A stretch of DNA of 64,000 bases from Saccharopolyspora phatthalungensis. GTDB lineage: Bacteria > Actinomycetota > Actinomycetes > Mycobacteriales > Pseudonocardiaceae. The DNA lies in the NCBI RefSeq assembly GCF_014203395.1, contig NZ_JACHIW010000002.1, positions 372,001 to 436,000 of the forward strand, read 5' to 3'. The notes under the pieces are model-generated. The model searched no databases, was not told the origin of the DNA, and saw only the letters and a program-made list of their open reading frames with translations. Position 1 is the first letter of the stretch, and each line of letters starts with the position of its first letter. A program made the translations under genes and the position numbers. Positions 1-64,000 of the stretch are shown in pieces.

Positions 1-200
1 AACCGGCGCCCGCGCTTTCGGTGCAGGGGCATTGGCTGGTCAACGAAATCTCCGCGCCGAAGCGACTCTGGAAACTCGCAGAGCGCCGGCCAGGGGCCGG
101 CGACCGCCGAGGCGGCGATCTACCTGCGCGCGATCTTCGGGTATGACGCGCCGGGTCGGACCTGGAGACGCTGGTCGACCGGGTGCTCGGCACGCCCTGA
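1..200 (+). other. possible 3' end of an unidentified gene
   Basis: High-GC, codon-like sequence runs in from the window edge. One frame reads AAIYLRAIFGYDAPG near 112-157, and after a one-base shift the text continues SDLETLVDRVLGTP and stops at 198-200. That is what a frameshifted C-terminus would look like. I do not recognise the family, and the fragment is too short to be sure it is coding. Confidence 0.2.
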
Positions 201-578
201 CCCTCTCACGTCCGCCGGAGGACCCCATGCAGGAAAACGTGCGTTAACGGCATCCCACACGCACAACCTCAAGGGGTCGCCGCAGTACTCAGGAAATTCG
301 GCGTATATGCCTGTTCCAGCGCGGGGATCTTGGCGGTCAGCGCGCGCCTTCCGAACCGAGCGGCGGCGGTTCGGGTCATATTGACTGCCCGAAAAACTTG
401 AAAGAATGCGGAGTTCGCCGCAACCGGCGAAATTTGATCAACAATCGTCGTTGCGCACCAAACGGCGCTTCGACACCCGCTGACGCGTTCTCCTCGGATG
501 CAGTGCACCAGGACAGAATCCCACCCGCATCTCCCGATTGAGGTCGCCAGCCAGCTTCCGGAGGGAAATCAGCCGACG
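201..578. other. gap before the ligase gene
   Basis: No convincing gene is seen. The stretch is less GC-rich than its neighbours (for example 375-450) and presumably holds the promoter of the ligase. An in-frame ATG at 498 could add 27 residues to that gene but lacks a ribosome-binding site. Confidence 0.35.
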
Positions 579-2709
579 ATGTTCGGGAATCTCGTCGAAC
601 GACTGGCCTCGCTGGCCGAACGCAACAACTGGACGCACCGGACCGCCTATGTCGCGGATGGCCTCCAGTATTCGTACGGCGACGTTCACGAGGGGGCCGG
701 GCGTGCCGCCGCCGCGCTGCTGGAGGCCGGGCTGATGCCAGGCGACCGGGTACTGCTGGCCCTGCCGGACGGCATCGACTTCGTCTGGTCGTTCCTGGGG
801 GCGCTGCAGGCCCGGGCTGGTCGCGATCCCGGTCAACACCGACCTGCACGTCGACGAGCTGCGCAAGGCAGCGGAGATCGCCAATCCCGCGGCGGTGATC
901 TGCGCTCCCGCGCTGACGTCCCGGTTCAACGCGCTCGTCATCGACCCGGACAAGCTGCGCGCCCCCGGTCAGGCGCCGTACTTCACCGGCGGCACCGACG
1001 TGGCAGGCTTCGGCTTGTTCACGTCGGGAACGACCGGTGACCCGAAGCTGTGCTTCCACACCCACGCCGATCCCGAGATTTTCGAACAGGCGACCAATTC
1101 CGCGTTCCGGCTGACGGAGGACGATGTCTGCTTCTCCGTGTCGCGGATGTACTTCGGGTTCGGCCTTGGTAATTCCCTCTTCCTGCCGCTGAGCCGGGGC
1201 GCGACAACCGTTCTGCGGTCGGTGCGGGCGACGGCTGACGTGGCGCTGGGAATCATCGCGGAGCACCGGGTCTCGGTCTTCTACGGCCAGCCGAGCTTCT
1301 ACGCGAAGATGCTGCAAACGCCGGACGACAGCGGACGCCTCGCGTCCCTGCGGCTCGCCGTCTGCGGCGGCGAGGTCGTACCCGAGTCGCAGGAGACCCA
1401 GTTCCGCGCGACGCTCGGCAGCCGGTTCCTGAATGTCTTCGGTACCACGGAGGTCGGCTACGCGCTGGTCGCCAACACCCCCGGGGCGTGGCGGGACCGC
1501 CGCGTCGGCAAAATCCTGCCGCCATACCGGCTGCGCGTGGTGGACGAGGATGGCGCCTCGGTGGCGGCGGGCGAACCGGGCCTGCTCCAGGTCGCCGGAC
1601 CCACAATCTCGCTCGGCGTGCGCAAGGGCGATGAGCCGCCGCGTCGACTCGCCGACGAGTGGTACGCCACAGGCGACTCGGCGACCGTGGACGAGGACGG
1701 CTTCCTGACCGTGCACGGCCGGGTCGACGACATCGAGGTCGTGGGCGGGACGAATGTGCACCCGATCGAGGTGGAGGAGTTCTTCCTGCGCCACGCCGCA
1801 GTGCGTGAGGTGGCTGTCTGTTCGGTCCGGCGCCCAGTCGGCAACTCGACGCTGCGCGCCTACGTCGTGCTCGTCAGCGGCGTGAGCGACCACGATCAGG
1901 TGGCAGCGGAGCTGATTACCGCCGCCCAGGAATCGCTCACCTGGTACAAGGTTCCCGAGGACGTTGTCATCGTGCCGGAGCTGCCACGCAACTCGAACGG
2001 CAAGGTGAAGCGCACTGCGGTACGGAAGATGGCCGAGTTGGACGTCGGCTTCCAGCTCGTGGCCCGGCACCTCGACACTACCGACCGGCCCGCCGAGTTC
2101 GAGCTGCTCGGCCACAGCTGGGACCTCCTGCCGGAGGTGTTCGCTCCCATCCACACGGCTTCGACCGAGCTGTTCTCCGACTGGCTCCCTTACCCGGCGG
2201 GAGGCTCGTTCCTGGAGATCGGGTGCGGGGCGGGCGTTACGGCCGTGCTGGCCGCGCTGCGTGGCTGCGCGCGGGTGGCCGCCGTCGATATCAGCGGCCA
2301 AGCAGCCGCAAACACCGCGCTCAATGCCACCCGGCACGGTGTCGGCGACCGCGTGTCGGTCCACCAGGGCGACCTGTTCGACCCGCTCGACCGGGACGAC
2401 CGCTTCGACGTCATCTTCTGGAACTCCAACGTCATCCCGACGCCCGAGCACTTCGACTACTCGCACGACATCGAGCACGCCATCTTCGACCGCGACTACC
2501 GCGCGCACCGACGCTACCTGGCGGAGGGCATGCAGCGGCTCACTCCCGGTGGGGTGTTGTTGCTGGGCTTCAATAGCCTCGGCGACCGCGTGCGGCTCGA
2601 CAGCATCGCCGCCGAGTTGGGGCTTAAGTTAATCGAATACCGGGGTGAGGCCCGCCACTCAGGCCACGTTGCGGTGACGTTCCAGCTGCTCCAGGTGGTC
2701 AAGCGTTAA
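579..2709 (+). CDS. CoA ligase (AMP-binding) fused to a class I methyltransferase, one frameshift
   Basis: The first ~490 residues are an adenylate-forming acid:CoA ligase of the benzoate-CoA ligase type. Visible are TSGTTGDPK (about residue 148), GTTEVG, YATGDSA and a C-terminal lysine motif NSNGKVKRTAV. A Rossmann methyltransferase follows (from about residue 500) with LEIGCGAGVTAV for AdoMet and FWNSN at the position of the usual NPPY-type motif. The product would be 709 residues. The reading frame breaks at the CCC of 811-813: dropping one C joins GALQA to GLVAIPVNTDL, and everything downstream is intact, so this is a sequencing error or a very recent mutation. The start is chosen at 579 (GGAGGG about 14 bases upstream); 498 is an alternative. 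Activation of an aryl or acyl acid coupled to methylation would fit secondary metabolism, but the substrate is unknown. Confidence 0.7.
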
Positions 2710-2781
2710 TACTGCGACGGCTTTGAGGTGAGGGGGCAGCCGCGTCCGTCGGTAAGACCAGACATGCTCGGGGCCGGGCAG

Positions 2782-2990
2782 CTAGCGGCGAACCAGGTTG
2801 ATCAACAATCCGCGTATCTCGGGTAACGCGTAACCGATCATGCCCTGCTCGTTGGTGACGATTCCCCTTTCGCGGCAAGAGCTTTGGCCGCCGCCAGCCA
2901 TGACGTGCCTCGCCTCATACTGCGCTACCAGCGCATCTTGGTCCAGCTCGCCGAGCCCGATGAAGTCGTGCGGGGGACCTTGTCGCGCAA
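2782..2990 (-). pseudogene. transposase 3' remnant, possibly IS701 family
   Basis: On the minus strand one frame ends YALPEIRGLLINLVRR then stop at 2782-2784. A neighbouring frame carries SWLAAAKALAAKGE just upstream. Both resemble the C-terminal part of IS701-type transposases (helix with WLA..., then LPEIRRLL...), but they lie in different frames, so the copy is broken. It sits between the ligase-methyltransferase and a 5'-truncated hydrolase, which fits an insertion that removed the hydrolase's front. The family call rests on short motifs only. Confidence 0.3.
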
Positions 2991-3126
2991 TGCGACGGCC
3001 ATCTGCCGGGGATTCGGCTCGTCGTCCTCATCCCCACCGGCATCGTCCCAACACCTCGTGCGGCGCACCGAGTCGCCGCGCGGCTTGAGCCTGGTAAGTA
3101 CCGGTAGTGGTTGATCCGGAGTTCAT

Positions 3127-3775
3127 TTGCGCAGAGTCTCCTTCTCGTGCGTGTTCGGGTTCGGCCTGGCCGAACACGCGCCGAGTGAACGGCAACGGGC
3201 GCAGTTCACCGCTCGTTCGGAAGGGTTGATGTTCACCCTGCCCGCGGTCGAGCACGACGTGGAGTTCACCGGCCCAGCGGCGATGAAGCTGTTCGTGTCC
3301 TCCAGCACCGAGGACGCGGACCTGTTCGTCACGGTGCACCTGTTCGACCCCAGCGGCACCGAGGTGCTGTTCTCCGCCGCGTCCGAGCCGAACGCACCGG
3401 TCTCCCAGGGCTGGTTGCGGATGTCGCACCGGGAAGTGGACCCCGAGTTGTCGCTGCCGTACCGGTCGTGGCACCGGCACACCACGATCTCGCCCCTGGT
3501 CCCGGGACACATCTACGAGGCCGACGTCGAGATCTGGCCGCTGTCCATCGTCGTTCCGGCCGGGTACCGCCTCGGCGTGTCGGTGCGCGGCCAGGACTAC
3601 ATCCACCCTGCCCCCGGGCCCGCACGGCATGCGGGGCAGCGGACCGTTCTGGCATGAACTCCCCGGCGACCGCGACAACCCTGTCTACAGTGGACTAATC
3701 ACCCTGCACAGCGCGGACGAGCGACGCCCATACCTGCTGCTGCCCCTGATCCCGGCAGCAGACCACGTCGCGTGA
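3127..3775 (+). pseudogene. CocE/NonD-type hydrolase, C-terminal fragment with frameshift
   Basis: The fragment matches the C-terminal jelly-roll domain of X-Pro dipeptidyl-peptidase/CocE-type serine hydrolases: FTGPAAMKLFVSS, TEDADLFVTVHLFDP, LVPGHIYEADVEIWPLS, YRLGVSVRGQDYIHP. The alpha/beta-hydrolase domain with the catalytic serine is missing. The frame is lost in the C/G run at 3611-3618. One base over, it continues GPHGMRGSGPFWHELP to a stop at 3773-3775, so the true 3' end lies 118 bases beyond the first stop. Loss of the catalytic half means no enzyme is made. The upstream transposase remnant is the likely cause. Confidence 0.65.
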
Positions 3776-3884
3776 ACGGCTCGATGGAACTCACAACAGC
3801 CGCTCCAGCCGAGCCCGCTGCATCCGACCCGACTCGTGCACCGCTAAGTTTGTTGATCGGGTATTCGGTTGACAAACTGAGATC

Positions 3885-5102
3885 ATGAACCGCCAGTACG
3901 ACGAACCCGTGCCCGGCTCCGCGACCACGCCCCGGGCGACAGCCTGGATCAGCACTCCCGTCACCGCCGAACTCCTGCGCGGCGCGCTCGACCTGGAACG
4001 CACCGAGCACGGTGCGCTGCCGCATCGACTGCCTGCCCGGGCCCGCGCCCAGTGCGCCGACGGGCAGCTGGCCATGGCGGAGGCCCAGTCTTCCGGCGTA
4101 CGGCTGGTGTTTCGTACGCGGGCCGTGGCCATCGAGTTGGACACGCTTCGCACCAAGATGGCCTACCGGGGCGCCCCGCCCCGTCCGGACGGCGTGTACG
4201 ACCTGCTCGTCGACGGCCACTTGGCCGGCCGGGGCAGTGTGACCGGCGGCAACATCCTGATGGTGGACATGGCCACCGGGTCTGCGGAAACCCGGCCGGG
4301 ACCGGTCGGCACCGTCCGGTTCACCGGTCTGCCCGACCGCGAGAAGGACATCGAGATCTGGTTGCCGCACAACGAGATCACCCAGCTGGTCGCCCTGCGC
4401 ACCGACGCCCCCGTCGAGGCCGCAGCGCAGGCCGGCCGCAGGGTGTGGTTGCACCACGGCAGTTCGATCAGCCACGGTTCCAATGCCGCCAGCCCCACCA
4501 CGACCTGGCCGGCGCTGGCCGCCTCGCTGGGCGGTGTGGACCTGATCAACCTCGGTCTGAGCGGCAGTGCCCTGCTCGATGCGTTCACCGCCCGCGCCCT
4601 GCGGGACACCCCCGCGGACCTGATCAGCGTCAAGATCGGCATCAACCTGGTCAACAGCGATCTGATGCGGCTGCGTGCCTTCACCCCGGCGGTGCACGGC
4701 TTCCTCGACACCATCCGCGACGGGCATCCTGCCACGCCGCTGCTGGTCGTCTCGCCCATTCACTGCCCCATCCATGAGGACACGCCCGGCCCCAGTGCCC
4801 CGGACTTCAGCAACCTCAGCACCGGGACGCTGCAGTTCCGGGCCACGGGCGACCCTGCGGAACGCGCTGCAGGGAAGCTGACGCTCAACGTCATCCGCGA
4901 CGAACTGGGCCGCATCGTGAAGCAGCGGGCGGCCGATGATCCCCATCTGCACTACCTCGATGGCCGCGGCCTCTACGGCGAGGCGGACTTCGCCGAGCTC
5001 CCGCTGCCCGACCAGCTCCACCCGGACGCGGCCACACATCGCCGCATCGGCGAACGCTTCGCCAAGCTCACCTTCGCTACCGGCGGACCATTCGCCGCCT
5101 AG
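3885..5102 (+). CDS. SGNH/GDSL-type hydrolase
   Basis: A 405-residue hydrolase with a beta-rich N-terminal domain (to about residue 180) and a C-terminal SGNH domain. The nucleophile block is HHGSSISHGS (about residue 195), followed by INLGLSGSALLD, the GINLVN block and the catalytic Asp/His block DQLHPD (about residue 377). The family removes acyl groups from esters, often acetyl groups on carbohydrates. No signal peptide is evident, so it is probably cytoplasmic. It faces the glycosyltransferase gene tail to tail with 32 bases between. The substrate cannot be told from sequence; a role in deacylating a glycosylated metabolite is only a guess from the neighbour. Confidence 0.75.
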   Translation: MNRQYDEPVPGSATTPRATAWISTPVTAELLRGALDLERTEHGALPHRLPARARAQCADGQLAMAEAQSSGVRLVFRTRAVAIELDTLRTKMAYRGAPPRPDGVYDLLVDGHLAGRGSVTGGNILMVDMATGSAETRPGPVGTVRFTGLPDREKDIEIWLPHNEITQLVALRTDAPVEAAAQAGRRVWLHHGSSISHGSNAASPTTTWPALAASLGGVDLINLGLSGSALLDAFTARALRDTPADLISVKIGINLVNSDLMRLRAFTPAVHGFLDTIRDGHPATPLLVVSPIHCPIHEDTPGPSAPDFSNLSTGTLQFRATGDPAERAAGKLTLNVIRDELGRIVKQRAADDPHLHYLDGRGLYGEADFAELPLPDQLHPDAATHRRIGERFAKLTFATGGPFAA

Positions 5103-5134
5103 CAAGCGCTGCCAACCGGTAAAAGCCCGGGCCT

Positions 5135-6310
5135 TCAGGACAGGTGTTCCTCCAGGGCATCGGCTCCGGCGACGGCACCGCCGCAATCGTGAATGATCTG
5201 GCGCATCCCGTCGAGGTGGGCGCGAACCTGTTCGTCGGCGGCCACCTCGTCGACGGCGGCGCGCAGGTCGGCGGCAGTGAGGGTGCCGGAGTTCAGCCGG
5301 CGGCCGAGGCCGAGCTCTTCGACGCGGGCGGCGTTGGCGGCCTGTTCGGGCATCTGCGGCACGGCCACCAGCGGCACCCCGGCGTGCAGGGATTCCATAG
5401 TGGAGTTCATGCCGGTGTGCGACAGGAAGACGGCGGCGTGGCGCAGGACTGCGGGCTGCGGGAACGAGGGGCGCACGTCGAAATTGGCCGGGACCGGGCC
5501 GAGCTCGCTCGCGTCGAGGTGCTGACCGGTGGACATCGCGACCTGCCAGGGGCTGTCGGCGAAGGCCGCAAAGCACATCCGGTAGAAATCCGGGCGGTTG
5601 TTGAACGCGGTGCCCAGCGAGATGAACAGCAGCGGGGCGTGCGGATCGCGGGGCTGCCAGGGTACTTCGGCCCGGTCACCGAGCAACGGGCCGAGGAAGC
5701 GGAACCGCTGATCGAAGGTGTCCGCGCTGAGCTGGAACTCGCGCGGCAGGAACACCAGGTTCAGTCCGGCGGGCGGCGCGCCGACCGGCGGGTAGGCGTG
5801 CACGCCGAACTCGGCGCCCAGCTGCTGGATCCGACGGCCGAACTCGGCGAATACCTCGACGGGGAACTCGGCGTTGCTGTCGGAGAGGGCATCGCGCAGC
5901 GAGAAGTTCTCGTTCGAGGCGAAGTTGGGCACCAACGCGATCTCGGGCACGCCGAGTTTCTCGGCCAGCATGCGTCCGATCGTGGTCATCACGTCGAAGC
6001 ACACGGCATCCGGCTTGTCGGCGTGGAATCGTTTCTCCAGCATCGGGAAGCTGGCCTGAATGTCATCGAGCATGAACCGCATCAGCCCCGCTAACCGCTG
6101 CGGGCCGAACTGGTCCTGCTGCGGAATTTTCGGCATTTCGGTGGGCAGTTCGACGACCTCGGCGCCCGTGGTTTCCACGGTGGAGGCCATTTCGTGACCA
6201 ACGGCGTAGCTGACCCGGTGGCCGCGCCGCAGCAGTTCGGTCACCAGCGGCAGGGTGGGGTTGACGTGGCCCGTGGCGGGCATGCTGACGAAGACGAAGT
6301 GCTTTTCCAT
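5135..6310 (-). CDS. macrolide-type UDP-glycosyltransferase (GT1, MGT/OleD-like)
   Basis: A 391-residue GT-B enzyme of family GT1. The N-terminal acceptor domain begins FVFVSMPATGHVNPTLPL, with the conserved His that acts as base in this family. The C-terminal nucleotide-sugar domain carries LLFISLGTAFNN and the signature HTGMNSTMESLHAGVPLV followed by PQMPEQ. Members such as OleD, OleI and Mgt glucosylate macrolides or aromatic acceptors and inactivate antibiotics. ATG at 6310 is preferred to the one at 6313 because a GAGG lies a few bases before it. A perfect inverted repeat lies about 100 bases upstream of the start. A self-protection or drug-inactivation role is inferred. Confidence 0.85.
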   Translation of the reverse strand: MEKHFVFVSMPATGHVNPTLPLVTELLRRGHRVSYAVGHEMASTVETTGAEVVELPTEMPKIPQQDQFGPQRLAGLMRFMLDDIQASFPMLEKRFHADKPDAVCFDVMTTIGRMLAEKLGVPEIALVPNFASNENFSLRDALSDSNAEFPVEVFAEFGRRIQQLGAEFGVHAYPPVGAPPAGLNLVFLPREFQLSADTFDQRFRFLGPLLGDRAEVPWQPRDPHAPLLFISLGTAFNNRPDFYRMCFAAFADSPWQVAMSTGQHLDASELGPVPANFDVRPSFPQPAVLRHAAVFLSHTGMNSTMESLHAGVPLVAVPQMPEQAANAARVEELGLGRRLNSGTLTAADLRAAVDEVAADEQVRAHLDGMRQIIHDCGGAVAGADALEEHLS

Positions 6311-6313
6311 CAT

Positions 6314-6639
6314 TCCTCGTGAGGGACATGCGCGTGTCGCGCGTGGGCATCATCGCTCAGTATCCGGATCTTGTCCGGCGGCGGCATGTGTCTTTGCTCA
6401 TCTTCGCGTTTTCGCCGTTATTGGCGAAAAACGTGCCATGTCCTAATTGGGCGATGCCACTCGCGGCGCCGTCACGGCAGCCGCCGGGGCCAGCACTTCG
6501 TTCCTGTTTCAACGCCGCGCGCGGTCACGTCCACCCTAACCGGCGGGATTGTCCTCGAAAAGACTCTGCCCCGGCTCCGCGGCTTCGTCCAGCCGCCCTC
6601 TCGCCTGCTCCGCTGTTGCGGTGCCGCGAAGACCGGTCC
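6314..6639. other. intergenic region, glycosyltransferase promoter and map 3' side
   Basis: No gene is supported here. The part next to 6310 must hold the glycosyltransferase promoter on the minus strand. It contains an AT-richer patch and a hairpin (listed separately). The rest, 6440-6639, shows nothing recognisable. Confidence 0.4.
6409..6430 (-). promoter_or_regulatory. 8-bp inverted repeat in the glycosyltransferase leader
   Basis: TTTTCGCC and GGCGAAAA form a perfect stem around a 6-base loop. It lies about 100 bases before the glycosyltransferase start and could be an operator or an attenuating leader hairpin. No regulator gene is adjacent. Confidence 0.4.
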
Positions 6640-7407
6640 TCAGAGCGCGGTGAGCACTCGTGGTCCGTCTTCGGTGATGGCGATGGTGTGCTCGACGTGG
6701 GCAGCGCGGCTGCCGTCGCCGGTGAGCACGGTCCAGCCGTCCTCAGCGGTGCGGATGTGGTCGCGGCCGCCGGCCAGGAACATCGGCTCGATCGCCAGCA
6801 CCAGCCCGGGGCGCAGCGGGGCACCCCGTCCGGCCGCGCCGTCGTTGGGCACGAACGGGGCTTCGTGCATGTCGCGTCCGACGCCGTGGCCGCCGAGTGT
6901 GTCGGGAATGCCGTAGCCGGCACTGCGTCCGACCACGCCGATCGCGCGGGCGATGTCGCCGATACGACCGCCCGGCCGGGCCGCGGCGATGCCATCGGCC
7001 AGGGCCTGCTCGGTGGTCTCGGTCAGCTGCGTGTCCTCGGGCCGGGGTGTGCCGACGCTGAAGGTGATCGCGGCGTCGCCGACCCAGCCCTGCACGCGAG
7101 CGCCGCAGTCGATGCTGACCAGGTCACCGTCGGCAAGCCGGTGCCCGTTGGGGATGCCGTGCACGATCGCGTCGTTGACCGATGCGCAGATCACGCCGGG
7201 GAACGGGGTGGGCGCCCAGTTGGGCCGGTAGCCGAGGAACACCGGCTGCGCGCCGGCGTCGGTGATCGCGGTGTGCGCCAGCTCGTCGAGCTCGCGCAAC
7301 GTGGTGCCCACCGTCGCGTGCGCGCGAACGGCGTGCAGGGTGCGCGCCACGATCCGGCCCGCTTCTCGCAGCACGTCGATCTCGGTGGTGGTCTTCAGCT
7401 CGATCAC
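6640..7407 (-). CDS. map: methionine aminopeptidase, type I
   Basis: A 255-residue M24 metallopeptidase that removes N-terminal methionine from nascent proteins. All five metal ligands are visible: Asp in SIDCGARVQGWVGDAA (two), His in GGHGVGRDMHEAP, Glu in LAIEPMF and Glu in HVEHTIAI. GTG at 7405-7407 (VIELKTTTEID) is chosen because family proteins start there; the frame stays open upstream but that text is not family-like. There is no N-terminal SH3-binding or zinc extension. It is divergent from a small XRE regulator 54 bases away rather than in the ribosomal cluster, so it is probably an additional, regulated copy. Confidence 0.88.
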   Translation of the reverse strand: MIELKTTTEIDVLREAGRIVARTLHAVRAHATVGTTLRELDELAHTAITDAGAQPVFLGYRPNWAPTPFPGVICASVNDAIVHGIPNGHRLADGDLVSIDCGARVQGWVGDAAITFSVGTPRPEDTQLTETTEQALADGIAAARPGGRIGDIARAIGVVGRSAGYGIPDTLGGHGVGRDMHEAPFVPNDGAAGRGAPLRPGLVLAIEPMFLAGGRDHIRTAEDGWTVLTGDGSRAAHVEHTIAITEDGPRVLTAL

Positions 7408-7435
7408 ACGTGTCTCCCACAGACTGGACCCAATA

Positions 7436-7456
7436 ACTATACCGATATTAGTATCA
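7436..7456. promoter_or_regulatory. probable operator/promoter between map and the XRE gene
   Basis: The 54-base divergent spacer is AT-rich, unlike its surroundings, and contains ATAC (7439-7442) and GTAT (7451-7454) in inverted orientation around CGATATTA. The position suits an operator where the XRE protein controls itself and map. Confidence 0.4.
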
Positions 7457-7461
7457 CGGTC

Positions 7462-7734
7462 ATGGTGCGTGAGCCGCTGAACGACCACGAACGGCAACGG
7501 GGCGAACTGCTCGGCCAAGCGCTGCGGCAGGCACGCGGCGAGCGCAGCATGGTCGAGATCGCCGCCGCGTCCGGGATCTCCACCGAGACCCTCCGCAAGA
7601 TCGAGAAGGGCCGCATTCCCACGCCTGCGTTCTTCACCGTCGCCGCGGTGGCCGACGCGGTGGGGATATCGCTGGACGACCTGCGCACAGGTGTAGCGGC
7701 GGCGCAGAAAACGCAACACCCGATGTCGGCGTGA
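7462..7734 (+). CDS. XRE-family helix-turn-helix regulator
   Basis: A 90-residue protein that is nearly all one Cro/C1-type HTH domain. Residues 12-75 include LGQALRQARGERSMVEIAAA and the recognition helix region SGISTETLRKIEKGRIPTP. ATG at 7462 is selected; reading further upstream would enter the spacer. It is divergent from map. HTH genes paired with a map copy are, as far as I recall, common in actinomycetes. The partner and signal are unknown, and negative autoregulation through the spacer palindrome is inferred. Confidence 0.8.
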   Translation: MVREPLNDHERQRGELLGQALRQARGERSMVEIAAASGISTETLRKIEKGRIPTPAFFTVAAVADAVGISLDDLRTGVAAAQKTQHPMSA

Positions 7735-8237
7735 CGCTGCGAACGCCGGAGCCGCCAGCCAGAGATGTGGCACTCCATGGCGATGCCGCCGGAACTGGTG
7801 CGCTCCCTCGTCGGCCGGGCCGCGCCTGGAGCAGGTAACCGATGCGCTGCTACCGCATCCGTCCTAAATAGGCACTCCCTCCAGAGCATAAATCTTTCTT
7901 AAGGCCGGTTGAAAATCGTCGCCGGCCATGAGCCGCCTGATGCCCCGACCAAATTCCCGGCGCGTTTCGCGTCGCCGCCGGAAAACGTCCACATCGGACG
8001 AAAAGGGTCGCGACTCTTCGTGTCCGCACATGCGTTTCCGGTGATCACGCGGCGCACAGCCCGAGACGCTGCGATGGAGATCACATCCGGAATCTCGCGG
8101 TTCCATACGCTCCGGCAATCCACCCAAAACCCGATATCGCACCGAACGTAAGGACACAGGTTCGTGACGAATTCGCTACGATTCCCCCCGCCGGGTCGGG
8201 GACAAATAGCACCGGCACAACACGAAGGAGTCACGAG
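7735..8237. other. 503-base gap
   Basis: No gene is convincing on either strand; open frames here have no ribosome-binding site and no family motif. The last ~80 bases presumably hold the promoter of the 8238 gene, which starts after AAGGAG. Confidence 0.4.
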
Positions 8238-8795
8238 TTGCCTGCCGAGCACCCCGACCAGTTGCGTCGCTGGTGGTGGAAGACCCCGCTGGCGGTCCGG
8301 CTGCTGCCCGCAGCCGCGCTGTTGATCGCGACCGGCACTGGCGTCCTTAGCGCCCTGCCCGCAGGCGGCCAAGACCTCGCCGCGCTCCCCCAGCCCCCGC
8401 AAGCGCCTATCGGCTACCTCGCGCAGACCACCACGGCACCGGCCCCGGCGACGCCCACCACCACAACCGAACCGGAACCGGCAACGCCAACGACCACACC
8501 AACGAACACCACCACCACGAGCACGACGACCCCACGACCCACGACCTCAACAACCACCACCACCCCACCGCAGCAGCCGCAGCCCACCCACCCGGACATC
8601 CCCCCGGGCCAGGACGGCAACAACGGCCGCCCACACCCCACCACCGCCACCACCACCGACGAGCAGGAGTCGGCCCCGACGGTGACCGAAGGTCAACGCT
8701 GCTCCCACCAAGGCGACGTCGGTAGCACCGCCTCCGGTGCACCCGCCAGCTGCCAACGGTCCGGTGACGGCAAGCTGAGGTGGACCACGCAATGA
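8238..8795 (+). CDS. exported Thr/Pro-rich protein
   Basis: A 185-residue product starting with TTG, five bases after an AAGGAG box. Residues 1-20 are basic and Trp-rich (LRRWWWKTP). One hydrophobic segment (about 21-43) should act as signal anchor. About 95 residues of low-complexity Thr, Pro and Ala follow, suited to a wall-spanning or glycosylated stalk. The C-terminus has two cysteines in GQRCSHQGDVGSTASGAP...SCQRS and ends GKLRW. This small C-terminal pattern is familiar from actinomycete exported proteins, but I know of no function. The stop overlaps the next start (ATGA), so the two are co-translated. Confidence 0.65.
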   Translation: MPAEHPDQLRRWWWKTPLAVRLLPAAALLIATGTGVLSALPAGGQDLAALPQPPQAPIGYLAQTTTAPAPATPTTTTEPEPATPTTTPTNTTTTSTTTPRPTTSTTTTTPPQQPQPTHPDIPPGQDGNNGRPHPTTATTTDEQESAPTVTEGQRCSHQGDVGSTASGAPASCQRSGDGKLRWTTQ

Positions 8796-9646
8796 TGAAC
8801 AACACCGAGGATTCCTCCACCGACCGCCATCACGCCAGCGCCCTGAAAATCCTCGAAAACGGCCCCTACGCCCCGCGATGCCCCGACGGACACGGACCGC
8901 TGAGCACCGTCGCCGACGCCGACGCCCCGACCGGCGCGGCAATGGTGTGCACGACCTGCGGACAACGCCGCGGCATGGAAGTCACCATGCTGCGCACCCT
9001 GCTCAGTCCCCAACAGACCCGCTTCGACCAGCCACTGGCCACCCCGACCGAAAACCCCTCGCTGGCCGACACCATCGAAATCCCCCGGCTACAACCCCAG
9101 CCGCCGCCCCCACCGCAGCCCGAGAACACCGCCCGCGAACCACTGGGCAAGATCACCTCGGAAACCACCCGCGACGACCTCACCGCCGGCGACGAAACGT
9201 CCTTCGACTTCCCCACCCAGCCCGGCCAACCCGCGCGCGGCCGCCAACCTGACGGCACCATCCGCACCACCGGATGGCTGCAACTGGGCCGCTGGCCGAT
9301 CAGCTCCGGACTGTGGGCCGCACTGGCAGGCGCCGCCCTGGGCCTGGCTCTCATCGACCTCTACACCTGGCTACCGCTGATCCTGGCCACCACCGCCTAC
9401 GCCACCTGGTTCGCCGCAATCCGCTGGGTTCGGCCCGCCTCTGCGGCCACCAACCTCGAACTGGTCTACGCCGACGAACTCGAACCCGACGACGCGATCC
9501 GTATCCACGGCCCCATCGGGCCAGTCGGCATCGTCGACCAGATCACCCCGGCCAACAGCCAGCAGGTCCTCATCCGTTTCACCGGCGGCACCCAGCGCTT
9601 CCTTCCCGCCGACACCCGCTGCCACCTCGTGAAACTCCGCAACTAG
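8792..9646 (+). CDS. membrane protein with N-terminal Cys-rich (zinc-ribbon-like) region
   Basis: A 284-residue protein. The N-terminus has cysteines in APRCPDGHGPLS and MVCTTCGQRRG, which could form a small zinc ribbon (residues about 25-65). A Pro/Gln-rich linker follows, then two adjoining membrane segments (about 175-217, LWAALAGAALGLALIDLYTW...), then a C-terminal beta-rich domain of ~65 residues. ATG at 8792 overlaps the previous stop and has GAGGTGG at proper distance; GTG at 8780 is less likely. The N- and C-terminal domains probably face the cytoplasm. Function unknown; coupling to the exported Thr/Pro-rich protein suggests they work together. Confidence 0.65.
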   Translation: MMNNTEDSSTDRHHASALKILENGPYAPRCPDGHGPLSTVADADAPTGAAMVCTTCGQRRGMEVTMLRTLLSPQQTRFDQPLATPTENPSLADTIEIPRLQPQPPPPPQPENTAREPLGKITSETTRDDLTAGDETSFDFPTQPGQPARGRQPDGTIRTTGWLQLGRWPISSGLWAALAGAALGLALIDLYTWLPLILATTAYATWFAAIRWVRPASAATNLELVYADELEPDDAIRIHGPIGPVGIVDQITPANSQQVLIRFTGGTQRFLPADTRCHLVKLRN

Positions 9647-9747
9647 AGAGTGCTTCAAAGCGGATTGCGTGCGGGTAGCGGAACCCCATCAGAACCCGCT
9701 GGAGCGCCCGAAGCACACCCAACCGCCAACCGCCCCGGCCCGCACAA

Positions 9748-10443
9748 TCAGACGCGATCAGCCTCCGGCGCGCCCGTCGAGCCACCCACGACGGCATCCG
9801 AGTGCGACTTCGCCGCATCCGGCGGCGGCAACAACCCCGACACGTCCCCACCGGTGTCGTTGACCTTCAACACAAACGGCCGGGTCTCGGTGTAACGCAC
9901 CACGCTCACCGAACACGGATCCACCACGATCCGCTGGAACGCATCCAGGTGCAGGCCCAACGCATCCGCCAGCACCGACTTGATCACATCGCCATGCGTG
10001 CACGCCAACCACACCGCATCCGCCCCCAACCGGCGATCATGCGCCCGCACCGCGGCCACCGCCCTCGCCTGCACCTGCGCCAGCCCCTCACCACCCGGGA
10101 ACACCGCCGCCGACGGATGCTGCTGCACCACCTTCCACAACGGCTCCGCAGTCAGCTCGCTGACCTTCCTGCCGGTCCACTCCCCGTAATCGACCTCGGA
10201 CAACTCCGGCTCCACCACCGGCGAAAGCCCACGCTGCGCCGCCAACGCCGCCACCGTCTCCTGGCACCGCTGCAACGGAGACACCACGATCTCCCGCACC
10301 GGAACCCCCGCCAACCGGTCGGCCAGGCCCGCGGCCTGACTCACTCCGGTCTCGTCCAACCCGACACCGAGCGAACGCCCGGCCAACGTTCCGGCACCAT
10401 TGGCCGCCGACCGCGCATGCCGCAACAGGATGAGAGTCGCCAC
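9748..10443 (-). CDS. histidine phosphatase (phosphoglycerate mutase-like)
   Basis: A 231-residue enzyme of histidine phosphatase branch 1. The catalytic motif is LILLRHARSAANG at the start (RHA in place of RHG), then the second arginine SPLQRCQETV, Glu in YGEWTGRKV and the second catalytic histidine CTHGDVIK. GTG at 10441-10443 places the RHA motif at residues 8-10, as is normal. It follows uppP on the same strand beyond a terminator-like hairpin. The order matches what I recall as Rv2135c-Rv2136c in Mycobacterium tuberculosis. The physiological phosphate ester is not known. Confidence 0.85.
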   Translation of the reverse strand: MATLILLRHARSAANGAGTLAGRSLGVGLDETGVSQAAGLADRLAGVPVREIVVSPLQRCQETVAALAAQRGLSPVVEPELSEVDYGEWTGRKVSELTAEPLWKVVQQHPSAAVFPGGEGLAQVQARAVAAVRAHDRRLGADAVWLACTHGDVIKSVLADALGLHLDAFQRIVVDPCSVSVVRYTETRPFVLKVNDTGGDVSGLLPPPDAAKSHSDAVVGGSTGAPEADRV

Positions 10444-10489
10444 GACCGCCGAGCGTAGGCCCACACCGCCACGCAACCCACCACAACCC

Positions 10490-10531
10490 CCCGAAAAAGA
10501 ACGTGGTCCGCACCAACAGGTACGGACCACG
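10490..10531 (-). terminator. rho-independent-type terminator of uppP
   Basis: CGTGGTCCG (10502-10510) and CGGACCACG (10523-10531) make a perfect 9-bp stem. Inner ACC/GGT pairs close an AACA loop. On the minus strand the stem is followed by TTCTTTTT. It sits just after the uppP stop. Confidence 0.75.
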
Positions 10532-10547
10532 CCCACGGATCACCAGG

Positions 10548-11396
10548 TCACGGCTGCATGACACCGAACCCCAACAACCCGAACACCACCAAACCCAACG
10601 CGATCCGGTACCACACGAACAAGTAAACGCTGTGCCGCTCCACGAACCGCAACAACCAGGCGATCACCGCATACCCGATCACCCCGGCCACCACCGTCGC
10701 CACGACCATCTGCGCCACCGTCGGCTGCAACCCGTACGCGCTCGGCTCGAAAACGTGCGAAACCTCCGACACGCCCGCCGCGAACACCGCCGGAATCGCC
10801 AGCAAGAACGAGAACCGCACCGCCGTCGGCCGGTCCAATCCCAACGCCAAACCAGCAGTGATCGTGCCGCCCGACCGCGACACCCCCGGAATCAACGCCA
10901 ACGACTGCGCCAACCCCATCAAGACACCATCACGCAACTGCAACCGGTCCAGTCCCCGAAGCTGACGACCGAACCGCTCCGCCAACCCCATCAACACACC
11001 GAACACGATCAACGTCGCACCGGTAATCCACAGACTCCGCAACGTCGACCGGATGTAGTCCTGAAACAGGAAACCCAACACCCCGATCGGCAAGCTGCCA
11101 ACGATCACATACCACGCCAGCCGGTAGTCCGGCGTCCGCCGCACCTCGGCATCCGCCAGCCCGCGGAACCACACCGCCACCAACCGCACGATGTCCTTGG
11201 CGAAATAGATCACCACCGCCAGCTCGGTACCGATCTGCGTCACCGCCGTAAACGACGCGCCCGCATCATCACCAAAAAATAACTTCGACACGATCGACAA
11301 ATGACCGGACGAAGAAACCGGCAGGAACTCGGTGAGCCCCTGGACCACGGCCAGCACCATGGCCTGCAACCACGACAACGAAATCCACTCCCGCAC
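10548..11396 (-). CDS. uppP: undecaprenyl-diphosphatase (BacA/UppP)
   Basis: A 282-residue integral membrane phosphatase that recycles undecaprenyl diphosphate to the monophosphate carrier for wall synthesis. It shows the two signature loops: [13 protein letters not shown] (about residue 20) and PGVSRSGGT (about residue 172), the latter carrying the catalytic arginine. About eight hydrophobic helices follow the usual spacing and length. GTG at 11394-11396 ([11 protein letters not shown]) is chosen for length; an earlier GTG is possible. It is followed by a terminator and then the histidine phosphatase. Raised dosage of this family is known to give bacitracin tolerance. Confidence 0.93.
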
Positions 11397-11646
11397 GATC
11401 GCAAAGACATTTGCGCGCCCACCGGCCACCGGCCGGTGGGCGCAGAACCCAGATCTTGCAGCATCCCCACCGACCCTCCTCCCCCACCCCGCAAACCCAC
11501 ATACCACCAGGTCTCAGGCGATCGATCACACCCCGCAACGAACAAAGCAGGCCTCCCCCGACCGCTGTGATCCGAGACACGCAGAACCAGACCCGCCGCC
11601 ACAGCCTCACCGACCACAGCCGCCACACCGAATACGCTCACGCACC

Positions 11647-12630
11647 GTGGAACACCGACAACTCGGCCGCAGCGGCCTGCGCGTCTCCCGCCTCGCCCTG
11701 GGCACCATGACCTGGGGACTGGACACCGACGCCGACGAAGCCGCCGAGCAACTGTCCACCTTCCACGAAGCCGGCGGCACCCTCATCGACACCGCCGACG
11801 TCTACCAAGACGGCCACAGCGAACAAATCCTCGGCGATCTGCTCGCCACCCACCTGCCCCGCGACGAAATCGTGCTCGCCACCAAAGCCGTCGCCCGCCG
11901 CAAACCCGGCCCCTTCGGCGGCGGTGCCTCCCGCGGCGCCCTGCTCACCGCCCTCGACGGCTCCCTGCGCCGCCTCCAAGTCGACCACCTCGACCTCTGG
12001 CAACTACACGCCTGGGACCCCACCGTCCCCCTCGACGAAACCCTCGCCGCCATCGACACCGCCGTCACCACCGGCCGCGTCCGCTACGCCGGCATCTCCA
12101 ACTACTCAGGCTGGCAACTCGCCACCGCCGCCACCCACCAGAACGCCAACCCCACCCGCACCCCGCTGATCGCCACCCAAGTCGAGTACTCACTGCTCGA
12201 ACGAGGCATCGAACGCGAAGTCACCCCCGCCGCCGAACACCACGGCCTCGGCCTGCTCGCCTGGGCCCCCCTCGGCCGCGGCGTCCTCACCGGCAAATAC
12301 CGCAACGCCACCCCACCCGACTCCCGCGGCGCCACCAGCCACCTCGCCAGCTACGTCGAACACCACCGCACCGAACGCGCCGCCCGCATCGTGCAAGCGG
12401 TCCTCACCGCCGCCGAAGGACTCGGCACCTCACCCGTACACGTCGCCCTCGCCTGGGTCCGCGACCGCCCCGGCGTCACCGCCCCCATCCTCGGCGCCCG
12501 AACCGCCGCCCAACTCAAAACCTCCCTCGCCGCCGAACACCTCACCCTCCCCCCAGCCATCCGCGCCGCCCTCGACGACATCAGCACCCCCGTCAAGAGC
12601 TACCCCGAACGCAACCCCGCCCAGCCCTGA
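11647..12630 (+). CDS. aldo/keto reductase
   Basis: A 327-residue NADPH-dependent TIM-barrel oxidoreductase. Motifs in order: LGRSGLRVSRLALGTMTWG, catalytic Asp/Tyr in LIDTADVYQDG, Lys in VLATKAVARR, His in WQLHAWDP, then GISNYSG and the cofactor-binding C-terminus ILGARTAAQL. GTG at 11647 gives the family's normal start (VEHRQLGRSGL); the open frame runs 315 bases further up but is not family-like. It resembles YghZ/potassium channel beta-type reductases. It is divergent from uppP across about 250 bases of non-coding sequence. Substrate unknown. Confidence 0.88.
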   Translation: MEHRQLGRSGLRVSRLALGTMTWGLDTDADEAAEQLSTFHEAGGTLIDTADVYQDGHSEQILGDLLATHLPRDEIVLATKAVARRKPGPFGGGASRGALLTALDGSLRRLQVDHLDLWQLHAWDPTVPLDETLAAIDTAVTTGRVRYAGISNYSGWQLATAATHQNANPTRTPLIATQVEYSLLERGIEREVTPAAEHHGLGLLAWAPLGRGVLTGKYRNATPPDSRGATSHLASYVEHHRTERAARIVQAVLTAAEGLGTSPVHVALAWVRDRPGVTAPILGARTAAQLKTSLAAEHLTLPPAIRAALDDISTPVKSYPERNPAQP

Positions 12631-12799
12631 CCACCCATCGGGTCAACCTCGACCACACCCATTCCCGCCCCGCACCCCACCTGCCACCCTGAGACCCCGC
12701 CCACCCGGGCCAACGACCACCCCGCCAACCGCATCAGGAATCCTGGAGAAAGGAACACGCACCGCACCCAGCGGGCACGCAGCACTTAGGAGGACCTCG

Positions 12800-13780
12800 T
12801 TGCGTCGTCTGGCCGCCCTCTGCCTCACCGCAACCCTGCTCACCGGCTGCGGCACGGACACCGCCAGCGACCCCCTCCAGGTCACCAACACCCTCACCGC
12901 CGCAACACCCGCCACCGCACCACCCACAACCACCCCGCCCGCAGGAACGGTGCACCCAGCACCCCCGGTGCAACACACCGCCTTCGACCGCGACACCCAC
13001 ACCCTCGTGCTCGCCAGCGGCCCCACCCTCACCCTCATCGACCCGCGCACCAACACCCAGCGCACGGTCAACCTGCCCAGCGCCCCCGCCGGACTGCGCA
13101 CCGAACACGGCAAACTCCTCGCGGCACTGCCCGACGCCAACCTCATCACCCGCGTCGACCTGAGCACCGCCACCGCGCAATCCACCCCGGTCCCCGGCGG
13201 CCCCGTCGACGCAGTCGACCTCGACGCAAACCGGACCGCCGTCGCCCTCCGCGACACCGCCAGCGTCACCGTCCTGCAAAACGGCAAACCCGTCACCACA
13301 GCAGACAAATTCCAAGGCCCCGCACAGCTGCTGCCCGCCGCCAGCGACATCTACGTCCTCGACCGCCTCACCACCGCACTCACCCCCATCAACCCCACAA
13401 CCGGCACCAAAGGCGCCGGACTGCGCGCCGGACAAGGCGCCACCAACGCCTTCACCGACCGCTACGGCCGCATCATCACCATCGACACCCGCGGCCAAGA
13501 ACTCCTCGCCTTCAGCACCGACCCGCTGGTCATGAAACAGCGCTACCCGGTCGTCGGCGCCCCCTACGGCCTCGCCTACGACCCCACCCGCGACCTAGCC
13601 TGGGTCACGCTGACCGCAACCAACGAACTCGTCGGCTACGACATCGCCGGCGGCGAACCCCAGGAACGCCACCGGCTGCCCACCATCACCCAACCCAACT
13701 CGGTCGCAGTCGACCCAGACACCGGAGACATCTACATCGCCTCCGCCAACGGCGCCGGATACCAGGTGGTGAGAATGTGA
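12800..13780 (+). CDS. lppL: LppL-like lipoprotein with beta-propeller repeats
   Basis: A 326-residue secreted lipoprotein. It starts with TTG behind AGGAGG. The signal peptide ends in the lipobox LLTGC (Cys at about 17). A Thr/Pro linker follows, then repeating YVTN/NHL-like blades such as HTLVLASGPTLTLIDP, LAWVTLTATNELVGYDI and NSVAVDPDTGDIYIAS. It overlaps the next gene by four bases. I recall the same neighbours (phosphatase, uppP, DUF5703, LppL) at Rv2135c-Rv2138 in M. tuberculosis. Role unknown, probably a binding protein on the outer face of the membrane. Confidence 0.78.
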   Translation: MRRLAALCLTATLLTGCGTDTASDPLQVTNTLTAATPATAPPTTTPPAGTVHPAPPVQHTAFDRDTHTLVLASGPTLTLIDPRTNTQRTVNLPSAPAGLRTEHGKLLAALPDANLITRVDLSTATAQSTPVPGGPVDAVDLDANRTAVALRDTASVTVLQNGKPVTTADKFQGPAQLLPAASDIYVLDRLTTALTPINPTTGTKGAGLRAGQGATNAFTDRYGRIITIDTRGQELLAFSTDPLVMKQRYPVVGAPYGLAYDPTRDLAWVTLTATNELVGYDIAGGEPQERHRLPTITQPNSVAVDPDTGDIYIASANGAGYQVVRM

Positions 13781-13995
13781 ACGTGGAAGGAATCGACACC
13801 GATTCGGATTGGGAGTACCGGCCGCTGCGCCTACCACCGGGCATCACCCGCTGGAGCGCAGCGACCCAACTCAGCATCCACGCCGAATTCTCCGGCTGGG
13901 AACTGTCCCGGGTACTCCTCTACTCCGACGGCACCCGCAAGGTCTGGCTGCGCCGCCGCCGAACCACCCCCGGCGTCCCCGGCCTGCTCACCTGA
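13777..13995 (+). CDS. DUF5703-type small protein
   Basis: A 72-residue protein beginning at GTG 13777 inside the lppL stop (GTGA overlap), so translation is coupled. Central text WEYRPLRLPPGITRWSAATQ and GWELSRVLLYSDGTRKVWLR is typical of a short conserved actinobacterial family next to uppP (Rv2137c-like). No membrane segment. Function unknown. Confidence 0.75.
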   Translation: MNVEGIDTDSDWEYRPLRLPPGITRWSAATQLSIHAEFSGWELSRVLLYSDGTRKVWLRRRRTTPGVPGLLT

Positions 13996-14054
13996 CAGCG
14001 AGTGCGGTTCTGCACAGGGGTGGGGTGTGCCGGGTACGCGAAAGGCAGGCCCGC

Positions 14055-15470
14055 GTGACCAACGCCGAACTGCTCACCGGAGCGCAGCTCGCCGACGGCA
14101 CCGGAAGTCCCCTGCGCCCAGCCGAAGTGCTCATCCAAAACGGCCGCATCACCGCCGTCGAGCCCCCGGGGGGACTTTCCCGCCGGACACGCCACGACGC
14201 GATCTCACGGGACTCGTCCTCGCCCCCGGCTTCATCGACGTCCACTCCCACGCGGACAACGCCCCGCTGCTCACCACCGACGACACCACCAAGATCTTGC
14301 AGGGTGTCACCACCGAAGTCGTCGGCAACTGCGGCTTCAGCCTCGCACCATTCAGCACCGACAATGCCACACCCTCGCGGCATTCCTGCGACGACTGTTC
14401 CCACCGCTGGACTTCACCTGGACCGGCTTCCCCGACCTCTTCGCCGCCACCGACGCGGCCGGTTACGTCACCAACTACTGCCCGCTCATCGGCCACGGCA
14501 CCCTCCGCATCGCCGCGCTCGGCATGGCCGACATAGCCCCCGACGACACCGCACTACGCACCATGCGAACGGCCCTCGAAGAAGGCATGACCGCCGGTGC
14601 CTTCGGCCTCTCCAGCGGCCTGATCTACCCGCCTGCCGTCTTCTCCACCACCGACGAACTCACGGCAGTCGCCGAAGCCCTCGGCGGCACCGGCCTCTAC
14701 GTCACACACATGCGCGACGAAGGCGAGGCCCTACTGGACGCCATCGACGAGGCGCTGCGGATCGGCGCGACCGCAGGCCGCACCCACCTGTCCCACCTCA
14801 AGGCCACCCACGCCGACAACTGGGGCAAGATGCGACCCGCACTGGACAAGATCCACCAGGCCCGCAGCACCGGCCACGACGTGGTCCAGGACGTCTACCC
14901 CTACACCACATCCTCATCGCGACCACCGCCAGCCACCGCTACGAAGGCCGGACCGTCGCCGAGCTCGCCGCAGCCGCCGACACCGAACCGGTGGACGCGC
15001 TGATCGACGTGCTGGTCGGCGAACGCCTCCGCGTCTCGATGATTAATTTCGCGATGCACGAGGATGATCTCGAACTGGCGATGGCCGACCCGCACACCAT
15101 GATCGGCTCCGATGGGTTGCCGCCTGGCACCGGAGGCAAACCGCATCCGAGACTGACCGGCACCTTTCCCCGAGTTCTCGGCCGCTACGCCCGCGAACGG
15201 GGCGTGCTGACGCTGCCCGAAGCGATCCGACGGATGACCTCGCTGCCCGCGGCGTCCTTCCGCATCCCCGACCGCGGCATGATCGCCCCCGGACACATCG
15301 CGGACCTGGTCGCCTTCGACGCCGACGCCGTCATCGACCTCGGCGACTACCAAGACCCGCTACGGCCACCGAAAGGCATCCCCTGGGTCTGCCAAGCCGG
15401 CCGAACAGTCGTCGACAACGGCGAATACATAGCCCCGCGGAACGGCCGCCGCCTCACGCCGAAGGCCTGA
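14055..15470 (+). pseudogene. N-acyl-D-amino-acid deacylase (amidohydrolase), decayed
   Basis: The pieces spell a D-aminoacylase-type amidohydrolase across three frames. VTNAELLTGAQLADGTGSPL starts at GTG 14055. After a shift near 14165-14210 comes LVLAPGFIDVHSHADN, which holds the metal-binding HxH. After a second shift near 14370, TLAAFLRRLFPPLDFTWTGF runs on through HMRDEGE and HLSHLKATHADNW. At about 14915 DVYPYTT jumps in a third frame to ILIATTASHRYEGRTVAELA, skipping roughly 50-70 family residues. The end is normal (GMIAPGHIADLVAFDAD). Two frameshifts plus a deletion rule out an active enzyme. Intact members hydrolyse N-acyl-D-amino acids. Confidence 0.75.
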
Positions 15471-15527
15471 CTTTGTCTTGGCGTATTTGGTGATTGCGGG
15501 GTTAGCTGATGATTGCTGTATTGTAAA

Positions 15528-15561
15528 TTTTGATCAACACTGAAACTATAGAAGTTAATAC
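15528..15561 (+). repeat. AT-rich repeat, copy 1
   Basis: TGATCAACACTGAAACTATA followed by GAAGTTAATAC. The copies at 16498 and 20500 share the core TCA..ACTGAA..AT.GA..(C/T)TA in the same orientation. It lies about 120 bases upstream of the 51-codon ORF at 15681. Confidence 0.5.
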
Positions 15562-15680
15562 TTCACATGTTGGCAGCCCAACCGGGCGATTCTGATCAGT
15601 AGCAAACCGATGCCACGTGCGATCTCCGGAGCCGAGAAGCACCATCAGGCAATAGATTCCGCGCCGAGAGGAGCAATGGC

Positions 15681-15836
15681 ATGACGCTCGCCGATTACTT
15701 TGCCGCACCGCACCAGCGAACCGGCCCATTCGACGTGGAACCGCGCGAACTTCACCTGCCCACCCACGACCGGACCGAGGCCGACCCGGACTTCGACGAG
15801 TTCGACGAGAGCCACCTCATCCGCGGCTACGACTGA
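15681..15836 (+). CDS. short acidic ORF (51 aa)
   Basis: An ATG 10 bases after GAGAGGAG opens 51 codons: N-terminus MTLADYFAAPHQ, then PFDVEPRELHLPTHDRTEAD, ending in an Asp/Glu/Phe-rich tail and HLIRGYD. There is no Cys and no membrane segment. It could be a small regulatory protein or the start of a truncated gene. A ribosomal-peptide precursor is conceivable from size and acidity, but no modifying enzyme lies nearby. Its upstream region carries the AT-rich repeat. Confidence 0.45.
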   Translation: MTLADYFAAPHQRTGPFDVEPRELHLPTHDRTEADPDFDEFDESHLIRGYD

Positions 15837-15919
15837 CCACCGCATGGCCGATTCGTTCAAGCCTGGCCCCTGGCACCGGCCATAGCCTGCAAGGACGACA
15901 TCGACTAGCGGGAGTTTCA

Positions 15920-16312
15920 ATGAAAGCCCAACTGGATCTCGTCGGCCTCGTCGTCACCGACATGGCGCGATCCCTGGCGTTCTACCGCCGACTCGGCCTG
16001 GACGTGCCCGCCGACGCCGACCAGCAGCCACACGTCGAGACCACGCTGCCCGGCGGAATGCGATTGGCCTGGGACACCATCGATACGGTCCGCTCGTTCA
16101 ACCCGGATTGGCAACCGGCCACCGGCGGCCCGCAGATCGCCCTGGCTTTCCTGCTCGACAGCCCGGCCGAAGTCGACGCGATGTACCGGCATCTGACCGA
16201 AGCCAGCTACGCAGGCGACAAAGCACCGTGGGACGCCTTCTGGGGCCAGCGCTACGCCGTCGTCCACGACCCCGACGGCAACGGGATCGACCTGTTCGCA
16301 CCGCTGACCTAA
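15920..16312 (+). CDS. VOC (glyoxalase/bleomycin-resistance) superfamily protein
   Basis: A 130-residue two-module beta-alpha-beta-beta-beta fold. It begins QLDLVGLVVTDMARSLAFYR and ends with the family signature VVHDPDGNGIDLFAPL. GGGAG precedes the ATG by six bases. Family members bind metal or drugs, as fosfomycin and bleomycin resistance proteins or dioxygenases do. The short length and single domain suit a binding or resistance protein, but the substrate is unknown. It lies between two copies of the AT-rich repeat. Confidence 0.8.
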   Translation: MKAQLDLVGLVVTDMARSLAFYRRLGLDVPADADQQPHVETTLPGGMRLAWDTIDTVRSFNPDWQPATGGPQIALAFLLDSPAEVDAMYRHLTEASYAGDKAPWDAFWGQRYAVVHDPDGNGIDLFAPLT

Positions 16313-16494
16313 GTCCCCAATGGACCACCACATCAACGGCGAAGGCGTAGGTCGCACCGCGACGATCACTTCGACGGCAGGACCATTCCCCGCCCCCGAA
16401 ACCCCTTGCCACTCACGGCTAGAGCCAACGTTTGTCCGATTCATAGCGGTTTTCGGAGGCGAAGTCAGTATCGGGTTGATCTTGCTCGAAGAGA

Positions 16495-17479
16495 TTGATA
16501 TCATTCAACACTGAAGGAATAGATCCTAATGATTTACCGGTTCCGCTCCCGGCGGATCCGGTGGTGATCAGCCGGCGCTTGCGGCAGCGTGATCCGCATG
16601 ACCCGATTCCGCTTCTCCTACAACATCTTCGGCTCGGGTTCAGCCTTCAGCTGTCGACGGTGCGGTATTTGGGGACGTTCCTGGCGGATCCGCTGGAGGC
16701 GCCCACCGTGGTGGACTTTCGGGCGGAACAGTTGGAGATCACGGATCCGTCGTGTGTGAAGTCCTACGCGGAACGGCAGGCCACCCAGTGGGAGCACACG
16801 GCGGAGATCCGCCGCGAGTTCGGCTACCGGGACTTCGCCGAACATTCCCCTAGCCCAGCTCTGGGGCGGTGGCATGGTCGCCTCGGTGGATGGGCTGCGG
16901 TTCGTCGTGCCGGTGAACACCGTCTACGCCGCCAAACCCGCGCTATTTCGGTCGCCGCAGGGGCGCAACCTGGCTCAACGCGATCAACGACCAGGTCGCC
17001 GGGATCGGCGCCACGGTCGTGCCGGGCACGCAGCGGGACTCGCTGTTTCAGCTGGACGTGATGCTCAACCCCGACCACGGGCGCCGCCCGGAGCTGGTCA
17101 CGTCAGCTACGGCTGGGTATTCGGACATGGTCTTCGGGTTGTACCGGATCTGCGGGATGCAGTACGCGCCCCGGCTGGCAGGACTGGCCGACACCCGGTT
17201 CTGGCGCATCGACCCGGCCGCGGATAGGGCATGGAAGACCAGCTCGGCGCGCTGGGCCTGGTGCTCAACGCCGTGGTGCTGTGGAACACCACCTATCTCA
17301 ACGCCGCCGTTGAGCAGCTGCGCGCCCAGGGCTACCCGGTCAACGACACCGACGCCGCCCGGCTGTCCCCGTTGATCGACTCCCATCTGAATGTCCACGG
17401 CGCCTACACCTTTCACCCGCCCCAGTCGGCCGGGCTGCGCCCGCTGCGCGACCCCGCCGACGTCGAACCAGACGAGTAG
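16495..17479 (+). pseudogene. Tn3-family transposase TnpA, fragments
   Basis: The N-terminal DUF4158 part is clear: LRLGFSLQLSTVRYLGTFL and DPSCVKSYAERQ. It is joined abruptly (about 16850) to a catalytic-domain piece with WGGGMVASVDGLRFVVPV. After a shift comes TWLNAINDQVAGIGATVVPG then DMVFGLYRICGMQY and FWRIDPAAD. A second deletion (about 17225) leads to EDQLGALGLVLNAVVLWNT and the normal C-terminus GLRPLRDP. About 320 residues remain of roughly 1000. It cannot transpose. Confidence 0.8.
16498..16533 (+). repeat. AT-rich repeat, copy 2
   Basis: TCATTCAACACTGAAGGAAT then AGATCCTAATGATT, at the front of the transposase remnant. It matches copies 1 and 3. Confidence 0.5.
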
Positions 17480-17533
17480 GAGATCTCATGTCCCGCCGCA
17501 CGATGTTGTGCCAGGCGCACGAACACGGCCGGT

Positions 17534-17878
17534 TCAACCCGCGCCGACGGTGATCCTTGTGGCCGTGAGATGACTGATCGCCACACCTGTGTCGTTGAGT
17601 TCGAATGCGATCCGGGACGCGGACCTTTTGCGCTCACGCCTCCAGGTCACGGTCTGCTGGGCGATCTCCGGCGGCGTGGCGCTCGGTTGACGGCGCGGGG
17701 TCGACCGGTCCAGTAAGCCGACGTCACCGTAGCGGCGCCACCGGTTCACACCCACTTCGACGCGCAAGAGCGAGAGATACCCATCTCGGCTGCCACATGA
17801 GCGATAGGCCTGGTCCGGCAACGGTCAACGAGTCGCCGCCGTCCCTCGATGGACAACGGGTGTTGCGATGGATTGACG
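17534..17878 (-). pseudogene. IS481-family transposase, N-terminal fragment
   Basis: On the minus strand HPLSIEGRRRLVDRC runs into IAHVAAEMGISRSCASKWV and NRWRRYGDVGLLDRSTPRRQ, then RRERKRSASRIAFEL. These are the HTH domains typical of IS481 transposases. The frame then runs into unrelated text and stops at 17534-17536, so the DDE catalytic domain is gone. It is wedged between the Tn3 remnant and the TetR promoter. Confidence 0.7.
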
Positions 17879-17887
17879 TCACATCTA

Positions 17888-17912
17888 TTTAGTAGTTAGT
17901 AACTGATAACTT
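17888..17912. promoter_or_regulatory. putative operator of the TetR-MFS pair
   Basis: AGTTAGTAACT (17894-17904) is a perfect 11-base palindrome, followed by GATAACT. It lies 15 bases before the TetR start and suits autorepression. Confidence 0.5.
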
Positions 17913-17918
17913 GTTGCC

Positions 17919-18491
17919 ATGGCTGAACGTATGAGTGGGGCCGAGCGGCGTACTCAGGTGTTGACCATTGCGGCGGAGGAATTCGCGGCTCATGGCTTGC
18001 ATGGGGCGTCGACGGAGGCGATCGCGCGGGATGCGGGGATCACGCAGGCGTACATCTTCCGGATGTTCGGGACGAAGAAGGCCCTGTTCCTGGAGTTGGT
18101 CCGGGCGGCGTTCGAGCGTTTCAGCGACGGGATGCGCGACGCGGGCGAGGGCAGAACGGGTCTGGATGCGCTCTCGGCGATGGGCGCCCAGTACTTCGGC
18201 CTGTTGGCCGACCGGACCGGGTTGTTGTTGCAGCTTCAGGGTTTCGCTGCATGTGGCGATCCGGAGGTGCGGGACGCGGTGCGGGCATGTTTCGCACGGA
18301 TGTGGGGCACAGCCGAGGACGGCACTGGGCTCGAACCGGTGACCGTGAAGACGTTCCTCGCCTTTGGGATGCTGCTAAACGCTGGCGCCGCGATGGACAT
18401 CGAGCAGATCAACGCCGCGTGGGCCGATGGTGTCCGCACCCGGATCCAATCCGGTCTGTTCGCGCACATCACGACCGAGGCAAACCGATGA
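17919..18491 (+). CDS. TetR-family regulator of the adjacent efflux gene
   Basis: A 190-residue repressor. The HTH lies at residues 10-55 (FAAHGLHGASTEAIARDAGI, YIFRMFGTKKALFLELV) and a helical ligand domain follows. Its stop overlaps the MFS start (ATGA), so the two genes form one unit. It probably represses itself and the permease through the palindrome just upstream, with release by the exported drug. Inducer unknown. Confidence 0.87.
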   Translation: MAERMSGAERRTQVLTIAAEEFAAHGLHGASTEAIARDAGITQAYIFRMFGTKKALFLELVRAAFERFSDGMRDAGEGRTGLDALSAMGAQYFGLLADRTGLLLQLQGFAACGDPEVRDAVRACFARMWGTAEDGTGLEPVTVKTFLAFGMLLNAGAAMDIEQINAAWADGVRTRIQSGLFAHITTEANR

Positions 18492-19912
18492 GCGCCCGCA
18501 CGGACGACCGCAGCGCCGTCTCCGTCCAGCGGGACGGACGACTGAGTGTCGCACTAGTATGCACAGCGTTGGCGGGAGCGGTGATCGGCAGTGTCGGGGC
18601 GCCTCTCATCACTCCGGTCGCCACGGGAATGCACGTGTCCCTGGATGCTGCGCAGTGGACCTTGACGGTGACGCTGTTCAGTGGTGCGATCGTGGGCCCG
18701 GTTCTCGGCAGGCTCGGCAGCGGCCCGTACCGCCGTGTCACGATCCTGGCCACACTCGCCCTGGTCACGCTAGGTGGACTGCTGACGGTGCTCCCGCTTC
18801 CGTTCGCGGCGTTGTTGATCGGACGCGGCTTACAGGGGCTCGCGGTCGCGGTCGGGGCGCTGCTGATGAGCGTCGCCCGCACACACCTGCCACCTGAGCG
18901 CTCGGCGTCCACGATCGCCGCGTTATCGGTCGCAACCACAGTAGGGATCGGGGTCGGCTACCCCGCGATCGGTCTTCTCGACCAACTCGCAGGCCTGCGC
19001 GCCGCATACGGACTCGGACTCCTCCTATCCACGGTCGCGCTCGCCATCGCTTGGCGAACACTGCCCGTTGAGGCACCCGGGGAGCTGCCCCGGATCGACG
19101 TCACCAGCGCACTGCTCCTCGCTCTCGGCACCCTCGGGCTCCTACTGGTCATCGCCGAACCCTCGATATGGGCGACCGCGTGGCTGGCCACCGGCATCCT
19201 CGCCGGTGCCGCCGCAGTCCTGGCCGTATGGGCGTTCATCGAACAGCGCACCACAGCACCATTGGTGAACCTGCGGCTGCTCAGTCAAGGGCCCGTCCTA
19301 CGCGCGAACCTGGCGATACTCGTGGCCGGGACAGGCTTGTACCTGCTATTCAGCCTATTCACCCGCTACGTGCAGACCCCCGCCGGTGCTCACTACGGAT
19401 TCGCCCTCCCTGGCATCGCCGCAGGTGCAGCACTGATCCCGTTCTCGCTGCTCGGGTTCGTTGCAGGAAAAGCGGTGCCGCGTCTCAGCGTGCGCAACAC
19501 CGAACGTTGGACATACGCGGTCTCTGTCCTGATCGCCGTCGCCAGCGCACTGCTGTTCGCCGCCGGCAACCAGTCGCTACTCGCCGTCCTCGTCGCGATC
19601 GCCCTACTCGGCTTCGCCGTCGGTGGTGTCTTCGCAGTGATGCCCAAGCTCGTCCTCGTCGGTGTGCCCCAAGGAGAAACAGCCAGCGTGCTCTCGATCA
19701 ACCAGATCGCCCGCAGCATTGGAATGAGCATCGGCAGCGCACTCGCCGGCTTCCTACTCGCCGTCACTACCCCGAACGGCGCAATGCTCCCCACCCAGGA
19801 TGGCTACATCACCGCCGCACTGTGGGCACTGCCCCCACTCGGCACCAGCGCACTCATCATCGCCGCAAACCGATCCCCGCGTCCACCAGCTCAAGCGTCA
19901 AGAACGTCCTGA
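18488..19912 (+). CDS. MFS drug efflux permease (DHA-type)
   Basis: A 474-residue membrane protein. Hydrophobic segments run through the whole length, probably 14 in DHA2 style. It opens VALVCTALAGAVIGSVGAP, has a loop-2-like motif VLGRLGSGPYRR and ends in the last helix then PPAQASRTS. Its proton-motive-force export substrate is unknown. Translation is coupled to TetR. The last codons overlap the resolvase remnant in another frame, so its original C-terminus may have been replaced at the junction near 19890-19910. Confidence 0.85.
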   Translation: MSARTDDRSAVSVQRDGRLSVALVCTALAGAVIGSVGAPLITPVATGMHVSLDAAQWTLTVTLFSGAIVGPVLGRLGSGPYRRVTILATLALVTLGGLLTVLPLPFAALLIGRGLQGLAVAVGALLMSVARTHLPPERSASTIAALSVATTVGIGVGYPAIGLLDQLAGLRAAYGLGLLLSTVALAIAWRTLPVEAPGELPRIDVTSALLLALGTLGLLLVIAEPSIWATAWLATGILAGAAAVLAVWAFIEQRTTAPLVNLRLLSQGPVLRANLAILVAGTGLYLLFSLFTRYVQTPAGAHYGFALPGIAAGAALIPFSLLGFVAGKAVPRLSVRNTERWTYAVSVLIAVASALLFAAGNQSLLAVLVAIALLGFAVGGVFAVMPKLVLVGVPQGETASVLSINQIARSIGMSIGSALAGFLLAVTTPNGAMLPTQDGYITAALWALPPLGTSALIIAANRSPRPPAQASRTS

Positions 19913-20298
19913 CCCTGGATCGGGTCGGGCGCTCGACTGCGCATCTCGTCTCGCTGCTGGACGAGTTCCGGCAGCGAGACGTCGCGTTCCGGTTCCTGGA
20001 GCAGGGCATCGACACCACCACCGCCGAAGGCCGCATGGTCTACCGGATGCTGGCCGCCGTCGCCGAATTCCAGCGCGACCTCATCGTGGCCAATACCAAC
20101 GAGGGTCTGGCCGCTGCCCGAGCCCGCGGACGCAAGGGCGGCCGGCGACCGAAGCTCACTGAGCAGCAAGCCGAGCTGGCCCAGCAGCTTTACGACGCAC
20201 GCGAGAAAACTGTCCAGGAGATCGCCGACCTGTTCACCGTGCCCCGCAGCACGATCTACGGCTACCTCAACAAGTCCGACCAGCCCTCCGGCGCTTAG
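19890..20298 (+). pseudogene. serine resolvase/invertase, C-terminal part
   Basis: About 130 residues survive: LDRVGRSTAHLVSLLDEF, FRFLEQGIDTTTAEGRMVY, LAAVAEFQRDLIVANT and a C-terminal HTH (VQEIADLFTVPRSTIYGYLN). The catalytic-serine N-terminal part is missing; the text begins at the usual WRLDR position as VLTLDRVGRS. It is probably the old Tn3 resolvase. Confidence 0.75.
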
Positions 20299-20417
20299 CG
20301 GAGGATCTCGTACGGCTGCTACTCAAGCCCCGTTACGGCTTCACCTACTACAGCGTGCACGGGCCGTACCTGGACACCTTCGCGCCCGTCATCGAGCGCG
20401 TCCGCGCGATGATCTGA
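20299..20417 (+). pseudogene. short gene end, perhaps luciferase-like oxidoreductase
   Basis: Directly after the resolvase stop, in the same frame, 38 codons read LLLKPRYGFTYYSVHGPYLD then FAPVIERVRAMI and stop. The pattern recalls the C-terminus of F420-dependent luciferase-like oxidoreductases (FSYVTV...AFAPVV). It is too short for certainty. Confidence 0.3.
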
Positions 20418-20499
20418 GCGACCACGCGCACCACCTGGCCATGGCGCTCGCTGGCCCGAAAGACCCGCGCCGCACGGTTTTGTATCGGGGTAAATTTCA

Positions 20500-20536
20500 T
20501 TTCACTCAGTACTGAAACAATGGAGCTTATCGAAAT
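20500..20536 (+). repeat. AT-rich repeat, copy 3
   Basis: TTTCACTCAGTACTGAAACA then ATGGAGCTTATCGAAAT. It matches copies 1 and 2, and like copy 1 it is preceded by GTAAATTT. It lies just outside the Tn3 remnant. Confidence 0.5.
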
Positions 20537-20552
20537 GTAAACACCCGAGCTC

Positions 20553-20567
20553 TGACACTGAGTGCCG
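20553..20567. promoter_or_regulatory. second operator-like sequence for the TetR at 20591
   Basis: TGACACTGAGTGCCG closely matches the core TGGCACTCAGTGCCG of the site at 21370-21390. It sits just beyond the 3' end of the tetR gene. Confidence 0.35.
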
Positions 20568-20590
20568 CTTAGGTGGTGCCCTCTAGTTGG

Positions 20591-21340
20591 TCACCGCAGG
20601 TCTCGGAGGGCCTCTTCGAGTTGCTTCAGCACGACACCGGCCGGCGCCGTGGTACGCACCACCCCCACGACGATGTTCTCCTCCGCCTCGGCCGTGGTTT
20701 TCTCACCGCCCCACCGCTCGGACATCGCGGTGGTCACCTGCTGCACCGCCTGGTGCAGCATCAGCTTCGCTTCGAGCACTCCCCCGCTCTTCAGCCACTC
20801 CCGGAGGACGTGGTTGTGCGCGGCGACCACTGCCGCGGCCGCCACCGCGGCCCGCAGGTCGCCCCCCGGTTCCCGGGCATAACGACGGCGCAGGTAGCGC
20901 GCAAACACCCGCTGGTAGCGGTCGATGCTGGCGATCTCCTTGTCCCGCAAGGCGGGCACCTCGCGAGTGAGCTCGAACCGCTTGAGCGAGACCTCCGGTT
21001 CGGCCAGGTACATCTCCAGCACCACCTCGGCGGTCTGCCCGAGCACGGCCAGCGGGTCGGCCGCCGGATCGGCGGTGTCGAGCCGCTCGACCACCTCCGC
21101 CAGTCGCTCGTCGTGCCCGGGGAAAACAACGTCCTCCTTCGAGCGGAAATAGCGGAAGAAGGTGCGCCGGCCGACAGCGGCCGCCTCGGCGATTTGGTCC
21201 ACAGTGGTCGCTTCGAAGCCCTGCGCGGCGAACAGCTCCATCGCGGCCAGCGCCAGGTCGCGGCGTACCCGGCGCCGGCCCTGCGGGGTTCGGCCGGAGC
21301 GAGGCTTGGGTGCAGATGTCGCTGACTCGGACTCGGACAT
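20591..21340 (-). CDS. TetR-family regulator, divergent from the acyl-CoA dehydrogenase
   Basis: A 249-residue regulator. The HTH spans residues 25-72 (ALAAMELFAAQGFEATTVDQ, VGRRTFFRYFRSKEDVVF), followed by a long helical domain. ATG at 21338-21340 (MSESESATSAPKP) is chosen; the open frame upstream runs into the operator. It probably represses the divergent fadE gene and itself through the palindrome at 21370-21390. An acyl-CoA ligand would fit, by inference. Confidence 0.87.
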   Translation of the reverse strand: MSESESATSAPKPRSGRTPQGRRRVRRDLALAAMELFAAQGFEATTVDQIAEAAAVGRRTFFRYFRSKEDVVFPGHDERLAEVVERLDTADPAADPLAVLGQTAEVVLEMYLAEPEVSLKRFELTREVPALRDKEIASIDRYQRVFARYLRRRYAREPGGDLRAAVAAAAVVAAHNHVLREWLKSGGVLEAKLMLHQAVQQVTTAMSERWGGEKTTAEAEENIVVGVVRTTAPAGVVLKQLEEALRDLR

Positions 21341-21369
21341 GGCCGGAATATAGCACCGCCGACGATTGT

Positions 21370-21390
21370 TAATGGCACTCAGTGCCGTTA
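21370..21390. promoter_or_regulatory. TetR operator between tetR and fadE
   Basis: GGCACT-C-AGTGCC (21374-21386) is a perfect palindrome. It is flanked by TAA and TTA, so symmetry covers 21 bases with one mismatched pair. It lies 30 bases before the tetR start and 85 before the dehydrogenase start. Confidence 0.7.
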
Positions 21391-21474
21391 CGATGGCGAC
21401 CGCCAACAGGTGTCCGCTAGCGCGGACGGCGAAGAACCGACCCGGCCGCAACGCCGGGAATGAGGAGGCACCCG

Positions 21475-22632
21475 GTGGATCCGAACTTCGGCACCTACCA
21501 GCTGGCCGAGGAACACGAAGCGCTGCGCGAGGCGGTGCGCGCGCTGGCCGACAAGGAAATCGCGCCTTATGCGGCCGAGGTCGACGAGCAGGAGCGTTAC
21601 CCGCGCGAGGCGCGCAACGCGCTTGTGAAGTCGGGATTCGCCGCCGTGCACGTGCCGGAGTGCTATGGCGGGCAGGGCGCAGACTCGGTCGCCACTTGCA
21701 TCGTGATCGAAGAGGTCGCTCGGGTATGCGCCTCGTCGTCGTTGATCCCGGCGGTGAACAAGCTCGGCACCATGCCGATCCTGCTCTCCGCTTCCGAGGA
21801 GCTCAAAAAGCTGGTGCTGCCTTCGATCGCATCCGGCGAGGCCACTGCCTCCTACGCCTTGTCCGAGCGCGAGGCCGGCTCGGACGCCGCCTCGATGAAG
21901 ACCCGCGCGCGTCTCGACGGTGATCATTGGGTGCTCAACGGCAGCAAGTGCTGGATCACCAACGGCGGCGAGTCCCAGTGGTACACCGTGATGGCGGTGA
22001 CCGATCCGGACAAGGGCGCCAACGGCATCAGCGCGTTCGTGGTGCACGCCGACGACCCCGGATTCGTGGTAGGCCCGAAGGAGAAGAAGCTCGGCATCAA
22101 GGGCTCCCCGACCGTCGAGCTCTACTTCGAGGACTGCACCATCCCCGCAGACCGGATCATCGGCGAGCCCGGCACCGGGTTCAAGACGGCGCTGCGCACG
22201 CTGGACCACACCCGGCCCACCATCGGCGCGCAGGCGGTCGGTATCGCGCAGGGTGCGCTGGAGCAGGCACTTGCCTACGTCAAGGAACGCAAGCAGTTCG
22301 GCAAGGCGATCTCCGACTTCCAGGGCGTGCAGTTCATGCTCGCCGACATGGCGATGAAGGTCGAGGCCGCGCGGCACATGGTCTACGTCGCCGCGGCACG
22401 CGCCGAGCGCGGCGAACCGAACCTCGGATTCATCTCGGCCGCGGCGAAGTGCTTCGCATCCGATGTCGCGATGGAGGTCACCACCGACGCTGTCCAGTTG
22501 TTCGGCGGCGCAGGCTACACGCGGGACTTCCCGGTGGAGCGGATGATGCGGGACGCCAAGATCACCCAGATCTACGAAGGCACCAACCAGATCCAGCGGA
22601 TGGTGATGGCCCGGTCCCTGCTCAAGGGCTGA
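21475..22632 (+). CDS. acyl-CoA dehydrogenase (FadE25-like)
   Basis: A 385-residue flavoprotein for the first step of beta-oxidation or branched acyl-CoA breakdown. Motifs: ASYALSEREAGSDAASMKT, WVLNGSKCWITNGG, then QLFGGAGYTRDFPVERMMRD and YEGTNQIQRMVMAR, whose Glu is the likely catalytic base. GTG at 21475 is chosen because GAGGAGG ends six bases before it; an ATG at 21460 overlaps that box. The operator and divergent TetR suggest induction by its substrate. It resembles mycobacterial FadE25 in length and C-terminus. Confidence 0.9.
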   Translation: MDPNFGTYQLAEEHEALREAVRALADKEIAPYAAEVDEQERYPREARNALVKSGFAAVHVPECYGGQGADSVATCIVIEEVARVCASSSLIPAVNKLGTMPILLSASEELKKLVLPSIASGEATASYALSEREAGSDAASMKTRARLDGDHWVLNGSKCWITNGGESQWYTVMAVTDPDKGANGISAFVVHADDPGFVVGPKEKKLGIKGSPTVELYFEDCTIPADRIIGEPGTGFKTALRTLDHTRPTIGAQAVGIAQGALEQALAYVKERKQFGKAISDFQGVQFMLADMAMKVEAARHMVYVAAARAERGEPNLGFISAAAKCFASDVAMEVTTDAVQLFGGAGYTRDFPVERMMRDAKITQIYEGTNQIQRMVMARSLLKG

Positions 22633-22964
22633 CCGGGCCATCACCGACAACTGTCCTGATCGACCTACCGGACAACGTGCACGAGTCGCCCACCGGCTGA
22701 CGAGGAGTTCACGCTGGTCACCCGTCCTCGTTGTGGATCAAGCTGCCGGATAACGGGCTGTTACCCGGCACATGCCTGAGATTGCTCCTAGCCATAGGAG
22801 CGCTCGGCCCGTGACGGAAACGCTGGAGCCAGAGGCTCGGCGCTTGCGTGTGGTCGGTGCCGCTGGTGAGGCCGCGAAGGAGTGCGCGGCGGCAGGGGCC
22901 TGCGGGAGGGGCCCACCCGCAGGCCCCTGTCCTGGGGTTTGAGGCGGGGACCTGTTCCCTGGGG
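22633..22964. other. convergent intergenic region
   Basis: It lies between the converging fadE and alkylsulfatase genes. It contains the strong hairpin at 22893-22929. No gene is supported in the rest. Confidence 0.5.
22893..22929 (-). terminator. long GC hairpin, probable terminator
   Basis: A perfect 14-bp stem (CAGGGGCCTGCGGG with its complement) closes a 9-base loop. It lies 35 bases beyond the alkylsulfatase stop. There is no T tract, as is usual in actinomycetes, and it may serve both converging genes. Confidence 0.7.
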
Positions 22965-24965
22965 TTAGGGGGTGGCCAGGCCGAACCAGTACTCGAAGGT
23001 GTCCAGCAGCCCGTTGAGCGTCGTCAGGGGGTCGAGGGTGCCGGTGGTGATGGTGAGCTCGCCGTCGACCAGCAGCTGGTCGGGGGTGGCGTCGCCGACG
23101 GCGAGGCTGTTGAGGCCGGTGCGGGTGAGGGTGTAGGTGGCGTCGGCACTGGCCGGGGCGGGGCCAGGGGTGTAGACGAGGACGCCGTTGCGGAGCTGGA
23201 CGGTGCACTGGTCGGGATCGTCGGGCAGGCCGCCGGTGATGGTGAAGCCGAGGGTGAGCCGCGAGGCGGCGGCGTCGGGGCCGTTGAGCCGGATGCCGAG
23301 GTAGTCGAAGAGCATGTCCAGCCGCATGGCGGCCAGGACGGGCGGGGTGATGATCTGCGGGGAGGCAAGCCCGGGCGGGGTGCCGTCGGCGGGCCGGGTG
23401 CGCAGTTCATGGGCGGCGGCGAGGTAGAAGTTGCGCCACGGGCCGCTCTCGGCCTGATAGCCGAGCTGTTCGAGGACGTCGGCCTGCAGGGTGCGGGCGG
23501 CGGTGTCGGTGGGGTCGGCGAACACCGCGTGGCTGAGCAGCTCGGCCGCCCACCGGTAGTCCTCGGCACTCGTGGCGCCCTCGTAGGTCTGCCGGGCCAG
23601 CTCCACGACCTTGGCGGCGCCGCCCATCGCCTCGACGTAGCGGGGCCCGGCCTGCTCGGGGGGCAGGGTGTGCAGATGGGCGGCGTTGCCGTCGTACCAG
23701 CCGAGATAGCGCTGGTAGACAGCCTTGATGTTGTGGTTGGTGGTGCCGTAGTAGCCGCGGTTGAACCACTGTCCCGCCAGGCTCTGCGGTAGTGCGCCGT
23801 CGAGGTCCTCGGCGATCTCGGTCATGGTTCGGCCGTGGTTGGCCAGTCGCAGCGACTGGTCGTGGAGATAGCGGTACAGGTCTGCCTGGCTGCTGAGGAA
23901 GGCAACGATCGCCTCCGGTGTCTCGGTGGTGTTCCACCGGGGCCAGAAGTGGCTGGCGAACAGCGTGTTCGAACGGTCGCCGTACCACTCGACGGCCTGG
24001 TTGAGATACTCCGACCAGGCCTTGGCGTCCCGGACCTCGGCGCCGCGCAGGCTGTAGAGGTTGTGCAGGGTTGGGGTGGCGTTCTCGGCCATGCACAGCG
24101 CCCGCACGTCGGGCAGGTAGAAGTTCATCTCCGCCGGAGCCTCGGTGCCCGGGGTGAGCTGGAACTCCAGATTCACCGGACCGAAGGAGACCACATGGCC
24201 GGACCTGGCGATGCGGGTGGTGATCGTGAACGTCGGGGCCAGCAGGCCCGACAGGCCGGCGGAATTGCTCTTGCCCAGCCCGGCGTCGACCTGCCCCTGG
24301 GCGGACCGCTCCAGCAGCGTCCCATACATGAACAGCGCCCTGCGCTGCATCGCGTTGCCGGCGTAGACGTTCTCGCTCACCGCGTGCTCCAGGAACCCCT
24401 CCGGAGCGATGATGTCCACCCCCTCCGGCAGCACGCCGCCGTCGAACAGACCCAGCACACCGCCGTAGTGGTCGAGGTGGGAGTGGGTAAACAGCACCGC
24501 GCGGATGGTGCGGTCCTGACCGCGGTGTTCACGGTAGAGGGCAAGGGCGGCCGCCGCGCACTCCTGGCTGATCAGGGGGTCCACCACCACGATCTCCCGG
24601 GAGACACCGGTGGGGTCCTCCAGGAAGCTGATGTTAGACAGATCCATCCCGCGCACCTGGTAGACGGCATCCTGGACAACCTCGAACAGGCCGGTGTTCA
24701 TGTTCAGCAGCGCATTACGCCACAGACTGGGGTTGACGGTGTCGGGCGCCTCCCCGGCCAGGAACGCATACGGGCCAAGGCGCCACGCCGGGATGTCGCT
24801 GCCGACCCTGTCCACCGTGAAATCCGCCGGCAGAGCCGCGATCAGCCCCCGTTCTGCAAGGGCTGCCTCGGGGTCCTGATCCAATGGCGGGACGGGCACC
24901 CCGGCGTTGAGATCCTTCGTCAACGGCGTCGCTGGCTGGGGCGTGCTGTGCGCGGAACCGGTCAA
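22965..24965 (-). CDS. alkyl sulfatase, metallo-beta-lactamase fold (SdsA1-like)
   Basis: A 666-residue class III sulfatase that hydrolyses primary alkyl sulfates such as dodecyl sulfate. The metal site is FTHSHLDHYGG (about residue 162), with further ligands expected near AENATPTLHNLYSLRG. A dimerisation segment follows, and the C-terminal ~125 residues have the SCP2-like sterol-carrier fold (MRLDMLFDYLGIRLNG onward). TTG start at 24963-24965 with GAGGAG about ten bases before. No signal peptide is visible, unlike secreted Pseudomonas SdsA1, so it may act inside the cell. A terminator hairpin follows. Confidence 0.9.
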   Translation of the reverse strand: MTGSAHSTPQPATPLTKDLNAGVPVPPLDQDPEAALAERGLIAALPADFTVDRVGSDIPAWRLGPYAFLAGEAPDTVNPSLWRNALLNMNTGLFEVVQDAVYQVRGMDLSNISFLEDPTGVSREIVVVDPLISQECAAAALALYREHRGQDRTIRAVLFTHSHLDHYGGVLGLFDGGVLPEGVDIIAPEGFLEHAVSENVYAGNAMQRRALFMYGTLLERSAQGQVDAGLGKSNSAGLSGLLAPTFTITTRIARSGHVVSFGPVNLEFQLTPGTEAPAEMNFYLPDVRALCMAENATPTLHNLYSLRGAEVRDAKAWSEYLNQAVEWYGDRSNTLFASHFWPRWNTTETPEAIVAFLSSQADLYRYLHDQSLRLANHGRTMTEIAEDLDGALPQSLAGQWFNRGYYGTTNHNIKAVYQRYLGWYDGNAAHLHTLPPEQAGPRYVEAMGGAAKVVELARQTYEGATSAEDYRWAAELLSHAVFADPTDTAARTLQADVLEQLGYQAESGPWRNFYLAAAHELRTRPADGTPPGLASPQIITPPVLAAMRLDMLFDYLGIRLNGPDAAASRLTLGFTITGGLPDDPDQCTVQLRNGVLVYTPGPAPASADATYTLTRTGLNSLAVGDATPDQLLVDGELTITTGTLDPLTTLNGLLDTFEYWFGLATP

Positions 24966-25306
24966 CGGTTTCTTCTCCTCTCTCGGAAAGGTCTCCCCGG
25001 CACGGACTGGGCACCCGTGCCGGTGCGGCCGTCACTCGCAGGCCGTGACGGACCGCGCCAATGATCATGACAGTCCGTGATCAACGCCACCAGGGCCCAG
25101 AAGGGTGGCCAGCAACGCCACCTAGTTACGGGCCGCCATGGTGGTGACACGAGCGACGGCAGGGGCGAGGACGCAGTTTCGATGCCGCGTGGGCGCTGGC
25201 GGTCCCGCAGCATCTTCTTCCACGCATCGCTGGCGAACGAGACGAAACCGTGCTGGCCGTTCTTCGGCCGTGGTCGGATTGCCGAACCCGCGCCGACGAA
25301 AGACAG
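24966..25306. other. 341-base gap
   Basis: It is between the alkylsulfatase start and the DUF1232 stop. Small open frames on both strands lack ribosome-binding sites and family motifs. The 24966-25080 part should hold the alkylsulfatase promoter. Nothing else is recognised. Confidence 0.4.
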
Positions 25307-25780
25307 CTACTCCGCGTCGACTTCGCGTCGTTGCTCCCGGGCCGCCAGGTAGTTGCCGGCTTCGGCGTACAAGCTGGTCAGCAGCCAGGCGCCGACGCCG
25401 ATGTCGTCGCCGATGCCCAGCAGCGGCAGGAAATCGGGGATGAAGTCAATCGGCGAAACCAGGTACACCAGCGCGACCAACCAGAGCGCGAGCTGGTAGC
25501 GCGGTAGCACGGGATTCCGGCCGCGCGCCGTGGAGACGATCATCGACGGAACCGCGCGGGCCCGTCGCAGCGGACTGCCCACCGGCGCCGTCCGGTGGGC
25601 ACGGACTGCTGCCCGCAGCGGGATCCGTCGTCGAGCCGCCGCAACGGTTCCCGCAACGAGCATGCCGACGCCAGCGGCGACAAGGCCGACCGGAAGCAGC
25701 CAGCCGCCCGCGGCATCGCCGCCGGTAACGATGGCCACGACCACCCCGGCCACCAGCAACAGCCCGCCGAGCACAATCAT
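25307..25780 (-). CDS. DUF1232 (YkvA-like) membrane protein
   Basis: A 157-residue protein. Two N-terminal membrane helices (LGGLLLVAGVVVAIVTGG, LLPVGLVAAGVGMLVAGTVA) are followed by a basic linker and the DUF1232 domain with its hallmark LVYLVSPIDFIPDFLP and LGIGDDIGVGAWLL. Function unknown; the domain is widespread in small membrane proteins. It is divergent from the MurJ-like gene. Confidence 0.75.
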   Translation of the reverse strand: MIVLGGLLLVAGVVVAIVTGGDAAGGWLLPVGLVAAGVGMLVAGTVAAARRRIPLRAAVRAHRTAPVGSPLRRARAVPSMIVSTARGRNPVLPRYQLALWLVALVYLVSPIDFIPDFLPLLGIGDDIGVGAWLLTSLYAEAGNYLAAREQRREVDAE

Positions 25781-25912
25781 CGCCGCGTCTCCCCCTTTCC
25801 CACCTGTGCGATCAGCTTGCCATGAATCCAGCCGCAGTGGAGCGTCGCGCGGCGCAGGCGGGGATTTCGTGGCACCGTCGGCGCAGGCGGAGGCTGAGAA
25901 CTGGGGAGCGAC

Positions 25913-27541
25913 GTGGTCGATCGGGCTGAATCCCGCGTGCGCGATACTTCCGTGGCCCGTGCCAGCGCCGCGATGGCGGTGGCCACCGCGGTCAGCCGGG
26001 TCAGCGGTCTGCTGGCAAAGGTGTCGCTCGTGGCGGCGCTCGGCCTGGGCATGATCAACGACTCCTACACCGTCGCCAACACGCTGCCGACCGTGGTCAA
26101 CGAACTACTTCTCGGCGGAGTGCTTACGAGCATCGCTGTACCGCTATTGGTCCGGGCGCAGCAGGACGGCGCACGTCAGGGCGAGGCGTACGCCCAGTGG
26201 ATGATCACCATGGGTGGGGTGCTGCTGGTCGCGGCCACCACAACTGCGGTAGTCGCCGCCCCCCTGCTCACCGAGCTCTACCTCGGCCCCGACACCCGCG
26301 CCAACGCCACGCTGACCACCGCCTTCGCATACCTGCTGCTGCCCGGCATCATCTGTTACGGGATGTCCGCGCTGCTGCAAGCGATCCTCAACGTCCGCAG
26401 CGTGTTCGGCACCCCCGCCTGGGCGCCAGTGCTCAACAACGTTGTCGTCATCACCACAGTTGTGGTGTATGCAGTGGTGCCGGGCGAGATCTCCACCCAC
26501 CCGGTACGCATGGGCGAGCCGAAACTGCTGGTCCTTGGCATCGGCACCGCGCTGGGAATCACCGTCCAGATGCTGATCATGGCCGTTTCGCTGCGACGCA
26601 GCGGGTTCCGCTTCCGCTGGCGGTGGGGCTGGGACCGCAGGCTCTCGGAATTCGGCGGCCTGGCCGGCTGGGTCGTGCTCTACACGCTGATCAGCCAGGC
26701 CGGCATGGTGGTGATCACCCGTGTCACCGGGCAAGGCACCACCGGCAGCGTCGCGACCTTCAACTACGCGTGGTTGCTGTCCCAGGTCCCGTACGGCGTG
26801 CTCGGTGTCTCGCTGCTGACCGCGCTGATGCCCCGCATCAGCCGCGCCGCGGCGGCCAAGGACACCTCCGGATTCGTCGCAGACGTATCGCTGGGCAGCC
26901 AGATGAGTGCGGTGCTGCTGATGCCGATCAGCGCACTGCTGGCGGTGGCCGGTGGTCCGATCGGCGTGGCGTTCTTCTCGTTGGGCGCCAGCGATGTTGC
27001 CGCGGCCGACCGGCTCGGCTGGGCGCTGGCCGCCGCTGCCCTGGGCGTCGTGCCCTTCGCGATCACGATGCTCCAGTTGCGTGCGTTCTACGCGTTGAAG
27101 GACGCGCGCACGCCCACCTGGATCAACGTGATCATGGTCGTGGTCCGCAGCGTGCTGTGCTACGTCGCGCTCGCGGCGCTGGATCCGCGCGACCTGGTCA
27201 TCGGCGTGACCGGTGCGATGTCGGTCAGCTTCGTGGTCGGCGCGATCACCGGTCAGATCTGGTTGCACTTGCGAGTCGGACGCGTGCACACCCGCCGCAC
27301 CCTCGTCGGCATTACGCGCACGCTCGCAGCCTCGCTGCTTGGCTGCGGCTGCAGCATCGCTGTCCTCGCCGGCCTGCGCAGCGCGTTCGAGCCGGCCGGA
27401 CCACTCGCCAACGCGTGGTTCTCGCTCGGCGGGCACACGGTCGTGGTGCTGGCGGTCAGCTTCGGCGTGCTGGCGATCTTCCGCGCCCCAGAACTCAAGC
27501 CGGCACTGGACCGGCTGAGCCGGATCATCCGCCGCCGCTGA
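25913..27541 (+). CDS. MurJ/MviN-like lipid II flippase
   Basis: A 542-residue MOP-superfamily transporter with about 14 hydrophobic helices. It begins ARASAAMAVATAVSRVSGLL, followed by NDSYTVANTLPTVVNELLLG, the family's N-terminal signature. Then come PRISRAAAAKDT and QLRAFYALKDARTPTWINV (typical YALKD motif). The likely role is flipping lipid II or a related polyprenyl-linked precursor. It starts at GTG after GGGAG. It lacks the long kinase-like C-terminus of mycobacterial MviN, so it may be a paralogue. It converges on murT-gatD with 3 bases between stops. Confidence 0.85.
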   Translation: MVDRAESRVRDTSVARASAAMAVATAVSRVSGLLAKVSLVAALGLGMINDSYTVANTLPTVVNELLLGGVLTSIAVPLLVRAQQDGARQGEAYAQWMITMGGVLLVAATTTAVVAAPLLTELYLGPDTRANATLTTAFAYLLLPGIICYGMSALLQAILNVRSVFGTPAWAPVLNNVVVITTVVVYAVVPGEISTHPVRMGEPKLLVLGIGTALGITVQMLIMAVSLRRSGFRFRWRWGWDRRLSEFGGLAGWVVLYTLISQAGMVVITRVTGQGTTGSVATFNYAWLLSQVPYGVLGVSLLTALMPRISRAAAAKDTSGFVADVSLGSQMSAVLLMPISALLAVAGGPIGVAFFSLGASDVAAADRLGWALAAAALGVVPFAITMLQLRAFYALKDARTPTWINVIMVVVRSVLCYVALAALDPRDLVIGVTGAMSVSFVVGAITGQIWLHLRVGRVHTRRTLVGITRTLAASLLGCGCSIAVLAGLRSAFEPAGPLANAWFSLGGHTVVVLAVSFGVLAIFRAPELKPALDRLSRIIRRR

Positions 27542-27544
27542 GGG

Positions 27545-28270
27545 TCACTTGCGGTTGCGAACGTGCACACGGGTCCGTTCCGCGCGCAGTGCACGCAGCT
27601 CAGGCGGGTCCGGGAGTGTTTCCAGCGGCTCGCCGACCACCCACTCCAGCAGCAGGTCGGCCAGCTTCGGGTTACGCGCGAGCACCGGGCCATGCATGTA
27701 CGTACACACGACACGCCCGCTGACCGCGCCCTCGGCGTCGTCATAGCCGTTCCCGACGCCGCGCGTCACGCGGCCTAGCGGCTGAGAACCGGGCCCGACG
27801 CGGGTTCGACCGAGGTGGTTCTCGAACCCGGTGAGCATCCCGATGCCGCCCACGGTGGACTGCGTGGTCACCTCGCCGATCGCGCGCCCGTTGCCCGGCT
27901 CGGTGTCCGCCTCGACGAAGCCGAGGCCGGCGTGCCGGACGCCGTCGCCAGTGACGAAACTCGTCCCTAGCACCTGCAGCCCTCCGCAGATGCCCAACAC
28001 CGGCGAGCCGCGGTCCACCGCGCGCCGCAGCCCCGGGCCACGGCGCAGGAACCGCACGGCTGCGACCTGCGCGACGTCCTCACCCCCGCCGATCAGGTAC
28101 AGGTCGCAGTATTCCGGTACCGCTTCGGCGGAGGAGAGCACCGTGACCGTTTCGCTGTCGATGTTGCGCCACTTCAACCGCTGGGCGAGCACCAGGACAT
28201 TGCCGCGGTCTCCGTAGGTGCCCAGCAGGTCGGGCAGCACCAAGGCGAGGCGAACCCGGTCACGCATCAT
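27545..28270 (-). CDS. gatD: lipid II isoglutaminyl synthase, glutaminase subunit GatD
   Basis: A 241-residue class I glutamine amidotransferase of the CobB/CobQ type. It supplies ammonia to MurT for amidating the D-Glu of lipid II. The nucleophile lies in LGICGGLQVLG and the catalytic histidine in CTYMHGPVLARNP. The product begins LALVLPDLLGTYGDRGN. ATG at 28268-28270 overlaps the murT stop (ATGA), the usual coupling for this complex. Confidence 0.93.
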   Translation of the reverse strand: MMRDRVRLALVLPDLLGTYGDRGNVLVLAQRLKWRNIDSETVTVLSSAEAVPEYCDLYLIGGGEDVAQVAAVRFLRRGPGLRRAVDRGSPVLGICGGLQVLGTSFVTGDGVRHAGLGFVEADTEPGNGRAIGEVTTQSTVGGIGMLTGFENHLGRTRVGPGSQPLGRVTRGVGNGYDDAEGAVSGRVVCTYMHGPVLARNPKLADLLLEWVVGEPLETLPDPPELRALRAERTRVHVRNRK

Positions 28271-29610
28271 CGCCGGCTCCTGGCGACGAGGTCGCGGAAT
28301 GCCGTGTAGTTGGCTACCACGTCGGGCACGCCATCGCCCGATCCGATCAGCGCATCGTCCACACTGGACGCCACCGCGCAGGGCACATCGGCGTAGCGCA
28401 GCCGCACCGCCAGATCCAGCGCCCGGTCCCCCGCCACCCGCACCGGCCGGCCGCGCAGTACCTCGAAATCGACGTCCCACAACCAGGAGACGTCGTAGCC
28501 GTCGGCTTCCCTGCTGTTGACCACCAGCACCAGCGGGTGGTCATTGCCGCCGACCAGGTCGAGCATCTCCAGCCAGCTGGCCGGGTTCTTCGCCAGCAGC
28601 AGCCGGACCTGCCTGCGAGCCAAGCGAACCGTTTGATAGCGCCCAGCGGCCTGCGAGACCCGGCAGATCCGAGTCAGTGCGCTCTCCTTGTCACAGCCCA
28701 GTTGCAAGGCCGCAGCCAGCGCGAACGTCGCGTTGACCCGGTTGACGTGGCCCGGCAGCGACAGCGCCAACTCGTGGTGGGTGCCGTTAGCACTCGCCAC
28801 CCCGGTCTCGGTGACCGTCCAGTCCGCGGCGGGACGCGCAAGCCCACAGGTGCAGCGCCAGTCCCGGTCGGTGTCACCGATGAACGTGCCGCAGTTAGGA
28901 CAGTTCAGCGCGTCGTCCTTCCAACGCACGCCACCGGACACCCACGTGGCCGCCGGATGATCGGCCGCCGCGAACACGATGTTGGGGTCGTCGCGGTTCG
29001 CGATCACCTGCGCTCCGGGGGCCTGCGCCAAGGCACGCCGCAGGCTCGCGGCGACGGTGCGGATCTCGCCGACCCGGTCAAGCTGGTCCCGGCTGAGGTT
29101 GAGCAGCAGGATCACCGCCGGCTCGAACTGGGCTGTGACCTGCGCCAGGTGAAGTTCGTCGACCTCCAGGGCGGCGAATGGGGCGTCGGGCCGGGTCATC
29201 AGCGCCGCGACGTGGCCGTCGAGCATGTTCGCGCCGGTGCCGTTGCTGACCGCCGGCGCCTGGGAACGCAGCGCCTCGGCCACCATCTGCGTGGTCGTCG
29301 TTTTGCCGTTCGTGCCGGTGACCATCACGACACGCCGACCGATTGCCAGCTTGTGCAGCGCCCGCGGTTGTACGCTCAGCGCGAGTCGGCCGCCGATCAT
29401 CCCGCCGCTGCCCATGCCGAGTCTTCTCGACATCGACGCCGCCAGTCGGCCCAGATCGACCGCGACCGCGGTGCGCAGGTCTTGGCGGTGCGCGCGACGC
29501 GTCGGAGGCAGCGTCGGACCAGGGACAACCTGCCATCTGTGGTCAGTCGACGAGTTCCCGGTCGGACAATCCGAGGCTGTTTCCTGGATGTCCCGCGTGG
29601 TGTCGGTCAT
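28267..29610 (-). CDS. murT: lipid II isoglutaminyl synthase, Mur-ligase subunit MurT
   Basis: A 447-residue Mur-ligase-type enzyme with an ATP loop MVTGTNGKTTTTQMVAEAL (about residue 96). A four-cysteine zinc ribbon sits in the middle (CPNCGTFIGD...WRCTCG, about residue 217), and DUF1727 follows at the C-terminus. It activates the alpha-carboxyl of D-Glu in lipid II so that GatD-derived ammonia converts it to D-isoGln. Start ATG at 29610; translation is coupled to gatD. The first ~35 residues are longer than in many homologues. Confidence 0.93.
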   Translation of the reverse strand: MTDTTRDIQETASDCPTGNSSTDHRWQVVPGPTLPPTRRAHRQDLRTAVAVDLGRLAASMSRRLGMGSGGMIGGRLALSVQPRALHKLAIGRRVVMVTGTNGKTTTTQMVAEALRSQAPAVSNGTGANMLDGHVAALMTRPDAPFAALEVDELHLAQVTAQFEPAVILLLNLSRDQLDRVGEIRTVAASLRRALAQAPGAQVIANRDDPNIVFAAADHPAATWVSGGVRWKDDALNCPNCGTFIGDTDRDWRCTCGLARPAADWTVTETGVASANGTHHELALSLPGHVNRVNATFALAAALQLGCDKESALTRICRVSQAAGRYQTVRLARRQVRLLLAKNPASWLEMLDLVGGNDHPLVLVVNSREADGYDVSWLWDVDFEVLRGRPVRVAGDRALDLAVRLRYADVPCAVASSVDDALIGSGDGVPDVVANYTAFRDLVARSRR

Positions 29611-29672
29611 GCATCCCTCCCCCTCGGTGCACGTCGGCGCGCATCGCGCCTAGGTCAGCTCGGTACAACGCA

Positions 29673-29849
29673 TCACCACCAGTCGGCCCCACCTGGATGC
29701 GTCGCCCGTCGCTTCTTCGCCAGTGTGGCGCGGGATCGGCGAAACAGCGCGACGATCAACAGCAGGACACCGGCGACGATCGCCGCCGGGCCCACCCAAC
29801 CTTGCGGTGTGGTCATGTCGACGAGTGCAAGGTGCTGGCCGGCGTACAT
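29673..29849 (-). CDS. small single-pass membrane protein
   Basis: A 58-residue ORF after an excellent GGAGGGAGGG box. Helix WVGPAAIVAGVLLLIVALF is followed by a very basic tail (RRSRATLAKKRRATHPGG). It is 62 bases upstream of murT on the same strand, so probably one operon. It could anchor or regulate the amidation complex; that is inference from position alone. Confidence 0.6.
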   Translation of the reverse strand: MYAGQHLALVDMTTPQGWVGPAAIVAGVLLLIVALFRRSRATLAKKRRATHPGGADWW

Positions 29850-30221
29850 CGCGGTGCCCTCCCTCCGGTGGCAACGAGCCTTTTCGTTCCCAGCACTGGG
29901 AACTCCGCCGGGCTCGATCACCGCCATGATCCAGGGCAACGCGAGAAGCTCCCGTACCAACATGCCGGGGATTCACCCCGCCGAGGGCCCCTTCACCCTT
30001 GGTGATCATCTGATGGCACGGAGCGCCGAGAGTGAGATATTCGCTCGGGGTGCCGGTTTGGCTTCGGAGCGTCGAATTCGTCATCGGCAGCACATGAGGC
30101 AGATTCGAGAAAGTCACCCAATATGGTTGGATAACTCAACCCATTCGGCGATCAAGACTGCGGTCATTAAGGCTCGGAAAGCGATCCCGATGGTCCCCGC
30201 GCCATCCGAAGGGAGCCCGCC
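29850..30221. other. divergent intergenic region
   Basis: It separates the minus-strand 58-aa gene from the plus-strand 35-aa gene and so should hold both promoters. An AT-richer part lies at 30040-30180. No further gene is supported. Confidence 0.4.
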
Positions 30222-30329
30222 GTGACCGAAGCCTTGGTGCTGATCCTGATGACCGGCCTTGCCCTCGGTGGCATCAGCTGGACCGCGTGGGACATTCGCT
30301 GCGACATGCGCCGCCGCAAGCTGAAATGA
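30222..30329 (+). CDS. tiny membrane protein (35 aa)
   Basis: GTG start seven bases after AAGGGAG. The product is one hydrophobic helix (ALVLILMTGLALGGISWTAW) and a basic tail ending MRRRKLK. It is followed by a bidirectional terminator. Function unknown; the coding claim rests on the ribosome-binding site and the helix. Confidence 0.45.
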   Translation: MTEALVLILMTGLALGGISWTAWDIRCDMRRRKLK

Positions 30330-30351
30330 GCTTTGACCGGAAAGGCAAGAA

Positions 30352-30378
30352 ACCCCGCCGGAGAGAGGCAGGCGGGGT
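30352..30378. terminator. bidirectional hairpin terminator
   Basis: ACCCCGCC (30352-30359) pairs with GGCGGGGT (30371-30378). On the minus strand it is followed by TTTCTTG. It lies between the converging 35-aa gene and the Rpf-like gene. Confidence 0.65.
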
Positions 30379-30414
30379 CCCTTGCGTATCGCCCGGTCGC
30401 GCGGACCGAGCGAG

Positions 30415-31529
<1,115 letters not shown>

Positions 31530-32381
31530 TCATGCCCTCGGTTCGTCCTCGGACCGGCCGTGGCGCCAATAGCCCATAAATGTCACAGCGGCCCGGTCGA
31601 ATCCCCGCTCGTCGATCAGGTGACGCCGGAGCGAGGCGACCGTCCCGGTCTCCCCCGCAAGCCACGCGTACCACTCGCCGGGCAGCGAAGCGGCGCGGAT
31701 CGCGGAACCCAACGCATCGCCCGGACGACGATCGTGCCGTGGCAGCCAATGCAGTTCCAGCTGCGCAGCGCTGGCCAGGTATTGGGCGTCGGAAGCGTCC
31801 GGGATCTCGACATAGACCCTGGCCCGCACTCCTCCGGGCAGCGCCGCGAGGATGTTGCCGATCGCCGGAAGTGCGGTCTCGTCGCCGATGAGCAGCACGC
31901 GGTCGCGAACCGCATCCAGGCGGAACTCGACTCCGCAGCGCCCCTGGACTGCCGGGCATTCGGCGTTCGGTGCGTACACGAGCAACCGGTCCCCTGCCCT
32001 GGCGCGGCCGGCGAACTCCGAGGCCGGGCCCGTGTCCCCATGCAGCACGAAGTCGACGTCGAACTCTCCGTGCTCGGGACGGTGCGCGCGGACCGTGTAA
32101 CTGCGCAGCTTCGGCCGGACCTCCAACGGCAGCGACCGCAGCGCCTGATACGGCCGCGCCCCGTCAGGCACCACCGGTTCCCGCTGCCCGGGCAGCGGGA
32201 AAATCAGCTTGACCCGCTGGTCGAGCCCGCCACTGGCCATCGCCGACAACTCTGGACCGGTGAAGGTGATCCGGACCAGGTGCCAACTCAACCGCCGCAC
32301 GCCGGCCACCTCGATCCGGAACAGCCGGAACGGCGAGGCTTCGGCGACCAGCTCGGGCCGTGGCGGGCTCAAGATCGTCAT
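31530..32381 (-). CDS. siderophore-interacting protein (ferric-siderophore reductase)
   Basis: A 283-residue cytoplasmic FAD-containing reductase that releases iron from imported ferric siderophores using NAD(P)H. The FAD motif is RSYTVRAHRP (about residue 92), then the nucleotide-domain stretch LLIGDETALPAIGNIL and the C-terminal AGETGTVASLRRHLIDERG with YWRHGRSEDE, typical of the SIP (ViuB) family. ATG at 32379-32381. An IdeR-type iron box lies 53 bases upstream, so expression should rise when iron is scarce. Confidence 0.92.
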   Translation of the reverse strand: MTILSPPRPELVAEASPFRLFRIEVAGVRRLSWHLVRITFTGPELSAMASGGLDQRVKLIFPLPGQREPVVPDGARPYQALRSLPLEVRPKLRSYTVRAHRPEHGEFDVDFVLHGDTGPASEFAGRARAGDRLLVYAPNAECPAVQGRCGVEFRLDAVRDRVLLIGDETALPAIGNILAALPGGVRARVYVEIPDASDAQYLASAAQLELHWLPRHDRRPGDALGSAIRAASLPGEWYAWLAGETGTVASLRRHLIDERGFDRAAVTFMGYWRHGRSEDEPRA

Positions 32382-32433
32382 GCGGGGGCTCCGGATCAAC
32401 ACTCGTCAGCGCGGCGATCAAACAGGCAATACC

Positions 32434-32452
32434 TTAACGAAGGCTAACCTAA
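32434..32452 (-). promoter_or_regulatory. IdeR/DtxR iron box
   Basis: TTAACGAAGGCTAACCTAA matches 15 of the 19 bases of the palindromic iron box TTAGGTTAGGCTAACCTAA. Its placement upstream of the siderophore-interacting gene supports iron repression. Confidence 0.75.
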
Positions 32453-32620
32453 TCGTCTTGGTCAACTTTCCGCAGCCCCGCGTGGCGCGCACCACTCGAT
32501 AGAGATCATTTTCGATCTGAACTGAACAGATAGGCATCTTTGACATTCCCTCTGCCCCGCGAGCAGGCCAGCATGAGATGCACATGCAGCCACCGCTGAC
32601 AGTCGCTAACGAGTGTTTTC

Positions 32621-32643
32621 CCCGCGGCGTCACCGGTCGCGGG
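32621..32643 (-). terminator. weak hairpin after fdhB
   Basis: CCCGCG and CGCGGG pair around an 11-base loop, six bases past the fdhB stop. The stem is short. Confidence 0.3.
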
Positions 32644-32648
32644 CTATT

Positions 32649-33509
32649 TCACCGCTTGCGTCCGAGGAAACAACCGGCGATCAGTGCCGCCGCGGTCACC
32701 GCCGCGCCCGCGGCGTGCCGCCACATCGACGGCAGATCGCGCGTCGTCACCACCGGGTCCGGTGGCAGCCCGTAAACCTCGGGTTCGTCCAGCAACAGGA
32801 AGAACGCGCCGTCGCCACCGACCCCGTCGGCCGGATCGTGACCGTACAACCGGGCCTCGGTGACGCCCTGTTCGTGCAACTCCGCAACGCGTTGTTCGGC
32901 CCGTTGGCGGAGTTCGTCGAGCGGGCCGTACTGGATCGACTCCGTCGGGCACGCCGTCGCGCAGGCAGGCATCAGCCCGGCGCCAAGGCGGTCCTGGCAC
33001 AGCGTGCACTTCGCCGCGCCGCCGGTGTCCGGCCGCACGTCGATCACCCCGTACGGGCAGGCGGGCACGCAATACCCGCAGCCGTTGCACACATCGTCCT
33101 GCACCAGGACCGTGCCGTACTCGGTGCGGATCAGTGCCCCCGTCGGGCACACGTCGAGGCACGCCGCATGCGTGCAGTGCTTGCAGACGTCCGAAGACAT
33201 CAACCAGCGCACCTGGTCCTCGCCCATGCCCGGCATACCGAGGTCCACAGTGGAGCCGCGCTGCTCGATGAACGCCACATGTCGCCAGGTCGTCGCGCCG
33301 AGCGCTCCGGTGTTGTCGTAGGACATCCCGGTGAGATCAAGACCGTCCTCGGGCAGCAGGTTCCACTCCTTGCAGGCGACCTCGCACGCCTTGCAGCCGA
33401 TGCAAACGCTGGTGTCGGTGAAAAACCCGGCACGTTCGGGATGCTCTGGCGGGTACCCTGCCTCCCCCGCCGGGTCGGCCAGCGGGCCGCTCAACCGGTT
33501 CAGGTCCAC
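32649..33509 (-). CDS. fdhB: formate dehydrogenase iron-sulfur (beta) subunit
   Basis: A 286-residue ferredoxin-type subunit with four [4Fe-4S] cysteine clusters: CIGCKACEVACKEWN, CKHCTHAACLDVCP, CNGCGYCVPACPYG and CTLCQDRLGAG...CATACP. It passes electrons from the catalytic subunit. A C-terminal membrane helix (AAGAAVTAAALIAGCFLG) followed by RKR should anchor it. GTG at 33507-33509 is chosen: AAGGAG lies nine bases before it, and the alpha-subunit stop (33514-33516) is four bases away. No cytochrome b (gamma) gene follows, so the quinone or other partner is not encoded here. Confidence 0.9.
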   Translation of the reverse strand: MDLNRLSGPLADPAGEAGYPPEHPERAGFFTDTSVCIGCKACEVACKEWNLLPEDGLDLTGMSYDNTGALGATTWRHVAFIEQRGSTVDLGMPGMGEDQVRWLMSSDVCKHCTHAACLDVCPTGALIRTEYGTVLVQDDVCNGCGYCVPACPYGVIDVRPDTGGAAKCTLCQDRLGAGLMPACATACPTESIQYGPLDELRQRAEQRVAELHEQGVTEARLYGHDPADGVGGDGAFFLLLDEPEVYGLPPDPVVTTRDLPSMWRHAAGAAVTAAALIAGCFLGRKR

Positions 33510-33513
33510 GACC

Positions 33514-36500
33514 TCACTCTCCTTCCCGACGCGGATCGTCGGCATGTTCCGTGCCGGTACGTTCGGTGATCCCGGCGCGCCTGCGGTACTCCTCGACATA
33601 GCGGACCAACGCCGCACCGCGCGGACGGCGGCCGGGCCGGATGTCGCAGGCGCCCGCCTTGGTATCCATGATGTGCACGTTCGGATCCAGCGCCACGTTG
33701 ATCAGTTCGTTGGCCGCGTCCCCGGCGGTCAGGCCGTTGGGGCCCCAGTGCCACGGGATGCCGATCTGGTGGATCGTGCGCTCGCCGTGGCGAAGCGACC
33801 GCATTCGGGAGGTCACCAGGACCCGGCCTTCGATGGCGCTGCGGGCGGTGACCACGGTCGCCCACTCCAGGTGCCGAAGCCCGCGTTCGGCGGCAAGTTC
33901 CGGCGAGACCTCCAGGAACATCGCCGGGGCGAGCTCGGACAGGTGCGCCAGCCACCGGCTCATCCCGCCCGCGGTGTGGTGTTCGGTGAGCCGGAAGGTG
34001 GTGAACACGTACGGGAAGACCTCGCTGCCCGGCTCGGCACCGCTGGGCTGGTACCGGTTCTCCGGCCGCGAGTACACCTGCCGCGCCGGATTCCGCTGCT
34101 GTGCGGCGTGGATCCGGTTCTCCAGCGGAGATTCCTGCGGCTCGTAGTGCGTCGGCATCGGTCCGTCGACCAGACCCGCCGGAACGTAGAGCCAGCCCCG
34201 TCCGTCGCTTTGCATGATGAACGGTTCGGTGCCCGCGATGCCCTCCGGGCCCGTGGCGTCGGGGTCGGGCACGTAGTCCGGGCGCTTGGCCTTGTCGAAA
34301 TCCGGGATGTCGTGGCCGGTCCACTCCCCCAGATCCCGGTCCCACCACACGTATGCCTTGCGGTCGCTCCACGGCCGACCGTCCGTGTCGGCCGATGCGC
34401 GGTTGTAGAGCAACCGGCGATTGGCGGGCCAGGCCCAGCCCCACTCCGGCGCGACCCACGATTGCTCCCGGCCTGGGCGCCGCCGGGCCGACTGGTTGAT
34501 GCCGTCGGCGAAAACGCCGCAGTAGATCCAGCATCCGCAACGGGTCGAACCGTCCGATCGCAACTGTGTGTAGGACGACAGCGGGTTCCCGGCGCTGTCG
34601 AAGCCGTTGATCTCCTGGAGCACGGCCGCCGCGCTCGGTTCATCGATGTCGCCCTCCGTCGGGTAATCCCAGGTCAGATCGAGCAACGCGCGGTCTCGCT
34701 CGCCGTCCGGCTTTAGCTTCTCCCGCAGCCGCCGCCCCAGGTGGTAGAAGAACCACAGATCGCTGCGCTGGTCCCCCTGCGGTTCGACGGCTTTGTGGTG
34801 CCACTGCAGCAGGCGTTGGGTGTTGGTGAAGGTGCCGTCCTTTTCCGTGTGCGCGGCGGCGGGCAGGAAGAACACCTCCGTGCCGATGTCCTCGGTGCGC
34901 ATCTCCCCGGTCTCGATCTCGGGACCGTCCCGCCAGAAGGTGGCCGTCTCGATCAGGTTGAGATCCCGCACCACCAGCCAGTCCAGGTTCGCCAGGCCCA
35001 TCCGTTGCTGGCGGGCATTCGCGGTGCCCACGGCCGGGTTCTCGCCGACGACGAAGTAGCCCTTCACCCGCCCCTCGATCTGGTCGATCACGGTCTGGAA
35101 GGTGCCGTGGTCGCCCGTCAGCCGCGGCAACCGGTCGAAGCAGAAGTCGTTGTCGGCCGTGGCGTGCTCGCCCCACCACGCCTTGAGCAGGCTCACCAGG
35201 TAGGAACGCATGTTTCCCCAGTAGCCACGGGACAATTCGTCCTGCGAGACGAACGAGTCCAGGTCGAAGTCGACATGCGCGTGCGGCATTGGGATGTAGC
35301 CCGGCAGCAGGTTGAACAGGGTCGGGATGTCGGTCGAGCCCTGGATGCTGGCGTGCCCGCGCAGCGCCAGGATTCCGCCGCCCGGCCGGCCGATGTTGCC
35401 CAGCAGCAGCTGCAGGATCGACGCGGCGCGGATGTACTGCACGCCCACGGTGTGGTGCGTCCAGCCGACTGCGTAGGCGATGGCCGTGGTGCGCTCCCGG
35501 CCCGAGTTGGCCACCAGCTGCTCGGCCACCCACCGGAATTCCTCGCGCGGCACCCCGCAGACCTGCTCCACCATCTCCGGCGTGTAGCGGGCGTAATGCC
35601 GCTTGAGCAGCTGGAACACGCAGCGCGGATGTTGCAGCGTCGGGTCGGTTTCAGGCACCCCGTGATAAACGGGCCCGCCCGCCCCGGCGCGTTCGGGGCG
35701 ACTGGTCTCGCGTTCGCGTCCGTGCAGTTTCGTCGGTGGCGCCGTCTCCAGTCCGTGGCCGCCGACCGACGGGACCGCGGTGCTGCCCTCGTACTGCCAG
35801 GTCGTCGTGTCGTAGCTGCCGACCTCGGCATCGAAGCCGGAGAAGACGCCGTCGAGGTCCTCGGTGTCGCGGAAGTCCTCGCCGACGATCATCGAGGCGT
35901 TGGTATAGGCCACGACGTAGTCGCGGAAGTAGGCGTCATTGGTCAGCACGTGGTTGATCAGCGCGCCAAGGAACGCGATGTCGCTGCCCGCGCGCAGGGC
36001 GACGTGCCGGTGCGCCAGCGCCGAGGTGCGGGTGAACCGCGGGTCGACGTGGATGATCGTGGCGCCGCGCCGCTTGGCTTCCATCACCCACTGGAAACCG
36101 ACCGGGTGCGCCTCGGCCATGTTGGACCCCTGGATGAGGATGCAGTCGGCATTGGCGAGGTCCTGCTGGAACGTGGTGGCGCCGCCGCGACCGAACGAGG
36201 TGCCCAGACCGGGCACCGTGGAGGAGTGTCAAATGCGGGCCTGGTTCTCCACCTGGATCGCACCGAGGGCGGTGTAGAGCTTCTTCATGAGGTAGTTCTC
36301 CTCGTTGTCGAGGGTCGCTCCTCCGAGGCTCGCGATGCCCATCGTTCGCCGCAGCGGTCGGCCGTCGGCGTCGGTGTCCTGCCAGGTGGCGGCCCGGGTG
36401 GCCAGCACCCGGTCGGCGATCATGTCCACCGCGGTGCCGAGGTCCAGGTCCTCCCATTCGGTGCCGTGCGGACGGCGATACCGAACCTTGGTCTGCCGCA

Positions 36501-36789
36501 GCGGTGAACTCACCAGTTCGCGGCTGGCCGAGCCCTTCGGGCACAGCCGGCCCCGGCTGATCGGCGAATCGGGATCGCCCTCGATCTGGGTGACCTTCCC
36601 GTTCTGGACGAAGACCCGCTGACCGCAGCCCACCGCGCAGTACGGGCACACCGACGCAACCACGGCGTCGGCGTCCTCGGTGCGCGACCGCCGAGCATCG
36701 GTGCGCCGGGAGCGGGCCGCCGGGCCCCTGCCCAGCGGATCCGTCCCGGTCAGCTGGCGCACCACCGGCCAACGCAGCCACTCGACCAT
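33514..36789 (-). CDS. fdhA: selenocysteine-containing formate dehydrogenase, catalytic (alpha) subunit
   Basis: A molybdopterin (bis-MGD) oxidoreductase of 1091 residues when the in-frame TGA at 36229-36231 is read as selenocysteine. The N-terminal [4Fe-4S] motif is CPYCAVGCG...GRLCPKG. The active site reads NQARI-Sec-HSSTVPGLG, matching NQARV-Sec-H of E. coli FdnG. The frame is the same before and after TGA, and family text continues without loss (FGRGGATTFQQDLANADC, GGNIL-type MGD-binding stretches, C-terminal dinucleotide-binding domain). Start ATG at 36787-36789. No twin-arginine signal is seen, so it is probably cytoplasmic-facing. It oxidises formate or, in reverse, reduces CO2. Automated callers will split it into 186 + 900 residues. 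Confidence 0.9.
36199..36231 (-). promoter_or_regulatory. Sec UGA codon and bacterial SECIS hairpin
   Basis: UGA (36231-36229) is followed after 11 bases by GGTGCCC-GGTCT-GGGCACC, a perfect 7-bp stem with loop GGUCU. The E. coli fdhF SECIS loop contains the same GGUCU that SelB binds. Distance and loop fit a bSECIS. Confidence 0.85.
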
Positions 36790-37005
36790 CGGATCTCCCG
36801 AGCGAACGAGAACCGTCTTGGCTGGCGCGCATCTGGGAACTCCCCGCCTGCGCGACCAACCACCTGGCTACAGGAGAAACCCGTCGGCGTGGCGCTGCAA
36901 GCCCAGGCTCGCCGCGCGGGCATCCGAACCCCAGGCGATCAGTGCGGCGGCCATGACGCGTGAGCGCGCTTGACCGGGCCTTGAGCCGGGACGAATCTGG
37001 CAGGT

Positions 37006-37668
37006 ATGACGGCCGCTGCGGCGCACAACCCCGCTTCCCAGCCCCAAGACCGGCGCCATCGCCGGACCCTGCGCACCCGTGCGGCCATCGAGGCAGCGGC
37101 CCTGGAACTCTTCACGGAGCGGGGCTTCGCCAACACCACCGTGGACCAGATCGCCGAAGCCGCCGACATCGCCCCGCGCACGTTCTTCCGCCACTTCCCC
37201 AGCAAGGACGCCGTGCTGTTCGGCGACCCGTCACGGGAAACCGAGCGGATGCGCGAAGTACTGGCCACCCGCCCCGCCGACGAGCACCCGATGTGCTCGC
37301 TGGCGGTGGCGCTGCTCGACTTGGCCGAACGCATCGAACTGGACCGCGCCCGGCACCTGATGCGCGCGGAGCTGCTCGACAGCCTGGCGAACACCGGCGA
37401 GTACGAACTGCACCTCATCAAACACCGGTGGGTCCAGGACATGACGATTCTCGTCGCCGAACGGGCGGGCACCGCAGCCGACGATCCGCGGACGATCGCC
37501 TGGTCGATCGCTCTGCTGAGCTGCTTCGGTTCGGCCATGCACGCCTGGCTGGTCCGTGCGGACGACCGGCCGCTGCGCGAGATCCTGGCCGCGGTGTTCA
37601 GTGAGACCGCGGACGGCCTGACGCAGGCCGCCGACGTGGTCGGTTCGGCGATCCGCAACGGCGGATGA
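37006..37668 (+). CDS. TetR-family regulator, divergent from fdhAB
   Basis: A 220-residue regulator with a canonical HTH at residues 24-70 (ALELFTERGFANTTVDQIAE, IAPRTFFRHFPSKDAVLF) and a helical C-terminal domain (TetR_C, MftR-like). It is divergent from the formate dehydrogenase genes across 216 bases. Control of that operon is plausible from position, but no clean palindrome was found in the spacer. Ligand unknown. Confidence 0.85.
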   Translation: MTAAAAHNPASQPQDRRHRRTLRTRAAIEAAALELFTERGFANTTVDQIAEAADIAPRTFFRHFPSKDAVLFGDPSRETERMREVLATRPADEHPMCSLAVALLDLAERIELDRARHLMRAELLDSLANTGEYELHLIKHRWVQDMTILVAERAGTAADDPRTIAWSIALLSCFGSAMHAWLVRADDRPLREILAAVFSETADGLTQAADVVGSAIRNGG

Positions 37669-37884
37669 GTCGTTCAGGGATCGTGTGGCCTCATGCACCC
37701 TCACGGATGCCCATCGTGGCTCGACGGCGCCGGGAGCCCTCGTTGCGACTCGCTTCGACGGCCTGCCACGCCACGTGGCGACGTTTCAACTCGGACGCAT
37801 TTCCAGCAGCGGGCGACCGGCTTCGGTCGTGACGCTGAGCAACTTCATGTCCTCGCGCGGAATGGAACTCGCTCCCAGCACCGC

Positions 37885-38290
37885 TCACGGGCTCGGGGCC
37901 GGTTCGGCTTCAAGCCCGTGGAAGGCGGCGCGGTAGGCGTTGGGGCTGGTGCCGACGATGCGCTTGAAGCGGTCGCGGAAGGCCGTGGGTGAGCCGAATC
38001 CGACCTGCGTCGCGATCCGATCGACCGGGTGGCCGGTGGCTTCCAGCAGGTACTGTGCCTGGCGGATCCGGGTCCGGTGCAGCCACCGGGCGGCGATGTC
38101 CTCAAGCGCGAGGTCTTTCGCGCTGTTGTCCTCCATCCAGCGCAGTAGGGGTTCCAGGACCGATCCGCGTGGGGTCGGTGGTTGGTCGTGGACGATGAAC
38201 TGGGCCTGGCCTCCCTCCCGTTCCAGGGGCATCACCGACAGGCGGGCGGCGTCGGCCGCGACCGCGGAACCGTGGTCGCGGACGAAAACG
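37885..38290 (-). pseudogene. GlxA-type AraC regulator, truncated
   Basis: The surviving part starts in the linker after the DJ-1-like domain (DHGSAVAADAARLSVMPLE, REGGQAQFIVHD) and ends in the AraC HTH (RIRQAQYLLEATGHPVDRIA, QVGFGSPTAFRDRFKRIVG). About 20 residues between the two HTH motifs are missing in frame (ALEDIAARWLHRTR). The N-terminal half is gone at about 38285, where a plus-strand gene fragment begins. Confidence 0.7.
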
Positions 38291-38700
38291 TGGCCACCGA
38301 CGAAAACGTCCTGGCCAGCCTCCATCGCACGGTCGACACCGCGCTGCCCGCTCTGCTCAAGGAGGCCCTCGACCGTCCGGGGCTGACCGTGGCCACCGTG
38401 TGCGGCGGTTCGATGGTGCTTGCGATGGCCGATCTGATCGAGGGCCGCCCCGCGACGACCCTCCACGCAGGACTCGACCTGCTCCGGGCCACCGGGGCGA
38501 TCCCAATCCGGGCCCGGGTCGTCGACGACGGAGACCTGGTGACCGGTGCGGGCGTGACCTCGGGTCTGGACCTCGGGCTGTACTTACTGGAACGCGAACT
38601 GGGACCGCGCGTGGCACTGGCTGTGGAGCGTCTCTTCGCCCACGAACGCCGCGGCACCGTCTGGCGCAACGCCGGAACCGAGCCGACAGCTGGAGTCTGA
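38285..38700 (+). pseudogene. DJ-1/PfpI-family protein, N-terminally truncated
   Basis: The C-terminal two thirds of a DJ-1/PfpI protein: LKEALDRPGLTVATVCGGSM with the nucleophile Cys, then IEGRPATTLHAGLDLLRATG, DGDLVTGAGVTSGLDLGLYL and ELGPRVALAVERLF. The first ~70 residues are absent and no start or ribosome-binding site is present. It abuts the AraC fragment head to head. Confidence 0.65.
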
Positions 38701-38702
38701 AC

Positions 38703-38903
38703 ATGGCCGAGACACCCGCTGCCGGAACCTGGACATCCGGCCTCGCCAAGCCGTGTGGCGGGCGACTCGCCGTCCGCGAACTGCACGCACAGGACGACAA
38801 ACGCGGCGCGGCCCGAAGTCGGCGGCGCGGCGTTGAAATCGGCCTCATCGGAATGTTGATTCGGCACCGCGCCGAGCCGACTCTCCGGGGAGCGATCGCG
38901 TGA
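38703..38903 (+). CDS. hypothetical ORF after the DJ-1 fragment, perhaps a truncated reductase
   Basis: Two bases after the DJ-1 stop an ATG opens 66 codons beginning MAETPAAGTWTSG. This recalls the start of some aldo/keto reductases (AAGTWTLGDL...), but the rest is not family-like. It is probably a truncated downstream gene of the same lost operon. Confidence 0.25.
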   Translation: MAETPAAGTWTSGLAKPCGGRLAVRELHAQDDKRGAARSRRRGVEIGLIGMLIRHRAEPTLRGAIA

Positions 38904-39054
38904 CCAGACCGCGCGGCTGCGGGCGACCGCGGCGATTCCCGGGATCGGCGGCCTACTCGTTCTCCGGCGCGGTCGCGAATGATCGTTCTCAAGCCTCTCC
39001 AACTGCCCGGCGGGAGACCCGTATCGGTGATCAGCCCGACGATCGCAACGGCCT

Positions 39055-39066
39055 TATAGTGCGGCC
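39055..39066 (+). promoter_or_regulatory. selA -10 element; leaderless start
   Basis: TATAGT at 39055-39060 ends six bases before the selA ATG, so transcription would begin at or next to the start codon. The -35 region is weak. No ribosome-binding site precedes selA, in agreement. Confidence 0.5.
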
Positions 39067-40356
39067 ATGGCCGATCCGCGCCAGCTTGTACCGGGCACCG
39101 ACCGGGTACTGGCCGATCCAGAGGTGGCTGCCGCGACCGCGCGCCTGGGCCACCAGTTGGTCAAGCATGCGGTGCATGCAGCGCAGGAACGCGCTCGCAA
39201 CGGCGAAATCGAGCCTGCCCGGGTTGTCGCGGAAACCCTGGCCGCACTGCCGGATTCTGCGTCGAGCATCCGGCCCGTGCTCAATGCGACCGGCGTTCTG
39301 CTGCACACCAATCTCGGTCGTGCACCGTTGTCGGACGCGGCGATCCACGCGTTGCGCGAGGCCGCCGGAACTACGAACGTGGAACTCGACCTGCATACCG
39401 GCCGACGCGGCCCACGCGGTGCGGCCGCCATCGCCGCGCTGCTGGCCGCCGTGCCAGGCGCAGAAGCCGCGCACGTGGTCAACAACGGCGCCGCAGCGCT
39501 TTCCCTGGCGGCGACCGCGCTCGCACAAGGTCGCGAAATCGTGCTGGCGCGCGGCGAAATGGTCGAGATCGGTGACGGGTTCCGCATTCCCGAACTGCTC
39601 AGCGCCACCGGCGCTCGACTTCGCGAGGTCGGGACCACCAACCGGGTCCGGCTCGACGACTACCGGCAAGCGTTGAACACGAACACCGGCTTCGTCCTCA
39701 AGGTGCACCCGTCGAACTTCGTGATCAGCGGTTTCACCGCTTCCGTGCCCGTCTCCGCACTGCGTGACCTCGGGGTGCCCGTGGTGGTCGACATCGGTTC
39801 GGGGTTGCTGCACCCGCATCCGGTGCTACCGCAAGAGCCGGACGCGACCACGACTCTTGCCGACGGAGCGGATCTGGTCATCGCCAGCGGCGACAAGCTG
39901 CTCGGCGGCCCGCAGGCAGGACTGTTGCTGGGCGGCCGCGAGCTCGTGCACCGCCTGCGGCGCCACCCACTAGCCCGCGCGATGCGTGTCGACAAGCTCA
40001 CGCTCGCCGCCTTGGAAGCCACCGTGCGCGGCCCGAGCACGCCGACCGCGCGGCAGCTTCAACAGGATCAAGCCGATCTCCTGCGCCGCGCCGAGCGGCT
40101 CGCCGATGCGCTCAACGCGGTCGGCATCCCAGCCTCCGCGCAGTGCAGCGAGGCAACCGTCGGTGGCGGCGGCGCCCCCGGCATCGCACTGCGCAGCGCG
40201 GCGGTCGCGCTGCCCGAACGCTTCGCGAAGCTGCTGCGTGAAGGACGCCCTCCTGTCCTCGCACGCACCGAACGCGATCGCTGCCTGCTGGATCTGGCCG
40301 CGCTCGCGCCCGAACACGACGACGACCTGAGACACGCGGTGCTGGCGGTGGACTGA
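39067..40356 (+). CDS. selA: L-seryl-tRNA(Sec) selenium transferase SelA
   Basis: A 429-residue PLP enzyme that turns Ser-tRNA(Sec) into Sec-tRNA(Sec) with selenophosphate. Motifs: LNATGVLLHTNLGRAPLS, TTNVELDLHTGRRGPRG, HVVNNGAAALSLAATALA, and the PLP lysine in IASGDKLLGGPQAG (about residue 278). Length is normal for the decameric bacterial enzyme. The stop overlaps the selB ATG by one base (TGATG), so the two are translated together. It serves the selenocysteine codon in fdhA on the opposite strand. Confidence 0.95.
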   Translation: MADPRQLVPGTDRVLADPEVAAATARLGHQLVKHAVHAAQERARNGEIEPARVVAETLAALPDSASSIRPVLNATGVLLHTNLGRAPLSDAAIHALREAAGTTNVELDLHTGRRGPRGAAAIAALLAAVPGAEAAHVVNNGAAALSLAATALAQGREIVLARGEMVEIGDGFRIPELLSATGARLREVGTTNRVRLDDYRQALNTNTGFVLKVHPSNFVISGFTASVPVSALRDLGVPVVVDIGSGLLHPHPVLPQEPDATTTLADGADLVIASGDKLLGGPQAGLLLGGRELVHRLRRHPLARAMRVDKLTLAALEATVRGPSTPTARQLQQDQADLLRRAERLADALNAVGIPASAQCSEATVGGGGAPGIALRSAAVALPERFAKLLREGRPPVLARTERDRCLLDLAALAPEHDDDLRHAVLAVD

Positions 40357-42173
40357 TGCACGTCATCGCCACCGCCGGGCACGTGGATCACGGCAAGTCC
40401 ACGCTGATCCGCATGCTCACCGGGATGGAGCCGGATCGCTGGGCCGAAGAACGCCGTCGGGGCCTGACCATCGACCTCGGCTTCGCGTGGATGCGGCTAC
40501 CCGACGGCTGCACCGCGGCCTTCGTCGATGTGCCGGGTCACGAGCGCTTCGTGCCCAACATGCTGGCCGGGATCGGCCCGGTCCCCGCAGTGCTGTTCGT
40601 GGTCGCCGCCGATGAAGGCTGGATGCCGCAATCCGCCGAGCACCTGGACGCCTTGGCCGCCCTCGGAGTGCGGCACGGCCTGCTCGCCGTTACCCGCTGC
40701 GATCTGGCCGATCCCCGGCCCGCCACCGAACAAGCGCGCGAACGGCTCCGCGAAACCACGCTGGCCGACATCCCAGTGGTGCACGTCAGCGGGCGCACCG
40801 GCGCCGGTCTCGACGAGCTGCGGCACGAGATCGACGCGCTCCTTCACCGGCTGCCGGCGGCGGAGCGGGCTGCCGATGTGCGGCTTTGGGTCGATCGTGC
40901 GTTCACCATTCACGGTGCCGGAACGGTCGTGACCGGAACCCTCTCGGCGGGCACCCTCCGCAAGGATGACCGTCTGCACCTGCACCCCGCCGACGCTGAG
41001 GTGACGGTTCGCGGCCTCCAGGCGCTCGGATCGTCCGAACCGCAGATCGGCGCCGTCGCGCGAGTCGCGGTCAACCTCCGCGGTGTGGACCTCGACCAGG
41101 TGCGGCGTGGCGACGCATTGCTGACCCCGGACCGTTGGCTGACCACGGATGCCCTCGACGTCCGGATTCATCGGGCGATTTCAAGGGAAACGAACGCGGC
41201 GATTTCCATGGAAATCGCCGCGGAATTGATGTTCCACATCGGCGCGGCGGCGGTCAAGGCGCGCGTGCGGCCGCTCGGCCACGACACCGCGCGACTCACC
41301 TTGCGCACCCCGCTGCCCCTACGCATCGGCGACCGGGCGCTGCTCCGCGATCCGGGAAGTCGGCGGGTCTGCGGTGGACTGGTGGTGCTCGACGTCCGCC
41401 CACCGCCGCTGGCCAGGCGTGGCGCTGCCCGCGCGCGGGCAGCCGAACTGGACACCATGGACGGACGGCCGGACGGCGTGGCCGAGCTTCGCCGACGCCG
41501 GCTGATCAGGGCCGATGAATTGCGTGCGATGGGCGCGACACCGCCGGGACCCGGGCAGTGGCTGGTGGACGAAGCGCACCGTGACGAGCTCGGCAATCGG
41601 CTCAAGGGATTGCTGGACCAACATCAGCGGACACACCCGCTAGCGAACGGCATGCCCGCCGAAGCAGCGCGCCGCGCGCTGCAACTACCCGATCTCGCGC
41701 TGCTGCCCATGATCGCGCATGCCGCCGGGGTTTCCATGCGGGACGGAAGGCTCCACAAGGGGCACGCAGCGCTGCCCGAACACGTGGAGCGCGCAGTGGA
41801 GGCGATTCGGCGGGCACTCATCGACCACCCGTTCCAAGCCCCAACCGCCGAGGACCTCGCCGAACTCGGCATCGGGGACAAGGAACTCGCCGCCGCCGCG
41901 CGCACCGGAGCTCTTCTTCGCTTGGCGCCCGGCCTAGTGCTCTTGCCGGACGCCGAGGAGTCCGCCGTGGCGCGCCTGGTGCTGCTGCCCGAGCCGTTCA
42001 CCCTCAGCCAAGCCAGGCAGGCACTGGACACTTCGCGTCGCGTTGCGGTTCCCTTGCTTGAACTGCTCGCTCGCCACGGCCGCACGCGGCGGCTACCCGA
42101 TGGCACCCATCGCGTTGTTTCTCCACCCCCAGCGCCGGGAAATACCGAGGACAACCCGACGCCACGGCGATGA
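40356..42173 (+). CDS. selB: selenocysteine-specific elongation factor SelB
   Basis: A 605-residue EF-Tu-like GTPase that brings Sec-tRNA to UGA when bound to the SECIS hairpin. G1 is GHVDHGKSTLIRMLTG, G3 DVPGHERFVPNML, and the G4 position reads TRCDLAD. Domains 2-3 lead into four C-terminal winged helices (about 370-605) that bind SECIS RNA. Length matches E. coli SelB (614). Odd: codons ~275-290 (ETNAAISMEIAAE) are built from a 28-base perfect palindrome and look like an in-frame insertion. Confidence 0.94.
   Translation: MHVIATAGHVDHGKSTLIRMLTGMEPDRWAEERRRGLTIDLGFAWMRLPDGCTAAFVDVPGHERFVPNMLAGIGPVPAVLFVVAADEGWMPQSAEHLDALAALGVRHGLLAVTRCDLADPRPATEQARERLRETTLADIPVVHVSGRTGAGLDELRHEIDALLHRLPAAERAADVRLWVDRAFTIHGAGTVVTGTLSAGTLRKDDRLHLHPADAEVTVRGLQALGSSEPQIGAVARVAVNLRGVDLDQVRRGDALLTPDRWLTTDALDVRIHRAISRETNAAISMEIAAELMFHIGAAAVKARVRPLGHDTARLTLRTPLPLRIGDRALLRDPGSRRVCGGLVVLDVRPPPLARRGAARARAAELDTMDGRPDGVAELRRRRLIRADELRAMGATPPGPGQWLVDEAHRDELGNRLKGLLDQHQRTHPLANGMPAEAARRALQLPDLALLPMIAHAAGVSMRDGRLHKGHAALPEHVERAVEAIRRALIDHPFQAPTAEDLAELGIGDKELAAAARTGALLRLAPGLVLLPDAEESAVARLVLLPEPFTLSQARQALDTSRRVAVPLLELLARHGRTRRLPDGTHRVVSPPPAPGNTEDNPTPRR
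41195..41222. repeat. 28-bp perfect palindrome inside selB
   Basis: Half-site CGCGGCGATTTCCA is followed exactly by its complement. A partial copy of the half-site (GGGCGATTTCAAGG) lies at 41173-41186. The same GGCGATTTC core forms the stem of the hairpin at 63621-63665. It looks like a dispersed REP-like repeat. Confidence 0.65.
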
Positions 42174-42252
42174 GCAGGAATTCTGCGATCTTGCGCCCAC
42201 CGCCGCATGGTGAACACCTGGCGCCCGGGCGCCGGGGCGATGGGAGGCAGCC

Positions 42253-43218
42253 ATGCCGCGGAAGATCTGGACCGGCTCGATCAACTTCGGTCTGGTCACC
42301 ATCCCGGTCGGGCTCTACGCCGCGACCGAGGACCACACCATCCAATTCCACCAGTACGAGCGCGGGACCGCCGACCGGATCCGCTACAAGCGGGTCAACG
42401 AGCGCACCGGCAAGGAAGTCGGCTACAACGACATCGTCAAGGGCCGCGAGTCCGATGGCATGATCATCACCGTGGAGCCGTCCGAACTCGACGAGATCGC
42501 CCCCGGCCGCTCCCGCACGATCGACATCGCCACGTTCGTCGATATCTCCGAGATCGACCCGGTGTTCTTCCAGAAGACCTACTGGCTGGCGCCCAACAGC
42601 AAGGAGCACTTCCGGCCCTACAACCTGTTGCGCGAGGCGATGCGCGAAACCAGCCAGGCGGGGATCGCGACCTTCGTGCTCCGCGGCAAGCAGTACCTCA
42701 CCGCGGTGCGCGCCGACGACGACGTGCTGGCGCTGAACACGCTCTACTTCGAGGACGAAATTCGCGACCCCCGCGAGCTGGTTGGCGAGGGCCCCGAGCA
42801 GGTGACGCCGTCGGACAAGGAATTGCAGATGGCGACCACGATCATCGAGTCGATGAGCGGGCCGTGGGAGCCCGAGCAGTACGAGGACACCTACGCCGCG
42901 AGGGTCGAGGAGTTGCTGGCGGAGAAGGCGCGCGGCGGCGAGGTGAAGGCCGCGGAGGCACCCCCGCAACCGACCGACGTCATCGATCTCACCGAGGCGC
43001 TGCGTCGCAGCGTTGACGAGGCCCGCAAGGGCCGCAAGCCCAAGCGCGCCGAAGAGGACCTGTCGGAGCTGAGCAAGGCCGAACTCGACGACCGGGCCAA
43101 GCAGCTGGGGATCAAGGGCCGGTCCAAAATGAAGCGAGCCGAACTCGAAGAAGCCGTCGCGGCCGCCACCCAAAAACCCACCGGCACCGCGGGCCGCCGC
43201 TCCCGCCGAGCGTCCTGA
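42253..43218 (+). CDS. ku: Ku protein (non-homologous end joining)
   Basis: A 321-residue bacterial Ku that forms a ring on DNA ends and recruits ligase LigD. The core runs from IWTGSINFGLVTIPVGLY through RYKRVNERTGKEV, ELDEIAPGRSRTIDI and FFQKTYWLAP to MATTIIESMSGPWEPEQY. The C-terminal extension is acidic then basic and includes a Rho-N/SAP-like helix pair (LSKAELDDRAKQLGIKGRSK). LigD is not in the window. Start ATG at 42253 after GGGAGG. Confidence 0.95.
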   Translation: MPRKIWTGSINFGLVTIPVGLYAATEDHTIQFHQYERGTADRIRYKRVNERTGKEVGYNDIVKGRESDGMIITVEPSELDEIAPGRSRTIDIATFVDISEIDPVFFQKTYWLAPNSKEHFRPYNLLREAMRETSQAGIATFVLRGKQYLTAVRADDDVLALNTLYFEDEIRDPRELVGEGPEQVTPSDKELQMATTIIESMSGPWEPEQYEDTYAARVEELLAEKARGGEVKAAEAPPQPTDVIDLTEALRRSVDEARKGRKPKRAEEDLSELSKAELDDRAKQLGIKGRSKMKRAELEEAVAAATQKPTGTAGRRSRRAS

Positions 43219-43328
43219 TCCACAAGGGACCGATCACCCTGGCAACGATCCCTCCGGGTGCGGCGTCAAGTCACCCGGCCAACGGGGCCTTCGACCACTC
43301 CGCACCGGCGCCGGGTGGCCAGCGGTGG

Positions 43329-44432
43329 TCAGACGTCGAAGTCGACCGTCACGTTGTCGGTGATCGGCAGCGATTGGCAGGTCAGGACGAAGCCCTCGGC
43401 CACTTCCGATTCCTCCAGGGCGAAGTTGCGGCGCATGCGGACCTCGCCGCAAGTGACCTTCGCCCGGCAGGTGCCGCATACACCGCCCTTGCAAGCGAAG
43501 GGCAGGTCGGGGCGGATGCGCTGGGCCGCGTCGAGGACCGGGACGTCGCGGGGCAGCGACATCGGCGTCGACCGACCATCGAGCACCACCGTGACCTCAC
43601 TGGTCGGGCCCTCGGTCGCCGGTTCCTCGTGGCGCGCCGGTTCCGGCGGCACGTCCTCGACGTAGAACAGCTCCTGGTGAACCCGTTCGGTGGCGACACC
43701 GCTTTCGTGCAGCACGTCTTGGGCGTCGCTGACCATGCCGAACGGTCCGCACAGCCACCATTGGTCCACCGCGGCCGCTTCGAGCACTGTGGACAGGATC
43801 GCGCGGAGCTTCGCCGCGTCCAATCGGCCGGTGAACAGCTCCGACTCGCGCGGTTCTCGCGAGAGTACGTGCACCAGTTCCAGCCGCGTCGGGTAACGGT
43901 CCTTCAGGTCGGCGAGCTCGTCGGCGAACATCACCGTGTCACTTCTCCGGTTGCCGTAGAGCAGCGTGACCGTCGCCTCCGTCTCACGCAGGACCGAAGC
44001 CACGATGGACAGCACCGGCGTGATCCCCGACCCGGCGGCGATGCACACGTGCCGTTCGTCGGTGGTCAGATTCGGGGTGAAGCCACCGTTGGGCGGCAGC
44101 ACCTCGATCTCGTCGCCGGGCCGCACCTCCCGCACCAACCAGCTGGAGAGCAGCCCGCCGGGTACGTGGCGCACGCCGATCCGCGGCGCCGATCCCCAGG
44201 GCGCGCAGATCGAATAGGACCGGCGTTCCTCGCGGCCGTCCACCTGTCGCCGCAGCGTCAGCGACTGTCCCGGTTGGAAGGCGAACTCGTCTGCCAGCTC
44301 TGGCGGGACGTCGAAGCTGACCGCGACCGCGTCCTCGCACAGCCGCTCCACGTGGCTGACACGCAATGCGTGAAACGACGTGCGACGGCGGCGGACCGCG
44401 GCCGGTGCGGGCGCGGGGGCGGGACGGACCAC
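43329..44432 (-). CDS. paaE: phenylacetyl-CoA epoxidase reductase PaaE
   Basis: A 367-residue reductase that feeds electrons from NADPH to the PaaABC epoxidase. FAD motif RRSYSICAPWG, nucleotide motif AAGSGITPVLSIV, and a C-terminal plant-type [2Fe-2S] ferredoxin with CKGGVCGTCRAKV and a last Cys in VLTCQSLP. GTG at 44430-44432, one base from the paaD stop. It is the last gene of the paaZABCDE operon. Confidence 0.95.
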   Translation of the reverse strand: MVRPAPAPAPAAVRRRRTSFHALRVSHVERLCEDAVAVSFDVPPELADEFAFQPGQSLTLRRQVDGREERRSYSICAPWGSAPRIGVRHVPGGLLSSWLVREVRPGDEIEVLPPNGGFTPNLTTDERHVCIAAGSGITPVLSIVASVLRETEATVTLLYGNRRSDTVMFADELADLKDRYPTRLELVHVLSREPRESELFTGRLDAAKLRAILSTVLEAAAVDQWWLCGPFGMVSDAQDVLHESGVATERVHQELFYVEDVPPEPARHEEPATEGPTSEVTVVLDGRSTPMSLPRDVPVLDAAQRIRPDLPFACKGGVCGTCRAKVTCGEVRMRRNFALEESEVAEGFVLTCQSLPITDNVTVDFDV

Positions 44433-44433
44433 G

Positions 44434-44952
44434 TCAGATCTCCTTGATGTGCTCGAAAGGTTCGCGACACGAGCGGCATCGGCGCAACGCCTTGCACGCG
44501 GTCGAACTGAACTGCGAGACCTGCTCGGTGTCCGGTGAACCGCACTGGGGGCAGTGAACTCGGGCGCGCGGCGGGGTCAGCGTGAGCGGCACGGGGCCGG
44601 ATGCACGCTGCGGGGCGGCGCCCGGCGGGGCGATGCCGTACTCCGCCAGCTTCCGCCGACCGGCTGCGCTGATCCAATCGGTGGTCCACGGTGGGTCCAG
44701 CACCGTACGCACCTCGACCTCGCCAAAGCCCGCTGCGTGCAGCCGGCGGCTGAGGTCGGTGCGCATCTCGTGCATTGCCGGGCAGCCCGAGTAGGTGGGC
44801 GTGATCGACACGACCACCTTGCCGTGGCCGGCCAGTTCGACATCGCGCAGGACCCCGAGGTCGGCCAGCGTCAGCACCGGCAGCTCCGGGTCGGTGACCG
44901 ACTCGGCGACCGCGCGGGCGTGCCGGAGGTCCGGCTCGGTACTCGTCACCAT
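44434..44952 (-). CDS. paaD: phenylacetyl-CoA epoxidase assembly factor PaaD
   Basis: A 172-residue MIP18/SufT-type protein thought to mature the iron centres of the epoxidase system. The N-terminal part has SVTDPELPVLTLADLGVLRD and PTYSGCPAMHEMRTDL. The C-terminus carries a four-cysteine zinc site (VHCPQCGSPDTE, CRSCREPFEHI). Its start overlaps paaC by seven bases (ATGGTGA). Confidence 0.93.
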   Translation of the reverse strand: MVTSTEPDLRHARAVAESVTDPELPVLTLADLGVLRDVELAGHGKVVVSITPTYSGCPAMHEMRTDLSRRLHAAGFGEVEVRTVLDPPWTTDWISAAGRRKLAEYGIAPPGAAPQRASGPVPLTLTPPRARVHCPQCGSPDTEQVSQFSSTACKALRRCRSCREPFEHIKEI

Positions 44953-45836
44953 GTCGCCTCCGGGTGCGCTCGGGCCAGGCTCTGCAACTCGGCAAGCAGA
45001 AAGCCCAGATGCTCGGTGTGGATGCCGTCCCGGCCGGTTCGCCCCGCCACACCGGCGAGCCCCGATCTGTCGGGCCGCCGCAGGGTGGCCGCCGCAAAGA
45101 CCTGTTCCAGGACGTCGTCGAACTCCGCGCGCGTCTGCGCCGGGTCGATGCCGACACCGGCCCCGACCATCTCCCGGTCGGTCGCGTTCGGCACGAACAG
45201 CTCGTCGACCAGCGGCCACACCTGGTCGAGCCCGTGCTGCATCCGCACGTGCGACACCGCCGTGCCGTCGCCGAGCCGAACCGTCCACCGTGCCGCGTAC
45301 TCGCGGTGGTACGCCAACTCCTTGACGCCCTTGGCCGCGATCGCCGCCAGTACCGGGTCGCGCGACTCGGTCAGCCCGGCCAACAGCGCGAGACGCCACG
45401 TCGAGAACACCAGCAGCCGGGCGATGGTCTGCGCGAAATCGCCGTTGGGCGGCTCGACCAGTCGCACGTTGCGGAACTCGCGCTCGTCGCGGAAGTACGC
45501 CAGCTCGTCCTCGCTGCGCCCGCTGCCATCGGACTGCCCGGCGCGGGCCAGCAGCAACCGCGCCTGCCCCAGCAGGTCCAGCGCGATGTTGGCAAGGGCC
45601 AGCTCGTCCTCGAGCTCCGGCGAGCGGGTGACCCACTCGGTGAGCCGCTGCGAGGCGATCAGGGCATCGTCGCCGAGCATCAGGCAGTACCGGGCGAGCG
45701 CCGTGCCGTCGACGCCGTCGGGCAGCGCGGTGTCCACTCCGGACAGCGGGTCGTCGAAGCCGGTGCCGAAGGCCCAGCGGGACTCGCCGCCGGGCTCGGT
45801 GGTGGTCAGCGCCTCGTAGGCGTTGTCGAACGACAT
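44946..45836 (-). CDS. paaC: phenylacetyl-CoA epoxidase structural subunit PaaC
   Basis: A 296-residue ferritin-like subunit that partners PaaA. It shows LARYCLMLGDDALIASQRL, ALANIALDLLGQARLLL and GVKELAYHREYAARWTVRLG, the usual PaaC helices. It binds PaaA but does not itself carry the catalytic di-iron site in characterised enzymes. Ten bases separate it from paaB. Confidence 0.95.
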   Translation of the reverse strand: MSFDNAYEALTTTEPGGESRWAFGTGFDDPLSGVDTALPDGVDGTALARYCLMLGDDALIASQRLTEWVTRSPELEDELALANIALDLLGQARLLLARAGQSDGSGRSEDELAYFRDEREFRNVRLVEPPNGDFAQTIARLLVFSTWRLALLAGLTESRDPVLAAIAAKGVKELAYHREYAARWTVRLGDGTAVSHVRMQHGLDQVWPLVDELFVPNATDREMVGAGVGIDPAQTRAEFDDVLEQVFAAATLRRPDRSGLAGVAGRTGRDGIHTEHLGFLLAELQSLARAHPEATW

Positions 45837-45846
45837 GGGGCCGGCC

Positions 45847-46158
45847 TCACATGTGCGGAACGTCGTCGGGGATGCGGTAGAACGTGGGATGGCGGTACAC
45901 CTTGTCGCCGCTGGGCGCGAAGAACGGGTCCTTCTCGTCCGGGCTGGACGCGGTGATCGAATCCGCCCGCACCACCCAGATGCTCACGCCCTCGTTGCGG
46001 CGGGTGTAGAGATTGCGCGCGTTGTGCAGCGCCATCTCCTCGTCCGCGGCGTGCAGCGAGCCCACGTGCACGTGGTTCAAACCCCGCTTGCCGCGGACGA
46101 AAACCTCGAATAACGGCCACGAGGACCGCGGCGCGCCAGCTTCGGTGTCCGAACTCAT
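45847..46158 (-). CDS. paaB: phenylacetyl-CoA epoxidase subunit PaaB
   Basis: A 103-residue small subunit that bridges PaaAC units. Typical text: [40 protein letters not shown] and ending [20 protein letters not shown] at 46156-46158 overlaps the paaA stop (ATGA). Confidence 0.95.
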
Positions 46159-47120
46159 CGCGCGACCTCCTTGCGTGCGGTCTGCTTTTCGGCATAGGCG
46201 GCTGCCGCGTCGCGCACCCACTGCCCTTCCTCGTGCGCGGCCCGGCGGCGGGCGAGCCGCTCCTCGTTGCACGGCCCGTGCCCGGCGATGACCCGCTTGA
46301 GCTCGGACCAGTCCGGCTCCCCGAAGTCGTAGCGCCCGCGGCCGTCATTCCAGCGCAGCGCCGGGTCGGGCAGCGTGACGCCCAGCGCCTCGGCCTGCGG
46401 CACGGTCATGTCGACGAACCGCTGCCGCAGTTCGTCATTAGTGTGCCGCTTGATCCGCCACGCCATGGACTGCTGGGTATTGGGCGAGTCGCCATCGGGC
46501 GGGCCGAACATCATCAGCGACGGCCACCACCAGCGATTCGTCGCCTCCTGCACCATCTCCCGCTGCTCGTCGGTGCCGCGCATCATCGTGAGCAGCAGCT
46601 CATAGCCCTGCCGCTGGTGGAACGACTCCTCTTTGCAGATCCGCACCATGGCGCGCGCGTAGGGCCCGAAGGAGCTGCGGCATAACGGCACCTGGTTGCA
46701 GATCGCCGCCCCGTCGACCAGCCAGCCGATGACGCCGATGTCGGCGAAGGTCAGCGTCGGGTAGTTGAAGATCGACGAGTACTTCTGCCGCCGTTCGATG
46801 AGCTTCTCGGTCAGCTCCGACCGGTCCACGCCGAGCGTTTCGGCCGCGGAGTACAGGTAGAGCCCGTGCCCTGCCTCGTCCTGCACCTTGGCCAGCAGGA
46901 TCGCCTTGCGCCGCAGGCTCGGGGCCCTGCTCAGCCAGTTGCCCTCCGGCTGCATGCCGATGATCTCGGAGTGCGCGTGCTGGGCGATCTGGCGCACCAG
47001 GGTCTTGCGGTAGCCCTCGGGCATCCAGTCGCGCGGTTCGATGCGCTGGTCGTGCGCGATCCGCTCCTCGAAGTGCCGCTGCAGCTCGGCGTCGCCGAGG
47101 CGGTCCACCGTGCTCGTCAT
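46155..47120 (-). CDS. paaA: phenylacetyl-CoA epoxidase catalytic subunit PaaA
   Basis: A 321-residue di-iron oxygenase that converts phenylacetyl-CoA to the ring 1,2-epoxide. Iron ligands are visible in [16 protein letters not shown] and in [18 protein letters not shown] at 47118-47120 is preferred (AGGAG five bases before, overlapping the paaZ stop); GTG at 47126 would add two residues. It is the first of four overlapping epoxidase genes. Confidence 0.95.
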
Positions 47121-47122
47121 GG

Positions 47123-49165
47123 TCACTCCTGCTCCCCCGGCCGCTTGGCCACCAGCGTGAGCACGTCGTACTTGGCCACCGAAGCGCCGTCCTGGTTGGT
47201 CACGTCCACATCCCAGCGAACCTCGCCGTGCTCGGCGCCGACCCGCGGCGTGATCTGCTTCGCGGTCATCGTCACGGTGATCTCGTCACCGGGGTAGGTC
47301 GGCGTGAGGAACCGGAGGTTCTCCAGGCCGTAGTTGGCCAGCACCGGACCCGGGTCCGGGTCGACGAACAGCCCGGCGGCGAAGGACACCACCAGGTAGC
47401 CGTGCGCGACCCGGCCGTCGAAGAACGGGTTGGCCCGCGCCGCTTCCTCGTCGGTGTGCGCGTAGAAGGTGTCGCCGGTGAAGTCGGCGAAGTGCTCGAC
47501 GTCCGGCAAAGTCACCGCGCGCGGCCCGGCGACCACCGTGTCGCCGATGCGTAGTTCCTCGAGGTACTTGCGGAACGGGTGCTTTTCGGTGACGTTGCGC
47601 GGAGATCCGGTCACCCACCGTCCGGTGATCGCGGTCAGCGTCGCCGGGTCGGCCTGTACCGCGGTCCGCTGCATGTGGTGCAGCACGCCGCGCACGCCGC
47701 CCATCTCCTCGCCGCCACCGGCCCGGCCCGGTCCACCGTGGACCAATGCGGGCAGCGGCGAGCCGTGCCCGGTGTTCTCCGCGGCGTTGTCCCGGTTAAG
47801 CACCAACATCCGGCCGTGCCGGGACGCCGCGCCCAGCACCACGTCGCGCGCGAACTCCCGGTCGGCGGTCACCACGGAACCGGCGAGACTGCCCTTGCCG
47901 CGCCGGGCCAGCTCCACGGCCTGCGCGGTGGTCTCGTACGGCAGCACCGTGCTGACCGGGCCGAACGCCTCGACCTCGTGCGGCTGCGGCTGGTCCGGAT
48001 CGTCGCAGCGGACCAGCAGCGGCGGCAGAAACGCGCCGCGCTCCGGATCGGCGTCGACGACCTCGACCCGCTCGGGATCGCCGTGCACCAGGGTCCCGGC
48101 CTCCAGCAACGCCTTGAGCGACCGCCGGACCTCCTCGCGCTGCTCCAGGCTGGCCAGCGCGCCCATCCGCACCTCCGGCGAGGAAGGATTGCCGACGACG
48201 ACCTTGTCCAGTCGCGCCTTGGCCGCCGCCACCACGTCGTCGATGCGGTTCGCCGGCACCAGCGCCCGCCGGATCGCGGTGCACTTCTGCCCGGCCTTGA
48301 CCGTCATCTCGGTGACCAGCTGCTTGACGAACAGGTCGAACTCGTCGGTGCCGGGCGCGGCGTCCGGACCGAGGATCGAGCAGTTCAGCGAATCGGCCTC
48401 CACGTTGAACCGCACCGAGTTCGCCGCCACCACCGGATGGGTGCGCAACCGCTGGCCCGTCGAGGCGGAGCCGGTGAACGACACCAGGTCCTGGTCCGTC
48501 AGGTGCTCGAAGAGGTCGCCCACGCCGCCGCAGATCAGTTGTAGCGAGCCCACGGGCAACAGTCCCGAATCGACCATCAGCTCCACCAGTCGGTGCGTGA
48601 GATACGCGGTCTGGCTGGCCGGCTTGATCAGGCTGGGCACCCCGGCCAGAAAGGCGGGCGCGAACTTTTCCAGCGGCCCCCACACCGGGAAGTTGAACGC
48701 GTTGATCTGCACCGCGACGCCTCGCAACGGTGTGCAGATGTGCTGCCCGACGAACGTGCCGCCCTTGCTCAGCGGCTCGACCGCGCCATCGGCGTACACG
48801 GTGTCGTTGGGCAGTTCCCGGCGGCCCTTGCTGGAGTAGCCGAACAGCACCCCGATACCGCCGTCGATGTCGAATTTGGAGTCACCGAGCGTGGCACCGG
48901 TTCGAGCCGACAGCGCGTACAGCTCCTCGCGATGCTCACGCAGGTACGACGCCAGGCTCTTCAGCAACGCGGCTCGCTGGTGGAAGGTCAGCTCCGCCAG
49001 CGCCGGGCCGCCCCGGCCGCGCCCGTGCGCCAGCACCGCGGCCATGTCGATCCCGGCCGAGGAAACCCGCGCGACCTCCTCACCGGTCACGGCATCGCGC
49101 AGCGGCACCCCGTCGTCCGATGGGGCGTGCCAGGCACCGTTGACGTAGCTCCGCAGGGCAGCCAT
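47123..49165 (-). CDS. paaZ: oxepin-CoA hydrolase / semialdehyde dehydrogenase PaaZ
   Basis: A 680-residue fusion. The N-terminal aldehyde dehydrogenase (to about 520) has [19 protein letters not shown], Glu in FNVEADSLN and the catalytic Cys in [12 protein letters not shown]. The C-terminal MaoC-type hydratase has [19 protein letters not shown] and [15 protein letters not shown]. It opens the oxepin-CoA ring and oxidises the resulting aldehyde. It is first in the minus-strand operon and sits behind a PaaR-like site. Confidence 0.95.
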
Positions 49166-49195
49166 GCACCCCGACCTCCTCCGGCTGGTTCTTTA

Positions 49196-49217
49196 ACTGA
49201 CCGTTCGTTCAAAAAAG
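49196..49217. promoter_or_regulatory. PaaR-like operator before paaZ
   Basis: ACT-G-ACCG-TT-CG begins a match to the corynebacterial PaaR motif (ACTNACCGNNCGNNCGGTNAGT). The left half is perfect and the right half degenerate. It lies about 30 bases before the paaZ start. Confidence 0.5.
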
Positions 49218-49333
49218 TAGCACTTCCGGCCGCATCCGCGCATCACCCGACACGCCGGAATTCCGCGTTGCCGAGCCAGCTGGGACGGCTGCACCGGACC
49301 CCCTTGACAGCACCCGGCAACGGCGTCTTAATT

Positions 49334-49355
49334 ACCGACTATTCGTTCGGTTACG
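49334..49355. promoter_or_regulatory. PaaR-like operator before paaI
   Basis: The 22 bases end TTCGTTCGGTTACG and match about 11 of the 16 fixed positions of the PaaR motif, best in the right half. It lies 14 bases before the paaI start. Confidence 0.5.
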
Positions 49356-49368
49356 AGGCGGTGGACCA

Positions 49369-49812
49369 GTGCAGGAGACCGGCGCGAGAACGCACGACCC
49401 GGCGCGGGCCATCTTCGGTGACGACCGCGCCTCGCAGGCCCTCGGCATCGAGCTCGTCGAGACCGGCAACGGATTCGCCCGGACCCGGATGCGGATCACC
49501 GACGCGATGGTCAACGGCCACGGGATCGCTCACGGGGGCTACATCTTCCTGCTGGCCGACACGACCTTCGCCTGCGCCTGCAACAGCCACGGCCCGACGA
49601 CAGTGGCGGCGCGCGCGGACATCACCTTCATCCGTCCCGCGCGGGGCGGCGACCTGCTGGTCGCCCGCGCCGAGGAACGAACCCGGTTCGGCCGCAGCGG
49701 GATCTACGACGTATCCGTGCAGCGCGGCGACGAACTGATCGCCGAATTCCGCGGCCACAGCCGATCGCTGCACGGCGAACAGATCAATCAGCCCGAGGGG
49801 GCCAGACCATGA
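49369..49812 (+). CDS. paaI: hydroxyphenylacetyl-CoA thioesterase PaaI
   Basis: A 147-residue hotdog-fold thioesterase that frees CoA from dead-end phenylacetate intermediates. Motif DAMVNGHGIAHGGYIFLLAD holds the family HGG loop, followed by ARADITFIRPARGGDLLV. GTG at 49369. The stop overlaps the paaK start (ATGA). It heads the plus-strand paaI-paaK-paaR unit. Confidence 0.92.
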   Translation: MQETGARTHDPARAIFGDDRASQALGIELVETGNGFARTRMRITDAMVNGHGIAHGGYIFLLADTTFACACNSHGPTTVAARADITFIRPARGGDLLVARAEERTRFGRSGIYDVSVQRGDELIAEFRGHSRSLHGEQINQPEGARP

Positions 49813-51158
49813 CCGGGCGAACGGCGCTGACCTCGCCGCGCCGGCTCGGAGCCGCGCCAAACCCGGCCGATCTCGACGCCGCCGAGCGGTATTCCGCCGA
49901 CGAGCTCGCCGCGGTGCAGTTGGAGCGCCTGCAACGGACCCTGCGCCACGCCTACGACAACGTGGCGCTCTACCGTGACAAGTTCGACGCCGCGGCCGTC
50001 CGGCCGGAGGACTGCCGCAGCCTGGCCGACCTGGCGAAGTTCCCGCACACCACCAAGCAGGACCTGCGGGACAATTACCCCTTCGGCATGTTCGCGGTGC
50101 CCATGCAGCAGGTCCGCCGCCTGCACGCCTCCAGCGGAACGACCGGCAAGCCGACCGTCGTCGGCTACACCGAGCGGGACCTGGAGGTCTGGGCCGACAT
50201 GGTGGCGCGCTCCATCCGCGCGGCCGGCGGGCGCCCGGGCCACAAGGTGCATGTCTCCTACGGCTACGGCCTGTTCACCGGCGGGCTCGGCGCGCACTAC
50301 GGGGCCGAGCGGCTTGGTTGCACCGTGATCCCGGCCTCCGGCGGGATGACCGCCCGGCAGGTACAGATCATCCAGGACTTCCGGCCCGAGATCATCATGG
50401 TCACGCCGTCGTACATGCTCACCCTCATCGACGAGTTCGAGCGGCAGGGCATCGACCCGCGCGGCACCTCGCTGCGAATCGGCATCTTCGGCGCCGAGCC
50501 GTGGACCGAGCAGATGCGGGCGGAGATCGAAGAACGGTTGGACATCGACGCGGTCGATATCTACGGCCTGTCCGAGGTGATGGGCCCCGGTGTGGCCAAT
50601 GAGTGCGTGGAGACCAAGGACGGGCTGCACATCTGGGAGGACCACTTCTACCCCGAGGTGATCGATCCGCTCACCGAAGAGGCGGTGCCGGACGGCGTCG
50701 AGGGCGAGCTGGTGTTCACCTCGCTGACCAAACAGGCGATGCCGATCATCCGCTACCGCACGCGGGACCTGACCAGGCTGCTGCCCGGCACGGCTCGGCC
50801 GATGCGCCGGATGACCAAGATCACCGGTCGCAGCGACGACATGATCATCCTGCGCGGCGTGAACGTCTACCCCACCCAGATCGAGGAGCTGGTGCTGCGC
50901 ACCGAGGGGCTGTCGCCGCACTTCCAGCTGGTGCTCACCCGCGAAGGCCGGATGGACAAGATGACCGTGCGGGTCGAGGCCCGCATCGACTGCCCCGGCA
51001 GCCGCCGGGAACCGGCCGGCATCGAACTGGTCCGCGCGATCAAGGACGGCGTCGGCATCAGCACCGAGGTCACCGTGGTGGATCCGGACACGCTGGAGCG
51101 CTCGGTCGGCAAGCTGCGCCGGCTCGTGGACCGGCGCGAATCCCGATCCGCGGACTGA
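49809..51158 (+). CDS. paaK: phenylacetate-CoA ligase PaaK
   Basis: A 449-residue adenylate-forming ligase that activates phenylacetate, the first pathway step. Motifs: ATP loop LHASSGTTGKPTVVGYT, VDIYGLSEVMGPGVANEC, RYRTRDLTRL and ITGRSDDMIILRGVNVYPTQ. Typical length for PaaK. Translation is coupled to paaI, and paaR follows after 13 bases. Confidence 0.95.
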   Translation: MTGRTALTSPRRLGAAPNPADLDAAERYSADELAAVQLERLQRTLRHAYDNVALYRDKFDAAAVRPEDCRSLADLAKFPHTTKQDLRDNYPFGMFAVPMQQVRRLHASSGTTGKPTVVGYTERDLEVWADMVARSIRAAGGRPGHKVHVSYGYGLFTGGLGAHYGAERLGCTVIPASGGMTARQVQIIQDFRPEIIMVTPSYMLTLIDEFERQGIDPRGTSLRIGIFGAEPWTEQMRAEIEERLDIDAVDIYGLSEVMGPGVANECVETKDGLHIWEDHFYPEVIDPLTEEAVPDGVEGELVFTSLTKQAMPIIRYRTRDLTRLLPGTARPMRRMTKITGRSDDMIILRGVNVYPTQIEELVLRTEGLSPHFQLVLTREGRMDKMTVRVEARIDCPGSRREPAGIELVRAIKDGVGISTEVTVVDPDTLERSVGKLRRLVDRRESRSAD

Positions 51159-51171
51159 AATACTGCAAGCC

Positions 51172-51792
51172 ATGTCGGAAACCGCTGGGCGTGCGAACCG
51201 CCGAGGACGGCCGGGCTACGACCTCGGCCGACTGCTGGATGTCACCGTCCGGGTGTTCAACGAGCGCGGCTACGAGGGCACCAGCATGGAGGACCTCTCC
51301 CAGCGGCTGGGCATCACCAAATCGGCGATCTACTACCACGTCTCCAGCAAGGACGAGCTGCTGCGGCTGAGCGTCAACCGGGCGCTGGACGCGCTGTTCG
51401 CGGTCACCGAGGAAGAGGCGTCGAATACCGGAAAGGCCATCGACCGGCTGGAACACGTGGTCCGGCGCAGCATCGAGGTGTTGGTCGAGGAGCTGCCGTT
51501 CGTCACGCTGCTGCTGCGGGTTCGGGGCAACACCAGGGTCGAGCGGCAGGCGCTGACCCGGCGCCGCGAATTCGATCACGTGGTCAGCGAACTGGTCAAG
51601 CAGGCCGAGGCGGAGGGCAGCATCCGGCCGGATGTCGATCCGGCGCTGACCAGCAGGCTGCTGTTCGGCATGGTCAACTCGGTCATCGAGTGGTACAAGC
51701 CGAGCCGCGGTCTGCGGGCCGCGCAGGTGGCCGACGCCGTCACCAAGATCGCCTTCGACGGGCTGCGCACCATTCCGGGAAAACAGGCGTAA
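51172..51792 (+). CDS. paaR: TetR-family repressor of phenylacetate catabolism, PaaR
   Basis: A 206-residue repressor with its HTH at residues 18-65 (FNERGYEGTSMEDLSQRLGI, KSAIYYHVSSKDELLRLSV). Position directly after paaK and the two PaaR-like sites between paaZ and paaI support a role as phenylacetyl-CoA-responsive repressor of both operons, as shown for PaaR elsewhere. It is an autoregulated member of its own operon. Confidence 0.9.
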   Translation: MSETAGRANRRGRPGYDLGRLLDVTVRVFNERGYEGTSMEDLSQRLGITKSAIYYHVSSKDELLRLSVNRALDALFAVTEEEASNTGKAIDRLEHVVRRSIEVLVEELPFVTLLLRVRGNTRVERQALTRRREFDHVVSELVKQAEAEGSIRPDVDPALTSRLLFGMVNSVIEWYKPSRGLRAAQVADAVTKIAFDGLRTIPGKQA

Positions 51793-52237
51793 CGAATTCC
51801 CGGTTCTGCTGTCTTACCGTTCCAGGCTCGGTTCCCGTGGGCGGATCGCCGCCTGCCCATGAAGCAGGAGAATCCGGGGCGGCGCTAGTTACGCATGTGA
51901 CGAAAGACGCAAGTGCCCGCGCCGCTTGCCATGCAGACGTTAGCGGCGATCCGGGCGCCACCAGGCGTTGAACACATCGGACTGTTCCGCCGCGGCGGCG
52001 AAATCAGCAACTTGTGGGTGACAAAAGACTCCTGCGATCTCGACCCCGGTCCCCTTAGTCTGACTCGTTGTGACCGCCCCGGACCCGGCGGTTGCAAGGG
52101 CGGATCCGCTGATTCTGGGGACAGCGGCACCAACTTCTGGCACCGGCCGCGAGCCGGTATGTCTTGGCCGTCTTCAGCCGTACCGGGCCCGCCTTCCCTC
52201 TCGCCCTGAACCCTGGACGAGTCATCTGGAGGCGACA
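51793..52237. other. 445-base gap
   Basis: No gene is supported, although a frame is open from 52070 in the phase of the next gene. The last bases hold the GGAGG used by that gene. No clear promoter or palindrome was found. Confidence 0.4.
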
Positions 52238-52873
52238 TTGTCAAGGCTTGAGTCGATCGCTCGCGCCTTCCTCCGCTACCTCTACGAAGACGACCGCTTC
52301 CGACCGGAGGTCGCGGGCTTCTTCGACAGCCCGGCGGCCGAAGCGGCCGCGTTGCAACCGTCGTGGGCCGAACTCGCCGACGTCTTGCGGAACCTGCGCG
52401 AGCACGAGCTGATCGCCACCAGCGGCACCGGTCAGCAGGGTGCGCCCGCCCGCGCGGGCCTGACCGGATCCGGATTGATCTGCGCCGGGCGGCACGGCGG
52501 CGACGTCAGTTCCTGGGCACGAGCGCAATCGGTCGCCGTGCTGGACGAGCGCCCACCGCACCCGGTCGTACCCACGCAGGCAGCGCCGACCTCGCCAGCC
52601 GGCCCGGACTTCACCGGGCTGACCCGGGTGGCCAAGGTCGTGTTGCTGGCCTTGCCGACGGTGCACGCTCGCTACGGTGACACCGTCGAGATCGAACTGA
52701 TCGCCCGGCGGCTGTGCGAGGCCGCACGGCAGGATCGCCCGGACCCACACCGGGTGCGACCGCTTGCCTATCGGCTGCGCTCCGAACTGGCCACCGGCTC
52801 CGTCGCGAAGACACTGGGCGTGGTCCTGCTCGACGGCCTGGACGAGGCCCTGGCCGAAAGCGGCCTGGAGTGA
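52238..52873 (+). CDS. hypothetical protein (211 aa)
   Basis: TTG at 52238 lies six bases after GGAGG and is preferred to the earlier open frame. The N-terminal ~70 residues are helical (IARAFLRYLYEDDRFRPEVA, SWAELADVLRNLREHELI). A Gly/Ala/Pro-rich linker follows. The C-terminal domain includes RVAKVVLLALPTVHARYGDT, EIELIARRLCEAAR and ends TLGVVLLDGLDEAL. No catalytic or membrane motif is recognised. Confidence 0.55.
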   Translation: MSRLESIARAFLRYLYEDDRFRPEVAGFFDSPAAEAAALQPSWAELADVLRNLREHELIATSGTGQQGAPARAGLTGSGLICAGRHGGDVSSWARAQSVAVLDERPPHPVVPTQAAPTSPAGPDFTGLTRVAKVVLLALPTVHARYGDTVEIELIARRLCEAARQDRPDPHRVRPLAYRLRSELATGSVAKTLGVVLLDGLDEALAESGLE

Positions 52874-52963
52874 GCAGTCCCCATTGGACTCGGGCAGTGA
52901 CCGGCTTCACCGCGGCGGCTACCGTACGCACGCGCAGGCGCTCCGTGTGCTGAGATTTCCGGT

Positions 52964-53932
52964 ATGGACACGGGCACCAGGCTGCAGGCAGCGTCGCGCC
53001 GCGAGCTCGATGCCGCGGGCGTTGCACCGCAGTTGCGCGCCGCCTACCAGCGGTGCCGGATGCTCAACGCCGCACACGGCCGCACCTACTTCCTCGCGAC
53101 GCGCCTTCTGACCCCGGCGCAGCGGCCCTCGGTGCACGCGCTCTACGGCTTCGCGCGGTGGGTCGACGACATCGTCGACGACACGGAACAGCCGCGAACG
53201 GTGCGGGACCGGCAGCAGGCATTGGACCAACTGGACCGCGATTTGCGTGCCTGCCTGCGCACCGGGCGCAGCGATCACCCGATCCTGGCCGCGCTCATCG
53301 ACACCGTTGCGCGGCACCGCATCGACCCCGCTATGTTCACCGACTTCATGGCCTCGATGCGGATGGATCTGACGGTCCGCGAATATCCGACCCGGGCGGC
53401 ACTGGACGCCTACATTTACGGGTCTGCGGCGGTGATCGGCCTCCAACTGCTCCCGGTGCTCGGCACGGTGTGCCCGGCCGCCGAGGCCGAGCCCTACGCG
53501 GCGGCCCTGGGCGGGGCTTTCCAACTCACCAACTTCCTGCGCGATGTCGGCGAGGACCTCGACCGCGGCCGGGTCTATCTGCCGATGGAGGAACTGGCGG
53601 CGTTCGGGGTGGGCCGGGACCGGCTGGCCTGGTGCCGGGGCGGCCGACCGGATCGCCGAGTGCGTCAGGCGCTGGCCGATCAGGTGGCGCGCACCCGCGC
53701 GCAGTACCGGGCCGCGGAGCCGGGGATAGCGCTGCTCGCCCCCTTGTCCCGGCCGTGCGTGACCACGGCGTTCACGCTGTACGGCGAGATCTTGGACCGC
53801 ATCGTGGAGTCGGGGTACGACGTGTTCCGGCGGCGGCTGGCGGTCTCCGGCACGCGCCGCCTGGGTGTCGCGGCCGCAGCGCTCGGCTCGGTGGTCGCCG
53901 CCCGCCTCCGCGCCCGCCGCTCCTACGTGTGA
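52964..53932 (+). CDS. crtB: phytoene/squalene synthase family protein
   Basis: A 322-residue trans-isoprenyl diphosphate synthase (head-to-head). The two aspartate motifs that hold Mg and diphosphate are present: [12 protein letters not shown] (about residue 67) and [20 protein letters not shown] (about residue 190). Phytoene synthase is the closest match by eye; squalene-type members share these motifs. No desaturase, cyclase or GGPP synthase is nearby, so the pathway is incomplete here. Confidence 0.85.
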
Positions 53933-53997
53933 CCACCGTGCTCAGCGGGTATGCGATACGCGTCGTGCCCTACCACCAGAAAGCGAGGTGGCCGACG

Positions 53998-54333
53998 TTG
54001 CCACAGCAGAGCTGGACCGAGAAGGAAGAACGGCAGTACGAACACATCAAGAACCAGGCCTTGGAACGCGGCAGCAGCGAGGATCGCGCCGAGGAGATTG
54101 CCGCGCGAACGGTCAACAAGACACGCGCACAGCGCGGCGAGTCACAGCAGCAGAGCCGGACCGCCACGCAGGACATCCCGCCGCAACGCCGCGGCGGACT
54201 TCGTTCCGGCAGCCGATCGGGACCGGGTGGCCGGACCAAGCAGCAGCTCTACGCGGATGCGCAGCGCGCAGGCATCAGGGGCCGCTCGAAGATGACCAAG
54301 GCGGACCTGGAGCGGGCCTTGCAGCAACGCTGA
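53998..54333 (+). CDS. basic protein with Rho-N/SAP-like C-terminus
   Basis: A 111-residue protein starting with TTG after GAGGTGG. It opens WTEKEERQYEHIKNQALERG and continues AEEIAARTVNKTRAQRGE, a pattern seen in plasmid-stabilisation-like actinomycete proteins. After a Gln/Ser/Gly/Arg-rich middle, the C-terminus has a helix pair with RAGIRGRSKMTKADLERALQ. That motif is nearly the same as the end of Ku in this window. It is probably a small DNA-binding protein. Confidence 0.7.
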   Translation: MPQQSWTEKEERQYEHIKNQALERGSSEDRAEEIAARTVNKTRAQRGESQQQSRTATQDIPPQRRGGLRSGSRSGPGGRTKQQLYADAQRAGIRGRSKMTKADLERALQQR

Positions 54334-54399
54334 CCGCGCGAACTTCGCGTCCACGTGTGCACGGATAGCGGAGTTCCACCATTCAGGTGGGTGGAACCA

Positions 54400-54810
54400 A
54401 TGACGTATGGGGTTTCGCCGACGACGGAACGTGGCGGAAACTCTGAGAGAGCGCCGCAACCAGCGCTCGTTGGGGGCGACCAGATGGAGAGCGGAACGCC
54501 ATCGCGCTGGGAAGACGTCAACGCGACCGCCGAAATGATCGCGCAGGCAGGCCGTAAATTGGAGGGCAGTGCCCGCGGTGTGGGTCAAACGCCGGTCGAA
54601 GTCACCGCGGCGCGGGAAGCGTTGCTCGTCGTCACCGCGGCAGGCGCCCGGTTGGCCCGGCAACTGGACGTGCTTGCATCCGCGTACGAATCGTCGAACG
54701 TCGCCGAGCCCTCGACGGTGCACGTCGCGCTCGACCAGGCAGCAGCCGCCGCCGAAGACCTCGGCAACTGCGCGAAGGTCGCCGCGCAGGCCATCGATGG
54801 AGACGAATGA
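54400..54810 (+). CDS. hypothetical helical protein
   Basis: Up to 136 residues from ATG 54400, or 108 from ATG 54484 (MESGTPSRWEDVNATAEMIA). The body is alpha-helical and Ala-rich (ALLVVTAAGARLARQLDVLA, HVALDQAAAAAEDLGNCAKV). No membrane segment or known motif. The start is uncertain. Confidence 0.5.
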   Translation: MTYGVSPTTERGGNSERAPQPALVGGDQMESGTPSRWEDVNATAEMIAQAGRKLEGSARGVGQTPVEVTAAREALLVVTAAGARLARQLDVLASAYESSNVAEPSTVHVALDQAAAAAEDLGNCAKVAAQAIDGDE

Positions 54811-54831
54811 CCGCGCGGCGGCCTTCGACCG

Positions 54832-56025
54832 CTACGGAGCCTGAACCAGGCCCGCACCGACATCGGTCGAGGTCAGCAACAGGCGACGAGCCGTCTGCGA
54901 CAACCGCGCCCACAGGCCCCACGCCCGTTCCCGGTGTTGCTGCGCATAGAGCGCCGCGACACCGGAGACGTGCGGAGTGGCCATGCTGGTGCCGCTGAGC
55001 TTGCGGTAGCGCTCGGCTCCCGGCCAGCTCGAGTAGACGCCGACACCAGGGCCGACCAGGTCCACCTGCCCGATCTCATCGACCGTGCCGCTGGAGAAAT
55101 CCGCGATCTGAGTCTGCTGATCGACCGCGCCGACGGCCATGATGGACGGGCAGTTCGCCGGGTGCCCGACCGGCGCAATCAGCCCGGACGAACGCTCACT
55201 CTCGTTGCCCGCGGCGGCGATGATCAGGGTGCCACGCGCCATCGCGCGCCGCGCGACCCGCTCGTAGGCCGTGGAGAACGCCTGGCCGGCCTGCACCGGC
55301 GCACCGAGCGACATCGACACCACGGCGCAGCCGTTGGAGATCGCCCACTCGATGCCGGAGAGGATGCCGATGTCGCCGCCGGAGCCGTCATCGCCGAGCA
55401 CCTTGCCCGCGTAGATGCTGGCCTGCGAGGCGATCCCGTAGCCGGGACCGGCCTCCGAGATCCGCGGCCCGCAGGAAGTGCCGATCACGTGCGTGCCGTG
55501 CCCGTGGCCGTCCTGCACGTCCTGGCCCTCCACGAAGGAACCGGTGACGATGTCGCGGTCGGCGAAGTCGGGATGCTTGAGGTCCAGGCCGGTGTCGAGC
55601 ACCGCGACCCGGATGCCCTTGCCGGTGGGCTTCGTGCGGTCGGCGCGGACGGCATGCAGGCCCCAGGTGAACTCGCCGTCGGCCTCCGGCGCGTCCGCGT
55701 CGATGTCGGCCTCCGGCGAGTCCTCGTCGATGGCGAATACCCGGCGTTCGGGCTCGAACGCCGCGATCGGACCGGTTTCCTGCGCCGCCCGTTCCAGGGC
55801 CGACGCCTGGTCCGGGTCGGCGCTGATCAAGGCGATGCCGAGCTGATGCAACACAATCCCGCTCGCAGCGCTGAACAGTTCCCCCGGCGCTGCGCCCGCG
55901 GCATCGGCGGTGTTCGCGAGGCGAAGCCCGGTCAGCCGCGTCAACTCGCGGGTACCGATGATGGTCGAGTCGTCTTCCAGCAGCACCAGATAGCGTCCGG
56001 TGGAGCTCTCCTCGTTGGTGGTCAT
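54832..56025 (-). CDS. subtilisin-like serine protease (S8) without signal peptide
   Basis: A 397-residue subtilase. Catalytic Asp in VAVLDTGLDLKHPDF (about residue 145), His in GHGHGTHVIGTSCG (about 180) and Ser in LSGTSMATPHVSGVAAL (about 350); the oxyanion Asn is in IIAAAGNESERSSG. A ~110-residue N-terminal region resembles a propeptide-like domain. ATG at 56023-56025 after GAGGGAG starts MTTNEESSTGRYLVLLEDDS, with no hydrophobic signal, so it is probably intracellular or exported by another route. Confidence 0.87.
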   Translation of the reverse strand: MTTNEESSTGRYLVLLEDDSTIIGTRELTRLTGLRLANTADAAGAAPGELFSAASGIVLHQLGIALISADPDQASALERAAQETGPIAAFEPERRVFAIDEDSPEADIDADAPEADGEFTWGLHAVRADRTKPTGKGIRVAVLDTGLDLKHPDFADRDIVTGSFVEGQDVQDGHGHGTHVIGTSCGPRISEAGPGYGIASQASIYAGKVLGDDGSGGDIGILSGIEWAISNGCAVVSMSLGAPVQAGQAFSTAYERVARRAMARGTLIIAAAGNESERSSGLIAPVGHPANCPSIMAVGAVDQQTQIADFSSGTVDEIGQVDLVGPGVGVYSSWPGAERYRKLSGTSMATPHVSGVAALYAQQHRERAWGLWARLSQTARRLLLTSTDVGAGLVQAP

Positions 56026-56295
56026 GGTCGCTCCCTCGGCCAGATTCGGTGTGGCGAGGCGCCACACCGACCCCAGGTGTATCGCGGGTCACCCTCAGTG
56101 ACAAGCACCCACCCGGGTAAGGACTGCACATTCCGTACCAGCCATCCCGTCATCCGCGAGAGACTTCTTGCTGCACAACACTTTCGGGGTACTCACGTCG
56201 GGGGAGATCGGTCGCGACACGTACGGGTGGATGACATTTTCCGGCGCTCGTCCGCACACTGGTCGTGACCGCCACTCGACAGTTCGGAGCGATCC

Positions 56296-57129
56296 GTGCG
56301 CACCCCCAGCGAGCGAACCATCCTGGTCACCGGAGCGACCAGCGGGCTCGGCCGGGCGCTGGCCCACCGACTCGCCGCGGCCGGCTCCCGGGTCCTGATA
56401 CACGGGCGCAGCGCGGAGCGAACCGAGGAGACCCGCGCGGAGATCGCGGCGGCCACCGGATCCGATCGTCTCGACGCTGTCCTCGCGGACCTCACCGAGC
56501 TACGCCAAGTCGCGCGGCTGGCCAACGACGTCCGGCTGCGCTGCGACCGGCTGGACGTGCTGGTGAACAACGCGGGCACCGGCTCCGGGGCGCCCGGCGC
56601 CGGGCGGGAGGAGAGCGCGGACGGCATCGAGCTGCGGTTCGCGGTGAACTACCTGGCCGGTTACCACCTGACGCGCCTGTTGCAGTCGCTGCTGATCGCC
56701 TCGGCCCCGGCCCGGGTGGTCAACGTCGCCTCGGCCGGGCAGCACCCGATCGACTTCGACGATCCGATGCTGGTCGGAAACTACTTCGGCACCCGGGCTT
56801 ACGCGCAGAGCAAGCTCGCCCAGATCATGTTCACCTTCGACCTCGCCGAACAGTTGCGCGGCAGCGGGGTATCGGTCAACGCGCTGCACCCGGCGACCTA
56901 CATGAACACCGCGATGGTCCGCGAGGCCGGCGTGAGCCCGGTGAGCACCGTGGCCGAAGGTGTCGACGCGACGATGCGGCTGGTCGCGGATCCGGGACTG
57001 GACGAGGTCACCGGTGGCTACTTCCATGGAACCCGCCCGTGCCGCGCGCTCGAACAGGCCTATGACGCGCAGGCCCGGGCACAGCTGCGCGACCTGTCCG
57101 ACAAGCTCATCGAGCAGGCCCGCGACTGA
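56296..57129 (+). CDS. short-chain dehydrogenase/reductase
   Basis: A 277-residue Rossmann oxidoreductase of the retinol-dehydrogenase-like SDR group. Cofactor loop LVTGATSGLGRALAHRLA, VLVNNAGTGSG, and the catalytic Tyr/Lys in TRAYAQSKLAQIMF. The basic GRSAER after beta-2 suggests NADP(H). GTG at 56296 behind GAGCG. Substrate unknown. Confidence 0.88.
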   Translation: MRTPSERTILVTGATSGLGRALAHRLAAAGSRVLIHGRSAERTEETRAEIAAATGSDRLDAVLADLTELRQVARLANDVRLRCDRLDVLVNNAGTGSGAPGAGREESADGIELRFAVNYLAGYHLTRLLQSLLIASAPARVVNVASAGQHPIDFDDPMLVGNYFGTRAYAQSKLAQIMFTFDLAEQLRGSGVSVNALHPATYMNTAMVREAGVSPVSTVAEGVDATMRLVADPGLDEVTGGYFHGTRPCRALEQAYDAQARAQLRDLSDKLIEQARD

Positions 57130-57167
57130 GCCCGCCACAGCTGAACGCGGAACCGGAGGCTGGCGCC

Positions 57168-57602
57168 ATGAACAGCGGATCCCAACGCAAGATCGTCGTC
57201 GGGGTGGACGGCTCAAAATCGTCCAAGTGCGCCCTGCGGTGGGCGCTGAAACAGGCGGCGTTGTCCGGAGCTTCGGTGCAGGTGGTCACCGCTTGGGAGT
57301 TTCCCGCGTTCTACAGCTGGGAGGGCGGACCGATGCCACCGGACGACTTCGAGGAGTCTGCGCGCAAGAGCCTCGACGAATCGGTCGACGAGGTCGAGCA
57401 CGACACCGTTTCGATCACACCGGTCCAGCGCGTACTGACGCACGGACATGCGGCGCAGGCGCTGCTGGACGCCTCCGCCGACGCCGACCTGTTGGTGGTC
57501 GGCAGCCGCGGCCACGGCAGTTTCTACGGCGCGCTGCTCGGTTCGGTGAGCCAGCGGTGCGCCCAGCACGCCCATTGCCCGGTCGTGATCGTCCGCCGCT
57601 GA
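57168..57602 (+). CDS. universal stress protein
   Basis: A 144-residue UspA-type domain. It starts KIVVGVDGSKSSKCALRWAL and carries the ATP-binding pattern VGSRGHGSFYGALLGSVSQR near the end. Single-domain, probably dimeric. In actinomycetes such proteins are often under dormancy or redox control, but no such promoter motif was seen here. Confidence 0.9.
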   Translation: MNSGSQRKIVVGVDGSKSSKCALRWALKQAALSGASVQVVTAWEFPAFYSWEGGPMPPDDFEESARKSLDESVDEVEHDTVSITPVQRVLTHGHAAQALLDASADADLLVVGSRGHGSFYGALLGSVSQRCAQHAHCPVVIVRR

Positions 57603-57819
57603 ATCCCGAGATCCCGCAGTACTCGCGCGCTTGACCACTTCATCCGGGTCCACTTCGGACCTTCGGGCGGGCGTTGAGATGTGTTGACGGAGATCCGCAC
57701 AGCGGCGAGAGTAAGCGGACAGCGGACGGCGTGATGACCGCGCTGGCCACCGCCGAGCCGAGCTGGACGGGCGTGGCCTCGCCGACGCCGAACTGGAGAT
57801 GTTCTTCTATGGTCGGAAG

Positions 57820-59289
57820 ATGACCACCGCTGTAACCCTGCGTTCCCAATCGGGCCGCTGGATCCTGGTTGCCACGATCCTCGGCTCCGGGGTGGCGTTC
57901 CTCGACGGCTCGGTTGTCAACGTCGCGTTGCCGACGATCGGCCGTGACATCGGCGGGGGCCTCAGCGTCCTGCAGTGGGTGCTGGACGCCTACCTGCTCA
58001 CGCTCAGCGCGTTGCTGCTGTTGGGCGGCGCGCTCGGGGACCGCTACGGCCGTCGCCGGGTGTACACGATCGGGCTGGTGCTGTTCACCCTGGCGTCGCT
58101 GGGTTGCGGCCTTGCCCCCAACGGTGCGGCGCTGATCATCGCGCGACTGTTGCAAGGCATCGGTGGCGCGTTGCTGGTGCCCGGCAGCCTGGCACTGATC
58201 AACTCGTCCATCCGGCACGACGACCGCGGGGAGGCGGTCGGCCGGTGGGCCGGAATGACCGGCGTGTCCTCGGCGATCGGGCCGTTCGTGGGCGGCTGGT
58301 TGGTAGACACGGCGTCCTGGCGATGGGTGTTCTTCATCAACGTTCCCATCGCGGCCGCAGCGCTGCTCGCGCTGCGGCACGTCCCGGAAACCCGCAACCC
58401 GACCGCAGGCGGTCGGTTGGACATCTTCGGCGCGATCAGCGTGACCATCGGCCTGGCCGGTGCCGTGTACGCCCTGATCGAGGTCCCCACGAAGGGGTGG
58501 GACGGGCTCACCGCGGTGGCGGCCGTCGTGGGTGTCGCCGCGCTGGTGGCGTTCCCGCTGATAGAGATGCGCCACCCGGAGCCGCTGCTGCCGTTGTCGC
58601 TGTTCCGGTCCGCGCAGTTTACCGGTGCGAACCTCACGACGTTCGCCGTTTACGCGGCGCTGAGCGGGGCGTTGTTCCTGTTGTCCTTGCAGCTACAGCA
58701 GTCGATGGGCTACCCGGCCCTCGCCGCCGGTATCGCGACGCTGCCGATCACGATCATCATGCTGCTGATGTCCGGTCGCGTGGGTGCGCTCGCCCAGCGC
58801 ACCGGCCCGCGCGTATTGATGACCATCGGACCGGTCATCTGCGCCGGCGGCCTGACGTTGCTGACGTGGGCGGTGCCCGGCAGCACCTATCTGAACGGGG
58901 TGCTGCCGGGGGTGCTGGTGTTCGGAATCGGGTTGTCCATCACGGTTGCGCCGCTGACCTCGGCGGTGCTCGCTTCGGTCAGCCCCGACAACGGCGGTCT
59001 GGCCTCCGGTGTGAACAACGCGGTCTCCCGCCTGGCCGGGCTTTTCGCGGTCGCGGTGCTTCCGGTGGCCACCGGGCTGTCGCATACCGGCGCGGGCGCC
59101 CCGCTCGGCCCGGGCTTCGGCCAGGCCATGCTCATCTCGGCAGCGATGTGCGCGGCCGGGGGCGTGCTGGCCTGGCTGACGATCGACCGCACGCGGAAAG
59201 TCACCACCTACCCGCTGCCGGGCCTCAACCACGCCTGCCAGGACCCTTGCACTTGCGCCGTCGAACGAGGTCAAGGCACTACCTCGTGA
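57820..59289 (+). CDS. MFS drug efflux permease (DHA2, EmrB/QacA-like)
   Basis: A 489-residue transporter with about 14 membrane helices. Motif D1 FLDGSVVNVALPTIGRDIGG, motif A GALGDRYGRRRVY, motif B LLQGIGGALLVPGSLALI and motif C IGPFVGGWLVD are clear. ATG at 57820 after GGAAG is used rather than 57799. The tail ends with three cysteines (HACQDPCTC). A MarR gene follows and may regulate it. Drug specificity unknown. Confidence 0.9.
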   Translation: MTTAVTLRSQSGRWILVATILGSGVAFLDGSVVNVALPTIGRDIGGGLSVLQWVLDAYLLTLSALLLLGGALGDRYGRRRVYTIGLVLFTLASLGCGLAPNGAALIIARLLQGIGGALLVPGSLALINSSIRHDDRGEAVGRWAGMTGVSSAIGPFVGGWLVDTASWRWVFFINVPIAAAALLALRHVPETRNPTAGGRLDIFGAISVTIGLAGAVYALIEVPTKGWDGLTAVAAVVGVAALVAFPLIEMRHPEPLLPLSLFRSAQFTGANLTTFAVYAALSGALFLLSLQLQQSMGYPALAAGIATLPITIIMLLMSGRVGALAQRTGPRVLMTIGPVICAGGLTLLTWAVPGSTYLNGVLPGVLVFGIGLSITVAPLTSAVLASVSPDNGGLASGVNNAVSRLAGLFAVAVLPVATGLSHTGAGAPLGPGFGQAMLISAAMCAAGGVLAWLTIDRTRKVTTYPLPGLNHACQDPCTCAVERGQGTTS

Positions 59290-59410
59290 CGAGCGCAGCT
59301 CCGTGCGCCTCTTTGAGTAGTCACGGCTGCGCAGATCGTCGTGGTATTTGGGCCATTTGCACTACTATGCCCACACCTCAGTCGCCCATCTCGACGGAAG
59401 TGACGCCCAC

Positions 59411-59830
59411 GTGGAGCTGGACAAGGCCGTCTTCCACCTCATGCGCCGCGCCATGCAGGAGCACACCGCGAGCTGGCAGTCCCACCTGCCACACCTGACC
59501 AAACCGCAGTACGCGGTGCTCACCGCGATCCGGGAACAACCAGGCATCGAGCAGGCTCAACTCGGACATCGGGCGGCGATCGACAAAGCGACACTGGCGT
59601 CCCTGCTGATGCGCATGGAACAGCGCGGCCTGATCCGCCGCACGGTCGACGACGCCGATCGGCGCCGCCGACTCCTACAACTCACCGACGTCGGCAGGGC
59701 CGAACTGCGCGCGGTCGCACCGGTTGCCGACGCGGTGGACATTGAACTACTCGAACGGCTCACCCCGGCCGAGCGCACCGAGTTGCACCGGCTTCTCGGC
59801 AAGCTCGCGCGCAGGCGACTGGTCAACTGA
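59411..59830 (+). CDS. MarR-family regulator
   Basis: A 139-residue winged-helix regulator: HLPHLTKPQYAVLTAIREQP, recognition region IDKATLASLLMRMEQRGLIR and wing RRTVDDADRRRRLLQLTDVG. GTG at 59411 suits the family's length; an in-frame TTG at 59348 would add 21 residues. It lies 121 bases downstream of the MFS gene and may repress it. Confidence 0.83.
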   Translation: MELDKAVFHLMRRAMQEHTASWQSHLPHLTKPQYAVLTAIREQPGIEQAQLGHRAAIDKATLASLLMRMEQRGLIRRTVDDADRRRRLLQLTDVGRAELRAVAPVADAVDIELLERLTPAERTELHRLLGKLARRRLVN

Positions 59831-59860
59831 TCCGGACACCTTGTGCGAACGAGGTATCCC

Positions 59861-60037
59861 TCATGCGGCGCGAGTCCCCGCGCTCAGGCGGTGCATCCGC
59901 AGCAGCCACAGCTCCAGTTCGGAGAGCTGGCCATCCAGGCTTTCACTGCCGTACATGTCCGGGCTCGCGCGCAGGGTCATCAGCTCCTCCCAGCGCCGTT
60001 CCATCTGCTCGACCAATTCCCGCAGTGTCACCTGCAT
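59861..60037 (-). CDS. small helical protein
   Basis: About 58 residues: VTLRELVEQMERRWEELMTL then SLDGQLSELELWLLRMHRLS, amphipathic helices of a possible coiled coil. GGGGAGGGG overlaps the ATG at 60037, so the GTG two codons later (60031) may be the true start. Function unknown. Confidence 0.5.
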   Translation of the reverse strand: MQVTLRELVEQMERRWEELMTLRASPDMYGSESLDGQLSELELWLLRMHRLSAGTRAA

Positions 60038-60159
60038 CCCCTCCCCGCCGTGCACATACCGCCGCCGACGGTAACGCGTGCACGTGCACTCGGAGTAAGG
60101 CCAAAAGTCACGGTTTCACCCGATCTTCGGGACCCGATTCCGACTAATGCGCGCACGGG

Positions 60160-60345
60160 GTGTGGTGTGATCGGTGCATGAGACGAGGGCGCCGAGGCCA
60201 CCCCTGCGAACCCGACATCTCCCGGATCGGCTTGTGGCGGTGCGACGTGTGCGGTCAGCAGTGGGAGATCCACGGCGTGGCCGGCAACCCGCGAGTGCGC
60301 AAGGTGAGCCGGGTCGGCTGGTTCTTCGCCAAGCTGCTCGGCTGA
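60160..60345 (+). CDS. small zinc-ribbon protein
   Basis: 61 residues with CDRCMRRGRRGHPC and LWRCDVCGQQWEI, cysteine pairs that can bind one zinc. The GTG start at 60160 is needed to include the first pair. Basic C-terminus. Nucleic-acid binding is possible; function unknown. Confidence 0.55.
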   Translation: MWCDRCMRRGRRGHPCEPDISRIGLWRCDVCGQQWEIHGVAGNPRVRKVSRVGWFFAKLLG

Positions 60346-60500
60346 TCTGGCCTGTGGTCCGGAGTCCTGCGGCACCGGGAACACGCGCCGATCCTCACCC
60401 GCCGGCGCGGCCCGCGCGATCTCGGGAACTGCGTCCGGTTTGCCTGCGTACCAACGACAATCCCGCCTTGCACGCGCACGCCCTGCCTTGACATGACGTC

Positions 60501-61664
60501 TCAGCGCGGCAATCGCGATGCCAGCACAATGATCAGCGCACCCGCGAACGGCACCACCACCAGGCCCAAGCGCAGGCTGACCGCGTCGGCTAGCAGCCCG
60601 ACCACGGGCGGTACGGCCAGCACGCCCAGCCGGTAGACCCAGCTGACGACAGCAAGTCCGGCACCGGAGGACAGGCCGGGCAGTTCGTCGGCGGCGTGAA
60701 ACCCGGCCGGGATAACTGTCGCGACTCCCCAACCGGCCAACGCGAACCCGACGAGTGTGGCCGGGATGGACGGCCATACCAGCGCCATGCCCACCCCCAC
60801 GAGCACCATGATGCCGCCGCTGCGCGCCACAGCCCGGTTACCGAACCGTTCCACCAGCCGATCGCCAAAGAGCCGACCGGTCGTCTGCGCGGCTTGCAGC
60901 GCCACGAACACCAGACCCGCCATTGCCGCGGCCGCGCCCAGCGAATCGCGCATGTACACCGCGCCCCACGACGCCGCAGTGTCCTCGGCCAGCGCTGCCG
61001 CCGCGCACAGCAGACCGAGCGCCAGCAGGGCGAGCAGCATCGCGAAGGGCGGTCGGGTTCGCCGCGCCCGGCCCGCTCGTTCGGCGTTGTCGTGCCCTGG
61101 CAACAGGAACCGACTGCTCGTGATCACGACCGCGACCAGCACCAAGGCGGCGATGCCGAGGTGCAGGGGCACCGGCAGCGCCGCACCGGCGGCCAGCGAG
61201 CCCGCCAAGCCGCCGATGATCGCACCGACGCTCCACACGCCGTGGAAGGAGTTCACGATCGACCGCCCGTAGCGCCGCTGCACCCGTAGCCCGTGCGCGT
61301 TCATCGCCACGTCGACGATCGCGTCCATCGCGCCCGCGACGAACAGGATGGCGGCCAACTGCCACCACTGCCCCGCCAGCCCGATCGCCACGAGATCCGC
61401 GGCCAGCACCACCGAACAGCACACCGCGACACCGGCCGAGCGCCAGCGGGCCAGGATCGGCGCGGCCAGCACCCCGGCGACCAGCGACCCCAGCGCCAGC
61501 GCCGCGACCGTGGTGCCCAGCGCGGCGTTGGACAGGGCGAGGCCATCCTTCAGTTCCGGGTAGCGGGGCACGACGTTGGCGAAGCCCGCCCCGTTCACCA
61601 GGAACAGCGTGGCCACCGCCAACCGCGCCGCCACCGGCTTGCGAACCGCCGCGACCTCGGACAT
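60501..61664 (-). CDS. MFS transporter (YbjJ/FucP-like)
   Basis: A 387-residue, 12-helix permease. The N-terminus has ATLFLVNGAGFANVVPRYPE. A loop carries DVAMNAHGLRVQRRYGR and SFHGVWSVGAIIGGLAGS, typical of the YbjJ-type MFS group, and GRLFGDRLVERFGNR is the second motif A. ATG at 61662-61664 behind GGAAG. Substrate unknown. Confidence 0.85.
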   Translation of the reverse strand: MSEVAAVRKPVAARLAVATLFLVNGAGFANVVPRYPELKDGLALSNAALGTTVAALALGSLVAGVLAAPILARWRSAGVAVCCSVVLAADLVAIGLAGQWWQLAAILFVAGAMDAIVDVAMNAHGLRVQRRYGRSIVNSFHGVWSVGAIIGGLAGSLAAGAALPVPLHLGIAALVLVAVVITSSRFLLPGHDNAERAGRARRTRPPFAMLLALLALGLLCAAAALAEDTAASWGAVYMRDSLGAAAAMAGLVFVALQAAQTTGRLFGDRLVERFGNRAVARSGGIMVLVGVGMALVWPSIPATLVGFALAGWGVATVIPAGFHAADELPGLSSGAGLAVVSWVYRLGVLAVPPVVGLLADAVSLRLGLVVVPFAGALIIVLASRLPR

Positions 61665-61857
61665 CTTCCGCCCTTCTCCCGGAGCCCCGACGATCATGCC
61701 AAGAACCGGGGCACCCGGCTCGTGGTTTCCCGGACCCCGCCGGAGTATCAGCGGCGCATGCGATGCCATGCCGGATTCAGTTCCCCGATTTCGCGTTCGA
61801 TGCCTCGCACGAGGGCTTCAAACTGCGGCTCTGAGCGCCGGTTACGCTGGAGGGGCG

Positions 61858-62796
61858 ATGCGACGCAAACTCACATCGCCGCTGCCCCAGCGGCACGGCC
61901 TGGACCCCGTCCGGTTGCGACTGCCCGTCGACGGCCGCTGGGCGACCGTCCGGGACCACCTCGTCGACCGGATACCGAAACTCGCTCCGGAACGAATCGA
62001 CGCGATGCTCCGCGACGGCCGGATCGTCGGGGTCGACGGTCCACTCCGGCCCGATGCGCCGTTCACGCCCGGTGCGTTCATCTGGTTTCACCGTGACCTG
62101 CCGGAGGAGACGCCGGTGCCGTTCGCGCTGAACCTCGTGCACCGCGATGACGACCTGCTGGTCGTGGACAAACCGCATTTCATGGCCACTACGCCGCGCG
62201 GCGGGCATGTCGTGGAGACCGCGCTTGTGCGGCTGCGGCGAGACCTGGATCTGCCCAAGCTCAGCCCGGCGCACCGGCTGGACCGGCTGACCGCCGGGCT
62301 GGTCATGTTCGTGCTCAAGCCCGAGCGGCGTGGCGCGTATCAAACCCTGTTCCACGACCGCTTGGTACGCAAGGAATACGAAGCCATCGCCCGCTTCGAT
62401 CCCCGACTCGCGATGCCGCGCACGGTGCGCAGCCGAATCGTCAAGACCCGCGGCGTGCTCGCCGCCCGGGAAGAGTCCGGCGAGTCGAACAGCGAAACGC
62501 ACATCGAGCTGGTCGAGCACCGCGACGGCCTCGGCCGCTACCGGCTGGTGCCGCGCACCGGCCGAACCCACCAGCTGCGGGTGCACCTCAACAGCCTCGG
62601 CATCCCGATCCTCGGCGACGACCTCTACCCGACCGTGCGCGATCGCGCGGCCGACGACTTCAGCGATCCCTTGCAGCTGCTCGCCAGGTCGCTGGAGTTC
62701 ACCGACCCGATCAGCGGGCGACAACGCCGCTTCGAATCCCGCCGCACCCTGTCGGCCTGGACCGAAGTGGACGGTCACTCGGCGCCCGGCCGATAG
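61858..62796 (+). CDS. RluA-family pseudouridine synthase
   Basis: A 312-residue RNA pseudouridine synthase. An N-terminal S4-like part (DHLVDRIPKLAPERIDAMLR) is followed by LNLVHRDDDLLVVDKPHFM, the catalytic Asp motif SPAHRLDRLTAGLVMF and GRTHQLRVHLNSLGIPILGD. It modifies rRNA or tRNA uridines; the exact site cannot be told. ATG at 61858 right after GGAGGGG. Confidence 0.92.
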   Translation: MRRKLTSPLPQRHGLDPVRLRLPVDGRWATVRDHLVDRIPKLAPERIDAMLRDGRIVGVDGPLRPDAPFTPGAFIWFHRDLPEETPVPFALNLVHRDDDLLVVDKPHFMATTPRGGHVVETALVRLRRDLDLPKLSPAHRLDRLTAGLVMFVLKPERRGAYQTLFHDRLVRKEYEAIARFDPRLAMPRTVRSRIVKTRGVLAAREESGESNSETHIELVEHRDGLGRYRLVPRTGRTHQLRVHLNSLGIPILGDDLYPTVRDRAADDFSDPLQLLARSLEFTDPISGRQRRFESRRTLSAWTEVDGHSAPGR

Positions 62797-62810
62797 CCGC
62801 GCGGCGTAGC

Positions 62811-63560
62811 TCAGCGCACGTTGCGGCGGAGGCGGACCCGGTACGAGTAGTGCTCCGGCAGGAAGTGGCTGACCGCCAGTTCCACCGGTTGGCCCGTCGT
62901 CGACTGGTACATGCGGTCGATGCGCAGCAGGGGCCGTTGCGGCTCGCACCCGAGGTGCCCGGCGATCTCCGGCGTCGCCATGCCGACGGTGATGCTCTGC
63001 TCGGCCTCCGCGATGGGGTCGGTCAGCCGGTCGTCGAGCAGCCCGATGATGGTCACGCCGCTGCGCGCGCCGACGTCGGTCAGCTCCGGCACCGACTCGA
63101 CGAGCTTGCCCACCGCGGGGGGCAGGAACACGGTCGTCACGCAGAACGGGACGTCTTCGTGTAGCCGCCGGAATTCCAGCGTGTGCACGCGGTCGGACAG
63201 CAGCCGCAGTCGGCCTGCGGCGTCGAGGTCGACCTGCTGGCGCAGCGGGCGGATCAGCTCCATGGTCGTATCGATCGACAGCCCCATCAGGTCGTCGATG
63301 GACCCGAACTGGCGCAGGTACTGCTCCTCGCGCGGCGCGGCGAAGGTGCCGCGCCCCGGGATCCGGTACACCATGCCCTCGGCCACGAGGTCCTGGAAGG
63401 CGCGGCGCACCGTCTGCCGGCTGACGCGGTGCGTCTCGGCGAGCTCGGCCTCGGTGGGCAGGCGTTTGCCCTCGGGATAGTCGTGCTGCAGGATCGCCGC
63501 CCGCAGTTCCCGCGCCAATCGCAGGTATGCGCTCTCCCGACCATCGGTCCGCTGTGCCAC
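62811..63560 (-). CDS. GntR/HutC-family regulator with UTRA domain
   Basis: A 249-residue regulator. The winged helix has LPTEAELAETHRVSRQTVRR and VYRIPGRGTFAAP. The UTRA effector domain follows (FRRLHEDVPFCVTTVFLPP, GCEPQRPLLRIDRMYQSTTG, VELAVSHFLPEHYSYRVRL). Upstream of it, on the same strand, is an acyl-CoA dehydrogenase, with a strong hairpin between. Effector unknown. Confidence 0.88.
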   Translation of the reverse strand: MAQRTDGRESAYLRLARELRAAILQHDYPEGKRLPTEAELAETHRVSRQTVRRAFQDLVAEGMVYRIPGRGTFAAPREEQYLRQFGSIDDLMGLSIDTTMELIRPLRQQVDLDAAGRLRLLSDRVHTLEFRRLHEDVPFCVTTVFLPPAVGKLVESVPELTDVGARSGVTIIGLLDDRLTDPIAEAEQSITVGMATPEIAGHLGCEPQRPLLRIDRMYQSTTGQPVELAVSHFLPEHYSYRVRLRRNVR

Positions 63561-63611
63561 GTCACCACCTCGCTGCTGTCGCCTCCGACCGTAGCGGAAA
63601 CGTTCCAGCGC

Positions 63612-63679
63612 CCTGACGGGGGCGATTTCACTGGAGATCGACGTGCCGTTTCCAGTGAAATCGCCGACATCGGGTCAGG
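63612..63679 (-). terminator. long hairpin after the acyl-CoA dehydrogenase
   Basis: GGCGATTTCACTGGA (63621-63635) pairs perfectly with 63651-63665 around a 15-base loop. Outer CCTGAC/GTCAGG extends it. It is beyond the dehydrogenase stop and shares its core with the palindrome in selB. Confidence 0.65.
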
Positions 63680-64000
63680 CGTCGAGGCCGCCGCGGTTGA
63701 CCAGCTGGGCGGCGATGACGTTGCGCTGGATCTCGTTGGTGCCCTCGCCGACGATCATCAGCGGCGCGTCACGGAAGTACCGCTCCACGTCGAACTCCGT
63801 GGAGTAGCCGTAGCCGCCGTGAATGCGCACCGCGTTCAGCGCGATCTCCATCGCCACCTCCGAGGCGAACAGCTTGGCCATGCCGGCTTCCATGTCCACC
63901 CGGCGGCCCGCGTCGTACTCGCGCGCGGCGTGCAGGGTCAGCTGGCGTGCCGCGGTGAGCTTGGTGGCCATGTCCGCCAGGTAGTTGCCCACCGACTGGT
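63675..64000 (-). CDS. acyl-CoA dehydrogenase, C-terminal part (runs off the window)
   Basis: The last ~108 residues of an acyl-CoA dehydrogenase: VGNYLADMATKLTAARQLTL, GMAKLFASEVAMEIALNAVR, IHGGYGYSTEFDVERYFRDA and GEGTNEIQRNVIAAQLV with the catalytic-base position. The gene continues past base 64000, so the N-terminus and start are not visible. Confidence 0.9.
   Translation of the reverse strand, partial: QSVGNYLADMATKLTAARQLTLHAAREYDAGRRVDMEAGMAKLFASEVAMEIALNAVRIHGGYGYSTEFDVERYFRDAPLMIVGEGTNEIQRNVIAAQLVNRGGLDA

Follow-up and report, generated by a model that had tools for sequence, protein, structure and literature searches.

The bacterial SECIS element is a stem-loop that lies at a short fixed distance after a UGA codon and carries GU in its apical loop. 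In fdhF of Escherichia coli, which encodes formate dehydrogenase H, the UGA is followed by an 11-nt linker, a stem and a GGTCT loop. Formate dehydrogenase alpha heads the bacterial selenoprotein table of one published account, with 1276 in 822 organisms, and is named there with SelD as the most widespread of the bacterial selenoproteins (PMC5029168). A variant that uses UAG for formate dehydrogenase and other selenoproteins is mentioned for the Geodermatophilaceae in section 17 of PMC5330540, citing its reference 56. Here we compare with these systems a locus from Saccharopolyspora phatthalungensis, found in a stretch of 64,000 nucleotides (the window; contig NZ_JACHIW010000002.1 of GCF_014203395.1, positions 372,001 to 436,000). 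Its fdhA gene almost certainly encodes a molybdopterin formate dehydrogenase with an active-site selenocysteine (Sec), inserted at an in-frame UGA by means of a SECIS hairpin.

Table 1. Features of the fdhA locus and of the genes for Sec decoding (window positions, except where contig C3 is given)
Feature	Position	Strand	Details
fdhA, formate dehydrogenase alpha subunit	33514..36789	minus	1091 residues, Sec at 187, then UGA stop; ATG at 36789, stop ending at 33514; one frame bar the UGA; NF041513
In-frame UGA, residue 187, read as selenocysteine	36229..36231	minus	frame reading; alignment with X (Sec) of 8cm4 and with relatives
Linker, 11 nt	36218..36228	minus	
Bacterial SECIS stem-loop GGTGCCC-GGTCT-GGGCACC	36199..36217	minus	starts 11 nt after UGA; sequence, covariation, conservation in relatives
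5' arm GGTGCCC	36211..36217	minus	
Loop GGTCT	36206..36210	minus	
3' arm GGGCACC	36199..36205	minus	
fdhB, probable iron-sulphur subunit of formate dehydrogenase	32649..33617	minus	overlaps fdhA end; best family FDH-beta TIGR01582; Fer4 domains
selA, L-seryl-tRNA(Sec) selenium transferase	39067..40356	plus	TIGR00474, 417.7 bits (cut-off 267.9)
selB, Sec-specific elongation factor	40356..42173	plus	TIGR00475, 276.8 bits (cut-off 242.25); SelB-wing_3 PF09107 winged-helix domain
Ku (NHEJ) gene	42253..43218		directly after selB
selD	C3:53867..54775		389 bits; adjoins tRNA-Sec
tRNA-Sec	C3:54835..54926		77.4 bits; anticodon TCA (UCA)

The UGA is the sole interruption of the fdhA frame, which is identical on both sides of it, between the flanks NQARI and HSSTV. 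Read through, the protein matches NF041513 (formate_DH_Act) over residues 5-1071 with 1968.6 bits (cut-off 1400) and TIGR01553 (formate-DH-alph) with 923.9 bits (cut-off 814.2), and it contains an Fe4S4 domain (PF04879) and molybdopterin domains (PF00384 and PF01568). The homology spans the UGA in a single frame, as expected of a Sec-containing formate dehydrogenase alpha subunit. Both halves align to the selenocysteine-containing FdhA of 8cm4, a solved formate dehydrogenase, and residue 187 falls opposite its X (Sec); the 9qm0 chain, also named selenocysteine-containing, shows C at this place, either as a variant or as a way of writing Sec. Thus two claims of a preliminary description of this DNA, that the stop sits at the Sec site of FdnG-type enzymes and that the frame is unchanged across it, were borne out by the alignment and by reading the minus strand. 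So was its warning that a standard gene caller would report two truncated genes: the listing of open reading frames splits fdhA into 36229-36789 (186 aa) and 33514-36216 (900 aa, GTG start).

Within NF041513, whose members have UGA, UAG or Cys at the site, the window enzyme shows no notable difference. With TIGR01553 over its cut-off it is nearer the FDH-N type than the formate dehydrogenase H of fdhF, and E. coli FdnG (1kqf) is among its matches. Unlike FdnG, and unlike 8cm4 and its relatives, FdhA has no strongly hydrophobic N-terminal stretch (a Tat-like signal) in a simple hydropathy scan, and no gamma (cytochrome b) gene was found among the neighbouring open reading frames tested by family and domain search. 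The fdhB product contains Fer4 domains and scores 174.9 bits with its best family, below the cut-off of 334.7. The nearest named relatives belong to Saccharopolyspora, with the best segment of S. elongata 93% identical. Compared with a locus of the same genus (L067), dN/dS is about 0.16 before the UGA (dN 0.040, dS 0.257) and about 0.10 after it (dN 0.037, dS 0.386), a sign of purifying selection on both parts of the protein.

The hairpin that follows has the short spacing and the GU of a bacterial SECIS element, and the perfect 7-bp stem, GGUCU loop and 11-base distance given in the preliminary description are correct to the base. The loop is, as was also claimed, that of E. coli fdhF, and the fdhF locus has the same 11-nt linker. 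The two differ in that the window stem consists of 7 continuous pairs and in the residue at +6 from the Sec site, which is Pro in the window and Ala in fdhF. With an E limit of 10, a SECIS covariance model trained on formate dehydrogenase hairpins did not match fdhF; what the window hairpin and that of fdhF share is thus layout and loop and not overall sequence. When the window was scanned on both strands for a TGA with a linker of 8-15 nt, a perfect stem of 6-8 bp and any of five loops, this place alone was found; no tRNA and, at gathering cut-offs, no Rfam family was matched anywhere in the window.

By itself, the hairpin is modest evidence for a SECIS element. When the downstream peptide was recoded synonymously 200,000 times with the local codon usage, a 7-pair stem arose at the same place in 7.3% of the sequences, with a.GTCT loop in 0.77%, and anywhere nearby in 17%. 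Folding energy was rejected as evidence, since recodings and shuffles equal it: the fraction of recodings with an energy as low was 0.51, and the shuffles gave an unexceptional z of -0.48. What raises the hairpin above chance is its conservation among relatives.

This conservation was followed in 111 loci, made up of the window, 30 loci from a survey of 200 genomes of the family, and the best 80 of 590 confirmed relatives, a non-random choice; some loci are probably the same species twice, and the distinct 150-nt stretches number 86 with TGA, 4 with TAG and 10 with TGC. The motif is present in all 111, and the Sec-site codon is TGA in 96, TAG in 4 and TGC in 11. With GT pairs allowed, the TGA loci have 6 contiguous pairs (45 loci) or 7 (51), and their loops read GGTCT (64), AGTCT (17) or AGTTT (15), while all four TAG loci combine 7 pairs with a GGTCT loop. 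The 11 TGC loci, which encode Cys, have 0 contiguous pairs (8) or 2 (3). The hairpin is thus kept in all 100 UGA or UAG loci and lost in every one of the 11 with Cys, a comparison that settles the matter. The TAG loci come from Blastococcus (L109, L126, L129) and Geodermatophilus (L114) and fit the UAG report for Geodermatophilaceae (PMC5330540); they share enzyme family and intact hairpin with the window, whose genome, in contrast, uses UGA and a UCA anticodon.

Covariation points the same way, and it rests mainly on one pair. Forty-two of the 96 TGA sequences, 40 of them distinct, were aligned. Pairing was present in 93.6% of cells, compared with 89.1% after shuffling and at most 67.1% when the alignment was slid. 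None of 500 shuffles attained the covariation score of 0.205 (shuffled mean 0.106) or the count of 18 cells changed on both sides (1.8 in shuffles). The two-sided changes are confined to a single pair, in 18 of 40 rows, and three pairs are invariant. At least as many pairs, one, change on both sides in 240 of 500 shuffles, and 188 of 500 give at least as many further types of pair. Since 18 of the 40 distinct relatives lack the outermost pair (columns 15-33), the shared stem is one of 6 bp. Under the covariance model the window, a member of the training set, scores 73.9 bits; the scores are 60.0-62.9 for the TAG loci and fall to 20.1-36.9 for the 11 Cys loci.

The machinery for decoding is divided between two places in the genome, which comprises 8,541,735 bases in 6 contigs. 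In the window, selA and selB are divergent from fdhA and lie 2.3-5.4 kb from its start, in agreement with the distance of less than 6 kb noted before. Scans for tRNA and Rfam families and a search of the whole genome for selD place neither tRNA-Sec nor selD in the window; they adjoin each other on another contig, and the preliminary description, which had made its reading depend on the presence of both in the genome, stands on this point. The selD frame is open, with a Cys in a GGGCACK stretch that we take to be the catalytic place. The genome therefore has all four genes of the bacterial Sec-decoding trait: selA, selB, selD and tRNA-Sec.

By analogy with the established E. coli system, tRNA-Sec would first be charged with serine, and SelA would convert the seryl-tRNA-Sec using selenophosphate made by SelD. 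SelB-GTP carrying Sec-tRNA-Sec, with its UCA anticodon, would then bind the hairpin in the mRNA, 11 nt downstream of the UGA, and Sec would be inserted at this codon in place of termination by a release factor. On the sequence evidence, the organism is predicted to produce a Sec-containing enzyme, which would oxidise formate. The central claim of the preliminary description, that this formate dehydrogenase is a selenoprotein, is thus supported by the site, its conservation and the Sec genes, although the lone hairpin, given how often recodings yield it, is weaker evidence than had been thought.

Two other explanations have to be weighed. The UGA might be read through in some other way, by a near-cognate tRNA that gives Trp or Cys, or it might be a regulated stop that yields the 186-residue fragment as a separate product. 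Both are compatible with the sequence, and some termination at Sec codons is expected when selenium is short, but the four Sec genes of the genome, the SECIS of E. coli fdhF layout after the UGA and the presence of Sec at this place in a solved homologue make this very improbable. That the UGA is a premature stop, real in a decayed gene or an artefact of sequencing, is less probable still: a stop codon does sit in the fdhA frame, and one genome of the same genus (G129:C1:3518198-3522772) has a broken enzyme copy in two separate pieces with an extra TAG, its tRNA-Sec retained, but a TGA lies inside the gene in all 22 genomes of the genus that were searched, 96 of the 111 loci have it at this very codon, selection is purifying after it, and the hairpin is kept only where the codon is UGA or UAG.

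Within the genus the same combination recurs: in 22 of 22 genomes searched, a tRNA-Sec over the cut-off accompanies a TGA inside the enzyme gene, and in the eight fetched loci of named Saccharopolyspora (L058-L064, L067) the TGA is at the Sec site in every case. In the family, NF041513 is over its cut-off in 123 of 200 genomes, which were sorted by hand into 108 with TGA, 6 with the gene in pieces and 9 without a stop (the Cys form); the position was checked in the 30 fetched loci, with 21 TGA and 9 TGC. Counted without regard to kinship, tRNA-Sec is over its cut-off in 107 of the 108 TGA-type genomes, in all 6 with the gene in pieces and in 2 of the 9 with the Cys form (G031, G115). The one TGA-type genome lacking it (G138) is 87% complete.

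A further 23 of the 200 genomes have a tRNA-Sec over the cut-off and no NF041513 match over its own (for example G016, G034, G055, G068, G078, G086, G096, G105, G108, G119, G125 and G167). Three of them (G028, G130, G185) were set aside for weaker or fragmentary formate dehydrogenase matches. The remaining 20 all have selA, and 3 have UGSC proteins, two with a TGA. For ten of these relatives the 18-20 kb around selA was scanned, and five candidate in-frame TGAs came up, of which one is plausible by eye: a minus-strand frame with one TGA around position 12985 of L190 (G073), in the context GSFTUPYC, thioredoxin-fold or deiodinase-like in appearance.

The search for further selenoproteins in the S. 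phatthalungensis genome yielded no second convincing site. The SECIS model, which was trained on formate dehydrogenase hairpins including that of the window and which unlike SECIS elements would escape, found a single strong site, at E 3.4e-12; the three that follow have E 2.4-3.1. UGSC-type selenoproteins gave no match in a search whose control was silent, though the same model does detect such proteins in 3 of 22 relatives. A second apparent formate dehydrogenase with a TGA, on contig C3 (231407-235213), was rejected, as its TGA precedes the start codon and Cys occupies the site (SRLCMAS); this nitrate-reductase- or formate-dehydrogenase-like gene has an in-frame TAG and looks decayed.

The residue at +6 from the Sec site is Pro in all 100 UGA or UAG loci and Ala (7), Val (3) or Ile (1) in the 11 Cys loci; an arm of the SECIS seems to fix the codon at this place. 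We speculate, with rather more doubt than confidence, that the genus keeps a two-locus Sec system for a single selenoprotein, and that the Pro codon at +6 is imposed by the RNA hairpin rather than by the enzyme. The split of the Sec genes between distant loci is a fact of the S. phatthalungensis genome and may extend to the rest of the genus.

The system in the window adds another instance to a kind already catalogued, correctly recognised but ordinary. For annotation it matters in that a naive gene caller halves the enzyme and loses its active-site residue. Biologically, the locus repeats the textbook system, and the enzyme would need selenium in order to oxidise formate.
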